Below, in pieces: positions 1-64,000 of a DNA stretch of 64,000 nucleotides; positions within the stretch are counted from its first letter, which is position 1, and each line of letters begins with the position of its first letter. A program made the position numbers and the translations under genes. Origin of the DNA: Aminobacterium sp. MB27-C1 (lineage in GTDB: Bacteria > Synergistota > Synergistia > Synergistales > Aminobacteriaceae); the NCBI RefSeq assembly GCF_030908405.1, contig NZ_CP133089.1:248001-312000 (forward strand), in the 5' to 3' direction. Under the pieces are notes generated by a model, which saw nothing but the letters and a program-made list of their open reading frames with translations, had not been told where the DNA came from and made no database searches.

Positions 1-14
1 ATCTTTCTTCTCAT
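1..14 (-). CDS. Start of a gene running off the left edge
   Basis: Only an ATG and about four codons (M-R-R-K) are inside the window. An AAGGGGTGA ribosome-binding site lies about 8-10 bases upstream. The gene follows the TRAP large-permease gene on the same strand after a 66-base gap, so it may belong to the same operon. The product cannot be told; a TRAP solute-binding protein would fit the context, but that is a guess. Confidence 0.35.
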
Positions 15-80
15 AAATAATTCACCCCTTTTTAAAATCAGCGCTTAATAACGCTGTCTTGATGCCATATTTGTTTCCAA

Positions 81-1367
81 CTAGTTCATCAACACATTAG
101 GTATGAACATAACCAACTGTGGGAAGAAAATAAACAAAATAAGAGCCACAATCTCTGCTATGAGGAACGGTAAAATAGACCGAACGAGTTCCTCGAATTT
201 GACGTTAGCAACTCCACATGCCACGTATAAAACTGTTCCTACTGGAGGTGTTATGAGCCCCAGCCCGAGGTTGATAGACATAATGACTCCGAAGTAAACA
301 GGGTCAATTCCCACAGACTCCATAACGGGAAGAAGAATAGGAGCCAAAATGAGCATGGCTGGAGTAAGATCCATAACGAATCCGACAAGGAAAAGCAAGA
401 TATTAGCAATGATCAAAACGCCAAGCCGAGCATCTGTTATTGAGCGTATAAGCTCTGCAAGGGCGAAAGGAACACGTGCTCTTGTAAGGAGCCAGGCGGT
501 TGCCATGGCCATTCCGCAGAGGAAGAGAACAATGGCTGTTGTCTTGGCAGTGTTCAAAAATATATCAGGAAGATCGCGGAATGTGATTTCTTTGTAGACA
601 AATAAGCCAAGAATGAGGGCTACGAAGGCAGAAACTGCTCCTGCTTCAGTAGCTGTGAATATACCTCCGAGTATGCCTCCAACGACGATAACAGGAATGG
701 AAAGAGCAAGCCAAGCTCCTTTAAAGGTTTGAGCAACCCTTTTAATATTAAACTTATGGCTGCTTCCTTTCATTTTCCCATAGCCATGCTTTTTGGTTAG
801 GAACCAGGTCGTGACCATGAGCGAAAGGCCCACTATGATTCCTGGTATGATTCCTCCAAGGAAAATACGAGCTATAGATGTGTTTGTAACGATCCCAAAG
901 AGAATAAAGGGGATGCTCGGAGGAATAATAATGCCGATTACAGATGCAGAAGCTGTAACAGCAGCGGCAAAAGAAGGAGGATAGCCTTCCTCTTTCATCG
1001 GGGGAACAAGAAGTCCGCCTATGGCTGCTGCTTCTGCTACGGCAGATCCGGAAATACCTCCAAAGAACATGCTGCTTAAAATGGCGACATGTCCTAACCC
1101 TCCGGTTATATGACCCACCAGAGAGTCTGCAAAGTCAACAAGACGTTTAGCGATGCCACCTCTGTTCATGACTTCTCCTACAAACATAAAAAAGGGTATA
1201 GCTAGAAGTGGAAAGCTGTTCATTCCAGAAATAATTTTGGCTGGGAGTACCATGAAAGGAATATTCATAACATGGAGCATAGCAATATTAGCAAGGCCCA
1301 AGCAGAAAACAATAGGTAACCCGAAAATAATAAAGAAGAAAAGGATTCCTAAGAATAACCAAAGCAT
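81..1367 (-). CDS. dctM: TRAP transporter large permease (DctM family)
   Basis: This is the large membrane subunit of a tripartite ATP-independent periplasmic transporter, which imports carboxylates with a sodium gradient. The 428-residue protein is almost wholly hydrophobic, with about 12 membrane segments. It shows DctM-family blocks: SGSAVAEAAAIG near residue 107, PPSIPFILFG near 148 and a late GLITPPVG near 372. Length is typical. Its ATG overlaps the stop of the small-permease gene by one base (TAATG), so the two are probably translationally coupled. The Ldh and LarA genes just upstream suggest a hydroxycarboxylate substrate, but specificity cannot be read from the permease. No binding protein is visible; it may lie off the left edge. 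Confidence 0.93.
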   Translation of the reverse strand: MLWLFLGILFFFIIFGLPIVFCLGLANIAMLHVMNIPFMVLPAKIISGMNSFPLLAIPFFMFVGEVMNRGGIAKRLVDFADSLVGHITGGLGHVAILSSMFFGGISGSAVAEAAAIGGLLVPPMKEEGYPPSFAAAVTASASVIGIIIPPSIPFILFGIVTNTSIARIFLGGIIPGIIVGLSLMVTTWFLTKKHGYGKMKGSSHKFNIKRVAQTFKGAWLALSIPVIVVGGILGGIFTATEAGAVSAFVALILGLFVYKEITFRDLPDIFLNTAKTTAIVLFLCGMAMATAWLLTRARVPFALAELIRSITDARLGVLIIANILLFLVGFVMDLTPAMLILAPILLPVMESVGIDPVYFGVIMSINLGLGLITPPVGTVLYVACGVANVKFEELVRSILPFLIAEIVALILFIFFPQLVMFIPNVLMN

Positions 1368-1855
1368 TAGGCTTCACTCCTTTTCCAGCCAAGTAGCAAT
1401 GCAAGATGCTCATATATCTTGCAAATATTGATAATGAGCATCATGAATGCGCTGACAGGAGCGATGATGTAAACCCACTTCATGGGAATGTAGAGTGCTG
1501 GAGAAAGGTTTGTAGCTGAATTTGCCACGATAAGACCATAGCGAAGAAGAATAACGATAACCAGAAGAATGAAGAAATCGGCAGCAAGGCGAATAAAACG
1601 TTTGATAGTTGGAGAAGGAATACGATCTACAACGAAATCCAATCCGATATGTTCGTTATATCCATAAGCAAGAACAGCTCCAAGAAACGAAACCCAGATA
1701 AAAATAAAACGAGAAAGTTCATCTGCCCAACTGAGGGAGCTGTTAAGAACGTAACGACAAAAAACATTAACTCCTACTATAATGAAAAGAGAAAGGGTAA
1801 GAATGATGAGAAAAGCTTTATAAGCTTTTAGTAGCGTTTGAAATATCTTTTGCAC
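1367..1855 (-). CDS. dctQ: TRAP transporter small permease (DctQ family)
   Basis: This is the small four-helix membrane subunit that pairs with DctM. The 162-residue protein has four hydrophobic segments and the family signature around LSWADELSRFIFIWVSFLG near residues 40-58. The start is GTG, supported by a GGAGGG box six bases upstream. It lies 12 bases after larA and overlaps dctM, giving an apparent ldh-larA-dctQ-dctM operon. DctQ sequences diverge quickly, so the family call is firm but the substrate is unknown. Confidence 0.9.
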   Translation of the reverse strand: MQKIFQTLLKAYKAFLIILTLSLFIIVGVNVFCRYVLNSSLSWADELSRFIFIWVSFLGAVLAYGYNEHIGLDFVVDRIPSPTIKRFIRLAADFFILLVIVILLRYGLIVANSATNLSPALYIPMKWVYIIAPVSAFMMLIINICKIYEHLALLLGWKRSEA

Positions 1856-1867
1856 AGGTTGCCCTCC

Positions 1868-3145
1868 TTAATCATCAAGTAAGGGGAGGATATCTCCGCC
1901 ATTTTTCAGAACAACAACACTAGCATCTTTCCCTTTCAGTTCAAAAGCCATATCTAATGCTTTTTGTGCTGAAGGAGCCCACATAAATCCTATCTTTTCT
2001 GCAGTTTCTTTATCTATTCCATCAGAAACGAGTATTCCTCGTCCCTTGTCTCTGATTACTCGCCCTACATGAGAAATATGAGCTGCCATTGTCAGGTCGG
2101 TTATTTCGCCTTCATCTACTTTTTTCTTAATTTCTTCGAAAGGGAGATACCCTATTTCGAGAAGCTCGGGATGTCCTTGAGCTACACCGTCGGGACACGG
2201 AGTAACAAGAATGAGAATGCCATCTTTTTTGAGAGCGAGGTCTCCAGAATAAATACCTTTTGCGGCTTGCCAGAGTTCTGCATCGGCAGGAAAAGATTCT
2301 ACAATAACAATATCTGCAAGACAAGGGAGAGATGCCCCAAAAATTTCTTTCGATGAGCTGCAGCCCGCTCTGTGTGCTTCTATGGGATCTCCGGCGACAC
2401 AGCGATATATTTCTTCATTACCATCAAGAACCACATTGACGATATATTTTAATCCGGCGGCGAGTCCCACGGCGTTCATTTCACGGCGAACAGGCGTGTC
2501 GATTTTCCCTATAAAGTCTTTCCCGTCATATAGAGCGCTTACCCAGTGGGTTTGCCCTGTAGTAATGCCTCCCGAAACGCCAGGTTGTACTATTTTTGCT
2601 CCTCCTGAGAAACCAACGACGCGGTGAGGAGTGATATGACCAACACCTATAACAAAATCAGCTTCTAAAAGAGCTTTATTCACCCATATTTCTGTTCCAT
2701 TTTCTGTAGGAGGAAGCTCGACAAGTTGATCGGGATCATTCCAACAGTGTTGCGATATTGTATATTTATCAAGGATATTACTTCCAAATTTCTTCTCAAG
2801 TTCTTCCTGAGTCATAGGGCGGTGAGTTCCCAGGGCCACCATAATAGAAATGTCTTCAGGTGCAACTCCCGCTTTTTGAAGTCTTTTCATAACTTCAGGA
2901 AGAATAATGTGTGCAGGTGTATTGCGCGTATTGTCGTCGGCAAGAATAAGCACTTTCTGTCCACTTTTTACGCACTCTTCCAGCCTAGGGGCACCGACAG
3001 GAGCGTTGAGACCTGCGTTGATAGCCTCGATATCATCTTTGAAGGGCTTCGGTGGGCAAGCAGGGCTTAGCACAGCTACAAGATTTTTTTCAGGAATCGA
3101 AACACCTTCGTAATCGGGGTAGGAAAAAGAGATAGTAGTATTCAT
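1868..3145 (-). CDS. larA: LarA-family nickel-pincer racemase/epimerase
   Basis: LarA enzymes interconvert the stereoisomers of lactate or related 2-hydroxy acids using a nickel-pincer nucleotide cofactor. The 425-residue length is typical. Key residues are visible: the His in GTHRPMT (about residue 107), the pair in HITPHRV (about 171-175), and the lysine in GFSGGAK that in characterised LarA bonds to the cofactor. The gene lies four bases after an Ldh-family dehydrogenase gene and upstream of a TRAP transporter. This suggests import of a 2-hydroxy acid, isomer conversion and oxidation. The cofactor genes larB, larC and larE are not here, so cofactor must come from elsewhere. Many LarA homologs act on substrates other than lactate, so the substrate remains open. 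Confidence 0.85.
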   Translation of the reverse strand: MNTTISFSYPDYEGVSIPEKNLVAVLSPACPPKPFKDDIEAINAGLNAPVGAPRLEECVKSGQKVLILADDNTRNTPAHIILPEVMKRLQKAGVAPEDISIMVALGTHRPMTQEELEKKFGSNILDKYTISQHCWNDPDQLVELPPTENGTEIWVNKALLEADFVIGVGHITPHRVVGFSGGAKIVQPGVSGGITTGQTHWVSALYDGKDFIGKIDTPVRREMNAVGLAAGLKYIVNVVLDGNEEIYRCVAGDPIEAHRAGCSSSKEIFGASLPCLADIVIVESFPADAELWQAAKGIYSGDLALKKDGILILVTPCPDGVAQGHPELLEIGYLPFEEIKKKVDEGEITDLTMAAHISHVGRVIRDKGRGILVSDGIDKETAEKIGFMWAPSAQKALDMAFELKGKDASVVVLKNGGDILPLLDD

Positions 3146-3149
3146 GGCT

Positions 3150-4241
3150 CTACCATTCTTTTAAAGGAGAAAGACCAAACTCTTGGGCGAAGTTTTCAAG
3201 CATTGATAATGTCGCATCATCGAGTTCTACTCCCTTTTCAAGGGCCATCTTTCGTCGAGCTGCTTCTTTTTGACCGTGAGTATATACTCGTTCTTCATCT
3301 TTTAGTGGAGTGCTTGTGCGAAGAGCCCGAAGTATATCTCCTACATATGTTTTTATTGGAGCGGCATCACCGAATAAATCAAGTCTGAAAGCGGAGAAGA
3401 AGTGACTTACATTGGCATCAGGAGTTTGAAATACATCTCGGGTCCAGCTTCCCATTGAAAGAGGAGCACAGAGAAGTTCAACAAGAAGGCCCATTCCGTA
3501 TCCCTTATGTCCACCCATTTCTTCTTTTGATCCACCTAAATAAACTTGTCCGCCAAGTTCTCTTGTAGGATCTGCTAAAAGATCTGTTGCTGCTTGGGCT
3601 CCCGTAATAGGCATTCCTTCTTCATCAATAACCCAACCTTCAGGAAGTTTCTTATTACGTCTCTTGTATACCCCTAACTTGCCTCTAGCTGCGGTTGTTG
3701 TAGCCATGTCAAGAAGGAAAGGATCTTCTTCATCTGATGGAATAGCTACAGCTATTGGGTTTGTTCCGAGCATACGCTGGCGTCCTAGTGCAGGGACAGC
3801 ACAGCGGATTGTATTGGTAAAAGCGCTGCCTACAAAACCTTCTTTAGCGGCCATTTCTGCCCATAGTCCTGCCATCCCAAAATGGTTGGAGTTTCGTACT
3901 GCAACATAACATGTTCCGTTTTTACGAGTTTTTTCTAGGCAAATTTCCATTGCAAATTGGGATATATGCGATCCAATTCCGTAGTGTCCGTCTATAACAG
4001 CAGATATTGGGGTTTCGAAAACTATTTCAGGATCCGCTTCAGGGCGAACGTGTCCGCTTTTCAATTCGTTTCTATAAACCTTCAATCGGGTAACTCCGTG
4101 GGATGAAACTCCTCTCGCATCAGCCTCTGCAAGCACTTTTGCCGTTATTTCTGCTTTATGCTGAGGATAGCCTATTTCTTTGAGCACCTCTGCAGCAAAA
4201 TCAACTAATGCACGATAATCAACACGTCTATATGTAGACAT
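3150..4241 (-). CDS. Malate/L-lactate dehydrogenase family (LDH2/Ldh) oxidoreductase
   Basis: This family of NAD(P)-dependent 2-hydroxyacid dehydrogenases (malate, L-lactate, ureidoglycolate, sulfolactate) is unrelated to classical LDH. The 363 residues are typical. Landmarks are SSHGVTRL (about 46), VRNSNHFGMAG (about 120) with the conserved His, LGTNPIA (about 158), LLDMATT (about 177) and GHKGYGMGLLVELL (about 245). An ATG with a GAGGTG box about ten bases upstream sets the start. It is the first gene of the apparent operon with larA and the TRAP permeases, so it probably oxidises the imported or isomerised hydroxy acid. The exact substrate is not determinable from sequence. Confidence 0.87.
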   Translation of the reverse strand: MSTYRRVDYRALVDFAAEVLKEIGYPQHKAEITAKVLAEADARGVSSHGVTRLKVYRNELKSGHVRPEADPEIVFETPISAVIDGHYGIGSHISQFAMEICLEKTRKNGTCYVAVRNSNHFGMAGLWAEMAAKEGFVGSAFTNTIRCAVPALGRQRMLGTNPIAVAIPSDEEDPFLLDMATTTAARGKLGVYKRRNKKLPEGWVIDEEGMPITGAQAATDLLADPTRELGGQVYLGGSKEEMGGHKGYGMGLLVELLCAPLSMGSWTRDVFQTPDANVSHFFSAFRLDLFGDAAPIKTYVGDILRALRTSTPLKDEERVYTHGQKEAARRKMALEKGVELDDATLSMLENFAQEFGLSPLKEW

Positions 4242-4667
4242 AATTTGAAGACACCTCTTCTTTCTATGAAATCTTTTCTCTCGTATCTGTAGTAGAAAAT
4301 GGGGAATTGATAATAGTTATATAAGAGAAAAAGCAAGACGAAGTCAAGGATTTTTATCCGCAATGTGAACCGACGGTTCGTATTTTGAATAATTGTATCC
4401 CTCGAAGGGTTTTTTAATGTTGTTTATAGTAAAAAATAAATAAAATTTTCAAATAAAACAAATAAAGCCTATTTTAGTATTACAATATAAACAAGTTTTT
4501 GGTTTGTTTTATTTTTTTGAATTATAGAATGTGATTTAAAAAATAGTATTCATTGGTTAAGTGTGCAAAACATGATGAGTGATGGGAAGCCAAGCTTTCC
4601 TGTTTTTTGCAGGCGCTAGAGTGAAGGTTTTTATAAAAAATGTCACGATACACAAGGAGGTCTTTAT
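4242..4667. other. 426-base divergent intergenic region, no gene seen
   Basis: This AT-rich gap separates the minus-strand hydroxy-acid operon from the plus-strand M20 gene, so it should carry promoters for both. I found no open frame with a ribosome-binding site. It holds a short dyad, GAACC-GAC-GGTTC, at 4367-4379, and long A/T tracts around 4430-4550. A segment just upstream of the M20 gene (about 4560-4640) has several short complementary stretches and might form a structured leader, but it matches no riboswitch I recognise. Confidence 0.6.
4367..4379. promoter_or_regulatory. Possible operator dyad
   Basis: The sequence reads GAACC, three spacer bases, GGTTC: a perfect 5+5 inverted repeat about 130 bases upstream of the Ldh start. 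A dimeric repressor or activator could bind here. Such short dyads also arise by chance, and no regulator gene is adjacent. Confidence 0.25.
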
Positions 4668-5870
4668 ATGGATATGGAAGGCATTAAGAAACTTGCACGA
4701 GAAGCGGAATCTGACGTTGTGGCTTTAAGACATCATTTTCATGCCCATCCGGAACTTTCATGGAAAGAAGTCCAGACGACTCAAAAAATAGTAGAAACGT
4801 TGAAGAGTTATGGTTTTAAGGAAGAAGATTTGCGAGTAGGTTTTGGAGGAACTTCTTCGGGAGTAATTGCAGACATCAATAAAGATGTTGATGGGCCGTG
4901 CATTGCATTACGTGGTGACATAGACGCTCTCCCCATCGTTGAGGAAAATGACGTTTCTTATAAGTCACAAAATGAAGGTGTTATGCATGCATGTGGTCAT
5001 GATGCTCATAATGCTCTTTTGCTTGGGGCTGCAAAAGTATTAATGTCGATGAAAGATGAATTGCCAGGTCATGTTCGTCTTCTTTTTCAGCCTGCGGAAG
5101 AGCACGGCATAAAAGCTGGAGCGAATATAATGATTAAAGAGGGAGCTCTTGAAGGCGTAGATGCTATTTATGGTCAGCATGTATGGGCGTCTGTTCCTTC
5201 TGGGAAAATCCAATATAAGATTGGTCCTTTTATGGCCTCTGCTGATGGTTTTGAGCTTAAAATTCAGGGCAAGGGGGGGCATGGTTCAGCCCCGCAATAT
5301 TCTGTTGATCCTACAATAGCTGCTGCTAACTTTGTCTTCAATCTTCAAACGATTATCAGTCGTGAAATAGATCCTCAGGATACAGTTGTAATGAGTATTG
5401 GGAAGCTGCAAGCAGGAAGCGCTTTCAATATTATTCCGGATAAAGTGGGAATCAATGGCACTATTCGAACTTTTAATCCAGAAGTACGGAATAGTTTGCC
5501 AGATAGAATGCAGAGAATCGTTGATGGCCTTTGCACAATGACAAGATGTACTGCTGATTTTGAATATCAGAAGATGATTCCTACTACTATCAATGATGAA
5601 GAAGTGGAATTGATAGCAAAAGATGTAGCTGAAGATATATTTGGTGCTGATAATGTGGAAGAAAGTCCATTGATTATGGGAGGAGAAGACTTCGCTTTTT
5701 ATCAGGAAAAAATTCCTGGTGGCTTCTGTTTTGTAGGAATAGGCAATCCGGATAAAGGAACAGATAATCCTCATCATTCGCCTCATTTCAACGTTGATGA
5801 TGAAGTTCTTTGGAAAGGTGTGGCAACGTACGCAGGTGTGGCCTGGAAATATCTTGTAAGCCACAAATAG
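4668..5870 (+). CDS. M20D-family amidohydrolase (N-acyl-amino-acid / hippurate-type)
   Basis: This is a cytoplasmic metallo-hydrolase that removes acyl groups from N-acyl amino acids or opens related amides. The 400-residue length is typical of the HipO/aminoacylase-like M20D group. Metal-binding signatures are present: MHACGHDAHN (about 107-116), with the Cys and His of the M20D site, PAEEHG (about 144), a QHVW block (about 169) and the C-terminal HHSPHFNVDD (about 376). AAGGAGG seven bases before the ATG fixes the start. It stands alone, followed by a strong terminator at 5881-5932, so it appears monocistronic. No signal peptide is seen. Confidence 0.9.
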   Translation: MDMEGIKKLAREAESDVVALRHHFHAHPELSWKEVQTTQKIVETLKSYGFKEEDLRVGFGGTSSGVIADINKDVDGPCIALRGDIDALPIVEENDVSYKSQNEGVMHACGHDAHNALLLGAAKVLMSMKDELPGHVRLLFQPAEEHGIKAGANIMIKEGALEGVDAIYGQHVWASVPSGKIQYKIGPFMASADGFELKIQGKGGHGSAPQYSVDPTIAAANFVFNLQTIISREIDPQDTVVMSIGKLQAGSAFNIIPDKVGINGTIRTFNPEVRNSLPDRMQRIVDGLCTMTRCTADFEYQKMIPTTINDEEVELIAKDVAEDIFGADNVEESPLIMGGEDFAFYQEKIPGGFCFVGIGNPDKGTDNPHHSPHFNVDDEVLWKGVATYAGVAWKYLVSHK

Positions 5871-5880
5871 TAAAATCGAG

Positions 5881-5932
5881 ATATCGGGTCTTTTTATTTT
5901 GGAGTAGAATAAAAAGACCCGATATTTTTTAT
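5881..5932 (+). terminator. Rho-independent terminator after the M20 gene
   Basis: A perfect 18-base stem (5881-5898 with 5908-5925) containing GGGTC/GACCC is followed by a T run. It ends the M20 transcript and separates it from the SDR gene, whose ribosome-binding site starts about 15 bases later. Confidence 0.9.
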
Positions 5933-5952
5933 TAAATTGAGGAGGAAAGAAA

Positions 5953-6720
5953 TTGGTCCAGTCTTTTTTCGATATAAAAGGGAAAAGAGCCCTGGTAACA
6001 GGCTCGACTCGTGGAATTGGAAGATCTTTGGCGGAGGGACTGGCTCAAGCGGGAGCGTTAGTTTTTATTAATGGTCGTTCTCAAGATTCTGTAGACAGAG
6101 TATGTCGAGATTTTTGTCGAGAAGGGTATCAAGCAAGTGGAAAAGCTTTCGATATTTGTGATTCAAAAAGCGTTACACAGGCTATACATGGAATTAAAGA
6201 GGAGTACGGTTCTATAGATATACTCGTTAATAATGCGGGAATAATGAAAAGAGAGCCTTTACTTTCTATGCCAGAAGCAATGTGGCAAAGTGTTATTCAG
6301 ACTAATCTGACGAGTGCTTTTCTTGTTGGGAAAGAAGTGGCGTCTCTTATGGCCCAAAATGAAGGGGGCAAAATTATCAATATTTGCTCTTTGATGAGTG
6401 AAGTAGGACGAGTTTCTACAGGGGCTTATGCAGCAGCAAAGGGCGGTCTTAAAATGTTGACCAAGGCTATGGCGACAGAGTGGGCTTCTTATGACATACA
6501 AGTGAATGGTATTGGGCCAGGATATATTCTTACAGAAATGACTCAACCTTTGTCGGAAGACATGAATTTTGATGCATGGCTTAAGAAGAGGACCCCAGCC
6601 CGTCGATGGGGTAAACCTTCTGATTTAATTGGAAGTTTGCTTTTTTTGGCCTCTCCCGCTTCTAATTTTGTTAACGGACAGATTATATACGTTGATGGAG
6701 GAATTCTCGCGTCCTTATAA
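5953..6720 (+). CDS. Short-chain dehydrogenase/reductase (SDR)
   Basis: This is an NAD(P)-dependent classical SDR, 255 residues. It shows the cofactor motif TGSTRGIG (about 16-23), NNAG (about 94), the catalytic Ser in ICSLMSE (about 147) and YAAAK (about 161). The start is TTG with GGAGGAAAG upstream; no ATG lies near the expected N-terminus. The C-terminus ends in the usual VDGG motif. It resembles gluconate 5-dehydrogenase and 3-ketoacyl-ACP reductase types, and sequence alone does not decide the substrate. A strong terminator precedes it, so it needs its own promoter or read-through. Confidence 0.88.
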   Translation: MVQSFFDIKGKRALVTGSTRGIGRSLAEGLAQAGALVFINGRSQDSVDRVCRDFCREGYQASGKAFDICDSKSVTQAIHGIKEEYGSIDILVNNAGIMKREPLLSMPEAMWQSVIQTNLTSAFLVGKEVASLMAQNEGGKIINICSLMSEVGRVSTGAYAAAKGGLKMLTKAMATEWASYDIQVNGIGPGYILTEMTQPLSEDMNFDAWLKKRTPARRWGKPSDLIGSLLFLASPASNFVNGQIIYVDGGILASL

Positions 6721-6725
6721 TTGCT

Positions 6726-6884
6726 TTATTTGTGGCGTTCTACCATCATACGAATAAGAAGGGTATCACTCCATTCCCTGCCAGGATGGGTATATTTATC
6801 GATGACAATAACGAGAGAAAGAGCCAAAATAATAACCGTGAATAGAATAATGAATTGTCCCAGAAGGGACGGCTTTTTCTTCAT
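6726..6884 (-). CDS. Small single-span membrane protein, 52 aa, unknown function
   Basis: A 52-codon frame runs opposite to both neighbours in the gap between the SDR and CCA genes. It begins ATG with an AGGTG box eight bases upstream (6893-6897). It encodes a basic start (MKKKPS), one hydrophobic segment of about 20 residues (about 10-28) and a charged tail ending VERHK. A minus-strand TATAAT at 6935-6940 could serve as -10 element. The layout (positive N-terminus, one span, charged C-terminus) is typical of real small membrane proteins. I recognise no family. Chance cannot be excluded at this length. Confidence 0.55.
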   Translation of the reverse strand: MKKKPSLLGQFIILFTVIILALSLVIVIDKYTHPGREWSDTLLIRMMVERHK

Positions 6885-6967
6885 TTATTATCACCTACTT
6901 TCGATTTGATTTTCTTTTCTTCCTATTTCATATTATTATACAATAATAAATGGAAGGGGGGATTAAG

Positions 6968-8197
6968 GTGTCTTTACATAGTGCCCTAAGTCTTATTCGT
7001 TTTTTTGAAGAGGAAGGTGTACGTGCGTGGATTGTAGGCGGTGCTGTTCGTGATTCTTTGGTAGGCCGTTCACTTTCTGATGTAGATGTTGCTGTTGGGT
7101 GTAGTGGGAAAGAAATAAAAAGTTTTTTCCCTAAAGCGCCGGAGATAGGCAAAGATAGTAAAAAAACGTTTGTCGTTTTTTTTGATGGTGAAGTTTTCGA
7201 TGTGTTCCCTCTATACAATAAACCTCTTGAAGAAGACCTTGCTCGACGCGATTTTACTGTTAATGCTATGGCACTAGATAGTAAAGGAAAGATTTATGAT
7301 CCCTTCGATGGTTTTTCAGATTTAAGAAGAGGAATCTTGCGTTTTAACGGCAATCCTATTCATCGCCTGAAAGATGACCCCATACGAGCTCTTCGTTTGT
7401 GCCGATTTGCTTCTGCCCTTGATTTAAGAATAGACGAGGATTCCGCTCGAGCTGTAAAAAATTTTTCTTCTCATATACCCCATGTTTCATCTGAACGTAT
7501 TGGACATGAGGTTTTAAAGGCTTTTGAAGGAGACGCTCTTCTCTTTTTCCGTTTTGTAAGAAGCCATAACCTTATGATGCCATTTTTCCCTTTTTTACAA
7601 AAACTTTCAGGACAACGTGTTGAAAGTACGAGTTCCTATGAGGGGGATAGCCTTCTGCACTCCTTTCTCTCTCTGCAGGCAGCTCAAAATTCACGCAAAG
7701 ATATGGCTGTTCAAACTGCTGCTTTCTTTCAGCATGTAGATTCTGGTTTTATTAACGAGTTGCTTGTTGATTGGTCGTGGCCTTCTTTTCTCAGGGGGGA
7801 AATTGTTACATTAATTAAAAATCTGCCGTTTTTTTTAGAACCACTATCTGACGATAGAGCCGTTTCTATGTTCGATGCTTTAGGAGATAGCGTGGTAAAT
7901 AAGCTTTTTGATCTCTCTTTTGCATCACTCATGGCATCGGGTGAGTCTACCGATTCGTGGCGTGAAAATATGCTTCTTTATTACCGTACAATTTTAAGAT
8001 TGAAATGTGTAGATTTTCTTCCCAACGGAGAAGATTTAAAGAAAATGCTTGCTATAGAAGAAGGACCTTTGATTGGTTTTTTAAAGACAGGACTTAGGCA
8101 AGCTGCTGCCAAAGGTGAGATTGAAAATAAAGAAGAGGCGGAAGAGTGGCTTTGGAAAAATGCCCCGGACAGAAATAAAAATATTGCTGAAGAGTAG
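6968..8197 (+). CDS. cca: CCA-adding / poly(A) polymerase family tRNA nucleotidyltransferase
   Basis: This class II nucleotidyltransferase builds or repairs the 3' CCA (or only the A) of tRNA. The N-terminal head has VGGAVRDSLVG and the catalytic DVDVAV, followed by the flexible-loop RRDFTVNAMAL and the ERIGHEVLKAF region. I place the start at GTG 6968, because the in-frame ATG at 6950 would overlap the GGAAGGGGGG ribosome-binding site. This gives 409 residues. There is no obvious C-terminal HD domain. Some bacteria split CC- and A-addition between two such proteins, so this could be either activity. The gene is isolated on the plus strand. Confidence 0.85.
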   Translation: MSLHSALSLIRFFEEEGVRAWIVGGAVRDSLVGRSLSDVDVAVGCSGKEIKSFFPKAPEIGKDSKKTFVVFFDGEVFDVFPLYNKPLEEDLARRDFTVNAMALDSKGKIYDPFDGFSDLRRGILRFNGNPIHRLKDDPIRALRLCRFASALDLRIDEDSARAVKNFSSHIPHVSSERIGHEVLKAFEGDALLFFRFVRSHNLMMPFFPFLQKLSGQRVESTSSYEGDSLLHSFLSLQAAQNSRKDMAVQTAAFFQHVDSGFINELLVDWSWPSFLRGEIVTLIKNLPFFLEPLSDDRAVSMFDALGDSVVNKLFDLSFASLMASGESTDSWRENMLLYYRTILRLKCVDFLPNGEDLKKMLAIEEGPLIGFLKTGLRQAAAKGEIENKEEAEEWLWKNAPDRNKNIAEE

Positions 8198-8229
8198 CGT
8201 CTTTCTGCCCGGGTCTTACGATGATGAAA

Positions 8230-9153
8230 TCAAAGAGTTTCGATCATTTTTTGTAGAAGTTTTGCTGCATTATTACAGTCTTTTAATGAACACTTGGCTT
8301 TGGATGTATAAGCTTTTTCCAATGGTATAGCTAGGGATAAAACGGCGCAATCAGTTCCAGACGTGTGAATACCTGCTATAGGAGCGGTATCTGGTGATAT
8401 CGCCGATATTTGAAGTGGTATACTGTGATCCTCTGCAATATCCCTCAGTTCTTTGCTTAAATGAGAGCTTGAAATAACAGCATTATCCCGGCATCTCAGA
8501 ACAGGACCTTTCCCTACCTGTATGGAAGAATCTATAACAGGTTCAATGTGAAGCCCTATTGCTATGCGAGGGACAAGTGTTTGAGCTAAAACGTGACAAC
8601 CCCGTCCGCCCACTATCCCATGAGTGCTGAAACAAAAGTAGCTTTTTCGAAGGAGTGATAGCATATCTTTCTTCTCCAGAAGGGAGAGCAATGTCCACGA
8701 AGCAATACGCCCTTCCAGAGCGGGAGCAGTGATTGAATCTCTTTCAATAGAGAAAGGACCTGTGAGAATGCCTCGATCTCCAGGTTGTGGTAATGTGGCA
8801 TTATTATCAATAGTTATTGAGATTTGGTCATCATTTATTATCCCAGTTGATCCGTTGGTAAAACAAACGGTACTTCCTGATAGCGTAACTAGAGGAAGGG
8901 GGCCCATAGGAGAATAGTAAATACGAGATTTTTCGTCGTGTCCAACTACAACAAAGCTGCACTGATCCAGAGAAACTAAGATCATAACAGATTTGTTTCT
9001 TTCATAGCCCACAGTAACATTCCCTAAAGGATCTCTCGTTATACTCATATCTGATGATAATAATGATTTCAGTCTTTGTTCAATAATACTAGACACATTT
9101 TTTTCAAATGCTGTGGGAGCAAAAGATTCCACAAGGGTACGAAGAAGTTCCAT
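8230..9153 (-). CDS. M42-family paralog with degenerate active site (likely inactive)
   Basis: The 307-residue protein follows the M42 (TET/glutamyl aminopeptidase-like) fold pattern and is the third of three consecutive M42 paralogs, joined to the previous one by a TAATG overlap. Aligned by eye with its intact neighbour, the metal and catalytic residues are gone. The HMDE position reads SLDQ (S61), DDR reads EGR (147-149), the catalytic Glu pair in QEEVG is replaced in HGIVG (178-182), and the late metal His is missing. The frame is otherwise open and well formed, so it is kept as a protein. A structural or regulatory subunit of a mixed oligomer is my inference. The true start is the ATG at 9153; the frame extends further upstream without support. 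Confidence 0.75.
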   Translation of the reverse strand: MELLRTLVESFAPTAFEKNVSSIIEQRLKSLLSSDMSITRDPLGNVTVGYERNKSVMILVSLDQCSFVVVGHDEKSRIYYSPMGPLPLVTLSGSTVCFTNGSTGIINDDQISITIDNNATLPQPGDRGILTGPFSIERDSITAPALEGRIASWTLLSLLEKKDMLSLLRKSYFCFSTHGIVGGRGCHVLAQTLVPRIAIGLHIEPVIDSSIQVGKGPVLRCRDNAVISSSHLSKELRDIAEDHSIPLQISAISPDTAPIAGIHTSGTDCAVLSLAIPLEKAYTSKAKCSLKDCNNAAKLLQKMIETL

Positions 9154-10133
9154 TAGTCGAGCCCTCCTTTCTCTACATATTCTAAGAAAGTTGCAATAAG
9201 GGCGATCGTATGACGAAGGTCCTCTAAATTGGCAACACTGACAGAAGAGTGTATGTAGCGACACGGAACAGAGACAGTTGCACACCGGGCTCCCTCTCCT
9301 GCAATGTGAACAACTCCACCGTCGTTTCCTCCACCCATTATTCGACGTCTTTGCCATGGAATACCGTTTTCTTCGGCGAGGGAACAAAGTTTTTCACTGA
9401 GTTGTACATCAAAACAGCTTGTGTTATCGGCAATGGAAATTGCGGGGCCATTTCCAAGCGTCGTAGAGTGTCTATATGGTTCAACTGTAGGAAGGTCTGA
9501 GCAAACGGTTCCTTCAAGAACAATGCCAATTTGAGGTTTAACTCTATATGAAGCTGAAAGAGCTCCCCGTTCCCCGACTTCTTCCTGAGAAGAAAAAACG
9601 CCATATAGGGGTAAATCCCATTTTTTTTGTAAAACTGAGGCTAAAACGCAACATCCAGCTCTATCATCTAGGGCTTTTGCCTTTACTGATGTACCGTATA
9701 AAGGCCCATACTGCGTATCAAAAGCAATGTAATCTCCTACTGCAACAAGCTGAGAGGTTTCGTCGGCAGTCGTTGTTCCTATATCGATATATGAATTTTC
9801 AAAAGAATCTTCCATCCTGACGATTCCAGGAATGCGATTCGGGCCGATCTTTACCGTTTTAGATGAGAGGACTTGTTCATGAACTCCACCAGATGGAGTG
9901 AAAGAGATTGTTCCATCTTTTCTTATTGCTGTAACTATAAAACCGACTTCGTCCATATGGGCCACTATCATTACCTTGGGATGCTGAGTATTTCCGTTTT
10001 GATATGTAATAAGGCTTCCGAGGGGATCGACATCCATCTGATCGACTTTTCCGGAGAGAGATTGTTTGATGAATTCTCTAACATCTTTTTCATCACCACA
10101 GACTCCTATCAGGTTTGTAAGAGTTTTAAGCAT
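9153..10133 (-). CDS. M42-family aminopeptidase (TET-like), catalytically intact
   Basis: This is a cytosolic two-metal aminopeptidase of the M42 family, whose members form large self-compartmentalised shells that trim peptides. The 326-residue protein has the expected set: H59 in AHMDEVGF, D157 in LDDRAG, the E184-E185 pair in QEEVGERG, E207 in LEGT and H295 in CRYIHS. It is the middle gene of three M42 paralogs and overlaps the upstream gene by eight bases, with its ribosome-binding site inside that gene. It is the only one of the three that keeps all these residues, so it probably supplies the catalytic activity. Which peptides it prefers is unknown. Confidence 0.92.
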   Translation of the reverse strand: MLKTLTNLIGVCGDEKDVREFIKQSLSGKVDQMDVDPLGSLITYQNGNTQHPKVMIVAHMDEVGFIVTAIRKDGTISFTPSGGVHEQVLSSKTVKIGPNRIPGIVRMEDSFENSYIDIGTTTADETSQLVAVGDYIAFDTQYGPLYGTSVKAKALDDRAGCCVLASVLQKKWDLPLYGVFSSQEEVGERGALSASYRVKPQIGIVLEGTVCSDLPTVEPYRHSTTLGNGPAISIADNTSCFDVQLSEKLCSLAEENGIPWQRRRIMGGGNDGGVVHIAGEGARCATVSVPCRYIHSSVSVANLEDLRHTIALIATFLEYVEKGGLD

Positions 10134-11172
10134 ATAAAGTCTCCTCCTTTGTCATGGAATCAAGCAGAGGAAGGCTCTCTGATATCAAAGCAAAAGCATT
10201 ATTGAGGTCATTGGTGGAGATGATTTCTGTACTACTTGCTCTATATGTTACTGGCAACTCGATAAGAGCTGATGGAATTCCACCTGCCGCTGTTTGTAGC
10301 GCCCATATATCTGAAAAACGACGTTCACCAGAAGCTCGTAGTTGAAGTTGCATATTTTTTTCTTTTGCATGTGTGCGCAAAGCATTTGTTACGAATGGAT
10401 GTGCTGCCGGTCCTGAGTATGAGACGGGCCCATTTGCCAAGGAGATGGGGGAATGGGGTGTTTCCTTGCTTTGGGCGGTTGTTGAATCTAAAACAAGGGC
10501 AATATGAGGTTTTTCGGCTATAGCAGCAGCAACTGCTCCTTTAAAAGCATTGTAATGTTGCGCAGCGAAGACGATGTTGAGATCGCTTTCAAGATGAGGA
10601 ATATTTTCGAGTAAGGAAAGAAGGAGAGAAGCTCCCCAGCGATCAGAGAGAGCTCGACCACATATTTTCCCTTGTGCCAGCGAGGTGGCTTTTCGTCTAA
10701 CAACTGCTGTTGTTCCTGGTACTATCCATTCGGGTATGGAGTCTCTAAATGTCAGCCCCAAGTCTATTCTTAAATTTTCCTCTGATAGAGGAGCTTTACG
10801 TTCCTCAGCTTTTAAAATATGAGGAGGACGGGTTCCAATTACTCCAAAAAGCGTATGAGAACCATCGCTGATTATAACTTCTTGAGCAGCTACGTCAGAA
10901 GCCTCGAGGCCCCCAACTGTTCTAAAAGCTAGAAAGCCTTTTTCATGTCCTGTTATTACGATTCCCGGTTCATCGTAATGTGTGAGAATCATAAGTTGTC
11001 TTGAAGAGTCTTTTCCTGGGATTTTAATAATGAGAGATTCTAATTGATCTTTTCTTGCGTATTTCTTGTATTTTTCTGGAATTAAACCTATAAGTGTGTC
11101 TGCACAAAAGTTTTCTGCACCACACACAGCTTGTTGCTCAGCCAAAAATTCAAGATGTTGAGCAATATCCAT
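10126..11172 (-). CDS. M42-family paralog with partly lost active site
   Basis: This 348-residue protein is the first of the three tandem M42 paralogs. It keeps H65 in THYDEPG, D177 in SDRWG and D229 in VLDST. The catalytic Glu pair of QEEVG is changed to QHYNAF (205-210), and the final metal-binding His position is Arg (R311 in TYRASS). It should therefore be unable to do normal M42 chemistry, though metal binding at part of the site may persist. A GGAG box precedes the ATG. It follows the peptide-binding-protein gene after a terminator. I infer a role as partner or scaffold of the intact paralog; a new activity is also possible. Confidence 0.78.
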   Translation of the reverse strand: MDIAQHLEFLAEQQAVCGAENFCADTLIGLIPEKYKKYARKDQLESLIIKIPGKDSSRQLMILTHYDEPGIVITGHEKGFLAFRTVGGLEASDVAAQEVIISDGSHTLFGVIGTRPPHILKAEERKAPLSEENLRIDLGLTFRDSIPEWIVPGTTAVVRRKATSLAQGKICGRALSDRWGASLLLSLLENIPHLESDLNIVFAAQHYNAFKGAVAAAIAEKPHIALVLDSTTAQSKETPHSPISLANGPVSYSGPAAHPFVTNALRTHAKEKNMQLQLRASGERRFSDIWALQTAAGGIPSALIELPVTYRASSTEIISTNDLNNAFALISESLPLLDSMTKEETLYA

Positions 11173-11194
11173 TGTTTACATCTCCTTCATTCTC

Positions 11195-11233
11195 CGGAAA
11201 AAGGCCGTCAGCGCGCTATGTGCCGACGGCCTT
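11195..11233 (-). terminator. Rho-independent terminator after the peptide-binding-protein gene
   Basis: AAGGCCGTC (11201-11209) pairs with GACGGCCTT (11225-11233), followed on the minus strand by a short T run. It sits between the binding-protein gene and the M42 trio, so the M42 genes are probably transcribed by partial read-through or from their own promoter. Confidence 0.8.
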
Positions 11234-11256
11234 AGAGGTGCTTTTATGAGTCGATA

Positions 11257-12834
11257 TTAGTCTTTGTATGTTGTGTTTGTAACTTTTACAAAATCAAGAG
11301 GAATTAACATGATATCATGAACGCCTCTGTTCACAGCAGTAAGGTTTGAACGGGTATAAATGGGTACCCATGGAACTTCTTCATTCATTATAGTCTGCGC
11401 CCTGGCATAGGCCTGACGGCGAACTTCCTGGTCTACGGAAGAGAATCCCATCATAACGGCCTCATCAACTTCTTTATTGGCGTAAAATGTTCTGTTTGCA
11501 CCGTTAGGAACCCACTGATCAGAAAGAGTAAGTGGTCTGTATACCCAGTCAGCATCTCCTGTCGATGGTGACCAACCGTAGTAGATAACCTGGCTTGTAT
11601 TTTCCTCAACAGGTTTTCTTGTTTCAGCCAAGAATGTACCCCAGTCCATAACAGCCATTTTTGCATCCATACCGATTTTGGAGAGATATGCTTGAACTGC
11701 TTCTGGAATCTTCAGTGCGGGAGTGTTTCTTCCATGTGTGAGAAGTTTTACGTGAAGAGTCTTCCCGTCTTTTTCAAGAATCCCGTCTCCGTTGCTATCT
11801 TTCCAGCCAGCTTCGGCAAGAAGAGCTTTTGCTTTTTCGGGATTGTAGGGGAGTCCTTCTACTTCTGAGTAACCGTTAACAAGAGGAGCTACCATTGAGT
11901 TTACAGGTGTTGCAAATCCCATCATGATATTTTTGCAGATTGCCTCTCTGTCAATGGCCATAAATATAGCCTGGCGAACTTTAACATCTTTCAAGATTTC
12001 ATCCTGACAGTTTAAGGCAAGGAACTGAACCATAACGGAAGGCCCTATGCGCATATCTATTTTCTTGCTTTCCTTTAAACGGGCAACATCCTGTGGGGGA
12101 ACCTGCTCTGCAACATCAATTTCTCCTGTTTCCATCATCATGGCTCTGGCAGAGTCTTCAGGAATTGTCTTGAAGATTACTTTTTTCAGTTTGGGTTTAC
12201 CACCCCAGTACTTGTCATAAGCTTTTAGAGCAATGTAGTCGCCCTGAAGCCATTCGTCAAGCATAAAGGCACCTGTCCCAGAAGGGTTACGAACGAAATC
12301 TCTGTTTTCATCAACACCTTTGGGGTCAAGAATAAGTCCAGCAGTATGTGAAAGGATGTTTAGGAAAGCACCAAAAGATGTTTTAAGGTTGAAAACTACA
12401 GTATATTCGTCTTTTACTTCCACAGAATCTACGATAGGTGCGTAGAGGGAAGAACGTTTGTATTTCCCAGAAAGGATGCGATCAAAGTTTTTCTTTACAG
12501 CTTCTGCGTTAAAGGGAGTTCCACTGTGGAATGTTACACCTTCTCTAAGGTGGAATGTCCATGTTTTCCCATCTTCAGAGATATCCCAACTGGTAGCCAG
12601 TCGAGGCTGAATTTTCATCTCTTCATCAAAAGAGACAAGTCCCTCGTAGATACTATGACACACTTCTTCTGAAGGGGTATCTGTGAGATCTTGAGGATCC
12701 ATGCCAAGAGCCTCGGTGCCCTTACCAATAAGGAGTGTATCCTTACTGGATGCCGCTGCTATTCCTGCAAAACAAAAGACTACGAGAAGAACTGTTAGAA
12801 CAAGTATGAGAGAACGTTTTACTGATACACCCAT
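11257..12834 (-). CDS. Peptide ABC transporter substrate-binding protein (SBP_bac_5, DppA/OppA type)
   Basis: This is an extracytoplasmic binding protein for di- or oligopeptides. It begins with a basic stretch and a hydrophobic signal segment (about residues 5-27) ending near AAASS. Family blocks follow: the TWTFHLREGVTFHSGTPF region (about 90) and the VRQAIFMAIDRE region (about 285). It is about 525 residues. The start could be the ATG at 12834 or an upstream TTG at 12840; a GGAGG box serves either. It lies between an M55 D-aminopeptidase gene and the M42 trio on the same strand, and probably feeds the dppBCDF transporter encoded divergently at 14722-18439. Ligand specificity is unknown. 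Confidence 0.92.
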   Translation of the reverse strand: MGVSVKRSLILVLTVLLVVFCFAGIAAASSKDTLLIGKGTEALGMDPQDLTDTPSEEVCHSIYEGLVSFDEEMKIQPRLATSWDISEDGKTWTFHLREGVTFHSGTPFNAEAVKKNFDRILSGKYKRSSLYAPIVDSVEVKDEYTVVFNLKTSFGAFLNILSHTAGLILDPKGVDENRDFVRNPSGTGAFMLDEWLQGDYIALKAYDKYWGGKPKLKKVIFKTIPEDSARAMMMETGEIDVAEQVPPQDVARLKESKKIDMRIGPSVMVQFLALNCQDEILKDVKVRQAIFMAIDREAICKNIMMGFATPVNSMVAPLVNGYSEVEGLPYNPEKAKALLAEAGWKDSNGDGILEKDGKTLHVKLLTHGRNTPALKIPEAVQAYLSKIGMDAKMAVMDWGTFLAETRKPVEENTSQVIYYGWSPSTGDADWVYRPLTLSDQWVPNGANRTFYANKEVDEAVMMGFSSVDQEVRRQAYARAQTIMNEEVPWVPIYTRSNLTAVNRGVHDIMLIPLDFVKVTNTTYKD

Positions 12835-12942
12835 ATACAATCACTCCTCCATATTTTGATAATGGTGAAAATTACAAACAAGCATAAATATACCTAGCGC
12901 TGCTTCCCCCCCTTCTTGTCTGCTTAAAAGTAGCTTTTTTGT

Positions 12943-13776
12943 TTAAAGCTTGATAGACGCAGCGAGGGATGTGGCAATGCCCATCCAGCGGCGCATCTCT
13001 TCCATGGAGTTTCCATCCATACGTACTGTTCGTCCATCAATTCGTGTTACTCCGGGAGTGTACGAAACTTCATCACATTGGCGAGTATGTTTGAAAGTAA
13101 GTTCTAGAGAGTAAGGATGTGTAATGTTCATTATGGGTGCTTTGCCAGCGCGAAGAGTTTCAACGGCCCTTTTGGCGGCGTCTTTTAAAAGAGGAAAAGT
13201 TGCTGAAGGTGGTAAAAGCTTGGCGCAGCTGTTGGAGCGTCCTTCTTTTACTGCGCATGTTACAATTTCTTTCCCCAAGAGATTTTCGGCTTCTCGACAT
13301 ACGGCCTTATCTCCAGTAACAAGAGCTACAGGAATGCTTTTTTCAGCACATACAGCAGCATTTAATCCTGTTTCTCCTACGGGCATTCCGTTAAGTTTTG
13401 CGTTGAAAATAGTGCTTCCAGATACAGTGTGATCAAGAACCGCATGAAGGGTTCCTGCCATAGCATGGTATCCTACGAAGAAAACTCCATCACATCCATC
13501 TGTTCCCTCTATCATTCCTAAAGCTTTAGGAGTACCTGAAATAAGGCGAACGTTTGCTGGAAGCTGCGAAACATCCACATTGATCATACGTGCATGTGAA
13601 TCGTTCACGAGAATTTCTGTAGCCCCTCCTTCGAGAGCTCCTTCTATTACTGCTTGTAGGTCATGAAGCTGCATTGTACATCCGAAGGCATATTCTACTG
13701 GTGCATCTGCCCGAACGTGGAGCGAACTGACTATACCTGTAGCGCCTTCCATATCTACACTTACATAGATTTTCAC
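12943..13776 (-). CDS. dppA: M55 D-aminopeptidase (DppA type)
   Basis: The M55 family are zinc enzymes that release N-terminal D-amino acids from peptides. Bacillus subtilis DppA, at the head of its dipeptide-permease operon, is the model. The 277-residue protein starts MKIYVSVDMEG with D8 and E10, and keeps H61 (NDSHARM), H104 (VGYHAMAG) and E135 (VGETGLNA). These match the family's metal and catalytic positions. The start is GTG with GAGGTG seven bases upstream. It is the first gene of the leftward unit and diverges from the GntR regulator gene. As in Bacillus, it sits with peptide transport genes, so D-residue peptides such as peptidoglycan fragments are a plausible substrate. Confidence 0.93.
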   Translation of the reverse strand: MKIYVSVDMEGATGIVSSLHVRADAPVEYAFGCTMQLHDLQAVIEGALEGGATEILVNDSHARMINVDVSQLPANVRLISGTPKALGMIEGTDGCDGVFFVGYHAMAGTLHAVLDHTVSGSTIFNAKLNGMPVGETGLNAAVCAEKSIPVALVTGDKAVCREAENLLGKEIVTCAVKEGRSNSCAKLLPPSATFPLLKDAAKRAVETLRAGKAPIMNITHPYSLELTFKHTRQCDEVSYTPGVTRIDGRTVRMDGNSMEEMRRWMGIATSLAASIKL

Positions 13777-13813
13777 AGGAGATCACCTCAATAGTAAAAA
13801 TACGATGCTTTAA

Positions 13814-13842
13814 TTGACAATTATAAACGCAAGATGTAAAAA
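13814..13842 (+). promoter_or_regulatory. Candidate promoter for the GntR regulator gene
   Basis: A consensus -35 TTGACA (13814-13819) is followed after 17 bases by TAAAAA (13837-13842). The -10 is weak but the spacing is right, and the site lies about 70 bases upstream of the GTG start in a divergent gap. Confidence 0.4.
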
Positions 13843-13851
13843 TGGATAGAC

Positions 13852-13865
13852 AAATGGACCCATTT
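13852..13865. promoter_or_regulatory. Possible GntR operator
   Basis: AAATGG-AC-CCATTT is a perfect 6-2-6 palindrome between the divergent dppA and GntR genes, just downstream of the candidate regulator promoter. GntR-family proteins commonly bind short palindromes in their own promoter region. Assignment to this regulator is inference. Confidence 0.35.
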
Positions 13866-13909
13866 TTAGATTCATTTATTATTTGCTCCATCCAAAAGGG
13901 GGAGAGCAA

Positions 13910-14608
13910 GTGGAGGGGAAGCTACGCGCCGACGAAATTGTTTTCCGATATGTCATATCGAAATTGGTCTCTAGGGAGTTGCATCCTGGAGAGAGAGTAT
14001 ACGAACCGGCACTTTGCAGGGAACTTGGAGTAAGCAGAACGCCAGTTCGTCAAGCTATAAGTAGACTTATCTCAGAGGGTGTTCTTGAAAATTGTGAGGG
14101 ACAGAAAGGCTATAGTGTGCCTATTTTAACCCCTGAAGATATGTTCAAAGTATATTCTACGCGTGAAATGGTTGAGGCTAAGTGTGCGTATTATGCAGCG
14201 CTTAATGCTTCAGACGAGGATGTTGCCTTACTTTGGAACATGAACAGACAAGAACATCTTCTTTACGAAACAGACGATAAAGAACGTTTTGCAACACTTA
14301 ACGAAAAATTCCATATCACAATCAGTACTCTAAGTAAAAATATATACTTACAACGATTTGCAGTACAACTTTATTGGAGAGCCCAACTTTATACCTTTTA
14401 TCTCGGTAGTTTTTATCGCTATTATCGCTCTCTTGCCGAGAGGAAATCTCATCCTCGTGATCCTGAACATCATACGAATAAAGAGCATGCCCGAGTTATT
14501 TCGGCTATTCAGAATAGATGCCCTGACGAAGCTCATCAAGCCATGGCAGAACATATTCGCCGAACGTACGAACATTTTTGCAGAATAGAAAAATCTAATA
14601 ATTTCTAG
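13910..14608 (+). CDS. GntR-family transcriptional regulator (FadR/FCD subfamily)
   Basis: The N-terminal winged helix is seen in the PGERVYEPALCRELGVSR-TPVRQAISRL region (about 25-52), a classic GntR motif. The C-terminal all-helical FCD ligand domain (about 80-225) has the EMVEAKCAYYAAL-type opening. FCD regulators usually bind small organic acids or amino acids, often through a metal. The start is GTG 13910 after a GGGGGAG box, giving 232 residues. The gene is divergent from the dppA unit and upstream of the dppBCDF cluster on its own strand, so it probably controls peptide transport and hydrolysis genes on both sides. Its ligand is unknown. Confidence 0.88.
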   Translation: MEGKLRADEIVFRYVISKLVSRELHPGERVYEPALCRELGVSRTPVRQAISRLISEGVLENCEGQKGYSVPILTPEDMFKVYSTREMVEAKCAYYAALNASDEDVALLWNMNRQEHLLYETDDKERFATLNEKFHITISTLSKNIYLQRFAVQLYWRAQLYTFYLGSFYRYYRSLAERKSHPRDPEHHTNKEHARVISAIQNRCPDEAHQAMAEHIRRTYEHFCRIEKSNNF

Positions 14609-14721
14609 ATTCGGAAAGGAGGTGTTCCTGAGAAAAATCTAGGAAAGTGAAATGGCAACACTGGAATCGTTGTAACGAAACTATGATGACGTAATTTGTT
14701 ACGGAGTTATGGAGGTGTAGT

Positions 14722-15642
14722 ATGGGACGTTTTGTTGCCAGAAGGTTGATAATGCTTATTCCTGTTCTTTTCGGAGTCTCCATTATTGCCTTCATGATCT
14801 TACATTTGGCTCCTGGCGATCCAGCAGAAATGTTAGCCGGGGTCGAAGCTTCCCAACAAGAAATCGAGCTAATCAGAGAACGTTTTGGGTTAAACCAACC
14901 CCTTCACATTCAATATTTCAGGTTTTTAAGAGGTGTGGTTACAGGTGATATGCTTTCGTTGAAATATGAACAGCCTGTTTATAAGATTATTGGACCTCGC
15001 CTGAAAAATACTCTGATCCTTTCTGTAGCTGCAATGGCTATTTCTATTATTTTGGGTGTTATTGCCGGAGTACTGGCAGCGGTCTACAGGTATTCATGGC
15101 TTGATTATTTAGCCACAGTTCTTGCTCTATTAGGAATTTCTATGCCGGTTTTTTGGTGGGGGCTTCTCATGATTCTTGTCTTTGCGGTGAATTTAATGTG
15201 GCTTCCTTCTGGAGGTATGGGGGGAATTAGGAATTTAGTACTCCCGGCCATCGTCTTAGGTACGGCATCCATGGGAATCATAACTCGTATGACTCGCTCA
15301 AGTATGCTTGATGTTTTGAGACAGGATTATATTACGACAGCTCGAGCGAAGGGGCTTTTAGAGAAAATTGTTATTGTCCGTCATGCTTTGCGAAACGCTA
15401 TGATTCCAACAATAACAGTTATAGGACTTCAGTTTGGAGGGCACCTTGCTGGAGCAGTTCTTACAGAGAGCGTTTTTTCATGGCCCGGAGTGGGACGACT
15501 TCTTGTCGGGTCGATTCTTGCCCGAGATTATCCCGTCGTTCAGACAACATTGTTGATCGTGGCGGCAATTTTTGTTTTTGCCAATCTTATGGTCGATATT
15601 TTATACGCTTATCTTGATCCGAGGATTCGTTATCATGGCTAA
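14722..15642 (+). CDS. dppB: Peptide ABC transporter permease (DppB/OppB type)
   Basis: This is an inner-membrane permease subunit of a peptide ABC importer. Its 306 residues give six hydrophobic segments, and it starts with the usual ARRLIMLIPVLFGVSIIAF-type leader helix. The coupling (EAA) loop appears as TARAKGLLEKIVIVRHALRNAMIP (about 210). The C-terminus reads LDPRIRYHG, typical of DppB. GGAGGTG precedes the ATG. The upstream gap of 113 bases from the regulator gene may hold a promoter. The gene overlaps dppC by eight bases. Confidence 0.94.
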   Translation: MGRFVARRLIMLIPVLFGVSIIAFMILHLAPGDPAEMLAGVEASQQEIELIRERFGLNQPLHIQYFRFLRGVVTGDMLSLKYEQPVYKIIGPRLKNTLILSVAAMAISIILGVIAGVLAAVYRYSWLDYLATVLALLGISMPVFWWGLLMILVFAVNLMWLPSGGMGGIRNLVLPAIVLGTASMGIITRMTRSSMLDVLRQDYITTARAKGLLEKIVIVRHALRNAMIPTITVIGLQFGGHLAGAVLTESVFSWPGVGRLLVGSILARDYPVVQTTLLIVAAIFVFANLMVDILYAYLDPRIRYHG

Positions 15643-16501
15643 TCAGAAAACTCGAAAATCAACAACTCATATAGCGCTTATTTGGCGGCGGTTACGACGA
15701 AATAAAATTGCAGTTTTTGGATTTTTGCTTATTACTCTTTATGTTGTGGCTGCCATATTTGCTCCTGTTTTAGCACCCTATGATCCGACAGAGCAGGATT
15801 TAAGCCTGAGCCTGGCTCCTATGTCATCGGAACATTGGCTTGGGTGCGATGATTTCGGGAGGGATATATTGAGCCGTATTATTTACGGAGCAAGAACCTC
15901 TCTGATCATTCAGCTTACCTCTGTTGTCATAGCTCTTTTCGTTGGAGTTTTTCTCGGAGCTGTGGGGGGCTATTTTGGGGGCTGGATAGATGAAGTCATT
16001 ATGCGATTCATGGATATTATGCTTGCATTCCCAGGAATGCTTCTTGCCCTTGCTATTGTTGCAATGTTGGGGCCGAACTTAACCAACCTTATCATTGCAA
16101 TTGGAATTTATTCTGTTCCTCAGTTTGCAAGAATAACAAGAGGTTCTGTCATTAGCGTAAAACAGAACGACTATGTGACAGCAGCCAGAGCCATAGGAGA
16201 AACTGATAATTCAATTATATGGCATTACGTGCTTCCTAATGCTATATCTCCCATTATTGTTCAAACATCTTTGAGAATGGCGACGGTACTTCTTACGGCG
16301 GCTGGTTTGGGATTTTTAGGACTCGGAGTACAGCCTCCTACAGCGGAGTGGGGAACGATGTTAAGTTCTGCACGAATTTATCTTCGAAGTGCCCCCCATG
16401 TTGCTATTATTCCAGGGTTATGCATTATGCTTGTCGTATTAGGATTTAACTTCCTTGGCGATGGATTACAGGATGCACTTAACCCACGACTGAAGGAGTG
16501 A
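15635..16501 (+). CDS. dppC: Peptide ABC transporter permease (DppC/OppC type)
   Basis: This is the second permease subunit. The start is ATG 15635 (MANQKTRK), overlapping the dppB stop by eight bases; a longer frame upstream overlaps dppB too far. About 288 residues carry an N-terminal cytoplasmic segment, the OppC-like first helix and the periplasmic HWLGCDDFGRDILSRIIYGAR block. The EAA loop is AARAIGETDNSIIWHYVLPNAISP. The end reads GDGLQDALNPR, as usual for DppC. It forms the channel with DppB. Confidence 0.94.
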   Translation: MANQKTRKSTTHIALIWRRLRRNKIAVFGFLLITLYVVAAIFAPVLAPYDPTEQDLSLSLAPMSSEHWLGCDDFGRDILSRIIYGARTSLIIQLTSVVIALFVGVFLGAVGGYFGGWIDEVIMRFMDIMLAFPGMLLALAIVAMLGPNLTNLIIAIGIYSVPQFARITRGSVISVKQNDYVTAARAIGETDNSIIWHYVLPNAISPIIVQTSLRMATVLLTAAGLGFLGLGVQPPTAEWGTMLSSARIYLRSAPHVAIIPGLCIMLVVLGFNFLGDGLQDALNPRLKE

Positions 16502-16506
16502 TTGTC

Positions 16507-17493
16507 ATGAATACTAATGACGAACTTCTGCGTGTAGAAGATCTTACAACGTGGTTTTATACAGAGGGAGGAATTGTAAAAGCTCTTGAGAATGTTTCCT
16601 TTTCTATCAAGAAGGGGGAAATTCTTGGACTTGTGGGGGAGACAGGGTGTGGTAAGTCTGTTACATCGTCGTGTATTATGCGGCTTATTCCCACACCTCC
16701 AGGGAAAATTATGGGCGGAAAGATCATGTTTGAAGATCGTAATCTTCTTGATCTTTCTGCAAACGAGATGAGAAAGATTCGAGGAAATGAGATCTCTATG
16801 ATTTTTCAGGATCCCATGAGTTGTCTCAACCCTGTTTATAAAGTAGGTTTTCAAGTTCAGGAAGCCATACAAGTTCATCAACGCTCCTTATCTTTGTCAA
16901 AAGTTATGGATAAGGTCAAGAGCCTTTTTAGCGAGGTTAATATTCCAGACCCCGACAAATCCATTGACCGTTATCCACACCAGTTTTCTGGAGGGATGAA
17001 ACAACGTGTCATGATCTCTATGGCATTATCGTCCCATCCCAAACTATTGATAGCTGACGAACCGACAACGGCTCTTGATGTGTCTATTCAGGCTCAGATT
17101 CTTTCTCTTATAAAAAAGCTTCAGAAAGATTATGGAACAAGCATTTTGCTTATTTCCCATGATTTGGGCGTAATAGCTTCTATGGCGCAAAAAGTTGCAG
17201 TTATGTATGCTGGCAGCATTATAGAGTATGGAACTGTGCAGGATATTTTTAATAATCCTCTTCACCCCTATACAAAAGGGCTTCTTGGGGCCATCCCTCG
17301 ACTTGATCGTGATCAGGAATGGCTACAGGTTATAAAAGGCTCTCTTCCTAATTTAATGGAGCTTCCTCAGGGATGTAAGTTCCAGGCTCGTTGCGAGTGT
17401 GCCAGACCGGAATGCTCTGAACGAAGACCAGAGCGGGTTGAAGTAGAAAAAGGACACGAGGTTGCATGCCATGTCTATTCTCAAGGTCGATAA
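16507..17493 (+). CDS. dppD: Peptide ABC transporter ATPase (DppD/OppD type)
   Basis: This is a cytoplasmic ATPase subunit of about 328 residues. It has Walker A GETGCGKS, ABC signature FSGGMKQR, Walker B LLIADEPTTALD and a switch His in SHDLGV. The C-terminal oligopeptide-transporter extension has CKFQARCECARPEC, a cysteine pattern reported to hold an Fe-S cluster in some DppD homologs. AAGGAG eight bases before ATG 16507 decides the start over an upstream in-frame GTG. It pairs with DppF. Confidence 0.94.
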   Translation: MNTNDELLRVEDLTTWFYTEGGIVKALENVSFSIKKGEILGLVGETGCGKSVTSSCIMRLIPTPPGKIMGGKIMFEDRNLLDLSANEMRKIRGNEISMIFQDPMSCLNPVYKVGFQVQEAIQVHQRSLSLSKVMDKVKSLFSEVNIPDPDKSIDRYPHQFSGGMKQRVMISMALSSHPKLLIADEPTTALDVSIQAQILSLIKKLQKDYGTSILLISHDLGVIASMAQKVAVMYAGSIIEYGTVQDIFNNPLHPYTKGLLGAIPRLDRDQEWLQVIKGSLPNLMELPQGCKFQARCECARPECSERRPERVEVEKGHEVACHVYSQGR

Positions 17494-18439
17494 TCTAAAA
17501 AAATACTTCCCTGTCGAGGGAGGTATGTTTCGTAAGAAAATAACGGGTGAAGTAAAAGCTGTAGATGGAGTATCCTTTTCTATTGAAGAAGGAAAAACAC
17601 TTGGTCTTGTAGGCGAATCTGGAAGCGGAAAATCAACGATAGGGCTGATGACTCTTAAGCTTTTAAGCATAACTGACGGTGACATCCTTTTTAAAGGTCA
17701 ATCTATTCGTTCTTTTGATGATACTCAATTAAAAGAATTTCGATTGAATGCTCAGATGGTATTTCAAAATCCTTTTGCTTCTTTAAACCCCCGAATGATT
17801 ATTCGAGATACCATTGGTAGAGTTCTTAAAATTCATGGTCTCGTCAAAAATGATAATGAAATGGAAGATAGAGTGCTTGAAACCCTTCAGGAAGTGGGGC
17901 TTAAACCAGAACATCTTGGGCGTTACCCTCATGAATTTTCAGGCGGACAACGTCAGCGTATAGCTGTTGCACGTGCCCTTATTTCTAATCCGGCTTTCAT
18001 TGTTCTTGACGAACCAACGTCAGCTCTTGATGTTTCTGTACAAGCTCAGATTCTTAACTTGTTTAAAACTCTTCAGGAGAAACGTGGTCTGACATATCTT
18101 TTCATTTCGCATAACCTGGCCGTTATTCGTCATATCAGCGATAATGTTGCTGTTATGTATCTTGGAAGATTGATGGAATACGCTTCGAAAGAAGAAATTT
18201 TCAACAATCCGAAGCATCCATATACGCAGGCTTTGTTGAAAAGTATTCCGAAACCATGTGTTACGGGGGAGGATATAGAAGATAAGGTTATTAAGGGGGA
18301 TATTCCCAGCCCCTTGAATCCTCCTACAGGATGTCGATTTCACACTCGTTGCCCTCTTGCGCAAGATGTTTGTGCTCTGGAGGCTCCTGAGTGGCGTAAA
18401 ATAGGAGAAAAGCATTTTGTCGCTTGTCATTTTGCCTAG
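17471..18439 (+). CDS. dppF: Peptide ABC transporter ATPase (DppF/OppF type)
   Basis: This is the partner ATPase, about 322 residues, with Walker A GESGSGKS, signature FSGGQRQR and Walker B FIVLDEPTSALD. The OppF-type end contains CRFHTRCPLAQDVC. The ATG at 17471 lies nine bases after a GAGG box and overlaps the end of dppD. With dppB, dppC and dppD it makes a complete importer lacking only the binding protein, which is available on both sides (11257 and 19595). Confidence 0.94.
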   Translation: MSILKVDNLKKYFPVEGGMFRKKITGEVKAVDGVSFSIEEGKTLGLVGESGSGKSTIGLMTLKLLSITDGDILFKGQSIRSFDDTQLKEFRLNAQMVFQNPFASLNPRMIIRDTIGRVLKIHGLVKNDNEMEDRVLETLQEVGLKPEHLGRYPHEFSGGQRQRIAVARALISNPAFIVLDEPTSALDVSVQAQILNLFKTLQEKRGLTYLFISHNLAVIRHISDNVAVMYLGRLMEYASKEEIFNNPKHPYTQALLKSIPKPCVTGEDIEDKVIKGDIPSPLNPPTGCRFHTRCPLAQDVCALEAPEWRKIGEKHFVACHFA

Positions 18440-18457
18440 AAAGCTGAGGAGAAAATA

Positions 18458-19525
18458 ATGAAATCGCAGAAACGTATTGCCGATTACGGTATCCACATTG
18501 GTTGTATGAAAAGGGGAGTGCTTAACGCCATTACAGATGTTGCCGGAGTAAGGGTTGGACATTGCACCTTAGACGATGGAAACATTAAAACTGGGGTTAC
18601 TGCTGTAATACCTCATGAGGGCAATATGTTTCAGGAAAAACTTTTTGCAGCATGTCACGTTATTAATGGGTTTGGGAAATCTGTTGGCCTTATTCAGATT
18701 GAAGAGTTGGGAACACTTGAAACTCCCATTATTCTTACAAACACATTAAGCACGGGGACGGCTACAGAAGCGCTTGTTCGTTATATGCTCAAAGAAAACC
18801 TTGATATTGGTAAAGAAACAGGAACTGTAAACCCTGTTGTATGCGAATGTAATGATGGGTTTCTCAACGATATACGAGGTCTCCATATTCGAGAGGAGCA
18901 TGTATTGCAAGCTCTTGCCAATGTTGGTACGGAGTTTGAAGAAGGTTCTGTAGGGGCGGGACGCGGCATGTCCTGTTATCAGCTAAAGGGTGGAATAGGA
19001 ACAGCATCCAGGCTTGTAGAGATAGATAATTCGACATTTACGATTGGTGTTCTTGTCCTTTCCAATTTCGGAGAAAAAGGTGACTTTGTTGTAGATGGTC
19101 ATAAAGTAGGAAAAAGTATAGTTTCTTTAGAACAGCCACAAGAGGATCAAGGTTCTATTATTGTCGTCATAGCAACAGATATTCCTATGACAGAACGCCA
19201 GTTAAAACGGCTCTGTCGTCGCTCTTCAGTGGGAATCACCAGGACGGGGGCTTATATCGGAAACGGTAGTGGTGAAATAGCTATTGCTTTTACAACATCT
19301 AATCGTTTTGCTCATTATGAAAAAGCACCTGTTTGTCCCATAGGAATATTCAACGAAAATCACATCAATTTAGCTTTTAGAGCAGTTGTGGAGGCGACAG
19401 AAGAAGCCGTTCTCAACTCGATGATTTGTGCAGAAACTACAAAAGGTCGAGATGGAAATGTTCGCCATTCTCTGAAAGAGTATGCATCTTTTCTGTATAC
19501 ACTGATTGATAATTCTAAGCATTGA
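18458..19525 (+). CDS. dmpA: P1/S58 family aminopeptidase (DmpA type)
   Basis: DmpA-family N-terminal-nucleophile hydrolases cut themselves into two chains at a Gly-Ser bond and release N-terminal residues, including D-Ala and beta-amino acids in studied members. The 355-residue protein has the N-terminal ITDVAGVRVGH block (about 26), the RGMSCYQLKGGIGTASR region (about 168), and the self-cleavage site QGSIIVVIATD with nucleophile S233. A GAGGAGA box precedes the ATG, 18 bases after dppF, so it is co-transcribed with the transporter. Together with M55 DppA, it suggests that the imported peptides include unusual N-terminal residues. Confidence 0.9.
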   Translation: MKSQKRIADYGIHIGCMKRGVLNAITDVAGVRVGHCTLDDGNIKTGVTAVIPHEGNMFQEKLFAACHVINGFGKSVGLIQIEELGTLETPIILTNTLSTGTATEALVRYMLKENLDIGKETGTVNPVVCECNDGFLNDIRGLHIREEHVLQALANVGTEFEEGSVGAGRGMSCYQLKGGIGTASRLVEIDNSTFTIGVLVLSNFGEKGDFVVDGHKVGKSIVSLEQPQEDQGSIIVVIATDIPMTERQLKRLCRRSSVGITRTGAYIGNGSGEIAIAFTTSNRFAHYEKAPVCPIGIFNENHINLAFRAVVEATEEAVLNSMICAETTKGRDGNVRHSLKEYASFLYTLIDNSKH

Positions 19526-19594
19526 TTATATCATGTATATACTTTTAGCAAGGTGCGATGGGCTTTTCTATATCTCGTAGGAGGGAAGAACTGA

Positions 19595-21214
19595 ATGAAG
19601 AAAAAAATGTGGATAGCTTTGCTTGCAGCGCTAGTGTGTGTCTTTGCAGTATCTGGGGCTTTTGCTGAACCTCAGACCGGTGGTATTTTGAGATGGCGTC
19701 TTATTAACGATCCACCGTCTCTTGATCCTGTTTTTTCTAATATTACTGTTGCAACCCGTGGCTCAAATTTGTATCTGGAAACTTTGGTGACAACATCTGC
19801 TGATGGTCAAAAGATTCTTCCTTTGTTGGCTGAAAGCTGGGAAGTCAATGAAGATGCATCAGTTTGGACCTTCCATCTGCGCAAGGGCGTTCATTTCCAT
19901 AAGGCAATTTTAGGCGAACCCACTCTCAATGGTGGCCGTGAAATGACAGCCGAAGATGTGAAATATAGCTTTGAACGTTTAGTAAAAATGAAAGCGGCTC
20001 GTGTTTTCTTTGCAAGCAGTATTGCCGGATTTGAAGAGTTGAACGATGGTAAGGTTGATGAATGGAGTGGCATCAAGGTTCTTGATAAATATACCGTTCA
20101 GTTTACTCTTAAGTCTTCTTTTGCACCTTTCCTTGCTGTTTTGACATACCCTAACTTCGGCGTTCTTCCTAAAGAAGATGCTGAGAAATGGGGCAAAGAG
20201 TTTACCTTCCATCCTGTGGGAACAGGTCCCTTTATTCTTGAAAAATGGGATCACGATAGCTTGGTTTCCTTTAAAAAGAATCCTGACTATTGGAGAAAAG
20301 ATGCTAATGGAAAGCAGCTTCCTTATCTTGATGGGGTAGATCTGATTATTATCCCTGATAATAGCGTAGCTTACCTTGAGTTTAAAAAAGGTAACATTGA
20401 CGTATTACCAGATATTCCTGATGAGTACTATAACGAAATCAAAGAAGAGTTTGGCGATAAGTTCCAGGAAATTCCTGGCTTGAACGTTCAATATTATGGA
20501 ATGAACCAGACTAAGGCTCCCTTTGATAATGTTAAAGTTCGTCAGGCTTTGAACTACGCTATAAATAGAGAGGCCATCAACGAATTAGTTCTTAATGGAC
20601 GTTATGCTGTTGCAAAGGGTGTTCTGCCTCCTGGTATGCCCGCATATAACCCCGATATGAACAGCTATACGTATAATCCAGAGAAAGCTAAAGAACTTTT
20701 GAAAGAGGCAGGATACGACAAAGGTTTTGAAGTGACACTTCATTATAATAACAACCCACGTCATAAGGCTATTGGTGAAGCAGTTCAGGCCCAGCTTGCT
20801 GAATTGGGAATTAAGATGAACCTTTCTTCTTCTGAAGTGGGAGCTCACTACGATGCCGTTCGACGTGGCGATTACGGTCTATTCAGAGCTGGATGGGCTG
20901 GAGACTATGTCGATCCCGATAACTTCCTTTATACATTGTTCTATTCCGGAAATATCGGACCTCAAGGAAACTATTCCCGTTATAAGAACAGCGAAGTAGA
21001 TCAGTGGCTTGTTGCCGCACGCCAGGAAACTGATCATGAAAAACGTGTCGAGCTTTACAAAAAAGCCGAGCAGAAAGTTGTTGATGATGCTGTATGGCTC
21101 TTCCTTTTCTACAGCACAAACAGCCTTGTTGCAGGGCCAAACGTAGAGGATATTCATCTTGACTTCCTCGGAGACTATATGACGAAGCTTACACAAGTAT
21201 ATCTTGCAAAATAA
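19595..21214 (+). CDS. Peptide ABC transporter substrate-binding protein (SBP_bac_5)
   Basis: The 539-residue secreted binding protein has a lysine-rich start, a hydrophobic signal segment and a likely cleavage site near AFAEP (about 25). Typical family blocks are VWTFHLRKGVHFHKA (about 90) and KVRQALNYAINREA (about 315). No lipobox cysteine is seen. It follows dmpA after 69 bases with its own GGAGGG box and ends with a strong terminator. This is the natural partner of the dppBCDF genes just upstream and belongs to a different subgroup from the protein at 11257. Ligand not determinable. Confidence 0.93.
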   Translation: MKKKMWIALLAALVCVFAVSGAFAEPQTGGILRWRLINDPPSLDPVFSNITVATRGSNLYLETLVTTSADGQKILPLLAESWEVNEDASVWTFHLRKGVHFHKAILGEPTLNGGREMTAEDVKYSFERLVKMKAARVFFASSIAGFEELNDGKVDEWSGIKVLDKYTVQFTLKSSFAPFLAVLTYPNFGVLPKEDAEKWGKEFTFHPVGTGPFILEKWDHDSLVSFKKNPDYWRKDANGKQLPYLDGVDLIIIPDNSVAYLEFKKGNIDVLPDIPDEYYNEIKEEFGDKFQEIPGLNVQYYGMNQTKAPFDNVKVRQALNYAINREAINELVLNGRYAVAKGVLPPGMPAYNPDMNSYTYNPEKAKELLKEAGYDKGFEVTLHYNNNPRHKAIGEAVQAQLAELGIKMNLSSSEVGAHYDAVRRGDYGLFRAGWAGDYVDPDNFLYTLFYSGNIGPQGNYSRYKNSEVDQWLVAARQETDHEKRVELYKKAEQKVVDDAVWLFLFYSTNSLVAGPNVEDIHLDFLGDYMTKLTQVYLAK

Positions 21215-21238
21215 ACTATTCATATAGTTTTTGAATTA

Positions 21239-21272
21239 AAAGAGGGAGACCGTTTCCGGTCTCCCTCTTTCA
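21239..21272 (+). terminator. Rho-independent terminator ending the dpp operon
   Basis: AAAGAGGGAGACCG (21239-21252) pairs perfectly with CGGTCTCCCTCTTT (21257-21270) around a four-base loop, just after the binding-protein gene. It separates that operon from the S9 peptidase gene. Confidence 0.9.
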
Positions 21273-21315
21273 GTTGAATGGAAAATGGAAATGAACGAAA
21301 GGAGTTCTTGGCACT

Positions 21316-23262
21316 ATGAAACAAAGAGTAGAATTAACGGATTTGCTGAAATATAAATTTCTTTCAACTCCTATATTTTCACCGAATGGAGAACATATTT
21401 GCTTCAAGGTTCATCAGGCTTTACAAGAAGAGAACCGTTATGCCACAAATCTTTGGATTTATAATATTCCTCGCAAAGAGCTTAAACAACTAACCACATC
21501 AGGTAAAGAAAAATTTTTTGCATGGCAGCCAGATGGACAGTCTCTCCTCTTCGCCAGTGAGAGGAAAGAGCCTGGGAAAAAAGAAACCCATCTTTATTCC
21601 CTCCCTCTGGATGGCGGAGAAGCCCATTTCCTCAAAAGTATCCCCATGTCTCTCTCTTCCGTTGTTGTCCTTAACGATGATCTTCTCTTAATGATGGCTT
21701 CTTTCGAGCCAGAATATGTAAACCCCTATGAAGCGGATTATATGATTTTTGAACAGATTCCATTTTGTTCCAATGGGAAAGGTTTTACAGCCCAACGTAA
21801 AAATGGACTTTATTTATATAGGTTATCTACAGAGAAGGCCACGTTACTTTCTCCCCAAGACATGGACGTTGAGAATTTTTGCGTAGGTGATAACGGGAAT
21901 AAAATTTTAGCTTGGGGGCCGCAATATCGTTGCGTCAAAGGACGTTATAATTCATTGTTTGAATTTGATCTTCAATCGGATAGCAAGAAAGAGCTCTTAA
22001 CTGGCGACACGTTTACCTGTCGTTGGGCATCATATGTCAATGGTGAAATATGGGTTACTGGCAGTTACCTTAAAGAACATGGAATCAATGAAAACGTTAA
22101 ATTTTATAAGCTTAATAATGATGGTCTATCTTGTGTTACTCCCGAACTAGACAGAGGGTTGCGTAATTCCATAGGATGCGATTGTCGGTATGGAACGACA
22201 AATCTTAATCTTGCCTTTTTTGCCCAAGGAAACACCGCATGGTTTGTTTCTACAGATAACTTCAGATCTTATCTTCATACTGTTTGTCCAGATGGTTCGA
22301 TAAAACAAATGACTCACGAGCTTTTTTCGGTTGATGATTATCGTATATGTGGAGATAAGGCTGCGGTTATAGGCTTAAAAGGATTGGGACTTCAAGAGCT
22401 TTATCTGGTAAAAGATGGAAAAGAAGAGCAGGTAACCTACTTTAACGATTGGCTTTTACAGGAATACGATCTTTCTGAACCTATCCATGTGCTTGTTGAT
22501 AATGGAACAGACGATCCCATCGACGGATGGTATATGAAACCTGTAAATTTCGAGGAAGGGCAGAAGTATCCTGCCATTTTAGATATACATGGCGGTCCAA
22601 AAACGACGTATGGAGATGTGTTCTTTCACGAAATGCAATATTGGGCTGCGCAGGGCTATGGTGTCTTTTTCTGCAATCCCAGAGGAAGTGACGGGAAAGG
22701 AAATGGGTTTGATGATATACGAGGCAAGTATGGAACAATAGATTACGAAGATTTAATGACCTTTACCAATTGGATTACAGAGAATATTTCCTTTATTGAT
22801 AAAGATCGCCTTGGCGTAACAGGTGGTTCTTATGGTGGATTTATGACGAACTGGATTATTGGACACACCGATCTCTTTAAAGCTGCTGTTTCTCAGCGGA
22901 GTATCAGTAACTGGATTTCAAAAGCTGGCGTATCGGATATAGGTTATTACTTTGTTCCAGATCAGCAAGATGCTGATATTTGGTCGGATGCTGATAAATT
23001 ATGGTGGCATTCTCCTTTGAAGTATGCTAACCAGGCTAAAACTCCGACGCTCTTCATCCATTCTGATGAGGACCATCGCTGTGAACTTTCTCAGGGGCTT
23101 CAGATGTTTTCTGCATTGAAGCGTCATGGCGTGGAGAGTAAAATGTGTGTTTTCAAGGGAGAAAATCATGAATTGAGCCGAAGTGGCAAACCTCGGCAGC
23201 GTCTTGCCCGCCTTCAGGAGATGACAGCGTGGTTTGACCGTTTCTTAAAAGGGAAGAAGTAA
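21316..23262 (+). CDS. S9 family prolyl oligopeptidase / acylaminoacyl-peptidase-like
   Basis: This is a cytoplasmic serine peptidase with an N-terminal beta-propeller (about 1-390) that excludes large substrates and a C-terminal alpha/beta-hydrolase domain (about 400-648). The catalytic triad is visible: S505 in GGSYGGF, D586 in HSDEDHR and H618 in ENHELS. The 648-residue length suits the S9C acylaminoacyl-peptidase group. AAGGAG lies upstream of the ATG and no signal peptide is seen. It is flanked by terminators on both sides, so it is transcribed alone. It probably degrades short peptides delivered by the neighbouring transporters. Confidence 0.92.
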   Translation: MKQRVELTDLLKYKFLSTPIFSPNGEHICFKVHQALQEENRYATNLWIYNIPRKELKQLTTSGKEKFFAWQPDGQSLLFASERKEPGKKETHLYSLPLDGGEAHFLKSIPMSLSSVVVLNDDLLLMMASFEPEYVNPYEADYMIFEQIPFCSNGKGFTAQRKNGLYLYRLSTEKATLLSPQDMDVENFCVGDNGNKILAWGPQYRCVKGRYNSLFEFDLQSDSKKELLTGDTFTCRWASYVNGEIWVTGSYLKEHGINENVKFYKLNNDGLSCVTPELDRGLRNSIGCDCRYGTTNLNLAFFAQGNTAWFVSTDNFRSYLHTVCPDGSIKQMTHELFSVDDYRICGDKAAVIGLKGLGLQELYLVKDGKEEQVTYFNDWLLQEYDLSEPIHVLVDNGTDDPIDGWYMKPVNFEEGQKYPAILDIHGGPKTTYGDVFFHEMQYWAAQGYGVFFCNPRGSDGKGNGFDDIRGKYGTIDYEDLMTFTNWITENISFIDKDRLGVTGGSYGGFMTNWIIGHTDLFKAAVSQRSISNWISKAGVSDIGYYFVPDQQDADIWSDADKLWWHSPLKYANQAKTPTLFIHSDEDHRCELSQGLQMFSALKRHGVESKMCVFKGENHELSRSGKPRQRLARLQEMTAWFDRFLKGKK

Positions 23263-23270
23263 AATAGCAT

Positions 23271-23310
23271 TGAAAAAGACGTCCGAATTAATTTTCGGAC
23301 GTCTTTTTCA
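23271..23310. terminator. Bidirectional terminator between convergent genes
   Basis: TGAAAAAGACGTCCGAA (23271-23287) and its perfect reverse complement (23294-23310) form a 17-base stem flanked by A and T runs. It can stop transcription from the S9 gene on the plus strand and from the M17 gene on the minus strand. Confidence 0.92.
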
Positions 23311-23318
23311 TTTTTATG

Positions 23319-24758
23319 TTATTTATGATTTCTTAGAAGGTATTCGAGGCAGGTTCGTGTAGCAAAAGCAGATGCTCCGAGTCCATAGCAATCGAATTCC
23401 TTTTCATAGTAGTCAACTGCTGCTATATCAAGATGAGCCCATGGAATGGTGGGATCAACAAACTCTTTTAAAAACATTCCTGCTGTAATCATGCCACCAC
23501 CAGGCCCGCCTGTGTTTACTACATCAGCATAAGGAGTATTGATTTGTTCTCGAAGTTTTTCATCGTCCATGCAAAATCTGTGGAAACGTTCACCCGTTGT
23601 CGAAGCTACCTGAAACAGGTCATCGCTTAGTTCATCATAATCGCAGACTAGCCCTGCAGTATAGTTTCCCAGAGCTGTAACAGCAGCACCTGTAAGAGTT
23701 GCCATATCAATAATGGCCTGAGGTTTGAATGTCGATGCATAAGCAAGCATATCAGCAAGAGTAACTCGACCTTCAGCATCGGTATTTTTTATTTCAATTG
23801 TTTTACCGTTGAATGCGCGGATAATATCATCAGGTCTGTACGAGTTCCCATCAGGCATGTTCTCGACAGCTCCGAAAAAGCCATGTACTTCATAAGGACA
23901 TTGAAGAGGAGTAAGAGCTTTCATAATACCTAAAACGTTACAAGCACCGGTTTTATCACATTTCATGGTTTTAATGCCAGCTCTTGTTTTTATACAGAGA
24001 CCGCCACTATCAAAAGTGACGCTTTTGCCCACGATAGCTATCTTTCCAAGGGGTTCTATTCCTTGAGGATGATATGTAAGATGTACAAGTCTCGGAGGTG
24101 TTTTAGACCCCTTGCCAACGTGCCAGAGAGCAAGAAGGCCTTGGTCCTGAATTTGCTGCTCGTCAAGAATGGTGAGATCCATATTATATTGTGACGCTAT
24201 TTCTCTGGCGATGTCTGCCATTGTAAGAGGGGTGATAACGTTCCCAGGCTCATTAGCCAAATCTCTGGAATATGTTTGAGCAGAAGCGATATAACGGCCC
24301 CTTTCCATGGCTTCGAGGTTTCCTTTCTCAAGGAAAAAGGACTCACACTGTGTGGCTGGTGAGGTATCGGTCGTACGGTATTTTGTGAATCGATAGTTTC
24401 CTAAAATGGCTCCTTCAGCTACAGCTTTACTTGTCGCATCTGTTGGGTCTTCTGGCAGTGTAAGAGAAAAGGAAGTAACCCCCATAGCTGTTCCTTTTCT
24501 TACAAATTCGGCAGTTTTGTTGCGGTATAGGCAGATAATATCTGAATTTTGATCACTCTTTTTCCCCAGACCAATAATGGCGATCCAATGAGTGCCTTCA
24601 GAGGACGGAATAAATTGAATAGATCCCTTTTTCCCCCATTTCGAAGCCAAACTACTGTAGAGTGTCAGAGATTCAGGTATTTTGATATCCTCAAAAATCA
24701 TAAATCCGCGTACACTCGTAGGTGTTGTGTATGACGGGTGAGAACTTAGAAAATCCAT
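23319..24758 (-). CDS. pepA: Leucyl aminopeptidase (M17 family)
   Basis: This is a cytosolic two-metal aminopeptidase that forms hexamers in studied members. The C-terminal catalytic domain has GKSVTFDSGGLCIK (about 245) with the metal-binding Lys and Asp, MKCDKTGA, and the family signature NTDAEGRVTLAD (about 323). The start is ATG 24758 (MDFLSSHP) with GGAGGTG six bases upstream, giving 479 residues; a longer frame upstream lacks support. It sits alone, divergent from the M19 dipeptidase gene, and ends at a shared terminator. Confidence 0.94.
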   Translation of the reverse strand: MDFLSSHPSYTTPTSVRGFMIFEDIKIPESLTLYSSLASKWGKKGSIQFIPSSEGTHWIAIIGLGKKSDQNSDIICLYRNKTAEFVRKGTAMGVTSFSLTLPEDPTDATSKAVAEGAILGNYRFTKYRTTDTSPATQCESFFLEKGNLEAMERGRYIASAQTYSRDLANEPGNVITPLTMADIAREIASQYNMDLTILDEQQIQDQGLLALWHVGKGSKTPPRLVHLTYHPQGIEPLGKIAIVGKSVTFDSGGLCIKTRAGIKTMKCDKTGACNVLGIMKALTPLQCPYEVHGFFGAVENMPDGNSYRPDDIIRAFNGKTIEIKNTDAEGRVTLADMLAYASTFKPQAIIDMATLTGAAVTALGNYTAGLVCDYDELSDDLFQVASTTGERFHRFCMDDEKLREQINTPYADVVNTGGPGGGMITAGMFLKEFVDPTIPWAHLDIAAVDYYEKEFDCYGLGASAFATRTCLEYLLRNHK

Positions 24759-24901
24759 GACGTACACCTCCAAAAATAATGTCATCAAACGTCTACTATA
24801 CAACAAAGGATAGAAGAGAGGGTATAATCTCGAAGGTTAGTTGTGTATTTTTTTCAACTTCATATGGATATTACAACCTTACTATATTGGAGGCATAATT
24901 T

Positions 24902-25951
24902 ATGGCAGATAAGAACGACATGAATCTTTCTTATTATGAGAGAGCTCAGAAACTTCACGAGAAAAATATAGTAGTTGATGCGCATTTTGATCTTTTACCA
25001 TTGGTTTTGGGAAAGCGTTTAAAGGGTGAAACTCATGTTATTGAACGAGATTATCTTCCCTCTCTAAAAGCGGGCGGTGTCGGTCTGGTTATTTCCTCAC
25101 TCTTTATACCCAATGAATATCTGCCTGAGATGGGGTTACGACGTGCTCTTGATTTAATAAGCGCACTTCATGCAGAAATGGAAGAAAGTCCAGGCCTTTT
25201 TGTTTTATGTAGAAATACTCGAGAAATTCGTGCTGCCAGAGAAAAGGGGCAACTTGCCATACTTCTGTCATTCGAAGGTCTTGAACCTATCGGAAACGAC
25301 CTTTCTTTGCTTCGTATTTTTTATGAATTGGGTGTCAGAGGTATTGGTGTTACATGGAGCCGCCGAAATTACGCAGCAGATGGCTGCTTTTTCCACAGTG
25401 TAGAAGAAGGGAAAAAAGGTGGGCTCACTGAGTTCGGTGTAAAAGTTATTCGAGAAGCAGCTCGTTTAGGGATGTATCTTGATGTAAGCCACCTTAATGA
25501 CGAGGGTTTTGACGATCTCTTTTCTTTTTATGAAGGACCTTTCATGGCCTCACATTCTAATTGCAGAGCGCTGGCTCCATCTATGAGAAATCTTACAGAT
25601 GATTTAATTCGCAAATTAGCATCGCGAGGTGGTGTGATGGGCATGAATGTGTGCAGTACTTTTGTGGGAGATCCCGATGTGAAAAAGTTGGATGAAAAAG
25701 ATTTAGCCAATCATGTTGATCATATCCGCGAATTGGCAGGGGTTGAGCATATAGGTTTTGGTTTTGATTTTTGCGATGAAATGAGAGATTTTACAAAACC
25801 TGGGCCTCATAGAAATTATGATTGCATAAAAGGACATTCTCGCTCTCTTGAGTTTACTGCGGAATTTCTTGCTAGAGATTACAGTGAGGAAGATGCAATA
25901 AAGATTATGGGCGGGAATTTTATGAGATTTTTGGAAAGAACTATAGGATAA
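24902..25951 (+). CDS. Membrane dipeptidase-like (M19 renal dipeptidase family)
   Basis: This 349-residue zinc dipeptidase of the amidohydrolase fold has family landmarks: DAHFDLL (HxD, about 22), LSFEGLEP (about 123), a VSHLND block (about 197), SHSNCRA (about 220) and a late GFGFDFCDE block. No signal peptide or lipobox is seen, so it is probably cytoplasmic despite the family name. TTGGAGG precedes the ATG. Some bacterial M19 enzymes cleave L-D or D-D dipeptides, which would fit the D-peptide theme here, but this is not shown by the sequence. Confidence 0.9.
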   Translation: MADKNDMNLSYYERAQKLHEKNIVVDAHFDLLPLVLGKRLKGETHVIERDYLPSLKAGGVGLVISSLFIPNEYLPEMGLRRALDLISALHAEMEESPGLFVLCRNTREIRAAREKGQLAILLSFEGLEPIGNDLSLLRIFYELGVRGIGVTWSRRNYAADGCFFHSVEEGKKGGLTEFGVKVIREAARLGMYLDVSHLNDEGFDDLFSFYEGPFMASHSNCRALAPSMRNLTDDLIRKLASRGGVMGMNVCSTFVGDPDVKKLDEKDLANHVDHIRELAGVEHIGFGFDFCDEMRDFTKPGPHRNYDCIKGHSRSLEFTAEFLARDYSEEDAIKIMGGNFMRFLERTIG

Positions 25952-25986
25952 ACAGAGAGAGAATTTTTAAAAATTCTCTCTCTGTT
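25951..25986. repeat. 36-bp perfect palindrome
   Basis: AACAGAGAGAGAATTTTT is followed directly by its reverse complement, with no spacer. It lies right after the M19 stop codon, between convergent genes. It could form a long hairpin in RNA acting as a 3' stabiliser or terminator, or a cruciform in DNA. There is no T run immediately after it. Confidence 0.75.
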
Positions 25987-26010
25987 GAGACTTCGTTGAA
26001 AAATAGATTG

Positions 26011-26046
26011 AGCCTGGCTTTTTTTGTGGAGCCGGGCTTTTTATTT
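26011..26046 (+). terminator. Terminator after the M19 dipeptidase gene
   Basis: AGCCTGGCT (26011-26019) pairs with AGCCGGGCT (26030-26038), with one G-T pair, followed by a T-rich tail. It reads in the plus direction and overlaps the end of the convergent dppF-type gene. Confidence 0.7.
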
Positions 26047-27024
26047 TTCATGGAGAAAACAGGCAGTAAAGTGTTCGTTTCCTCTGTCGACAAGTTCCGG
26101 AATTTCTTGGGAACAGCGATCCATGGCGAATGGGCAACGTGTGTGGAAACGGCAGCCCGTGGGAGGGTTAGCCGGTGAAGGGATATCACCTTCCAACGGA
26201 ATTCGTGTTCCTCGCTGTTCAGGATCAGGAAGAGGAATAGAGGAAAGAAGAGCTTTAGTATAGGGATGCATAGAATTTTCAAAGATCTCTTCTTTTTCAC
26301 CTAACTCTACAATTGTTCCTAGATACATTATGGCTATTCTGTCGGAAATAAACTTTACGACAGAGAGGTCGTGGGTGATAAAAAGGTACGTGAGATCAAA
26401 TTCTTCCTTCAAATCTATAAGTTCGTTAAGAACCTGGCTCTGTATAGAGACGTCAAGGGCACTTACAGGTTCGTCACAAACAATAAACTCAGGTTTGAGA
26501 GCAAGAGCTCGTGCAATACCTATTCTCTGCCTCTGTCCGCCAGAAAACTCATGCGGATAACGGAATCGATGTTCTGGAAGAAGACCTGCCTTAACAATAA
26601 CGTCGGTCACATACTCATCTAGTTCCTTCTTGCCTTTGACAATACCGTAATATTTAACGGCTTCTCCTACTATTTCCTGCACTGTCATGCGAGGATTAAG
26701 GCTTCCATAAGGATCTTGAAAGATGATTTGTATGTTTTTTCGAATTTCTGCAGGATTTTCCTTCAAAGTTTCTCCCACATCTTTACCTTTAAAATACACA
26801 GAGCCTTCAGTAGGCGTAAGAAGGTGCATAAGTGTACGCCCAGTTGTAGATTTTCCACATCCAGACTCGCCTACAAGTCCTAGTGTTTCTCCTTTTTTTA
26901 TGGAAAAAGAGACGCCATCCACAGCTTTTACGTAGCCTACTGTTTTTTTAAAGACTCCCTTTTTTATGGGAAAGTATTTTTTAAGTCCTTCGACTCTAAG
27001 AAGGTCTGGGCTATTTTTATTCAT
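26041..27024 (-). CDS. dppF: Peptide/nickel ABC transporter ATPase (DppF/OppF type), second set
   Basis: This 327-residue ATPase has Walker A GESGCGKS, signature FSGGQRQR, Walker B FIVCDEPVSALD and the OppF-type end CRFHTRCPFAMDRC. AGGTG lies upstream of the ATG, which overlaps the preceding dppD-type gene by eight bases (ATGAATAA). It is the last gene of a second four-gene transporter set in order B-C-D-F. It differs clearly from the copy at 17471, so it is an older paralog and not a recent duplicate. Confidence 0.93.
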   Translation of the reverse strand: MNKNSPDLLRVEGLKKYFPIKKGVFKKTVGYVKAVDGVSFSIKKGETLGLVGESGCGKSTTGRTLMHLLTPTEGSVYFKGKDVGETLKENPAEIRKNIQIIFQDPYGSLNPRMTVQEIVGEAVKYYGIVKGKKELDEYVTDVIVKAGLLPEHRFRYPHEFSGGQRQRIGIARALALKPEFIVCDEPVSALDVSIQSQVLNELIDLKEEFDLTYLFITHDLSVVKFISDRIAIMYLGTIVELGEKEEIFENSMHPYTKALLSSIPLPDPEQRGTRIPLEGDIPSPANPPTGCRFHTRCPFAMDRCSQEIPELVDRGNEHFTACFLHEK

Positions 27025-28012
27025 TTTCTACACCTACCTTCTCAGAGTGGTTTTCGTAGAGCCAGCATCGAACAGCCCTATTATCTGAAAGATTATAAAG
27101 AGGTGGCTCTTCCTTAGTGCATCTTTCAAAGCATTGAGAACAACGGTTATGAAATTTACATCCAGATGGAAAGTTTAATGGGCTTGGCACGACTCCAGGA
27201 ATAACGTCAAGACGCGTAGACTTCGTGTGAAGTTTAGGAATAGAGTTCAAAAGTCCTTGCGTATACGGATGTCTGGGATCTTTGAAAAGCGGAACAACTG
27301 GAGCTCTCTCCACAACTTTCCCTGCGTACATTACCACTACTTTTTGAGCCATCTGAGCAATAACGCCAAGATCATGGGTAATGAAAATAATGGCGGAATT
27401 CATTTTATGCTTGAGTTCGTTCATAAGATCAAGGATCTGTGCTTGAACTGTAACGTCAAGGGCCGTAGTCGGTTCATCTGCGATGAGAAGAGCAGGGTTG
27501 CACGCCAATGCCATTGCAATCATGGCTCTTTGTCTCATACCGCCAGAAAGTTGGTGAGGGTATTCCAGCATCCTTTGACGAGCAGAGGGAATGCTTACAA
27601 GTTCCAACAGTTCCACTGCTTTTTCAAAAGCAGCCTTATTATCCATTTTCTGGTGAAGTCGAAGTGGTTCCATAATTTGTTCTCCTATCGTAAAGACAGG
27701 ATTAAGGCTTGTCATAGGTTCCTGGAAAATCATGGAGATATCATTCCCACGAACTTTTCTCATTTGTTCCTCTGAGTATTTAGTAAGGTCTTTTCCATCA
27801 AAGAGGATTGTTCCTCCAGCTATACGTCCAGCAGGACGAGGTAAAAGCCCCATAATAGAGAGAGATGTGACCGATTTACCGCATCCGGATTCTCCTACGA
27901 TACCCAATGTTTCTCCTGGTTCAACGGAGAAAGAGACACCATCAACGGCTTTGACTGTCCCTGCATCTGTATCAAAGTATGTTTTTAAGTTTTTGACTGT
28001 TAGCAGTGTCAT
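27017..28012 (-). CDS. dppD: Peptide/nickel ABC transporter ATPase (DppD/OppD type), second set
   Basis: This 331-residue ATPase has Walker A GESGCGKS, signature LSGGMRQR, Walker B LLIADEPTTALD and the C-terminal CKFHNRCSQCFERC cysteine cluster. AGGGG precedes the ATG. It is coupled to the next ATPase gene by overlap and follows the dppC-type gene after nine bases. It energises import of the ligand taken up through the adjacent DppB and DppC channel. Confidence 0.93.
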   Translation of the reverse strand: MTLLTVKNLKTYFDTDAGTVKAVDGVSFSVEPGETLGIVGESGCGKSVTSLSIMGLLPRPAGRIAGGTILFDGKDLTKYSEEQMRKVRGNDISMIFQEPMTSLNPVFTIGEQIMEPLRLHQKMDNKAAFEKAVELLELVSIPSARQRMLEYPHQLSGGMRQRAMIAMALACNPALLIADEPTTALDVTVQAQILDLMNELKHKMNSAIIFITHDLGVIAQMAQKVVVMYAGKVVERAPVVPLFKDPRHPYTQGLLNSIPKLHTKSTRLDVIPGVVPSPLNFPSGCKFHNRCSQCFERCTKEEPPLYNLSDNRAVRCWLYENHSEKVGVENE

Positions 28013-28021
28013 GTTTTTCCC

Positions 28022-28915
28022 CTACCTTTTTAAACGAACATCAAGGGCGTCACGAAGGCCATCACCTACAAAGTTGAAAGCGAGAACGGTGTACATGATC
28101 GCTAAGCCAGGGAATATAGCCCACCACCATTGTCCTGTAGTCAGATAACGCTGGCCTTCAGATATCATGAGTCCCCAACTGGGTGTAGGCGGTTGAGCAC
28201 CAAAACCAAGAAAAGCAAGCCCTGCTTCTGTTGTAATAACTCCACCCATGCCTAAGGTTGCCTGAACGATTATTGGTGCAATAGCGTTAGGCAAAATATG
28301 CCTGAATATTATTCTTGACGTTGGCAAGCCGAGAGCTTTTGTTGCTTCCACATATTCTCTTTCTCGAAGTGAGATAAACTGTGCTCTGGCAACACGGGCA
28401 ATAGGTACCCATGTCACAATACCAATAGATATGAAAATGACGATCATTCCTGGATTTTTAAAGACAGCAACGACGGCCAGAACGAAGAGAAAGAATGGAA
28501 AGGCGAATACTACGTTGATGACCCACGAAATAATATCGTCAACATAGCCACCGAAATACCCAGCCAATGCTCCGAGGGTTACGCCTACAACGAGAGACAC
28601 GATGGTTGCAAAAATACCGATCTGGAGAGATATTCTGGCCCCATAAATAATTCGACTGAAAATATCTCGTCCGTAGAGGTCTGTTCCCATCCAGTGCTCT
28701 GCAGATGGCGCTGCAAGTTTCGCTTTAACTCCTTCTGTCCAAATAAGCTGTTTGGTCGGGTCGTGAGGAGCTATAAATGGTGCAAATATAGCTATACTGA
28801 GCAAAGCTATAACCATAAATAACCCTATCATTGCTAATTTGTTGCGGCGAAAACGAATCCATGCCTCATACCAGAGGTTTCCTGTCGTAGCTTTCCTTTT
28901 TTGTTTTTCTGCCAT
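28022..28915 (-). CDS. dppC: Peptide/nickel ABC transporter permease (DppC type), second set
   Basis: The start is ATG 28915 (MAEKQKRK) after an AGGAG box; the frame continues upstream into dppB but without support. About 297 residues carry the DppC layout: cytoplasmic N-terminus, HWMGTDLYGRDIFSRIIYGAR, the EAA loop ATKALGLPTSRIIFRHILPNAI and the end VGDGLRDALDVR. It pairs with the DppB-type permease immediately upstream. Confidence 0.93.
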   Translation of the reverse strand: MAEKQKRKATTGNLWYEAWIRFRRNKLAMIGLFMVIALLSIAIFAPFIAPHDPTKQLIWTEGVKAKLAAPSAEHWMGTDLYGRDIFSRIIYGARISLQIGIFATIVSLVVGVTLGALAGYFGGYVDDIISWVINVVFAFPFFLFVLAVVAVFKNPGMIVIFISIGIVTWVPIARVARAQFISLREREYVEATKALGLPTSRIIFRHILPNAIAPIIVQATLGMGGVITTEAGLAFLGFGAQPPTPSWGLMISEGQRYLTTGQWWWAIFPGLAIMYTVLAFNFVGDGLRDALDVRLKR

Positions 28916-28934
28916 AATTTTTTCTCCTGTACGT

Positions 28935-29861
28935 CTAGTCGTAACGAATTCGTGGATCGAAGAAGCCGTAAGATATATCAACGATAAGATTGGCTACAAG
29001 AAAGATGATGGCCATGAAAATAACTGTTCCACGAATCATAGGGAAATCTCGAGCTATCAGTGCATCTACAGAAAGTCGGCCAATACCTGGCCATGCGAAG
29101 ATGGTTTCTGTTAGAACGGCACCAGAAAGAAGAGACGCTATTTGAGTTCCTATAATGGTGATGATAGGAATCATGGCATTTTTCAAAGCATGTTTCATGA
29201 TAATTATGTTTTGTGCCAAACCTTTGGCGCGGGCGGTACGGATGTAGTCTTGATTAAGAACTTCAAGCATGCAGGAACGAGTAAGACGGGCTGTTAATGC
29301 GGCAGGTCGAACACCTAATGTAATCATGGGAAGTATCAGATATTTGATAGATCCGTCTCCAAATCCTGCACCTGGAATCCAACCAAGGGTGTACGCAAAA
29401 ATAAAAAGCAGAAGAAGCCCTATCCAGAAAACTGGGGCGCTTACCCCTGCTATGGCTATAAACATAGCCGAGTAATCAAAAACGGAATATTGTTTAACTG
29501 CCGAAATAATACCAGCCAATATACCGATAGTGGTTCCCAGAAACAAAGCACCAGCTGCAAGCTTGGCCGTAGCTCCAAAGCGGGTGATAATGGCGTCTAA
29601 AACTTTTTCATTTGTTCGGTAGGATGTTCCAAGGTCCCCTTTACATACTTGGGTAATAAAGCGGACGTACTGAACGTGAAGCGGAAGATCAAGGCCTAAA
29701 TCCGCTCGAATTTTTGCGAGAGTTTCCGGGTCGCCACGTTGCCCCATCATAATCATGGCAGGGTCTCCAGGCACAACATTAATAAGAAGAAACACGACTG
29801 TTATAACGCCCCACACAACAGGGATTGTGTAAAGAATTTTCCTCGTGATGTACGAAAACAC
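28935..29861 (-). CDS. dppB: Peptide/nickel ABC transporter permease (DppB type), second set
   Basis: This is the first gene of the second transporter set. It starts at GTG 29861 with GGGAGG six bases upstream and encodes 308 residues. It has the DppB N-terminal helix, the coupling loop TARAKGLAQNIIIMKHALKNAMIP and the C-terminal FFDPRIRYD. No binding-protein gene adjoins this set; the ligand may be delivered by one of the two binding proteins upstream or by one outside the window. An upstream inverted repeat at 29950-29987 may be regulatory. Confidence 0.93.
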   Translation of the reverse strand: MFSYITRKILYTIPVVWGVITVVFLLINVVPGDPAMIMMGQRGDPETLAKIRADLGLDLPLHVQYVRFITQVCKGDLGTSYRTNEKVLDAIITRFGATAKLAAGALFLGTTIGILAGIISAVKQYSVFDYSAMFIAIAGVSAPVFWIGLLLLFIFAYTLGWIPGAGFGDGSIKYLILPMITLGVRPAALTARLTRSCMLEVLNQDYIRTARAKGLAQNIIIMKHALKNAMIPIITIIGTQIASLLSGAVLTETIFAWPGIGRLSVDALIARDFPMIRGTVIFMAIIFLVANLIVDISYGFFDPRIRYD

Positions 29862-29949
29862 GATGATCCTCCCTTTCCGTTGTCAAATATGTTTGGATGA
29901 ATAGTATGTAAAAGCTAGGTCAAGTACACACCCCCTATGTATGTTGATA

Positions 29950-29987
29950 CATCATAAAATGATACTCGATTAAGTGATTTTATGATG
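29950..29987. repeat. 11-bp inverted repeat upstream of the second dpp set
   Basis: CATCATAAAAT (29950-29960) and ATTTTATGATG (29977-29987) are perfect inverted copies with a 16-base centre. The site lies about 90 bases upstream of the dppB-type start and 40 bases from the gyrB terminator. It could be an operator or a leader hairpin. There is no T run, so it is not an ordinary terminator. Confidence 0.6.
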
Positions 29988-30030
29988 AATTGAATCTTTT
30001 TAATCTTATACAGAGCGCACAAAATAAAGC

Positions 30031-30065
30031 AAATAAGAGTCTCTTTTTTAAAGAGACTCTTATTT
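30031..30065. terminator. Terminator after gyrB
   Basis: AAATAAGAGTCTCTTT (30031-30046) and its reverse complement (30050-30065) form a perfect 16-base stem with a three-base loop. AT-rich flanks allow it to work on the minus strand, 24 bases past the gyrB stop. Confidence 0.88.
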
Positions 30066-30088
30066 GACGTTGTCTCTATTTTTTACAA

Positions 30089-31993
30089 TTATATATCAAG
30101 GTTCCGTACTTCGTGAGCATGGGCAGTGATGAAATCTCGTCGTGGTTCAACTTTATCGCCCATCAGAATGCTGAAGTATTCGTCTGCGACCATGGCATCT
30201 TCTATTTCTATTCGTTTTAGAAGCCGGTTTTGCGGATCCATTGTTGTTTCCCACAACTGATCTGGATTCATTTCTCCCAAACCTTTGTATCGCTGCACTG
30301 ATGCTTTCTTGGAGTCAGCCATAGAATCCATGATTTGGCGCAGCTCTTTATCACTAAAGCAGTAAGAAATATTCTTTCCTCGCTGAACCCGGTAGAGGGG
30401 CGGTTGGGCCAGGTAGAGGTGTCCTTTTTCAACAAGATCGTGCATATAGCGATAGAAGAAAGTGAGCAAGAGCGTACTGATGTGAGCACCATCAACGTCA
30501 GCATCTGTCATGATGATGATTTTATCGTAACGAAGCTTGCTGTAATCAAAATCTTCTCCTATGCCACATCCAAGTGCCTGAATGATAGTTCGTATTTCAT
30601 TGTTACTTAAAACTTTATCGAGGCGTGCCTTCTCCACATTAAGAATTTTCCCTCGTAAAGGGAGAATGGCTTGAAAACTTCGGTCTCGTCCCTGTTTTGC
30701 ACTTCCACCAGCAGATTCTCCCTCAACAATATAGACTTCACTAATATGAGGATCTTTGCTGGAACAGTCGGCCAATTTCCCAGGAAGGTTCATTCCTGTC
30801 ATAGCCGTCTTGCGTACAAGTTCTCTGGCTTTTTTAGCAGCAGCTCGAGCTTGTCGAGCACGAAGAGCTTTTTCTACAACAGGTTTGAGCACATCTTGAT
30901 GTTCGTCAAGGTATGTAATAAGACCGTCATATACAACGGAATCAGTAATACCTTTAATTTCACTGTTCCCCAGCTTTGTTTTTGTTTGTCCTTCAAATTG
31001 CGGGTTGGGGAGCTTGACAGAAAGAACGCAGGTAAGACCTTCCTTAAGGTCTTCACCAGAAAGGTTCTCATCTTTGTCTCTAAGAAGTTTCGCTCGTCTG
31101 GCAACTTCATTTATAGCTCGGGTCAAAGCTGTTCTGAAACCGGATACGTGGGTACCTCCCTCGACCGTATGAATCATATTGGCGAAGGCATAGATACGCT
31201 CAAGGTAGCCGTCATTATATTGGATTCCAAGTTCCACAGATGCCCCATCTTTTTCTCCCGAAATAACGATGGGATCGGCAAAAAGAGGAGTTTTCCCCTT
31301 ATTGAGGTACTCTATGAACGTTTTAATACCACCTTCGTAATGGAATTCAATGATCTTTGATACCCGTCGATCTTCAAGTGAGATCATGAGTCCCGGATTT
31401 AAGAAAGCCATTTCCCGAAGGCGACCAGTTAATATATCCGTTGAAAATTTAACTTCTTCGAATATTGTAGCGTCGGGCATAAAACGAACAAAGGTTCCAT
31501 TTTGATCTGTTGGAACGCCATCTGAGAGGTCAGTTACTGGTGTCCCCTTCTCAAAACGTTGGGTTCTAGCCAGTCCATTGCGATGGATAGTTATTTCCAG
31601 CCATTCAGAAAGGGCGTTAACGACTGAAATACCTACGCCATGCAATCCTCCTGACACTTTATAGGCCTGATTGTCAAATTTACCTCCGGCATGAAGAACT
31701 GTAAGTACAACTTCTGATGCAGGTCTGCCATTTGACGGGTGAGGTTCTGTTGGAATGCCTCGGCCGTTATCTTCTATAGAGACACTCTCATCCTCATAAA
31801 TTACAACACTTATCTTGCTGCAGTAGCCAGCTATGGCTTCATCAATTGAATTGTCTACGACCTCGTACACGAGATGGTGAAGGCCTCTGGCCCCTGTGTC
31901 CCCGATGTACATGCCTGGACGTTTACGAACGGCTTGTAAGCCTTCAAGTACTTGTATATCTTTGGCCGTGTACTGTTTGGCCGGTGCTGTCAT
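30089..31993 (-). CDS. gyrB: DNA gyrase subunit B
   Basis: GyrB is the ATPase and TOPRIM subunit of gyrase, which introduces negative supercoils. The 634-residue protein has [16 protein letters not shown] (about 19), DNSIDEA (about 47), a GGLHGVG ATP-lid block (about 116), the [14 protein letters not shown] (about 421) and MTDADVDG (about 496). The end carries [19 protein letters not shown]. Length is typical of the short, non-proteobacterial GyrB. Its ATG overlaps the remB-like stop by four bases (ATGA), with the ribosome-binding site inside that gene. gyrA, recF and dnaA are not in the window. Confidence 0.97.
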
Positions 31994-32211
31994 ACGGAAT
32001 CTCCTCCTTGGTGCTTTTGCTTAAAATCCAAAGCATTACGTCTTGATTCTTTTACGAAAGCGCGGTATCTTCTAGATAGGGTCTCTGGTTTAAACCCAGT
32101 TGCAACTACAGACCCATCTTTCGTATAAAGAGCCGTTTCGTCCCCGTGGCGAACGATGGCAATGATCTTACCTGCTGAAATGATTCCCTGACCTTCGAGG
32201 GGAATGAACAC
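31990..32211 (-). CDS. remB: RemB/YaaB-like small protein (DUF370-related)
   Basis: The 73-residue protein starts [20 protein letters not shown], matching the pattern of the short DUF370-type proteins RemA/RemB. In Bacillus subtilis remB (yaaB) lies directly upstream of gyrB, and here it also precedes gyrB, with a four-base overlap. That conserved position supports the assignment more than the short sequence does. RemA-like proteins bind DNA as regulators of matrix genes in Bacillus; the role here is unknown. The start is GTG 32211 with an AAAGGGTG box. An extended -10 promoter lies at 32252-32260. Confidence 0.7.
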
Positions 32212-32251
32212 GGCTTCACACCCTTTCTTTTTCTAGTGTTGCAACCTAATT

Positions 32252-32260
32252 ATTATACCA
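32252..32260 (-). promoter_or_regulatory. Extended -10 promoter for remB-gyrB
   Basis: On the minus strand the sequence reads TGGTATAAT, a perfect extended -10 element (TGnTATAAT), about 40 bases upstream of the remB-like GTG. No strong -35 is needed for such promoters. Confidence 0.55.
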
Positions 32261-32347
32261 AATATGGTTGTCTCTTGCTTTTCTTGAGCTGCTGCGCTAG
32301 AGTAACAATTCATTTTTTGGAATATATTTTTAAGGAGGATATGTGGA

Positions 32348-33247
32348 TTGAAAGGCGTTTCTCGTTTGGCTATAAAAAAATCTCTCATTCGTTTATTTTT
32401 GGCTATAAAGGGAGAGTGGCAGGCTTTTACTGCCGTAACAGTTGGAAATATATTAATGGCTCTTGGTTTTGTTATTTTTGTTTTGCCCAATCGTTTTCCT
32501 GATCTTGGAGTTTCAGGTATTGCTGTTCTTTCGAACTATGTATGGGGTATTTCTCCGGCGTGGGTTATCCTTATTGCCAATGCTGCATTAATGGCGTGGG
32601 GGTGGCGAGAACTTTCACCTCGTTTCGTTATTTGGACAGCGTATTCTGTTGTTCTTTTTTCTTTGTTATTGAAGGTTTTTGAGGTCATTCCTCTTCTAGA
32701 TCTTGAAGATAAATTTATGGCGGCCGTCCTTTCAGGTGTTATAAAGGGTTTTGGAGCAGGATTGATTTTTAGGGCGGGTTCCTCTACTGGGGGGATGGAT
32801 ATTCCCGGAATGGCTCTTCGTAAACGATATGGAATAGAGATGGGGCAATTTTCCATTTATTATAATACAGTAATTCTGGCGTTATCTGCTTTTGTTGTTG
32901 GCATTCAGTCGTCAATTTACGGTGTTGTTGGTCTCTACATTTATGGCATTGTCTTAGATAATACAACTCGTTCTTTTGACCGGCGAAAACAGGTGTTTAT
33001 CATTACAAGTCAGCCCTATGACGTTTCATCTTTTATTACGAAAGACCTTCATAGGGGGGTAACCTTACTCCGCGGAGAAGGCGGCTTTTCGGGGCAGGAA
33101 CGAATAGTGTTACTGGCCCTTCTTGAACCACGTCAAATGGTGACTCTTAAACGCTTTCTGGGAGAAAAAGATCCCAATGCCTTTATGTCAATTAGCGATG
33201 CTTCAGAAGTTCTTGGTAAAGGTTTTAAGAGCTGGAAGGCCTTATAG
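32348..33247 (+). CDS. YitT family membrane protein with DUF2179 domain
   Basis: This is an integral membrane protein of unknown function, 299 residues. About five to six hydrophobic segments fill residues 25-210, with the family blocks ALGFVIFVLPNRFPDLGVSG and a GLIFRAGSSTGGMD motif. A soluble C-terminal DUF2179-type domain follows (about 220-295), with VTLLRGEGGFSGQER. The start is TTG 32348, nine bases after AAGGAGG; the nearby ATG at 32341 is in another frame. The gene diverges from remB-gyrB. Confidence 0.88.
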   Translation: MKGVSRLAIKKSLIRLFLAIKGEWQAFTAVTVGNILMALGFVIFVLPNRFPDLGVSGIAVLSNYVWGISPAWVILIANAALMAWGWRELSPRFVIWTAYSVVLFSLLLKVFEVIPLLDLEDKFMAAVLSGVIKGFGAGLIFRAGSSTGGMDIPGMALRKRYGIEMGQFSIYYNTVILALSAFVVGIQSSIYGVVGLYIYGIVLDNTTRSFDRRKQVFIITSQPYDVSSFITKDLHRGVTLLRGEGGFSGQERIVLLALLEPRQMVTLKRFLGEKDPNAFMSISDASEVLGKGFKSWKAL

Positions 33248-33249
33248 AA

Positions 33250-36200
33250 CTATTTCAACGGCCACGTACACTCTCGTTTAAAGGGACAGAGAGAACAGCG
33301 TCCTTCTATAGGCTTAAAGGGACCAGATATAGCGAGGTGTGCTGTCTTTCGAACTCTTTCTTCAAGGGCAGTCCAGTCTTTATTTGAAACGTGAACAGGC
33401 TCTTCTATTCCTTCTCGTAAGTGCCATAGGCCAAGAGAGATTTGGGATATATGAAGAGCCTTTTTCATTGCTAATGCGTAAAAAGCCAGCTGATCTTTGT
33501 ACAAGTTTTCAGGTACGTGAGCAAGGGTTGTTATTTTGTAATCGCGAATGAAAAGAGTGTCTTTTTCCCTCCAAAGTAAATCAATAGATCCTCCCATAGT
33601 TGGACCTTCTGGCAAAGAGACGCGGAAAGGGAACTCCTTGCGGATTGTTGTCCTGTTTTCCCGAATCTGTTTAACCAAAGAACTCTCTTGAAAGGAGAAA
33701 AGCCAAGAATATACATCTTCTCTCGTGTGAGTTCTTTTCCAGACTGGCCTAAGCTCTGATGGTAATGTTTCTGCAAACTCAAGCCAATTTTTTTGAGGAA
33801 AGAAGGAATCGAGTGGTACAGATATAAAATCCCATCGAGAGAGGAGAATGTGTACCAAACTCCCTACGTCTGTTCCTCCCTCTGTCGGGTCATCGCTTGG
33901 TTGTTCCCATACGAGTTCTTGCCCTTGCCTGTGTTTTAGTCGAAAGGCGTAAGGGCAGTATTGGAAAAGAGCAAATGATGTAGCGCTTATTTTAGATAAA
34001 AATTGAGGTTCCGGTTGTGGAAGAGGTACGAAAGACGCTATGTTTTCTGTTGTTTCTTTTTGTAGCTTCACATTAATGACAGAAGGTGGTTCGTCATTGC
34101 AAAGTGGCAATCCGGGCTTCCATGTCAGGAGCATATTAAGCCATGATTTCTCAGAAATAGAGTATCCATCTTTATTTTGAGGAAGGAGACTACATAAAAC
34201 CAGACTATCTCGTGCTCGTGTTGAGGCTACGTAAAAGAGACGTTGCCATTCTTCATATTCTTCTTGCTCATCCAACAGTTTAGAGAGAGACCATGCCAAG
34301 GGCGGATTGGAAGATTTTTCGTCAGGGAAATGCCTCAAGGCTACTCCCATTTGTTTGGAAGGCATGAGTCCCTTTTTTTCACCGTCACTGCTGCTTCTTT
34401 CCAAGCCCATAACGGCGAGAACGGGAAATTCCAATCCTTTAGCCCCATGAACGGTCATGACACGAATAACATCTTCATGTTCTCCTGATACTTCTGCTTC
34501 AGTTATTTTTTCTTGCTTTTCCACGGCATCACGAAGGTATCTTGCACAGCCTGGTAGACTTATTCCGATGGTTTCTTCAAATTCTCTGGCAATATCGATG
34601 GCTTTGCGTATATTGGCGGCTACACTTCGTCTCTTCCACGCAGGGAAACTAAGTAATGTTTCGTTTCCTCGGCCAAGGAAGGAGGCAAGTACCGATGATG
34701 GGCCAAGAAAATGAGCCATTAAACGCCATTCCTGAATCTGCTGAGCCAGATGAGGCCATTGTTGTTGAAAGGTCTTGTATCTGTATCCTTTTGTTGTTGT
34801 TTTGACAAGCTCTTGAACATCATCAAGGGATAGTGTCGAAAAGGGAGAAGAAAGAAAACTTATAAGATAGTTTTCGTTCTCGGGATCATCCAAAAGGTTA
34901 AGCAGTTCAATGATATCTTGTATTTCGCTTCGAGAGAAGTAACGGGTACTTCCTTCAAAATAAATGGGAATCTGAAATTCTTCGAAGAAAATCTTCTCGA
35001 GCAGAGGAAACCACGTAGTTCGAGAAGGGACAAGAATTGCCATATCTTCCCATTGCACAGGACGGAGACATTCTTGTTTTTTGTCCCAAATCGTGTGTTT
35101 ATCATTATGATAACGAGAGAAAAGACTAGCGAGACGTCTAATTTGTCGAAGGCGCATATCTCCGACTTTTTCTTTCTCTTTTCCTTCTTCAAGGTAGATA
35201 ACTAAAGGGTCGACGGTACATTGCTGACGAGTTTTATACGTGTCGAGATTTCTCGGAACGTCCAAAGGTTCAAAGGGCAATTGTAGGTTTTGCCCGAGTC
35301 CGTCTTTCCATATGGAAGCAAAAAGGTTGTTTACCTCAGAAACAAGGTTTTCCCTGCTTCTGAAACTTTTATTGAGAGCAATATATTCTCCTTCTCCGCT
35401 TTTGGCTTTTCTTATATACGAAGCAAAGAGAGAAAGATCAGCATGACGAAAGCGATAGATAGACTGCTTTACGTCACCTACAAGAAAAAGACGTTGATTA
35501 TATCGTCTAACAGCCTGAATGAGACGATCCTGAAGAGGGTTCGTATCTTGAAATTCGTCAACGAGAATTTCTTTAAAACGGCCAGCATATGATGGACTCT
35601 GTTCAAGGGCTTCTATTGCATAACTGATCATATCGTCGAAAGAAAGCCTGTTCTTTCTAATGCGGAATTCATTCCAAATTTGCCAGAATACAGCAGCGAT
35701 ACGAAGCATACATATGCGTGAAAGCTGTTCGTCAGAATCAAATCCTGAATGAAATGCACTAAGCCATGGTTCGTCTTTTTTTAGGCGATTTCTGTACGGA
35801 GAGACTGCTTCTCCAAGAGATTCGGCAATTTCATCTGAAAGTTTTCCGCGAGCCCCTTTCAGCGTATCTATGAGTGAAAGTACAAAAAGCGGCATATCAT
35901 GTAGAGAAGGTCTTTCACCCCATTGTTTCATTAAACTTTGAATGCGATTACTTAATTGACTTTTCCCTTTGAGTTCTTTGAGGTTATAAAAGATGCCGAT
36001 ATCAGGTTCCAGAAAACGAAGCCATTCTTTTTCCCATTTTTGATACAAGCTTGTCTGAGCTTGTTCTAGAGTGGACTGGTCTCTATCTGGAAGAACGTTG
36101 CTCCATTGCCAAATATCTTCTGGACCATATCCTTGGCTGGCAAAGAGGGCTAGGGATTGCCTAGCATGAGTTGTTACTGCTTCTGGCCCAAAGGCGTTAA

Positions 36201-36771
36201 TAATATTCATGAAGAGAGGGTCTGTAAAGAGGGTCCGTACCCTTTCTGTCCATAAGGATGGCAGACCTCTCTGAAACCATTCTTTATTCCACTGATCGAG
36301 AGCTTCTTCTGCTTCTTTCCAAAAAATACTTTCCTGAGGAGGAGCGACAACTCCAGATTCTGGGTCAAGATGAGTAGCAAGCCCGCATTCTTTAAGCACT
36401 CTCATGGAAAAAGCGTGAATGGTAGAAATATACCCTTCGTCAATACGGTCAGCGGCATCTTGAAATAAGCTTCTATATGAGGGGTGTTTCATCCCTAGTT
36501 GAAAGAGCATATTTTTAATTCTCTCAGCCATTTCCAAAGCTGCTTTTTCGGTAAAGGTTAACGTAAGAATCTCATTAGTTGCTGCGCGGCCTGAAATAAG
36601 AGCCCAGATGAAGCGCCATGCGAGAGTCCACGTCTTCCCAGTTCCAGCTCCTGCGCTAACTACAACAAGGGGGGAATCAGAAGTTATTGCTTCGTATTGT
36701 CCTGGAACGGCCTCAGTCTGCTCTTTTATCTGTTCTTTTATATGTTGCGCAAGAGTGTTATTTGTCTTCAT
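33250..36771 (-). CDS. addA: AddA-type helicase-nuclease subunit (ATP-dependent exonuclease)
   Basis: This is the UvrD-like motor and nuclease of the AddAB (RexAB) recombination complex that resects double-strand breaks. It is about 1173 residues. Walker A SAGAGTGKT is near residue 44, DEFQD near 405, VGDVKQSIYRFRHAD follows, then VMTVHGAKGLEF and LFYVASTRARD. The C-terminal RecB-type nuclease has the metal motif IRDYK and a downstream Q/Y helix. Unusually, the nuclease also has a cysteine before it (YCPYAF) and CSLCPFKREC at the very end, a CxxC-x5-C pattern usual for AddB. The start is ATG 36771 after AAGGAG, overlapping addB by 14 bases. Confidence 0.9.
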   Translation of the reverse strand: MKTNNTLAQHIKEQIKEQTEAVPGQYEAITSDSPLVVVSAGAGTGKTWTLAWRFIWALISGRAATNEILTLTFTEKAALEMAERIKNMLFQLGMKHPSYRSLFQDAADRIDEGYISTIHAFSMRVLKECGLATHLDPESGVVAPPQESIFWKEAEEALDQWNKEWFQRGLPSLWTERVRTLFTDPLFMNIINAFGPEAVTTHARQSLALFASQGYGPEDIWQWSNVLPDRDQSTLEQAQTSLYQKWEKEWLRFLEPDIGIFYNLKELKGKSQLSNRIQSLMKQWGERPSLHDMPLFVLSLIDTLKGARGKLSDEIAESLGEAVSPYRNRLKKDEPWLSAFHSGFDSDEQLSRICMLRIAAVFWQIWNEFRIRKNRLSFDDMISYAIEALEQSPSYAGRFKEILVDEFQDTNPLQDRLIQAVRRYNQRLFLVGDVKQSIYRFRHADLSLFASYIRKAKSGEGEYIALNKSFRSRENLVSEVNNLFASIWKDGLGQNLQLPFEPLDVPRNLDTYKTRQQCTVDPLVIYLEEGKEKEKVGDMRLRQIRRLASLFSRYHNDKHTIWDKKQECLRPVQWEDMAILVPSRTTWFPLLEKIFFEEFQIPIYFEGSTRYFSRSEIQDIIELLNLLDDPENENYLISFLSSPFSTLSLDDVQELVKTTTKGYRYKTFQQQWPHLAQQIQEWRLMAHFLGPSSVLASFLGRGNETLLSFPAWKRRSVAANIRKAIDIAREFEETIGISLPGCARYLRDAVEKQEKITEAEVSGEHEDVIRVMTVHGAKGLEFPVLAVMGLERSSSDGEKKGLMPSKQMGVALRHFPDEKSSNPPLAWSLSKLLDEQEEYEEWQRLFYVASTRARDSLVLCSLLPQNKDGYSISEKSWLNMLLTWKPGLPLCNDEPPSVINVKLQKETTENIASFVPLPQPEPQFLSKISATSFALFQYCPYAFRLKHRQGQELVWEQPSDDPTEGGTDVGSLVHILLSRWDFISVPLDSFFPQKNWLEFAETLPSELRPVWKRTHTREDVYSWLFSFQESSLVKQIRENRTTIRKEFPFRVSLPEGPTMGGSIDLLWREKDTLFIRDYKITTLAHVPENLYKDQLAFYALAMKKALHISQISLGLWHLREGIEEPVHVSNKDWTALEERVRKTAHLAISGPFKPIEGRCSLCPFKRECTWPLK

Positions 36772-39700
36772 CTTTTTCTCCTTTGCTTGCAAGTTCACTT
36801 TTTCTACACATAAGATTGAGAGAGCAGTAGTGACATGCTTTTGAATCATAGTTAGGGGCATATATACCAGACCGAAGGCTTTGTGCCATATTGTTCAGCC
36901 CAACTTTTGTCGCTTCAATGAGATCTTCTAGTGTGTTTCCGTTTCGCGCATTTGAACAGCCCGTAATCTCTAGAATATCCTGTTCTTCGACAGCACCTAC
37001 AATAGAAGTGTCACTATGACAGAGATAGAGAGTTCCTACTACGCGGAGATTGGGCATATGCGCAGGCAACGTTCCTTCTCCTTCTTGGATTGCTAGGGTA
37101 TATGCAGCTAATTGGAGATTTTTATTGCGGCCGTTTCCGCTGCCGAGCTTATAGTCGAGAATAATAATTCTTCCATCATTGAGAAATTCCACCCTGTCGG
37201 CTCTACCTGTAAAAGGAACCCCATTTACACTGAGGAGGGGAAGATCCATTTCTCTATATTGTCTGTAGCGAAGCTTCTCCAGGCCATTTTCTTCCATGAT
37301 TTGTTGAAGATCGGCCAGTTTTAAGGTCTGTTGCAGAAGTCGTTCATTATGTCTGGTAAGAGAGGATCTCTGAAGCAGGTCAGGATAAGCGTCCTCTACT
37401 ATTTCTTCCCAATAACGGCGAGCAAGTAGGGAGAGAGATTCTCCTGTCTCTTCATATGTTTCCCATACTTTATTCCAAAGTTGGTGCAGCGTACTTCCGC
37501 TTCGTGCCAGATCCAGTCCTGAAGATACGGGTTCGTCTATATTGAGACAGTTGAGGTTCGCAAATCTAAAAGGGCAATCCATATATTCGTCAAGCTTGCT
37601 AAGCTGCCCTTTAGGAGATACTGGAACTTCCGTTCTTTCCTCAGGAAGGTAGCGTTGTCTGCCTGTATATGGGTAGGCATCTTCTCTGATCTCAACACCT
37701 TCAATAGCAGGCTCCTCTTTTTTAGGCAGAAGATGACTCAATGTTCTCTCGAGAGGAGGAATTTCTTCTTTTGAATAAATCCACTTTTCCGAGAAAGACT
37801 TTCCGATGAATGGAGAGGGCGGAAGAGGTTTCCCCGATCCGTCCGCAAGTGGAGAACTTATAATTATGGCCTTTTCTCCACAGGCCAACAGTCGTCTGAA
37901 TAGAGCTTCTCTTTGTTCTCTTTTTTCTTTAAGTAAGGGAAGATGTCCCCGTTCTGTTCCCATCATTTCATGAAGTGTCATTTTATGATCATCAGGAAGA
38001 AGGGAGGATTCGCTTATTTTGCCGGGCCACATAGATGCAGTAGTACCAGGCATTATCCAAAGAGATTTCTGTGTAAGGACTGGCGGAGTCCCGACAAATA
38101 AAGAAAGTGTTCCCTCTATTGCCGCAGGGAGCCAGATAGTGGCTATAGAAGCCCAGTGATGTAAGAAAGAGATAGCTTCCGATCCTGAAAAATGTACCTT
38201 TCCTGCATTGCCTATTCGATCTTGGAGTTCTCCGAGACTTTCTACTTTTTGTTCTGTTTCACGTAATGCTGCCTGAAGACGGCGAACAGACTCATCAAGT
38301 TCCGGATGATCAATGACCCAAAGGGAGAGTTCGTTGCCCCAAGAAGGTGATTCTGCGGCTAGGGTGTATAGGGCGGAAAGCAAATCTGCTGGAGTTCCGC
38401 CTTTTTCCATGGTTTTGATAAACTGACACATTTTTTTAAATGAAAGAACACCTCGTTCTGGTGCTCTATGTTTTAGTAGGTCAATCCAGCCTCCCTCACT
38501 AAGACTGAATATGTCTGTAGGAGGCGGTGTCTGAATTTCCCTTCCCGCGAGGGATGGTTCACGAAGGATATTCCACGTTTCTTCAACAGGCCATTGTTTT
38601 TCACCAGCAGACCATATCCTTCGGGCCAAATCCCAGAGAGGAGTTTGTTCTACTGTAAGCCCCTCATGAATGGAATAAGGAATATGATATCGAGTCAATA
38701 CTTCTTCTGCCAAAGCCAGACAAGGACTGTCTATAACCATGCCCATTTTCTGCCACGAGGTTGTAGAAGGAAGAATATTATGCTCTGTAATATAGCCTTT
38801 CTGGTTCTTCCACAATACAAGCTCTCGTGCCAGTGTTTCCATTTCCATTCGTGGAGATCCCGATGTAATTCGCAGGGCGTTCAGTGTCCCCGATGAGGGA
38901 AGACTTTCTACCAAGGCTCCGGGAAACTGATCTACTGTGGTGTAAAAATTATCTAAACCCGTTTGTGGTGTATATATTGTTATTGTTGCTCCTAACGAAG
39001 AGAGATGTGAAAGCAGATGTATCTGACTTGAATTAAAGCTTAGAAATCCAACAAATACGAAATGGCGATTAACAACCCATCGTAGCAGTGAAGAGGGACC
39101 CTCTTTGAGGAAACGAAGAGCTATAAGAGGAATTTGCGCACTATCTACAAGATGCCATCTCTCTAAATATTCTACGTAAAGGTGAAAAAGGTGACAGAGA
39201 ATTCCTTCTGGTGTGTGAATATGGGGACATTTTTCTCGGTTACAATTACCACACTCAAGAGAGAGCCCCAATGTTTCTGGCGAAACAGCTTCTCGTAATA
39301 ACTCTCTAAAATGGTCTCCCAATGTTGAAATAAAGCCGGTTTGCCACACTCCAGGAGGAAGAAGTGTGTTTCCTTTTTGACTTTCCAAAAAATCTTTAAC
39401 GATATACCGAACAATGAGCCAGTGGTCAGGAGGATCAATTTGGCGAATGTAGTTATTTTGACCTCCTTCAGAATTGTCAGATATGAATGTTTCAAATTGG
39501 CGGATAAGATCATCCCATCGCCAAATAGCGGGAGCACTTTGTCCTGCCATATTGTGGGGAAAAATAACATCTTGCAATAATTTTCTATCTCTGCTCGTGG
39601 GAACAAAAAATATACAGGAAGGCTTTTGGGCTGCTAAATGAAGCTCTCTTTCAAGTTCTGAAACTTTTCGATAAAGAACTATACGAGGTGATACTGTCAT
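36758..39700 (-). CDS. addB: AddB-type PD-(D/E)XK nuclease subunit
   Basis: This is the partner of AddA, about 980 residues, with the start at ATG 39700 after a GGAGG box. The C-terminal nuclease shows a GRADRVEFLNDGR-IIILDYKLG motif and the QLAAYTLA helix. A four-cysteine set that can clamp a 4Fe-4S cluster is visible: MDCPFRF before the nuclease and CHYCSLNLMC at the end. The N-terminal half has a helicase-like layout, but I find no Walker A motif, so it should be a non-ATPase scaffold like RecC. It is the first gene of the addB-addA pair and is preceded by a divergent gap. Confidence 0.85.
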   Translation of the reverse strand: MTVSPRIVLYRKVSELERELHLAAQKPSCIFFVPTSRDRKLLQDVIFPHNMAGQSAPAIWRWDDLIRQFETFISDNSEGGQNNYIRQIDPPDHWLIVRYIVKDFLESQKGNTLLPPGVWQTGFISTLGDHFRELLREAVSPETLGLSLECGNCNREKCPHIHTPEGILCHLFHLYVEYLERWHLVDSAQIPLIALRFLKEGPSSLLRWVVNRHFVFVGFLSFNSSQIHLLSHLSSLGATITIYTPQTGLDNFYTTVDQFPGALVESLPSSGTLNALRITSGSPRMEMETLARELVLWKNQKGYITEHNILPSTTSWQKMGMVIDSPCLALAEEVLTRYHIPYSIHEGLTVEQTPLWDLARRIWSAGEKQWPVEETWNILREPSLAGREIQTPPPTDIFSLSEGGWIDLLKHRAPERGVLSFKKMCQFIKTMEKGGTPADLLSALYTLAAESPSWGNELSLWVIDHPELDESVRRLQAALRETEQKVESLGELQDRIGNAGKVHFSGSEAISFLHHWASIATIWLPAAIEGTLSLFVGTPPVLTQKSLWIMPGTTASMWPGKISESSLLPDDHKMTLHEMMGTERGHLPLLKEKREQREALFRRLLACGEKAIIISSPLADGSGKPLPPSPFIGKSFSEKWIYSKEEIPPLERTLSHLLPKKEEPAIEGVEIREDAYPYTGRQRYLPEERTEVPVSPKGQLSKLDEYMDCPFRFANLNCLNIDEPVSSGLDLARSGSTLHQLWNKVWETYEETGESLSLLARRYWEEIVEDAYPDLLQRSSLTRHNERLLQQTLKLADLQQIMEENGLEKLRYRQYREMDLPLLSVNGVPFTGRADRVEFLNDGRIIILDYKLGSGNGRNKNLQLAAYTLAIQEGEGTLPAHMPNLRVVGTLYLCHSDTSIVGAVEEQDILEITGCSNARNGNTLEDLIEATKVGLNNMAQSLRSGIYAPNYDSKACHYCSLNLMCRKSELASKGEKDEDK

Positions 39701-39814
39701 AAAAAGCCCTCCCAATCATGTAATCATCCACATTTATTTTACCTCAAAGATATTTTTAATGGGGCAAGTCGTCTTATTCTGATCGATTATACATCAATGA
39801 TGTTTATGCCCTTA

Positions 39815-39823
39815 TGTTATAAT
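39815..39823 (+). promoter_or_regulatory. Extended -10 promoter for the quaternary-amine/acyltransferase genes
   Basis: TGTTATAAT is a perfect extended -10 (TGnTATAAT), 38 bases upstream of the binding-protein ATG. No clear -35 is seen at the ideal distance. It would drive 39861-43080. Confidence 0.55.
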
Positions 39824-39860
39824 CAAATTATTATACTAAATTTTAGAAGGGAGTTTTGAT

Positions 39861-40880
39861 ATGAAAAGTGAAAAATGGTGGAGAAAAATATTGTTTATGT
39901 TTACGTTGTCAGTTGTTCTTTTTAATCTAGCTTCTTGTGGTTTTTCCACAGAAAGTCCTGTTATTTTCCTTGATTTTAGTTGGGAAAGTGTTCAAGTTCA
40001 TAACAGAATTGCAGCGTATATTATCGAAAAAGGTTTTGGACGGAGTGTAATTTATACGTTTGCGGAAGTTGTGCCTGGGCTTATGGGATTGGAACGAGGG
40101 GATGTTCATATTGCCATGGAAACTTGGGTAGACAATGCTGGTGAATTTTGGAAGAAAGCAGAGAAGCGCGGTAAGTTACGGTCTTTGGGGAAGAATTTTC
40201 CAGATGCTCCTCAAGGATGGTATGTTCCTACATATTTAATCAAGGGAGATCCAAATCGGGGAATTAAACCTATGGCACCGGATTTAAAAAGTGTAAAGGA
40301 TCTGTCTCGTTATTGGGAACTATTTCGAGACCCCGAAAATCCTCAAAAAGGACGTTTTTATAACGGACCAACTGGCTGGAACGTAAGCGTTACAAACGAG
40401 AAAAAAATGAAGTCCTATGGACTGAATTCCCGTTATACTGTTTTCTATTGTGGTTCGGCAAGCGCCCTTGCCACAGCTATTGCATCTGCATATGAAAAAG
40501 GGAAGCCTGTTCTTGCATACTATTGGGAGCCCACTCCTATCTTGGGAATGTATGATATGACGAAATTAGAAGAACCTCCTTATGATGAAAAAGTATGGAA
40601 TACATCTGGAGGATGTGACTTTCCTGCTTCAAGGGTTTTAAAGACTATAAACACGGTGTTTGCTGAGGAAAATCCGGAGATAGAAAATTTTCTTATAAAA
40701 TATGAGACGACTATGGGTGAGACAAACACCTTTTTAGCATATATGAAAAGAGAAAGTGCTTCTTCTTTTGAAGCGGCAGTTTGGTTTTTAAAGCATTATT
40801 CGGAACGTTGGCATCAATGGCTTGATGATCCTCTCGTGATCAAAAACGTAGAAGATGCGTTAAAAAATGAAAAAATATAA
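39861..40880 (+). CDS. Glycine betaine/carnitine/choline-type substrate-binding lipoprotein (OpuAC/ProX family)
   Basis: This is an extracytoplasmic binding protein for quaternary ammonium compounds, 339 residues. A hydrophobic leader ends in the lipobox LASC with C26 as lipidation site. Tryptophans typical of the aromatic cage occur in DFSWESVQVHN (about 44), METWVDNAG (about 87) and YYWEPTPI. No permease or ATPase genes adjoin it; the next gene instead encodes a choline/carnitine acyltransferase, with a 14-base overlap. That suggests the ligand is carnitine, choline or a relative that is then acylated or deacylated. It could also be a sensor component or serve a distant transporter. Confidence 0.85.
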   Translation: MKSEKWWRKILFMFTLSVVLFNLASCGFSTESPVIFLDFSWESVQVHNRIAAYIIEKGFGRSVIYTFAEVVPGLMGLERGDVHIAMETWVDNAGEFWKKAEKRGKLRSLGKNFPDAPQGWYVPTYLIKGDPNRGIKPMAPDLKSVKDLSRYWELFRDPENPQKGRFYNGPTGWNVSVTNEKKMKSYGLNSRYTVFYCGSASALATAIASAYEKGKPVLAYYWEPTPILGMYDMTKLEEPPYDEKVWNTSGGCDFPASRVLKTINTVFAEENPEIENFLIKYETTMGETNTFLAYMKRESASSFEAAVWFLKHYSERWHQWLDDPLVIKNVEDALKNEKI

Positions 40881-42657
40881 ATATTTTTGTTCGAAAGAGA
40901 GCCGCTTGCCGGCTCTTTCTTTTTCCGATTTAAATAAAACTTGTCAGTTGTTTTCCATGTGGAGCAAGCCGTTTCTCTCTTCTAATGAAATAGAAACGAC
41001 TCAAAAAGCGGTGAAAAATTTTTTGCAATCGCCAGAGAAGGGACCTTTTTTGCAAAAGATGCTAGAACAACGTTTGACCGAAGAAGAGTCTTTTCTTGAA
41101 AATCTCCCTTATTGGGAAAAATGGTATTTAAAAGCGAGAGATCCTTTGCCTATATACAGTAATCCTTATTATGTCTTCAACGATTCTTCAACTTCATATA
41201 GCTTATCTCTATGTGATAGGGCAGCGAAAAGTGTTGTTTCATTTTTGCGTTTTCGAGAAAACCTGTTGCAAAATCCAGAAATAGAATGGGATGAGCGAAA
41301 TCCTTTAAGTTTGGAACAATATAAAAATTTTTTTTCGACAACGAGAATTCCTGGACTCAATCAAGACTTTTTAAAATCACCTTGGAGCGCGAATGGAGAG
41401 GTTTCCACAAAAGAGTCTCATATTATTGTAATCTTTAAAGGTAATTTCTATAAGGTTGATGTTCTTTCTGATAAGGGAGACATTAGGGACACTAACGAAT
41501 TAAGTGGCGTTTTTTTATCTATTTTGCAGAGTTTCTTTGAAGGAGATGTGTCTACAGAAAGCATATCTTCTCCAGCACTTCTGACAACCCTTCCTAGAAC
41601 AGATTGGTTCTATTGGCGAAAACGGCTTTTGCAGGTTGATTCTCAAAATATTCATGCCATGAATATTTTGGAGAAAGCTCTTTTTGTTGTTTGCTTAGAA
41701 GATCATCCACTCTCTCACACAATGAATGTGTGCAGAAATGTTTGGCATGGAAAAGGAGGAGATCGATGGTTTGATAAATCTCTACAGTTAATTATTGGTC
41801 CAGGATATAGAGGGCTTTGTTTTGAACATTCAGGTTTGGATGGAGCTGCGGTCACTCGATTAGTTCGATGGGTTACTGAAGATGAAAAGGTTATCTTTCC
41901 ACGAGGAGTTATGATGGGAACACTGGCAAAAAAAGTTTCGTTTATTCTTGATTCCTCACTATGTAAAGCTATAGAAAAAGCTGCAGCACATTTTGACTCA
42001 ATGATAAAAGGAACGTCTTTAATCGTTAGAGATTTTCCTTCTTTTGGATTAGAGGATATAAAAAAGCATTCTCTTAGCACAGATGCTTTCGTTCAAGTGG
42101 CTATTCAATCAAGTTTTTTTAAGAGCTTTTCTTCTCTCCCTCATGTTTTTGAATCGGTTCATCTTCGTCACTTTCGAAAGGGACGAACAGACGGAATGCG
42201 CCCTGTTACAAAAGATTCGGTTCTCTTGGTTAAGGGAATGAGAGAAGGGTATAAGAAAGAAAATCTAAAAGAGTTGTTACAAAGAGTTTCTCAGTCTCAT
42301 CGAGAAAGAATTGCTATGTATATGAACGGTTATGGTCCGGAAGCTCATTTATCTTTGCTCTACGAAGTGTGGAAAGAAAATTCCAAGGATGGGAAAATAC
42401 CTGATATATTCCAATCCCCAGGCTGGTTACATTTTACTCAAAATGAAATTACCACAAGTACGACATTACCTACTGGTCTTAAAGCAGCAGGGTATGGGCC
42501 AGTAGAAGAGAAAGGCTTTGCGGTTCGTTATCTCAGGTATCCTCATTCTCTTCGGTTTAGTTTTTCATCTCGATGTAGCGAAGAGGTTCGTCTGAAGATT
42601 TTTATTGAAAATATGTTTTATTCCCTTGAGGAAATGATGACTTGGCAGGTATTCTAA
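40867..42657 (+). CDS. Choline/carnitine O-acyltransferase family protein
   Basis: This 596-residue protein matches the eukaryotic-type choline/carnitine acyltransferases, which move acyl groups between CoA and carnitine or choline. The signature DRWFDKSLQ precedes GLCFEHSGLDG, in which H321 aligns with the catalytic His of CrAT and ChAT. Further blocks are FRKGRTDGMRP (T441, R445), where animal enzymes read GRTDTIRS or GRVDNIRS, a TTSTTLP stretch in the STS-motif position, and YGPVEEKGFAVRYL near the end. The retained T441 leans toward carnitine, weakly. No signal peptide is seen, so it is cytoplasmic. It overlaps the binding-protein gene and has no clear ribosome-binding site, so it is probably translationally coupled. 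The family is uncommon in bacteria. Confidence 0.88.
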   Translation: MKKYKYFCSKESRLPALSFSDLNKTCQLFSMWSKPFLSSNEIETTQKAVKNFLQSPEKGPFLQKMLEQRLTEEESFLENLPYWEKWYLKARDPLPIYSNPYYVFNDSSTSYSLSLCDRAAKSVVSFLRFRENLLQNPEIEWDERNPLSLEQYKNFFSTTRIPGLNQDFLKSPWSANGEVSTKESHIIVIFKGNFYKVDVLSDKGDIRDTNELSGVFLSILQSFFEGDVSTESISSPALLTTLPRTDWFYWRKRLLQVDSQNIHAMNILEKALFVVCLEDHPLSHTMNVCRNVWHGKGGDRWFDKSLQLIIGPGYRGLCFEHSGLDGAAVTRLVRWVTEDEKVIFPRGVMMGTLAKKVSFILDSSLCKAIEKAAAHFDSMIKGTSLIVRDFPSFGLEDIKKHSLSTDAFVQVAIQSSFFKSFSSLPHVFESVHLRHFRKGRTDGMRPVTKDSVLLVKGMREGYKKENLKELLQRVSQSHRERIAMYMNGYGPEAHLSLLYEVWKENSKDGKIPDIFQSPGWLHFTQNEITTSTTLPTGLKAAGYGPVEEKGFAVRYLRYPHSLRFSFSSRCSEEVRLKIFIENMFYSLEEMMTWQVF

Positions 42658-42693
42658 TATATACTATTGGGGGTATTCGTGAGGAGGGATAGA

Positions 42694-43080
42694 GTGAGAA
42701 GAATAGTCTTATCAGTAATGCTCGTATGCAGTCTCTATATTTTTTCGACAGGGTCAGTTCTTTTTGCTTTGGAAGCGTCACAAAATGCTTCAGAGCTTAC
42801 CTTTGCTTTTTCTGATCAGGCACTGGCGTTTTTGCAGCGTTTGCCTCAACCTCTGTATCTTGATTGGGGATATTACAGAGGTATTTGAGGAGAAGATGCG
42901 TCGGCTCTCGTGAAGAGCCAAAAACCGATTGATCCAGAATCTTTCGTTCTCGTTTCCCATGGTGACGTTACGCTGTGGGTACGAAATAGTATGAAATTCA
43001 AAGATGATATTATTACTCTTGAATTACTAGAATTTCGAGGTAATAAAATTTTGATTAGTAAATCGGTCCTTTACGATTAA
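42694..43080 (+). CDS. Exported HesB-like protein with in-frame TGA: candidate selenoprotein
   Basis: A frame starting GTG 42694 (GGAGGG box upstream) reads 64 codons, meets TGA at 42886-42888 and stays open for 63 more codons to TAA at 43078. The first half has a signal-like hydrophobic segment (MRRIVLSVMLVCSLYIF...). The rest resembles a HesB/IscA-like fold: LTFAFSDQALAFLQRL, then LYLDWGYYRGI-TGA-GED, then a beta-rich end. The TGA falls where IscA/HesB proteins have their first conserved Cys (GGCxG). A hairpin at 42903-42919 begins 14 bases after TGA, as expected for a bacterial SECIS. HesB-like selenoproteins are known, but an exported one would be unusual. Alternatives are a nonsense mutation (TGG to TGA) or sequence error. 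Confidence 0.62.
42903..42919 (+). promoter_or_regulatory. SECIS-like hairpin downstream of the in-frame TGA
   Basis: GGCTCT (42903-42908) pairs perfectly with AGAGCC (42914-42919) around the loop CGTGA. The loop begins 20 bases after the TGA and has G at its second position, as described for bacterial selenocysteine insertion elements. A six-base stem can occur by chance, so this supports the selenoprotein reading without proving it. Confidence 0.5.
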
Positions 43081-43102
43081 AGTTTAATAGGAATGACTAA
43101 TC

Positions 43103-43158
43103 TTCCGGTGTTTCCTTTGTGTAAAAGGAAACACCGGAATTTTGCTTTTTTCTTTTTC
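43103..43158 (+). terminator. Terminator ending the acyltransferase/HesB-like operon
   Basis: TTCCGGTGTTTCCTTT (43103-43118) pairs perfectly with 43124-43139 and is followed by T-rich sequence. It lies 22 bases after the TAA at 43078-43080, not after the TGA at 42886. The transcript therefore covers the whole interrupted gene. Confidence 0.92.
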
Positions 43159-43227
43159 TTAAGGTACGATTCTTTAATATCTAAAAATTTTTGAGTCAAG
43201 CAATTTTTTTGACAAGGTGGAATTAAC

Positions 43228-43851
43228 GTGATAAAAGCTGTCGTTTTTGATTTTGATATGACTTTGGCTGATAGCAGTTATGCAATTACTGATTGCACCA
43301 ATCGTTTGGCACAAGAGCACGGATTGCGTAAGGTAACGAGAGAAGAGGTTTTGAAGACTATTGGTATGCCTATCCGAGATTCTTGGCTTCAGCTTTGGGG
43401 AGAGTTTAAAGAAGAATGGCTTACTCAGTATAGAGGATTTTTTGTAGAGCAGGAATATGCTGGAATTCGGCTTTTTCCAGGCACAGTCATGCTCTTGGAA
43501 TCTCTTCGCAATAAGGGAATTCGTCTTGCAGTGGCATCGAATCGCCAAAATGCACGTCCGGTGGTAGAGTCTCAAAAACTTGATGGCTTTTTTGAGCATA
43601 TTATCGGTATTCAGGATGTAGAACATCCTAAGCCTGCTCCTGATATTTTGCATAAAAGCATGGAACTTTTAGATGCTGCTCCTGAAGAAATATTCTACGT
43701 AGGGGATACAGACCTTGATATGATGACGTCTGTTGCTGCTGGAGTTCGTGGAGTTGGTTTGACTACTGGTAATTTCTCGTCCCACGAATTAAAAAATTCT
43801 GGTGCTTATTATACCTTCGATAAAATAGAAGACATACTTACTCTTTTTTAG
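43228..43851 (+). CDS. HAD-superfamily phosphatase (phosphoglycolate phosphatase-like)
   Basis: The 207-residue cytoplasmic hydrolase has the HAD motifs: DFDMTLADS (motif I, with nucleophile and acid/base Asp, about 8-10), ASNRQNARP (motif II region, about 109) and GDTDLDMMTSVAAG (motif IV, about 161). A helical cap lies between motifs I and II. This is the Gph/PgmB-like subgroup; the true substrate cannot be told. The start is GTG 43228 after AAGGTGG. It follows a strong terminator and precedes azlC by 15 bases, so it may be the first gene of an operon with azlCD. Confidence 0.87.
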   Translation: MIKAVVFDFDMTLADSSYAITDCTNRLAQEHGLRKVTREEVLKTIGMPIRDSWLQLWGEFKEEWLTQYRGFFVEQEYAGIRLFPGTVMLLESLRNKGIRLAVASNRQNARPVVESQKLDGFFEHIIGIQDVEHPKPAPDILHKSMELLDAAPEEIFYVGDTDLDMMTSVAAGVRGVGLTTGNFSSHELKNSGAYYTFDKIEDILTLF

Positions 43852-43866
43852 AGGTTTGTTAAGGAT

Positions 43867-44574
43867 ATGAAAGAAATAGAGAGAAACAGCCTTTATAGCG
43901 GATTCAAGGCAGGTATTCCTATTGTCATTGGGTACATACCAATTGGCATGGCTTTCGGACTTTTAGCTCGTAATGTAGGGGTATCTTTTGGTGAAAACTG
44001 CCTTTTTTCTATCCTTGTTTTTGCAGGAGCAAGTCAATTTATGGCGTTGGATCTTCTCAGGGCCGGGATAGCCACAGGAGATATTATTTTGGCAACCTTT
44101 CTTCTGAATTTGCGCCATATGGTTATGGGAGCTTCATTGGCAGCTCGTCTCAAAAATGTAAATAAGAAGTGGCTACCATTTATAGCCTTTGGCATTACAG
44201 ACGAAACTTTTTCTGTAGCTTCTTTGCAAGGTAAAGAGTTGTCTCCTTTTTTCTTGATGGCATTAAATGGGGTGTCTTACGCGGCGTGGATAGCAGGAAC
44301 TGCATTGGGGTATGCTGTCGGTACTGTTTTGCCCGAGACTGTTCAGATTAGTTTGGGAGTAGGACTGTACGCTATGTTTACTGCTATTTTGATTCCGGAA
44401 ATAAGGAAATCTATGACGGCTCTTTGTTTAGCTGGCTTCTCCGGTTTGGTTTATTTTATTCTTGACGCTTTGGAATTTTTCCCTGATGGCTGGAAGCTTA
44501 TTACAGCTATTATAGTTGGTTCTTCGGCCGGTCCTTTTCTTTTGAAAGATTCTTACGAAGGAGAAAAGATATGA
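43867..44574 (+). CDS. azlC: Branched-chain amino acid exporter large subunit (AzlC family)
   Basis: The 235-residue membrane protein has about seven hydrophobic segments and AzlC blocks GIPIVIGYIPIGMAFGLLA (about 15), FAGASQFMALDLL (about 57) and NLRHMVMGASLA (about 82). AzlC works with AzlD to export branched-chain and some other amino acids, which suits a peptide fermenter handling surplus leucine, isoleucine and valine. It overlaps azlD by four bases (ATGA). Confidence 0.92.
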   Translation: MKEIERNSLYSGFKAGIPIVIGYIPIGMAFGLLARNVGVSFGENCLFSILVFAGASQFMALDLLRAGIATGDIILATFLLNLRHMVMGASLAARLKNVNKKWLPFIAFGITDETFSVASLQGKELSPFFLMALNGVSYAAWIAGTALGYAVGTVLPETVQISLGVGLYAMFTAILIPEIRKSMTALCLAGFSGLVYFILDALEFFPDGWKLITAIIVGSSAGPFLLKDSYEGEKI

Positions 44575-44876
44575 AAAGTTCTTTGCCCCTTATTATTGGA
44601 ATGCTTATTGTGACGTACATTCCAAGATTTTGCCCTTTTTGGATATTATCCCAAAAGACCATATCTCCTTCGATGAGGAAGTTCCTTTTTGCCATTCCCT
44701 ACACTGCTCTTGGAGTTCTTATTGTTAGAGGCGTAGCAGAATCTTCTTCTGAGATGGTAATTCCCACATTAGCTGGCATTGGTACGGCAGCTATCTTCTC
44801 ATGGTTTGGAAGGGGATTGATTTTCTCTGTATTGGCGGCTATTTTTATTACCTATGTGACGCTATGTTTAAGTTAA
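44571..44876 (+). CDS. azlD: Branched-chain amino acid exporter small subunit (AzlD family)
   Basis: The 101-residue protein with about four membrane segments starts MKSSLPLIIGMLIVTYIPRF and has the FLFAIPYTALGVLIVRG block typical of AzlD. Its ATG overlaps the azlC stop and uses a GAAGGAG box inside azlC. It is needed with AzlC for export. Confidence 0.9.
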   Translation: MKSSLPLIIGMLIVTYIPRFCPFWILSQKTISPSMRKFLFAIPYTALGVLIVRGVAESSSEMVIPTLAGIGTAAIFSWFGRGLIFSVLAAIFITYVTLCLS

Positions 44877-44909
44877 CAGTGTCATTTTTTGATTTTTAGA
44901 GGTGAAGTA

Positions 44910-46727
44910 ATGAAAAATAAATCGAATAGGTTAATCAATGAAAAAAGTCCGTATTTACTTCAACATGCTCATAATCCAGTAGATTGGTATTCATGGGGAG
45001 CTGAAGCCTTTGAGAAAGCTAGAACAGAGGATAAACCCATATTTTTGAGTATCGGATATTCTTCATGTCACTGGTGTCATGTTATGGAAAAGGAGAGCTT
45101 CAGTGATGACGAAGTTGCTAACCTCCTGAATGATGCTTGTATTTCTATAAAAGTGGATAGAGAAGAACGTCCGGATATTGACCATGCATGTATGGCCGTG
45201 AGTCTTATCATGAATGGGAGTGGCGGATGGCCCTTAAATCTTTTTCTGACGCCAGATGGTAAACCTTTTTTTGCGATATCCTATGTTCCCAAACGGACGT
45301 CTGGACAGATTCCAGGTCTTGTCGATATAGTTCCACGTGTTAAGTGGCTTTGGCTTATGCAAAAGCAAAATGTAATTCAATCAGCAGATAGTATTTTAGA
45401 AGCTTTGAAAAAGGGAATATCAAACCAAAAAGGCTCTTGTCCGGGGCGAAGTGTCGCAAAAGAAGCATTTAAAGGATTGTGTGAGAGTTTTGATCCTTTG
45501 TGGGGAGGATTTGCGGATTCCCCCAAATTCGCGATGCCTCATTCTCTTCTTTTCTTACTTGAATATGGGAAGATGTTTAAAGAGGATAAAGCTTTTGAAA
45601 TGGTGGAGCGAACACTAGAGACGATGGCTATGGGGGGAATACGAGACCATCTCGGTGGAGGCTTTGCCCGCTATTCTATTGATAGGGAATGGAAAGTTCC
45701 TCATTTTGAAAAGATGCTCTACGATCAGGCTCTTCTCCTTTTGGCTTATGCCTCGGCATGGGAAGTAACAGGCCGAGAAATGTATAAAAATGTAGCTTTT
45801 GACATAGCGTCATATGTGTTGCGAGATTTACGCTCTCCTCAGGGGGCTTTTTATGCTGCCGAAGATGCTGATAGTGAAGGAGTAGAAGGGCGTTTTTATG
45901 TGTGGTCGGAGAAGGAAATACGGGAGATATTGCCGCCAGAATCATTGCCTCTCTTCCTAAATGCGTACGGCATTCAGAAAAGTGGGAATTATAACCATCC
46001 AGTTACTGGACGACGAATGGGCGATAATATTCTCGCTCTTTCTGCCCCTATTCCTCAATTGGCGGAAAAGTATGAGATCGACTTGCAAACGTTAGAAAAA
46101 CAGTTAGCTGCCTCTCGTCATTTGCTTCTTGACGCGAGGAATAAACGTTCTCGCCCTCATTGCGACAAAAAGATTCTTACAGATTGGAATGGCTTGATGA
46201 TTGCTGCTTTAGCGTTCGCGGGACGAATTTTTAAAGAACAACGTTTTATTGATGGGGCTCAAAAAGCAACGGAGTATATTTTATCTAAGGCTGTTCATGT
46301 AGAAAAAGGAATCTATCATAGCGTTGTGGACGGTAAAGGATCTGTTTCTGGTTTCCTCGACGATTATGCTTTTTTGATCTGGGGACTTCTCGAATTAGAA
46401 GAGGCTACAGGAAAGCCAGTCTATGGTGAGCGAGCAGTAAAACTTTCTGAGCGCATGGATTCTCTCTTTTATGACGAAAATAGTGGTGGCTATTTTATGA
46501 CCTCTGAGAAAGATGAGTTGCTCTTTTTCAGACCCTTGGAAGCCGAAGATGGTGCTGTTGTTTCAGGTAACTCTGTGGCTATGATGAACTTATTGCGTAT
46601 GCACCAAAGAACTGGGAAAAAGGAACATCTTCAAAAGGCTCGATCTATAGGAGCTGCATTTGCGCAAAACGTTCAGCAGAATCCAGTACTCTACACCCAT
46701 TTTCTTACTGCAGTTCTCGACTTTTAA
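44910..46727 (+). CDS. Thioredoxin-domain protein of the DUF255/YyaL (SSP411-like) family
   Basis: This 605-residue cytoplasmic protein has an N-terminal thioredoxin-like domain with [15 protein letters not shown] (about 49-63), including a CHWC redox-type motif. A large alpha/alpha-barrel resembling glycan epimerases follows, with [12 protein letters not shown]-like and [14 protein letters not shown] segments. [21 protein letters not shown] at the start is the family hallmark. The start is ATG 44910 after GAGGTGA. The biochemical role of the family is not settled. It sits 33 bases after azlD and ends at a strong terminator. Confidence 0.9.
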
Positions 46728-46765
46728 AACTCAGGAGGCTCGTGTCTCACGAACCTCCTGAGTTT
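46727..46765. terminator. Bidirectional terminator between convergent genes
   Basis: AAACTCAGGAGG (46727-46738) pairs with CCTCCTGAGTTT (46754-46765), and an inner TCGTG/CACGA stem extends it. It separates the DUF255 gene on the plus strand from the dedA-like gene on the minus strand. Confidence 0.9.
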
Positions 46766-46767
46766 CT

Positions 46768-47382
46768 TTACTTTCCGTTGTTTTTGTTCTTTTTTCTTAC
46801 ATAAATTGTATAAATAGAAGCGATAGAGAAGCAGAAAATAACAGCAATAATTGTTACGGTGTGAAGATATTCAGTTACCAATTCTTTATTATTTCCTACC
46901 CAATATCCCACAAAGGCCAGTATTGTTACCCATATGCCTGACCCTATAGCAGTAAAGATACAAAAGGGAAATAGAGGCATTCTAGATAGCCCGGCAGGAA
47001 GAGAAATATATTGTCGAATCCCGGGAAGTAAACGCCCTATAAGAGTACTGATGTGTCCATGTCGTACGAAAAAATGTTCCGCTTTATCGAGCGTTGATTC
47101 CTTCAGAAAGAAGTATTTCCCATATTTATGGAAAAAGGGACGCCCAAATCGGAGAGAAATCCAATAATTGAAGAGGGCTCCGAGAATACTCCCTAGTATT
47201 CCCATTATGATAACAAGTAAAATATTCATTTCGCCGATTGAAGCTAAGTAGCCTGCAGGTGGTATTACAACTTCACTTGGGAAGGGAAAAAAGGAAGATT
47301 CGAGAAACATAAGGCATATGATTCCGAGATATCCAAGATGTCCAATAGTTGTGACGAGCCAAGATACGGCAGTTTCAAGCAT
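46768..47382 (-). CDS. DedA-family membrane protein
   Basis: DedA-family proteins are inner-membrane proteins, some of them lipid-carrier translocases or flippases. The 204 residues include [17 protein letters not shown] (about 29), a conserved acidic/proline block, and [25 protein letters not shown], the family's arginine-proline motif. The start is ATG 47382, nine bases after AAGGAG. It lies 20 bases after the MATE gene and is probably co-transcribed with it. Confidence 0.9.
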
Positions 47383-47402
47383 AGAGTCAATTCTCCTTTT
47401 CT

Positions 47403-48761
47403 TTATCGTAATCTTTCTGAGCAAAGCGTTGTAAGACGTTGCATTTCCCGCCTATATAGAATCAGAGTTATTATAGCTGCTAAAACATCAGAAATGGGGT
47501 AGGCCTTCCAAATTCCTTGAAGACCATATATGGAGGGGAGAAATAGAACCAGTGGTATTAATAGTAATACTTGACGAAGCAAAGAGAGAAAAAGAGCAGG
47601 TACAGCCTTTCCTATAGCTTGATACAGTCCAGAAGCCATAACTTGAAATCCTATAAAAGGGAAACCTATAGCCATATACCTAGATGCTGTAATGCCCAAG
47701 GGGAGAAGTTCTCTGTTGGTGCTGAACAAAGAGATGAGTGTCTCTGGCATGAAATAGAGAAGAGCGGCAGAAAGAAAACATAAAAAAGTAGAAATGGCTA
47801 TTGTGAGTTTCATTGCTGTCGTAACCCGACAAAAGAGCCTTGCACCAAAATTGTAGCCGACGATAGGAAGAAGTCCCTGTACTATTCCAAAGATGGGCAT
47901 AACAGCAAATTGAGTTATCCTGAGTAAGATTCCAATAGCGGCAATTGCTGCATCTCCTCCCCAAAAAGCGAGCTGTCGATTTATAACTACGAGTGAAAGA
48001 CTTGCTGCTCCTTGTCTGAGAAAAGCGGAAAGGCCAATAGCTATTACTTCAGATAAAATGTTGAATTGGGGTTTGAGATTACGTAAGGAAAAACGGACAT
48101 CGCTCTTCCCTCTAAGATAGTATAATCCTAGCCATAGTGCTGTTGAGGCTTGAGCTATTACGGTTGCTATCGCTGCTCCTTGAATCCCCATGCCTAAGAT
48201 AAATATAAAAATAGGATCGAGAACGACATTTACTCCTGCTGAAATAAGCATGGTTTGCATAGCAAAAGTTGCGTTTCCTTCTGCTCGTACTGCATTATTG
48301 CATGCGATTGAGAAGGCAAAGAAAACAGATCCTGCGAATAGAATCTTCATATACGCGGCGGCAAAAGGAAGAATAGCATCTGTTGCTCCGAAAAGACGGA
48401 GGATAGGTTCAAGAAAGTAAAGTCCGAAAGATGCGGCTATAGCGCTAAGCAGCAAGGTTGAACTCATAAGGTTTCCAAGAGTCTTTTCTGCTTTTTCTCT
48501 ATTTTTTTCTCCGAGACTTCGTGAGATAATAGAAGCACTGCCCACACCAATTATTTGTGCTGTTGCCATGATTACCATTTGAATTGGAAATGCAATGGAT
48601 ATTCCAGCAATAGCCAGCATGCCAACGCCCCGCCCTACGAAGATCGCATCGACAACGTTATAGAGAGCTTGAGCGATCATTCCTACCATGGCGGGAAAAG
48701 ATAGCTTGGGAATCAGTTTCAGAATAGATTCTTTTTCAAGGAAAGTTGATTCATAAGCCAT
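47403..48761 (-). CDS. MATE-family efflux transporter
   Basis: The 452-residue, twelve-helix multidrug/toxin exporter has the MATE N-terminal block [31 protein letters not shown] and two repeated halves. The start is ATG 48761, six bases after GGAGG; a much longer frame upstream has no signal. It is the first gene of a two-gene unit with dedA and diverges from the unknown gene at 48885. Substrate unknown. Confidence 0.92.
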
Positions 48762-48819
48762 CTGAAACCTCCATAATACAAAGAGTTTCTTAAAGTATAA
48801 CAGACAGGTAATTCCGCGC

Positions 48820-48848
48820 TTGTAGGGTAACGAGTGATGCGATATATT
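48820..48848 (+). promoter_or_regulatory. Promoter for the unknown gene at 48885
   Basis: TTGTAG (48820-48825) and TATATT (48843-48848) with a 17-base spacer make a good sigma-70-type promoter. It lies about 36 bases upstream of the ATG, leaving a short leader with a strong ribosome-binding site. Confidence 0.55.
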
Positions 48849-48884
48849 ATACAAATTGTTTCCCGGGAAGGAGGTATATAAGCT

Positions 48885-49559
48885 ATGAATAACCTTCCAT
48901 ACTGGAATGTCAATCTTGATATGGATATTGCGTCGTGGTTGCCTTTGGGAATTGACTACCGCCCTATATCGGTGAACCATCTCTATAGCGGTGAACTTGT
49001 TACATTAGCATCTCTTTCTTTATCACTAGGAAGTGAGCTTTTTTGCCTCTCGAGTCCCCGCATGGGTTTTGCAGGTCCTTTTCTTCGAGATTGCATGATT
49101 ATTCCTGGACGTGCAAGAGGGCTGACCTTGGGATTCACAGCAGTTTTTGGTTACTCAACTTTGATGGAGGATTTAGTGGCGCGGCAAACAGATGGGAATC
49201 GAGCTATACGTGCTGGAGTTTCCCTGTGTAACTTTTGGAGCAGATCTATGCTTCTGGGGAGTTTTAAAGCAATTGTTCTCGTTAGTTCTTCTCCTTTTTT
49301 TGACGATGAAGATTTTCTCGCTCAGTTTCTTGAGGCAATGAGAAAAGAGAAGGGGAACCGGGAATTAGGATTTTTTGCCGAACAGTTTGGGTATCGGCGT
49401 TTTTCAATTCCCTACGAGACAGATGATCCTTTAAAACTTGAGATTAGTCGTCTCCTATATGAAATGGAATTCGAAGAGACGCGAGAAGCAGTTGGCCCGT
49501 CTCCAGAAGTGCCTTTTCCTTCTCCTCTTAGCATGATTGCAAAGTTAGCTAAAGGGTAA
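48885..49559 (+). CDS. Conserved-looking protein of unknown function, 224 aa
   Basis: I do not recognise this protein. It is soluble overall, begins MNNLPYWNVNLDMDIASWLP, has a central hydrophobic/glycine part (RGLTLGFTAVFGYSTLMEDLVA, shown here in part) and an acidic C-terminal helix with a proline-rich end. Two cysteines lie in FCLSSPR and LRDCMI. The start is secure: a promoter is followed by AAGGAGG and the ATG. It stands alone between the divergent MATE gene and a convergent C69 gene. Codon use resembles its neighbours. It may be a lineage-specific protein. Confidence 0.75.
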   Translation: MNNLPYWNVNLDMDIASWLPLGIDYRPISVNHLYSGELVTLASLSLSLGSELFCLSSPRMGFAGPFLRDCMIIPGRARGLTLGFTAVFGYSTLMEDLVARQTDGNRAIRAGVSLCNFWSRSMLLGSFKAIVLVSSSPFFDDEDFLAQFLEAMRKEKGNRELGFFAEQFGYRRFSIPYETDDPLKLEISRLLYEMEFEETREAVGPSPEVPFPSPLSMIAKLAKG

Positions 49560-49587
49560 GATAAAATTATATCGGATCGAAATAAAA

Positions 49588-49615
49588 AAGGGGCTGCCTT
49601 AATTGACAGCCCCTT
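49588..49615. terminator. Terminator between convergent genes
   Basis: AAGGGGCTG (49588-49596) pairs with CAGCCCCTT (49607-49615), preceded by an A run (T run on the minus strand). It can end the C69 transcript on the minus strand and the unknown gene on the plus strand. Confidence 0.82.
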
Positions 49616-49640
49616 ACTTCTTTACGTATTTACGTTAGTG

Positions 49641-51287
49641 CTATTTTTTAGGTTCAGATTCTTCTTCGCCGAAACCAACTGTCTTAAGCCAATCTGTGGG
49701 GTAACCTACAGACTGCTGTTTACCATCAGGAGATGTGATGTAGCCGTCGGAATATTTGCCGACAAGAGTCCAAGCCAGGTTCCACCAGCCTTCAACAACT
49801 TTATTAATGCTGTTGTTGGTGTAGTTGGTAAGATAGGCTTTAGCTTTTGCAGGGCTTTCTTTGTAAAGAGCGACAGCTTCTTTATCTACGACTGACTGAT
49901 ACATAAAGAATTCATCTTCGTAAGCTTTCTGAGCTTCTTTGATGTCTTTAATCATGTAGCTGAATTTAAGATCTGCCCAGTTGGAAACAAAGTTGAATGC
50001 CCACCAAGCGGAATTTCTATCAAACTCTGCACGCTTACCGTCGGTTATGCTCTTGGGAAGAGATGTGACACCGGCGTAAATTGGCATATAGACTGTGGAG
50101 TGAGGAGCATCTTCTCCAAACCACAGAACACCACCGATGGCGTCGGGAAGCCAGCTACGAGCCTGAGCGACAAAGCTGTAAGAGCAGCGGAACATGGAAA
50201 TAGCTCTTGTCCAGTCTACGCCCTGTTTATCTTCAGGACGAACGCTCTTCGGGGTGGGGTAACGGTTTGGTGTTCCGAAGGGGCCAGCAGCCATTCCCTT
50301 TGTAAGATCAAAGCGTGTTCCTTCAAGGTAGTCACGTTTAACAGTCATAAGGTCTCTTACAGAAATCTTCTTGTCGGGTTTTACCATCAGAGGATACATC
50401 TCAGCAGCATCTTCTGCGATCTTAAGGGAAGGTGCAAGAAGGCTCATGACTCTCCACTCACGTCTCTGCTGATAGTAAGGAGTTCCGTAAGGTTCTGGGT
50501 TATAGATTTTGTGGAAGACGAATTTCTCTCCCTCTTTCCACCAACCCATATCTTTTGCGAATTCTTTGATGTTGGAAGAATACATAAAGTTTTCTTTGTC
50601 GTTCCAGTCGATTTCGCCGATTCGAGAACGGTTAGCGGTTACTGTGAAGCAATCATCGGGCACACGCTGGGCAACCCAGACAGCGCCGGGCTTACCGCTT
50701 TCAGGTGTCCAAAGGGGACCAGGTCCGCAAATATCGAACATCCAGGCTTCGCCTTTGCCGTCAACGATATTAAGGGTCTCTCCGCCGTCACCATAGCCGT
50801 ACTTTTCAGCAAGGGCACCCATGATTTGAATGGCTTCGCGGGCTGTTTTAGCGCGTTGAAGAGCAAACACTTCAAGCTGCTCAATCATCATCCAGCCATT
50901 TTCGCAGTAGTTTTCGTCACGTCCGCTCCAAGTGTCTTCTCCCATGATAACCTGATGTTCATTCATGAAAGGATAACCCACATGGAAATATGTGTATGTT
51001 TCTTTCGCCTGAGGAATTTCGCCGACTTTTACAAGAGGCTTGTTAGGGCGTGTGCCATGGCATATCTCTTTATAAACGGGCGTCATTTCTCCCTCTTTGT
51101 GTGCTGCACCGGGAATGACTCTGACACGGTTATCATACCAACCATCGCATGTATGGGTTACCATTGCAGAGCCATCGACAGAAGCTTTCTTTCCTACGAG
51201 GATTGTGGTACATGCAGATGCCACAGATCCGGCAAGGAAGACTGCAAGAGATGCTATTGTTACTACTTTAAGCATTTTAGAATTCAT
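49641..51287 (-). CDS. Secreted C69-family dipeptidase (PepD-like)
   Basis: C69 peptidases are N-terminal-nucleophile hydrolases that cleave dipeptides and short peptides. The 548-residue protein has a signal segment ending ASVASA just before C26 (in ACTTILVGKKAS). Signal removal or self-processing would thus expose the catalytic Cys at the mature N-terminus. Later blocks include HVGYPFMNEHQV (about 105) and ALQRAKTAREAI. The start is ATG 51287 after GGAGGG. A paralog lies at 54946 with the same layout. Location outside the membrane suits digestion of external peptides before ABC import. Confidence 0.88.
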   Translation of the reverse strand: MNSKMLKVVTIASLAVFLAGSVASACTTILVGKKASVDGSAMVTHTCDGWYDNRVRVIPGAAHKEGEMTPVYKEICHGTRPNKPLVKVGEIPQAKETYTYFHVGYPFMNEHQVIMGEDTWSGRDENYCENGWMMIEQLEVFALQRAKTAREAIQIMGALAEKYGYGDGGETLNIVDGKGEAWMFDICGPGPLWTPESGKPGAVWVAQRVPDDCFTVTANRSRIGEIDWNDKENFMYSSNIKEFAKDMGWWKEGEKFVFHKIYNPEPYGTPYYQQRREWRVMSLLAPSLKIAEDAAEMYPLMVKPDKKISVRDLMTVKRDYLEGTRFDLTKGMAAGPFGTPNRYPTPKSVRPEDKQGVDWTRAISMFRCSYSFVAQARSWLPDAIGGVLWFGEDAPHSTVYMPIYAGVTSLPKSITDGKRAEFDRNSAWWAFNFVSNWADLKFSYMIKDIKEAQKAYEDEFFMYQSVVDKEAVALYKESPAKAKAYLTNYTNNSINKVVEGWWNLAWTLVGKYSDGYITSPDGKQQSVGYPTDWLKTVGFGEEESEPKK

Positions 51288-51321
51288 ACACTTTCCCTCC
51301 TTTTTTTGTGTTGCCACTACT

Positions 51322-51361
51322 TCGTAAACCAGTTGACATAGAAAAGATCAGATGTTTACGA
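51322..51361. repeat. 8-bp inverted repeat upstream of the first C69 gene
   Basis: TCGTAAAC (51322-51329) and GTTTACGA (51354-51361) are perfect inverted copies 24 bases apart, in the gap between the deacylase stop and the C69 start. It could be an operator or a weak terminator; neither is shown. Confidence 0.35.
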
Positions 51362-51375
51362 GATTTCACCCCCTC

Positions 51376-52545
51376 TTAATCGTAGTAGATGTTTTGAGCT
51401 GGTGCATCCTCAGGGTTTTTCATATAGGTGCCCAGCGTGTTCTCTATAACTTCCGTATAGCCTGGAACCCCAGAGATGACAACGGGGCGATCAACGGCTG
51501 TAAGAGAATAAAATTCAAGCATTTTCTGGAATGTGGAGGAATGGCGTCCCACCCGAACATCGATAGGCCAGCCCCGCTCGTCGATAGGAGCGTAGAGGAG
51601 CTTGTGTTCCCCCGCCTTCATAACAAACTCATCGCGGCCCGTCATGAGCAGATATTCGTCGGTAATGCCACGAATACGGTCAAGCATGGGTTCGGCGACC
51701 TCAACGAGAAGAGACATGGCGTCGGTATGATCGCCGATCTCTCTGTGAGACAAGCCGTGAAGGGCCTTGGGTGAAAACTCCATGCTCAGGGGCACTTCGA
51801 AAAGCTCGGCGGTGAGGGTCATGGATGTCATGGCCGCTACGGCCTGCCCCTTCTCATGGCTTACGATGGTATTTTCCACCGGATATTCAAGCTCGGCCTC
51901 GTGAAGATCCACGGCGATATCCACCTTCTCCTGGCGAATGAGCTGGGTCATGGCCCAGGTGGTTCGCTCTGTAAGGGCGCCGTTGGGTCGACCCGGCCAG
52001 GTTCTGTTCAGGTTTCTGATATCCATATAGGCCAACATCTGACGGCTGGGATAGTGGATATACACTTCGGGATCGGGCCACGAGTCCAGTGGATTGGTGC
52101 AGCGGTCGCCCATACGGAACTGCTTCTGTCCCCACGGCGTCTTCACGTAGTAGTACGTGGGGTAGGCCTCGCCCATACGAGTGCATGTAGAAGCGCTTCG
52201 GTTCGCCCGAATAATGACGATGAGCCGTCCCTGCTCCACCTTCACGTTCTCGGCGACGAGAAGGGCTCCGAGGTTGCACGCCGGCTCCTCGGGGTGGGTT
52301 CCTCCAAGAAGCAGAGCCGTTCCGCCAGGAACACCACTGTCAAAAATGTAGACGTTGCTGTCGTTGGGCGTTCCCTTCAACGTCGGTTCGTAGTCTGAGA
52401 GTTTCTTCACCTCAGTAAGTGAGGGAGAGGGAACTACCGGTTCCTTGAAATGTCGGTGTCCGTAAAACTCCCGTCCGGCAATAGCCACGAAAACAAGGGC
52501 TACGACCAACGAAAGTATCTTGATGCCATTCAGTTTTCCCTTCAT
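51376..52545 (-). CDS. Membrane-anchored AspA/AstE-family zinc deacylase (M14-like)
   Basis: The succinylglutamate desuccinylase/aspartoacylase family removes acyl groups from N-acyl amino acids. The 389-residue protein begins with a hydrophobic anchor or uncleaved signal (about 9-24). Zinc ligands are visible in GGTHPEEPA (HxxE, about 82) and the second His in VDLHEAE (about 214). An RNLNRTWPG segment (about 177) fits the substrate-binding Arg/Asn region. It follows a transporter gene and a 54-aa membrane protein gene. This suggests cleavage of an acylated amino acid or peptide at the outer face, with transport of the product. Most of the gene is clearly GC-richer than the window average. 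Confidence 0.82.
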   Translation of the reverse strand: MKGKLNGIKILSLVVALVFVAIAGREFYGHRHFKEPVVPSPSLTEVKKLSDYEPTLKGTPNDSNVYIFDSGVPGGTALLLGGTHPEEPACNLGALLVAENVKVEQGRLIVIIRANRSASTCTRMGEAYPTYYYVKTPWGQKQFRMGDRCTNPLDSWPDPEVYIHYPSRQMLAYMDIRNLNRTWPGRPNGALTERTTWAMTQLIRQEKVDIAVDLHEAELEYPVENTIVSHEKGQAVAAMTSMTLTAELFEVPLSMEFSPKALHGLSHREIGDHTDAMSLLVEVAEPMLDRIRGITDEYLLMTGRDEFVMKAGEHKLLYAPIDERGWPIDVRVGRHSSTFQKMLEFYSLTAVDRPVVISGVPGYTEVIENTLGTYMKNPEDAPAQNIYYD

Positions 52546-52564
52546 CTTCTCTTCACCCCTCTTC

Positions 52565-52729
52565 CTACTTCAGCCGAAGGATTCTCAGCACGAAGGGCAT
52601 GAGCACAATGCTGTAGAGCACTGCTTCCTGGGCATTCCTTGTCTTGATGAAGTTGCAGAGTATGGCGCCTCCGAAGAAGAGGACCATAGCGTAATACAGG
52701 TACATAATGATGGTATTTGCCAATATCAT
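52565..52729 (-). CDS. 54-aa membrane protein between transporter and deacylase genes
   Basis: A 54-codon frame starts at ATG 52729, with a GGAGG box inside the end of the transporter gene. It encodes MILANTIIMYLYYAMVLFFG, a short polar turn (KTRNAQ), a second hydrophobic part and a basic end (RILRLK). This makes two likely membrane segments. Codon use is GC-rich at third positions, like both neighbours, which supports it being a real gene. It fills the 190-base gap exactly. I infer a small accessory subunit of the transporter, comparable in position to small TRAP-type subunits, though it is too short for DctQ. Confidence 0.65.
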   Translation of the reverse strand: MILANTIIMYLYYAMVLFFGGAILCNFIKTRNAQEAVLYSIVLMPFVLRILRLK

Positions 52730-52735
52730 GATTCT

Positions 52736-54064
52736 CTAGCCTCCAAGAAATGACAGTCTGGTGCTGAAGATGAGAAAGAGCGTTCCCAAGATGGCGATGA
52801 AGGCCATGGGCACCAGACAGGCTTTCACAAAATCCCCGAAATACCGTCCCTTATACCCCAGTTCCATAACTGTGGCCCGTCCCACGACGGCGGTTGGCGG
52901 CAAACAGTCTCCCAGAGGCCATATGACCGCCATGGCCGATAAGGCGATGATGGGGTCGAGACCGCGCATGTTGAAGAGCATGATGAGCGGTACGCCCAGC
53001 AACGGAGCAACAGCATACTGCACCAGTCCCTCAGAGAGGGGCAGAATAATGCAGAGGGTGAGGTAGAGCACTCCCAGGGGAAGGGTAACCACCGCTAGGG
53101 AGATGAGCCCTCTCGCTCCGCTCAGGGCCATAATCTGTATAAGTACACCTACAACCACCATGATGCCTACGAGAGGAAGAAGGCCGTGAACGGTGGAACA
53201 GGCGATAGACCAGAACTGAAGTTTGCGCGGGCTGAGAAGCACCACTGCGAAAGAAGCGACCATGAAGAGCAGGGGCAATCCCAGTACGGGCAGTGAGAAG
53301 AACCAGATTCGTCCCGCAATAACGCAAGCCAACAGCAGAATGAATGGGGCAAGAACTCTGAACCAGTTTTGTCCTTCCGGCGCTTCCGGAAGATTGGCCA
53401 GAGCCTGGTCGAGATCGATCTTCTTCGTTCCTCGTCCTGCAAGCCAGAACATGGAGAAGAGCGCTCCGGCAACGGAAAGGACAAACAGCGGTTTGCCGAA
53501 TCCCACGTAGGGCATGTTGGCACCAGCGGCAGCCATCATGGCCCAGAGGTTGATAGGAGGAGCGGCAGCGCTCATGGCTGCTCCTAAAAAGATGATGGCC
53601 GCCCGTTTCGTTTCATCGACACCCATGGCAGCCAGAACAGAACCGACGAGGGCTCCTACGGTAAGAACCGTTGTTGCACCGGAACCGGTCAGGGCTCCGG
53701 GAAGAAGCAACACGAAGGTGAGCAGCAAAAGGCAGATGGTTCGTCTTGAATGGAAGGTCGAAACGATCTTCCGAACAATAAAGGCGACGCCGCCACTTTC
53801 CCGAAGAAGGGCCATGAAGAAGGTAGCCGTGAGAAAAATGAGGCAGACATCAAAGTAGGTGAAAGCGCCTTCCACAATGTGACGAATGGGAAGAAGGGCC
53901 ACGGGATTGTGGGGACTTCCCGTTACGCTGAGCATGATGGAGTGGGCGGCAGCTCCTGCCAAGGCTGCTACGAACATCGAAAGCTCCGTGCTCAGCTTCA
54001 TGACTTTCGGAATGATGAAAGCCACGGCTATGACTAATAAAATTACTACTGAGTGTGTGAACAT
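52736..54064 (-). CDS. Large anion/carboxylate transporter (DctM/CitMHS-like, ion transporter superfamily)
   Basis: The 442-residue, about 12-helix membrane protein has blocks LPGALTGSGATTVLTVGALVG (about 117, shown in part) and AAMSAAAPPINLWAMM (about 160), and a second half ending VIWPLGDCLPPTAVVGRA and so on. Paired re-entrant-type Gly/Pro/Asn loops of this sort are found in DctM, CitMHS and related carrier families. I cannot choose between them by eye. It heads a GC-rich three-gene unit with a small membrane protein and an AspA/AstE-type deacylase, so an acylated or dicarboxylic amino acid is a plausible substrate. Confidence 0.75.
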   Translation of the reverse strand: MFTHSVVILLVIAVAFIIPKVMKLSTELSMFVAALAGAAAHSIMLSVTGSPHNPVALLPIRHIVEGAFTYFDVCLIFLTATFFMALLRESGGVAFIVRKIVSTFHSRRTICLLLLTFVLLLPGALTGSGATTVLTVGALVGSVLAAMGVDETKRAAIIFLGAAMSAAAPPINLWAMMAAAGANMPYVGFGKPLFVLSVAGALFSMFWLAGRGTKKIDLDQALANLPEAPEGQNWFRVLAPFILLLACVIAGRIWFFSLPVLGLPLLFMVASFAVVLLSPRKLQFWSIACSTVHGLLPLVGIMVVVGVLIQIMALSGARGLISLAVVTLPLGVLYLTLCIILPLSEGLVQYAVAPLLGVPLIMLFNMRGLDPIIALSAMAVIWPLGDCLPPTAVVGRATVMELGYKGRYFGDFVKACLVPMAFIAILGTLFLIFSTRLSFLGG

Positions 54065-54099
54065 GACTGAGTCGTTCCTTTCCTTAATCTCTTTTGTAG

Positions 54100-54131
54100 A
54101 GAAAACAAGCCCCCGGTTACAACCGAGGGCT
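54100..54131 (-). terminator. Terminator after the small secreted-protein gene
   Basis: AGCCCCCGGTT (54108-54118) pairs with AACCGAGGGCT (54121-54131) with one mismatch, followed on the minus strand by TTGTTTTC. It separates the 54146 gene from the downstream GC-rich transporter unit. Confidence 0.8.
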
Positions 54132-54145
54132 CTTTGAAAAAATAA

Positions 54146-54727
54146 CTATTTGCTTAACTCTTTCAAGCTTGTGCCAATGGCAAGAGCATCTTTGGCTTCA
54201 ATCAGAGGTTTATTATTTTCTTCGGCTAATTTTGTAAAATAACCATCGGTATTACTGTTTGTAACGATAAGTATTGCATCTCCAAGGGGAATGATTTCAT
54301 CTATAGAAGCTTGGTCGGCACTATCTGTACGACGAGCCATTCCTTCTACGTGGGCAGTAATAACAATAATCCCTTCGGCTTTTGCAGCTTCAATAACTTC
54401 TTTGCATCGTGCTATTTCTTTGTTGACGTTAGTGCCTGCAGCACCCATTCCTTTGCCGCTTGTACCGGTAGTCACGATAAGAGTCTTGTAACCTTTGCCC
54501 TTTAACTCGCTTGCTGCAATGGTATTATTACTCTCTACAGGTGCCAGCTTAGCTTGCATAAGAGACATCTTTACCATTACCGCACCTGGGCTTTGTCCAC
54601 AGGTTGTTACAATAATAGGAGCTTCAACAGTGGGTGTTTCTGCTGCTATACCAGCTCCAGCTACATTAAGAATGGCAAAGAGACAGACCACTCCTAAAAG
54701 TAGGGAAGTTTTTAGATTCATTTTCAT
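54146..54727 (-). CDS. Small secreted protein of unknown function (DUF6305-like)
   Basis: The 193-residue protein has a clear signal peptide (MKMNLKTSLLLGVV... to about GAGIAAE, residue 29). The mature part begins APIIVTTCGQSPGAVMVKM and contains IVTTGTSGKGMGAAGTN, a glycine-rich loop, then VITAHVEGMARR and VTNSNTDGYFTKLA. The alternating beta-alpha pattern with SGKG and NTDG loops suggests a small Rossmann-like domain in the periplasm. I associate it loosely with the DUF6305 group, with limited confidence. It lies between the second C69 gene and the transporter unit, preceded by a hairpin in its leader. Confidence 0.7.
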   Translation of the reverse strand: MKMNLKTSLLLGVVCLFAILNVAGAGIAAETPTVEAPIIVTTCGQSPGAVMVKMSLMQAKLAPVESNNTIAASELKGKGYKTLIVTTGTSGKGMGAAGTNVNKEIARCKEVIEAAKAEGIIVITAHVEGMARRTDSADQASIDEIIPLGDAILIVTNSNTDGYFTKLAEENNKPLIEAKDALAIGTSLKELSK

Positions 54728-54750
54728 GATGTTTCCCCTCCTTAAAAAAT

Positions 54751-54780
54751 AAACGCGACTTTGTTACCAAAATCGCGTTT
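54751..54780 (-). promoter_or_regulatory. Attenuator-like hairpin just upstream of the 54146 gene
   Basis: AAACGCGACTTTG (54751-54763) pairs with CAAAATCGCGTTT (54768-54780) around a four-base loop. On the minus strand it is followed by TATTTTTT and then the ribosome-binding site, ending only 23 bases before the ATG. It has the form of an intrinsic terminator inside a leader. It may end the upstream C69 transcript or attenuate the gene downstream. Confidence 0.65.
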
Positions 54781-54835
54781 GTCTGTGCATACCTTAACTT
54801 GAGCATTGAGAAAGAACAATATTTTTGATTTTTTC

Positions 54836-54940
54836 GTTCACAAGTGTATCTTTTTGTTCATAACAAACCTCTTGGAAAGCAAGCTTTATCGTTCTCTACC
54901 AGCTATGCGGCATTTTGAACAAAAAGAACAAAAAAGAACG
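54836..54940. repeat. Direct repeat copy 1 (about 105 bp) with 12-bp inverted ends
   Basis: This copy shares its left arm (GTTCAcAAGTGTATCTTTTTGTTCATAAC), a central AAAGC-AGCTTT stem and its right arm with copy 2 at 56811-56927. Within it TCTTTTTGTTCA (54849-54860) and TGAACAAAAAGA (54916-54927) are perfect inverted repeats. It lies between the second C69 gene and the 54146 gene. It may be a regulatory element, a structured RNA or a MITE-like remnant. Confidence 0.75.
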
Positions 54941-54945
54941 AAATG

Positions 54946-56562
54946 CTATTTTTTCCTGTTATTGTTATATTTTGTTATTAAATCCCAATTAAGTTGCCAC
55001 CATGCCTTTTCTGTTTTTTCCATGCATTCGTTTGTAAATTTAGTTACATATTCTTGTGCTTTAGACGAATCCTTTTTAGCGAGTTCCAGGGCTTTCTTGT
55101 CTACTTCTAATACTTGTTTTGCAAAGTTTTGCTCCAAAGGATTTCTTACTGCTTTTAAGTCTTCCATAGCTTCTTGATAGCGGTGATTCACGAGATCATC
55201 AGCTAAAATGAATCCCCACTGTGCAGAGCTAAGGTTAAAGGAGTTACGATCAAAAGTTCTCCAGCTTTGTCTTGTTTCAAGAACACCCGAGTAGATCGGA
55301 ACGTAACATGTAGTATGTGGGTTATCGTAACCAAACCAAAGTACCGTTCTTACAGGTGCGGGATAACCAGATCGAGCCTGTGAAACAAAACTATAAGCAC
55401 AATCCCATTTTGAAATAGGTCTGCTATAAGGGATTTTTAAGAGGTTTCGCATATCTTTTGTTACAAATGGCGTTGCAAGAGGACTTTTTACCATTTTGTC
55501 TCCTTCTCGGACATACCATGCTTTTTCTGCTTCCATGTCGAAAGGAGTTTCTTCCATATGACTACGTAACATTGTCATTACATCTTGTACGGAAAGTTTC
55601 TTTTGAGGTTTAATTGCAAAGGGATAAGACATGGTTTCTGCATAAGGATCCCATTCTCTAGTTGGATCTAGCTGGCTATAAAGTGTGTAAAGCCTATTAC
55701 GTATCCACATAGACGATAAAGACCAATCTTCATTTCCAGTGAGAGGAGAATAAGCTTCTTGCCAAATAAAGGGCTTATCACCGTTAGGATCATACCAGCC
55801 GTTATCAATAGCCAATTGCTTATAGTTCTTGGCAGCCATGAAGTTGTCTTTGTCATTGATGTTAATTTCTCTAATGCGGCTCATATTAGGGACGACAACA
55901 ACACAATCATCTGGAACTCTCTGTGCAGCCCATACAGCACCTGGCTTGCCACTATCTGGAGTCCACATAAATCCTGCGCTACGAATTTCAAAAATCCAGG
56001 CTTCTTCTGAATCTGTAATCGTTAGACATTCTCCTTCGGTGCCGCAAGAAGGAAGGAATCCATATTTTTCTGCAAGTTCGCCAATAACTTTAATGGCTTC
56101 ACGGGCTGTTTTAGCCCTTTGTAGTGCAAGAATTTCCAGTTGTTCTATTGTCAGTATCGCACGTGCATCAGGACGAAAAGTTTTTAGTTCTTCTTTTTGT
56201 CCAATAGTAGTTTCACCAATAGCAACCCCATGCTCATTCATGAAAGGATAACCTACATGAAAATAAGTGTATGTCTTTTCTACTTGAGGAATTTCTCCTA
56301 TTTTTACAGGTTCAGAGTCTTCATCCATTCCAATATTCCAAAAGACATCGGCCTTACTTCCTGCAGGGAAGGTTTTCCCCGGTATTGTACGAACTCTTGC
56401 ATCATAAAAAGCGCCATCTGCGGTATGGGACGTAATAACGGATCCATCAGCAGAGGCTTTTTTCCCTACCACTATGTCAGTGCAACCCCAGGCAGAGAGA
56501 GACATAAAAGAGACAAGGAGAACCGTAAAGACTACAAGTATTCCAGGGCGTAACTTTTTCAC
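54946..56562 (-). CDS. Secreted C69-family dipeptidase, second paralog
   Basis: This 538-residue protein shares its plan with the C69 protein at 49641. A signal segment ends SLSAWG just before C27 (GCTDIVVGKKAS), the expected N-terminal nucleophile after processing. The middle has HVGYPFMNEHGVAIGE and ALQRAKTAREAIKVIGELAEKYG-type blocks (shown in part), also seen in the paralog. I choose GTG 56562, nine bases after an AAGAAGG box; the ATG at 56571 directly abuts that box. It is bracketed by the two direct repeats. The two C69 enzymes presumably differ in substrate or expression. Confidence 0.87.
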   Translation of the reverse strand: MKKLRPGILVVFTVLLVSFMSLSAWGCTDIVVGKKASADGSVITSHTADGAFYDARVRTIPGKTFPAGSKADVFWNIGMDEDSEPVKIGEIPQVEKTYTYFHVGYPFMNEHGVAIGETTIGQKEELKTFRPDARAILTIEQLEILALQRAKTAREAIKVIGELAEKYGFLPSCGTEGECLTITDSEEAWIFEIRSAGFMWTPDSGKPGAVWAAQRVPDDCVVVVPNMSRIREININDKDNFMAAKNYKQLAIDNGWYDPNGDKPFIWQEAYSPLTGNEDWSLSSMWIRNRLYTLYSQLDPTREWDPYAETMSYPFAIKPQKKLSVQDVMTMLRSHMEETPFDMEAEKAWYVREGDKMVKSPLATPFVTKDMRNLLKIPYSRPISKWDCAYSFVSQARSGYPAPVRTVLWFGYDNPHTTCYVPIYSGVLETRQSWRTFDRNSFNLSSAQWGFILADDLVNHRYQEAMEDLKAVRNPLEQNFAKQVLEVDKKALELAKKDSSKAQEYVTKFTNECMEKTEKAWWQLNWDLITKYNNNRKK

Positions 56563-56810
56563 CTTAACCATCCTTCTTTCATTATTATGATATTTGAGTA
56601 CAAATTCATTCCCATGAATTTTCTTATGATGGCTGCATTGTAAAAACGCTGAAAAAGTGTAACGAAATCTCTTTTTTGTATGGTGGTTATAGAATTTTGA
56701 ACGACGTGTCAAGGTGCAAACTGCATACTGCATCAGAAGTTTTTATATTGAAGGTTATTGATTGTTAATGCTAACTTGGAATAAATAAAAGGCAATGTTT
56801 TGAAAATTTT

Positions 56811-56927
56811 GTTCATAAGTGTATCTTTTTGTTCATAACAAGACTCTTAAAAAGCGAGCTTTATTGTTCTCCATAGGCTCTGTAGGCTCTGTAAATTTTT
56901 GAACAAAAAGAACAAAATAAAAAATAT
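56811..56927. repeat. Direct repeat copy 2 (about 117 bp) with 12-bp inverted ends
   Basis: This copy matches copy 1 at 54836-54940 along the left arm, the AAAGC-AGCTTT stem and the right arm. The inverted 12-mers are at 56824-56835 and 56900-56911. A nine-base tandem duplication (TAGGCTCTG twice, around 56874-56892) makes it slightly longer. It lies upstream of both the C69 gene and rpoD. Confidence 0.75.
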
Positions 56928-57146
56928 GAATAGATACTCGTCTTGAATTTAATATGCGGGAGGATGAACTAGAGGTAAGCATGAGCAACAACAATTTGGT
57001 TCTGTTTGAATTATTATACAACAACTGGTTTGTGTTTTACTTGCGAACATTCATATATGATATAATATCACGATATATTTAATTGTAGAGTTAATCTAAA
57101 GTCAGATCAGGCAAGGATAGTTAACTGGCCTGTTCTTTTTTTGCGC

Positions 57147-57175
57147 TTTATAGCTTGAGAAAGAGCAGGTATAAT
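57147..57175 (+). promoter_or_regulatory. Promoter for rpoD
   Basis: TTTATA (57147-57152) and consensus TATAAT (57170-57175) are separated by 17 bases, about 40 bases upstream of the rpoD ATG. The -35 matches TTGACA at four of six positions. Confidence 0.55.
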
Positions 57176-57214
57176 ATGTCTATGCAATAAAACCAGAGGA
57201 GGATTACTCTCTTT

Positions 57215-58351
57215 ATGGAGAACAAAAAAAAGCAAACTAAAAGAGACGTTACAAAAGAAGAGCTTGCTGTTTATATGAATAAGGTGCGAGAACTTATTCA
57301 AGAGGGACAAAATAAGGGATATGTGACCCAAAAAGATATTGAAAAATACATCCCCATAGAATTTTGGAGTGCGGAAGTACTTGAGAATGTTGTAGCAAAT
57401 CTTATGGAGATGGGGATTGAAGTAACTGATGATGAAGGAAAAGAAAAAGGGCAGCATATAGCTGAAGAAGAAGCTCTTGCTCAACCCTCTGTCGATGGTG
57501 AAATAGGTAAACTTGATGATATACCATTGACAGATCCTGTCCGCATGTACTTGCGAGAAATTGGAAAAGTTCCCCTTCTAGAACCAGAAGAGGAAGTTGC
57601 ATTGGCGAAGCAGGTGGAGGCAGGTAGTGAAGTGGCTAAGCAGAAGATCATTGATGCTAACCTTCGCCTTGTTGTGAGCATTGCAAAAAAATATATCGGG
57701 CGTGGAATGTTATTCCTTGATTTAATACAGGAAGGGAACCTGGGACTTATTCGTGCTGTAGAAAAATTTGATTATCGAAAAGGTTTTAAATTCAGTACTT
57801 ATGCGACGTGGTGGATACGTCAGGCTATTACTCGTGCCATTGCCGATCAGGCAAGAACAATCAGGGTTCCAGTTCATATGGTGGAGACAATAAATAAAAT
57901 GGTAAGGGTTTCGAGGCAGCTCGTTCAAAAACTGGGGCGGGAGCCGTCAGATGAAGAAATAGCGGCCGAGATGGAAATCGAAGCTTCTAAAGTTGAAGAA
58001 ATCAGACGTATTGCCCAGCTGCCTGTTTCTCTTGAAACACCCATTGGAGAAGAAGAAGATAGCCAACTTGGAGATTTTATTGAGGATAGGGATTTACCGA
58101 GCCCGGAAGAATCAGCAGCAAGTCATTTGCTTCATGAACAAATAGATGAAATGTTAGAGGCTCTTTCAGAGAGGGAGAGAGAGGTTCTTCAATATCGCTT
58201 TGGTTTGGAAGATGGACGTTCATATACACTTGAAGAAGTTGGTAAACGTTTTGGTGTTACGCGGGAAAGAATTCGTCAAATAGAGGCAAAGGCCTTACGA
58301 AAATTGAGGCACCCCAGCCGGAGTAAAAAATTAAGAGATTTTCTTGATTAA
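57215..58351 (+). CDS. rpoD: RNA polymerase primary sigma factor RpoD
   Basis: This is the housekeeping sigma-70 factor, 378 residues. Region 1.1 occupies about 1-80. Region 1.2 shows [11 protein letters not shown] (about 108) and region 2 [19 protein letters not shown] (about 167) with [16 protein letters not shown] for -10 recognition. Region 3 lies around HMVETINKM, and region 4.2 ends [26 protein letters not shown] (shown in part). Length fits the compact RpoD/SigA form without the long insert. A GGAGG box lies 12 bases before the ATG, rather far. Unlike many genomes, dnaG is not just upstream. It ends at a terminator at 58368. Confidence 0.96.
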
Positions 58352-58367
58352 TTATTAGTCAAAGTAT

Positions 58368-58396
58368 AAAAAGACGCGCTATATGCGCGTCTTTTT
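58368..58396 (+). terminator. Terminator after rpoD
   Basis: AAAAAGACGCGC (58368-58379) pairs perfectly with GCGCGTCTTTTT (58385-58396) around a five-base loop, 16 bases after the rpoD stop. Confidence 0.93.
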
Positions 58397-58423
58397 AATG
58401 TGTATTTGAGAGGATGGTTACAA

Positions 58424-58705
58424 ATGATTGGTAAGATTTTCGAAGCGCTTATGGTGATTTGTTTTGGATTGGCGTGGCCTGCATCGATTTGTAAGTCATG
58501 GAAATCTAAAAGTACGGGAGGTAAGAGTCTTTCTTTCCTTTTTATTATTTTAACAGGGTATGCGGCAGGTATAGTGCATGTGGTCTTAGATTATGAAGGT
58601 TTTAGCTGGATTCTCATTTTATATGGATTAAATGCTATTATGGTAGGTATTGATACGTGCCTTTATTTCAGGAATAAAAGGATTGAATCTCAATTAGAAA
58701 AATAG
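58424..58705 (+). CDS. Small three-helix membrane protein, PQ-loop/SemiSWEET-like
   Basis: The 93-residue protein has three hydrophobic segments. The first helix leads into LAWPASICKSWKSKSTGGKSL, close to the P-x-x-x-x-S-W-K-S-K-S-T-x-G-K-S pattern of PQ-loop and SemiSWEET proteins. SemiSWEETs are dimeric sugar carriers, but many bacterial PQ-loop proteins have no known substrate. The start is ATG 58424 after AGAGGA; the frame extends back to a GTG without support. Eight bases separate it from the sensor gene, so the two are probably co-transcribed. Confidence 0.72.
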   Translation: MIGKIFEALMVICFGLAWPASICKSWKSKSTGGKSLSFLFIILTGYAAGIVHVVLDYEGFSWILILYGLNAIMVGIDTCLYFRNKRIESQLEK

Positions 58706-58713
58706 GAGCATAG

Positions 58714-60894
58714 ATGAACGGATCAGTAGCGTATCCTCAAAAGGGAATGGTATTGCTTGTTAAAGAGTATCTCAAAGGAGAGGAATCTTTAGAGCAAATT
58801 CTTTATGAGTGGGGATATGCTGTGCTTGTTGTTTCTGACCTAAAAGAAGCTTTATTATTAGCAAAACAGGGGTCTCCTTTTATTGTTTTTGTAGGTCTGT
58901 CTTTGGCTAGAGACGTAGAAAAAATAGAATTGATTAAACAGTTAGGGCGGCTTTCTTTGATGGGAGTTGCCTTTGTAGTCGATTGTTTTAGTGAAGCAAC
59001 ATATAGTTTAGCTCGGGAAATTAAGGGGGGAATGTTTCTTTTCCCCCCCATTGAAGAGGGAAAAGTTCGATCACTTATAACAAACCTTCTTCCGGAGTTC
59101 GATAAATCTTTACCTTCTCTACGTCAAAAATCCATGTCTGGAGAAAGTGAGGATGTTATGCCTATAGCTGTGTGGACTCAGGATTTTTCTGTTCAAAAAA
59201 AATTTTTGGAAGAAATTTTTCCTATTGATTCAAAAAAAAGTATACATACGTTTTTGCTTGAAAATCGCCATATCCTTCATGCTTGCATAGCCCTTTCTCG
59301 CATTGTAGATGCAGATAGCAGAACCCTAGACTTTTTTAGCGTCTCTTCTGTTCATGAATTGCAATCTCTTTTTCAAAGTTCTTTTTCAAGCGAAGGGGAA
59401 ATATTTAATATTGCTCTGTTCGAAGCTCTCTTAAAAGGAGAACGTTTTTTTGAAAAGGATATTTTCCTTACCCTTCCCGATGGAACTTCTTCTGCTTCCG
59501 TCTTGATTCGGTGGTCGGTCCCTTATGGGAGGACTGATTATACGAATGTTCACGTTGTAGCTCTTGATGTTTCATCTATTAAGCAAAGTGTTTTTGAATT
59601 AGAGTTGCAAAAGAAAAAATTTGAGAGAATTTTTCAGAGTTCGCCTGCAGGAATTGCCATATTGGATCCTTCTCTAAAGGCAATGGAAGTTAACGATGCT
59701 TTTGTTCATATGTTTGGCTTTTCTAGCAAAGATGAAATTATGGGAAAATCCGTAAGTGACTTTATTGTCCCATCAAAGTATATGGCCCAGTCTTTGTCCA
59801 TTTGCCAAATGGTTCTTAATGGGAAAAAAGTTTTTTTGGAAACGCAACGATGTCGTAAAGATGGTCAAATTATCGATGTTTTCTTGAACTCTTCTCCGGT
59901 GACAATGCCTGGTGGTATTGTTGCTATATGTTATCTTTATACGGATATTTCAGAAAAGAAACGGGGAGAAACTCTTTTAAAACGAAAATTGAAAGTTGAG
60001 CAGATGGTTTCAGAAATATCAGCTGAGATTTTGAATTACCCTTCTTTAGAAAACGCTATTCGTAGTTCACTTCATAAAATGGCATTGTATATTGATGCAG
60101 ACAGAGTTTCATATCTTGTCAAACGTCATGGAAAAATTTCTTTTTCCTCGGAATGGCGCAGAAGAGATATCCCCCCAATGAAGGCGTTTTATGATGGAGA
60201 TGAGGATGTTTTTCTCCTTAATTCGGACTCATGGTTTTGTGCCAATCTTGATCGGGGAGAAGCTTTTTCCATAGAAAATAAGAATATTTTGCCTCGGGAG
60301 GCCATACATACCTTAAACTTCATGAAACGACATAACGTAGAGTCTCTTCTTGTCATTCCCTATCGTTTTCGTGGAGAGGTGAACGGATTTATCCTTTTCG
60401 AGAGAATAGAAAATTATTTTAATTGGTCTAAAGATGAATTATCCCTGTTCAACCTTTTTGCTGAGATGCTTTCAAGCCTTAAAGATAGGGATGCTGCCTA
60501 TGAAATGCTTCATCAAGATAGAGAGAAGTATCAACGACTTTTTTTACAGCTTCAAGAACCTTTTATGCTTTTTGATGTCTTGTATGACAAATTAGGGCAG
60601 TTAGCAGATGTGCGTTTTATAGAAATCAATGAACAGGCCAGACTTTTTTTGGAGAAAAAAGGGTATGGTGATATAGTGGGGCGTTCCCTTTTGGATGTGT
60701 TTTCCGTAGAAGATTTAGTTTTTAAAAATGCGATGAAAAATGTTATTGAGACAGGAGAACCGCAAACTTTAAGTTTTAATAGTATGCTTTTAAATTGCAC
60801 GATGACTCTGAGCTATTTTGTTCCTCAAAAAGGACAATTGGCTATTCTGATTTCTCATATTTCTGAAAGCAGCGAAAAGGGGAGGAAGGCATGA
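58714..60894 (+). CDS. PAS/GAF multi-domain sensor without recognisable output domain
   Basis: The 726-residue cytoplasmic protein seems to have an N-terminal receiver-like domain (about 10-130). That domain lacks a clear phosphoacceptor Asp. A PAS domain follows at about 305-420, starting FERIFQSSPAGIAILD with the linker YTDISEKKRGE. A GAF-like domain is at about 430-590 (AIRSSLHKMALYIDADRVSYL), and a last PAS at about 605-715 starts YQRLFLQLQEPFMLFD. No histidine kinase, GGDEF, EAL, HTH or ATPase domain is seen before the stop. Output may be by partner binding. It overlaps the cupin gene by four bases and follows the PQ-loop gene. Confidence 0.75.
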   Translation: MNGSVAYPQKGMVLLVKEYLKGEESLEQILYEWGYAVLVVSDLKEALLLAKQGSPFIVFVGLSLARDVEKIELIKQLGRLSLMGVAFVVDCFSEATYSLAREIKGGMFLFPPIEEGKVRSLITNLLPEFDKSLPSLRQKSMSGESEDVMPIAVWTQDFSVQKKFLEEIFPIDSKKSIHTFLLENRHILHACIALSRIVDADSRTLDFFSVSSVHELQSLFQSSFSSEGEIFNIALFEALLKGERFFEKDIFLTLPDGTSSASVLIRWSVPYGRTDYTNVHVVALDVSSIKQSVFELELQKKKFERIFQSSPAGIAILDPSLKAMEVNDAFVHMFGFSSKDEIMGKSVSDFIVPSKYMAQSLSICQMVLNGKKVFLETQRCRKDGQIIDVFLNSSPVTMPGGIVAICYLYTDISEKKRGETLLKRKLKVEQMVSEISAEILNYPSLENAIRSSLHKMALYIDADRVSYLVKRHGKISFSSEWRRRDIPPMKAFYDGDEDVFLLNSDSWFCANLDRGEAFSIENKNILPREAIHTLNFMKRHNVESLLVIPYRFRGEVNGFILFERIENYFNWSKDELSLFNLFAEMLSSLKDRDAAYEMLHQDREKYQRLFLQLQEPFMLFDVLYDKLGQLADVRFIEINEQARLFLEKKGYGDIVGRSLLDVFSVEDLVFKNAMKNVIETGEPQTLSFNSMLLNCTMTLSYFVPQKGQLAILISHISESSEKGRKA

Positions 60895-61244
60895 TTATTT
60901 ATAAAGACAAGCAGCAGGTGCAACAAAAATGTAACGCTTCTGATGGAGAGGGGATATTACATTGTCTCTATGCCATTCCCAAAGGGACGGGGTTTTCTGG
61001 TAGCTCTTTTTACATGATAGGTACAATGACTTTGGAGGCTGGGGCCTCTATAGGAACACATTTTCACGAAGATGATGAAGAGTGTTATGTAATTTTAAAA
61101 GGCAAGGGACGCTATGAAGATAACGATGGTTCTTTTCATGAAGTAAAAGCTGGAGATGTAACTCTGACATTTAGAGGTGAAAAACATAGCCTTGTAAATG
61201 TGGATAAAGATCCTTTGGTGTTTTTGGCCATAATCGTTAAATAG
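60891..61244 (+). CDS. Single-domain cupin protein
   Basis: The 117-residue small beta-barrel has the two cupin motifs: GTHFHEDDEECYVILKGKGRY (His, His and Glu metal ligands, shown in part) and AGDVTLTFRGEKHSLVN with the last His. Such proteins bind a metal and often a small ligand; they can be enzymes or sensors. It overlaps the PAS/GAF sensor gene by four bases, so the pair may work together, with the cupin sensing a metabolite. That link is inference. Confidence 0.88.
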   Translation: MIIYKDKQQVQQKCNASDGEGILHCLYAIPKGTGFSGSSFYMIGTMTLEAGASIGTHFHEDDEECYVILKGKGRYEDNDGSFHEVKAGDVTLTFRGEKHSLVNVDKDPLVFLAIIVK

Positions 61245-61258
61245 GGAAAACAAACAAT

Positions 61259-61306
61259 AGAAGCCAAAGAGAAGGTTTTCACAAGCAAGCCTCCTCTTTG
61301 GCTTCT
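61259..61306. terminator. Bidirectional terminator between cupin and chemoreceptor genes
   Basis: AGAAGCCAAAGAG (61259-61271) pairs perfectly with CTCTTTGGCTTCT (61294-61306) around a 22-base loop. It lies between two convergent genes, 15 bases past the cupin stop. Confidence 0.8.
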
Positions 61307-61307
61307 T

Positions 61308-63068
61308 CTATTTCTTTTTGAACCACGTTGTAAAAAGAGCGTTTCTTTCTTTTTGTATAACTCCATCGACAAGTGATTTAACGCCAGGTGAGACATCTTT
61401 AGGCATCATTACACCAAAATGTTCTCTTGCAAGTTGAGTGCCGATTTGAATCAACGATGGTATTTTTGATGCATATTCAAGGTAAACTGGTGTCTCTAAG
61501 ATACATGCATCTATTTTTTTATGTGTAAGCTGGTTAATTATTTCATCCCATGTAGGAAGACTTAATATTCTGCTTTCTGTTAAGGTCTTTCGACCTACGA
61601 CTTCTCCGGTTTTCCCTTTTAGTACACCTACGGATCGTCCTTTCAAATCGGAAAGTCCAGAAAGATGTTTTTCTTCTAATGACGCTGCCAGTTGCCCACT
61701 TGCGACATACCACACGGAGAAAGTAACAAAAGCTGCTCGTTCAGGAGTTTTCGTAACAGGCGAAATGATTAAATCACAATTGGGCCAAGGTCTATCTTTC
61801 CAAATGCCTGTGATGGTTTGCTCCTCACCATTTCCCCATTCTAACGGAACAATTTTAAGGTTTACTCCGAGTTTTGTTGCAATGGCGTGCGCCAAATCTA
61901 CGTCGAGTCCTCTAACAGTTTCACCATTCCAAAAATGGAAACGTCCCCAATCTGAATGATCTATTCCTACAGAGAGGTATCCTGTTTCTCTGATTCTATC
62001 GATACGGGTATTTGTTGTACTGCTGAAAGCAACTAAGGAATGTTTTTGAAGGGATGATGCTTTTTTTTCAAGAACTGCAAGGTGTTCTGTGCTCGCAGCG
62101 ACAGTTGTTGTTTGCTCTTGAATTGATGTGTTAATTGAAAAAAGTTTATTCGACTGATCAATTACTAGCTCTGTCGTCTGTCCAATAGCGTCAGAAACGT
62201 TTTCTATTGATGCTACTTGTTCTTGAACAAAACAACTGGCACTTGACAGTTTTTGTAAAATTTCTGTTACTTCGTTAAGCATATGATCAAGACCATCTCG
62301 ACTTTTTTGCGACTGCGTTTGAGCATCCTGAACAGCACTTTCTGCCGTGTTGATTTTGCTGTATCCGTCTTGTGCGGAATTTTGAATGGCCTGAGCTAAT
62401 TTCCCTATTTGTGTAGCTGCTTTTGCAGATTCTTCTGCTAATTTTCTTACTTCATCTGCAACAACGGCAAAACCTCGGCCGGCTTCCCCAGCTCTTGCTG
62501 CTTCTATAGCTGCGTTGAGGGCCAATAGATTGGTTTGATCTGCAACTCCTGAGATAGCTTTGACAATATTACCAATGTTTTCGCTAACGGAGAGCATTTG
62601 TTTTATAGCTTCAGCTACAGAGGCAGTTGCATCAACTACGGCGAGTATTGTTGTTTCTGATCGAGAGGTGAGCGTTCTATTTTCTTCAGCGAGATGGCGT
62701 ATCGTTTCCCCCTGGGTTGCCATATCAGTTATAAGGGTTGCTGTTTGACGAGATGCTTCTGTCATTTCTTTCAGTTGTTGGTCAGATTCCTGAGCTAGCG
62801 CTCCCAGTTCTTTAGCTCCTTGGGCGAGTCCATTAGCATTTTCAGATATGACATCCATTGAAGCTGCGTTATCTGTAATAAGAAGATTCATGTCCTCTGC
62901 AATAACATCGAGACTGGCTATTTCGTCCCTAGCTCTTTGTATAAATTCTTCTAAGAGGTCTTTTCGGTCCCTCTCTTGATGTGAAGAAGATTTGAGGGCC
63001 GGAAGGGAGTTGCCAGCTGTTTCGGTTTTCCAGAATCGCGAAAAGAAAGATTGGTGACCGGTAGACAT
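61308..63068 (-). CDS. Soluble chemoreceptor fused to an amino-acid-binding (SBP_bac_3) domain
   Basis: The 586-residue protein has no signal peptide or membrane segment. Residues about 40-340 form a methyl-accepting chemotaxis signalling coiled coil, with the hairpin tip [23 protein letters not shown] (shown in part) and [15 protein letters not shown]. Residues about 350-586 resemble a periplasmic amino-acid-binding protein: [37 protein letters not shown] and [15 protein letters not shown]. Normally such ligand domains lie outside the cell; here domain order and lack of a membrane anchor place it in the cytoplasm, reporting internal ligand. The start is ATG 63068 after GGAGGG. Confidence 0.87.
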
Positions 63069-63123
63069 GCCTTTTCCCTCCAAAATAAATTAAGTACACA
63101 ATTAATCATTATATCATAGACCA

Positions 63124-63154
63124 ATAAAAAAAGGAGAACCCCAAGGATTCTCCT
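63124..63154 (-). terminator. Terminator after the ferredoxin gene
   Basis: AGGAGAA (63132-63138) pairs with TTCTCCT (63148-63154) and is followed on the minus strand by seven T residues. It ends the ferredoxin transcript about 45 bases past its stop. Confidence 0.85.
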
Positions 63155-63196
63155 GTATCCTGCAACATTATAAATACGATACCGCAGGTTCCTTCT

Positions 63197-63373
63197 TTAC
63201 TGGGAAATGGCATTAACCGGGCAAACCGAAACACAGCTGCCACACTCAATGCATGTATCTGCATCGACTTCAGCTTTACCATCAACCATAGAAATAGCTT
63301 CTACAGGGCAAGTCCCTACACATGTTTCGCAACCAACGCATGCATCTTTATCTACGACTGCTTTTGCCATCAT
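63197..63373 (-). CDS. 2[4Fe-4S] ferredoxin
   Basis: This small clostridial-type electron carrier is 57 or 58 residues. It has two cluster motifs, CVGCETCVGTCP and CIECGSCVSVCP, each followed by the usual V-x-A-I end. Two adjacent ATG codons (63373 and 63370) follow a GAGGGGG box at a fitting distance, so the start is uncertain by one residue. It would carry electrons between ferredoxin-dependent oxidoreductases in amino-acid fermentation. It is monocistronic, with its own terminator. Confidence 0.95.
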   Translation of the reverse strand: MMAKAVVDKDACVGCETCVGTCPVEAISMVDGKAEVDADTCIECGSCVSVCPVNAISQ

Positions 63374-63453
63374 GTATACCCCCTCTGTATTGAGATAAAC
63401 CTCACAAGGCGGATTATATAATACTTTAATTGACAAGGCAACTTGTGCCCATT

Positions 63454-64000
63454 TTATGACCAGAAAATAGCTGGTGGATACTCTGGCTTAGGATCACGAG
63501 TGAGAAGATTTTCAAGTTCGTCTCGTGGAGAGGTTCCTTCATAGAGTAAACGGTATATTGCTTCAGCAATAGGGAGTTCAACATGATGCTCTTTGGCCAA
63601 ATCAATAACGGCCCGGACAGTAAAAGCTCCTTCTGCGACTTGACCGAGGATTTGTTTAGCTTCATCAAGGGATTTGCCCTCTCCTAACAGCTTGCCGAGT
63701 CTGAAATTTCGAGAATGGAAGCTATAGCACGTAACTACCAAGTCACCGATACCGGCAAGTCCGGCCAATGTAAGTGGGTGGGCTCCCAATTTTGCTCCGA
63801 GTCTCATTATTTCCGCGAGCCCTCGACTGACAAGTGCCGCTGTGGCATTATCTCCAAGATTCATTGCTTTTCCTATTCCTGATGCAATTGCTATTACATT
63901 TTTTACAGCTCCTCCGATTTCTACTCCTGCTACATCATTGCCAGTATACACTCTAAAGCAAGGGGCATTAAATAAATTTTGCCAAGATTGTGCTGTTTCA
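63454..64000 (-). CDS. gpsA: Glycerol-3-phosphate dehydrogenase [NAD(P)+], C-terminal part
   Basis: GpsA makes sn-glycerol 3-phosphate for phospholipid synthesis. The frame is open to the right edge of the window, so only about 182 C-terminal residues are present. Landmarks are FRVYTGNDVAGVEIGGAVKNVIAIA (shown in part) with the catalytic Lys, AGIGDLVVTCYSFHSRNFRLG and the end EAIYRLLYEGTSPRDELENLL. The N-terminal Rossmann domain lies outside. Internal ATG or GTG codons near 63951 are not starts, because conserved residues continue upstream of them. Confidence 0.95.
   Translation of the reverse strand, partial: ETAQSWQNLFNAPCFRVYTGNDVAGVEIGGAVKNVIAIASGIGKAMNLGDNATAALVSRGLAEIMRLGAKLGAHPLTLAGLAGIGDLVVTCYSFHSRNFRLGKLLGEGKSLDEAKQILGQVAEGAFTVRAVIDLAKEHHVELPIAEAIYRLLYEGTSPRDELENLLTRDPKPEYPPAIFWS

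Follow-up and report, generated by a model that had tools for sequence, protein, structure and literature searches.

The window analyzed here is a stretch of 64,000 nucleotides from Aminobacterium sp. MB27-C1, the genome of which is one contig of 2,427,830 bases. The forward strand carries a reading frame that begins at a GTG, reaches a TGA at codon 65 in the context RGI-TGA-GED, and then continues through 63 sense codons to a TAA at 43078-43080 (Table 1). A perfect hairpin starts 14 nt 3' of this TGA. The first-pass annotation, made from the letters of the sequence, had proposed that the frame encodes an exported, HesB-like protein with selenocysteine (Sec) at residue 65. Its positions for the start codon, the TGA, the TAA, the hairpin, and the terminator are all exact on direct reading.

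Table 1. Features of the candidate selenoprotein gene; positions are those of the window.
Feature	Position	Strand	Basis
SD-like GAGGAGGG upstream of the GTG start codon	42681..42688	+	Read in sequence; SD-like motifs precede many homologs
Candidate selenoprotein gene P0001, 128 residues, Sec at 65	42694..43080	+	Direct reading; TGA shared by homologs
Signal-peptide-like N-terminus, residues 1-25 (RR, then hydrophobic core)	42694..42768	+	Hydropathy/charge scan of 54 homologs; tree
In-frame TGA, putative Sec codon	42886..42888	+	Relatives carry either TGA or Cys at the corresponding position
SECIS-like hairpin, 6-bp stem, loop CGTGA, G at loop position 2	42903..42919	+	Spacing and covariation
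Hairpin stem, GGCTCT	42903..42908	+	Direct reading
Hairpin loop, CGTGA	42909..42913	+	Direct reading
Hairpin stem, AGAGCC	42914..42919	+	Direct reading
Intrinsic terminator, 16 pairs	43103..43139	+	22 nt past the stop codon

Conservation of the in-frame TGA

One explanation of the interrupted frame is that the TGA is a true stop, leaving a 64-residue peptide followed by the decayed remnant of a pseudogene. A standard gene caller does end the frame at 42888, and the same-genus genome G006 lacks the gene at the syntenic place, where a different gene lies and no remnant was seen; the selenoprotein gene is therefore accessory (dispensable). Other observations oppose a true stop. The read-through protein, searched against 83 genomes of the family, matched 17 loci in 16 genomes, and all 17 have exactly one in-frame TGA, an open downstream frame, and purifying selection. 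This selection is equally strong on both sides of the TGA, with pN/pS of 0.39 after and 0.43 before the codon when the window is compared with locus L018. In 183 Synergistales genomes, a profile search extends the pattern to 98 places, 87 with a TGA and 11 stop-free. Across the order, the interrupting codon is nearly always TGA and rarely TAA or TAG, and relatives may carry Cys at the same site. As these observations all speak against termination, a true stop is scarcely credible. The TGA occupies the homologous position in the 43 loci that were read at the DNA level, and widening the search to 392 relatives gave no match outside Synergistales.

The 11 stop-free forms identify the residue that replaces the TGA, which is Cys in 10 and Trp in one, the very distant L071. 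Where the earlier annotation had proposed looking for Cys or TGA at this site as opposed to Trp, Arg, or Gly, close relatives have TGA or Cys and never any of these three, with Trp confined to the remote L071. Cys forms occur in G077 and G078, neither of which has a selB match at the threshold used. In G108, two copies of the cytosolic form of the protein (described below), one with Cys and one with Sec, lie side by side in tandem (L068). Pattern scans of 84,980 genomes and of viral contigs gave no matches; these carry little information on Sec forms because the key site was back-translated as Cys and not as TGA.

As a separate observation, L021 and L027 are near-identical before the TGA (pS 0.02) and diverged after it (pS 0.49). 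This jump in divergence suggests recombination near the Sec codon.

The hairpin downstream of the TGA

The folding energy of the window hairpin is ordinary when taken alone (z = -0.94), and 27 of 200 shuffled sequences fold as well. Because the hairpin folds no better than many shuffles, the case for it must rest on comparison. The stem starts 14 nt after the TGA in 42 of the 43 loci and one codon later in the remaining one, L032. Over 41 distinct sequences, standard pairs fill 90.2% of pair cells; the figure is 79.3% in shuffled sequences, and in slid versions it does not exceed 49.7%. Double-sided changes are found in 35 cells against 9.3 expected, a value that none of 500 shuffles reaches, and the covariation is 0.399 as compared to 0.197 after shuffling. 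A single TGA locus, L060, pairs badly in this register, and it folds with a shorter loop. Located just 3' of the UGA, the window hairpin has a G within the first two positions of its loop; an Rfam search returned weak matches, no SECIS family being among them. The proposal that this is a SECIS-like element is borne out by the fixed spacing and the covariation across TGA loci.

The Cys forms provide a useful reference for this element. In nine of the 10 (eight exported Cys forms and L069), the helix is disrupted, with 1 to 4 of 6 pairs. The tenth is L068a, the Cys copy that adjoins a Sec copy, and here all six positions are paired, as is expected of a recent change. The Leu codon is CTG in L068a and CTC in its Sec neighbor.

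Selenocysteine machinery

The source genome contains selB (362 bits), a tRNA-Sec that scores above the gathering score (73 bits), selA (571 bits), which adjoins selB and has yedF alongside, and selD (331 bits), which has its own single in-frame TGA in the motif SGUAAKIG. All four of selA, selB, selC, and selD, on which the earlier reading depended, are thus present. With selB, tRNA-Sec, selA, and a TGA-bearing selD, the organism almost certainly decodes UGA as Sec. Among the other genomes searched, G056 has two selB genes above the cut-off in one genome (G056:C1:115089 and C2:296380).

These data bear upon a second alternative, in which suppression or a changed code allows the UGA to be read as Trp or Cys. 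The Trp of L071 would fit this reading. It is opposed by the use of TGA as the ordinary stop of 6 of the 46 frames of at least 200 codons in the window, by the use of Cys codons in G077 and G078, which are the genomes without a selB match, and by the combination of complete Sec machinery with a covarying hairpin at a fixed spacing, which fits SelB-dependent decoding. A Trp or Cys reading is accordingly given almost no weight.

Taken in aggregate, the TGA shared across genera and families, its spacing from a covarying hairpin, and the purifying selection that follows it are judged to be beyond chance. Decoding of the TGA at 42886 as Sec is very well supported by these alignments, and the proposed recoding of UGA is as firm as comparison alone can make it. 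The assignment of residue 65 as Sec therefore stands up to comparison in the conserved TGA/Cys site, the covarying hairpin, and the Sec machinery.

Relationship to known selenoprotein families

The only NCBIfam match of the window protein is NF041239, at 23.2 bits across residues 37-120, where the cut-off is 40. In the relatives, NF041239 is again the sole family match and again falls below cut-off, and a six-frame search with the NF041239 model did not list the window locus. This family appears as a CC/Se motif family (seleno)protein, a hypothetical selenoprotein of Moorella, in Table 1 of a 2026 review, in which the exported branch is absent (PMC13188914). Our literature search found NF041239 named in no other paper. 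The source genome also has another gene of this superfamily that contains a TGA, L034 (G000:C1:1793698-1793955, minus strand), the product of which is cytosolic, ends in a CGSCSCH tail, and is a true NF041239 member (43.5 bits). Compared by profile, the exported branch and the cytosolic set, which includes L034, match at 99.4% (E 1.4e-21), with Sec at the same column. In contrast to NF041239, the window protein has a signal-like N-terminus and lacks the Cys-rich tail, and its motif is RGIUGED with no Cys near U65, whereas that of NF041239 is CxxU (PMC13188914).

TIGR01911, the known HesB-like selenoprotein, resembles the window protein in being a selenoprotein built on an IscA/HesB-type domain. 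It differs in its motif, which is UxGP where the window protein has UGED, and the window protein is predicted to be exported. The TIGR01911 model matched neither the window protein nor any protein in 61 genomes including the source. Membership in TIGR01911 was rejected on the lack of a model match and the absence of UxGP.

These comparisons delineate what appears to be a Synergistales protein branch whose sampled members almost all use Sec and which current family models miss; the window gene itself goes unrecognized by NF041239. Detection methods that depend on Cys homologs can readily overlook a branch of this kind, where most members have Sec and Cys is exceptional. In the part of the deep-Sep study that covers Aminobacterium sp. 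MB27-C1, 13 known selenoproteins and 0 new genes are given (PMC12013277).

Predicted export and cysteine content

The exported and cytosolic sets were named from their sequences before 54 homologs were scanned by hydropathy and charge, which is not a trained signal-peptide predictor; the scan found a signal-like N-terminus in all of the exported set but in no Sec-bearing member of the cytosolic set. The trimmed Cys row L068a passed the scan threshold through an internal stretch only. On the tree, one branch with support of 98/91 separates 40 exported rows from 14 cytosolic rows. The signal-like N-terminus across homologs and this split on the tree both favor the export that had been suggested initially. 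The window protein is thus likely exported, with a predicted signal whose cleavage position is uncertain in this member.

The only Cys of the window protein is residue 12. As this lies inside the signal-like part, the predicted mature chain would contain one Sec and no Cys. A few other members likewise lack a partner Cys. Vicinal CU or UC is found in other exported members, namely L030, L031, L053, and L060, and L054-L056, L059, and L061-L063. Since some have CU and others UC, the partner Cys can lie on either side of the Sec.

Remote relationship to IscA

A profile of the whole family aligns with an IscA/ErpA profile (hhalign 92.8%, E 3.9e-7), placing the Sec on IscA Cys35. The real score was 43.6, whereas 150 column shuffles gave at most 17.6 and the reversed profile 12.2. 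The exported branch alone did not match the IscA profile (probability 1.2%), so the link to IscA depends on the cytosolic relatives, a Cys-rich tail being retained in several of them. No Pfam match to PF01521 (IscA/HesB) was obtained for the window protein or for the relatives tested, and no PF01521 protein was found in any of 41 Synergistales genomes. A PDB profile search placed IscA (1s98) at E 0.38, which is not significant alone, and a single-sequence structure model reached a pLDDT of 50.9, too poor for a fold search. The likeness to IscA/ErpA (PF01521) is therefore one of remote profile homology across the domain, with the Sec aligned to the first cluster Cys. The differences are that the window's branch lacks the C-terminal CxC ligands and has a signal-like N-terminus. 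We consider it quite probable, from these profiles, that the domain adopts an IscA-type fold. The initial description of the protein as HesB-like holds at the level of the profile superfamily, through the IscA profile match, and fails at the level of TIGR01911 or PF01521 membership.

Proposed function

Comparison supports a Sec site, a hairpin, Sec machinery, an exported clade, and remote IscA homology. With a probability of roughly 0.9, the window gene encodes a small exported selenoprotein of an IscA-linked, single-Sec kind. If so, production of the protein likely involves: reading of the UGA at 42886 by SelB and tRNA-Sec, with the adjacent 3' hairpin as a guide, yielding a precursor of 128 residues; and removal of a Sec-type signal peptide. 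The mature domain of ~100 residues would have an IscA/HesB-type fold, with Sec in place of the first cluster-binding Cys of IscA. The C-terminal CxC pair would have been lost, and the predicted mature chain of this member has no Cys.

One possibility would be that the protein is a working, exported A-type iron-sulfur carrier in which Sec replaces a cluster ligand, as the profile link to IscA and the placement of Sec on Cys35 could imply. IscA uses three Cys. The window's branch does not have the three ligands that include the C-terminal CxC, the predicted mature chain has no Cys at all, and no PF01521 protein was found in the 41 relatives searched, making this a distinctly improbable reading. 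Given the loss of CxC and the absence of Cys from the predicted mature chain, the window protein is probably not an iron-sulfur carrier.

For the exported single-Sec protein, the most likely role would lie in the cell envelope, either in single-selenol chemistry or in the binding of metal. Here, the single selenolate could act as a nucleophile or as a metal ligand, and either an external thiol could recycle it or subunits could share it. That the protein is a redox enzyme reducing peroxide or disulfide, and not a metal binder, has a little under even odds. Most uncharacterized selenoproteins are thought to have redox functions (PMC13188914), and the vicinal CU or UC of some members would be consistent with such a function. 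The lack of any thioredoxin-type family match argues against it, as does the lack of any partner Cys in the window protein and a few others. Assigning the Sec to redox chemistry or to metal binding is thus little better than choosing between the two.

A broader and rather speculative proposal, which we regard as unlikely, is that an IscA-derived domain moved out of the cytoplasm and was rebuilt on one selenolate, giving Synergistales an envelope protein that depends on Sec and handles metal, metalloid, or sulfur/selenium species. We know of no described counterpart for such a protein. Related genomes with Sec and Cys versions represent a natural test of the envelope protein's need for selenium.

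Gene neighborhood

The gene is flanked, in several genera, by a PD-(D/E)XK nuclease gene on one side and, on the other, by a HAD hydrolase gene followed by a DUF255 gene; iorA and iorB are sometimes directly downstream. Assignment of a function from these neighbors was rejected, as the nuclease, iorAB, HAD hydrolase, and DUF255 genes are of cytoplasmic type and variable. Between the nuclease and selenoprotein genes of the window, at a place where they were not seen in G007 or G006, positions 39861-42657 encode a glycine-betaine-type binding protein and a choline/carnitine acyltransferase (PF00755, 429 bits).
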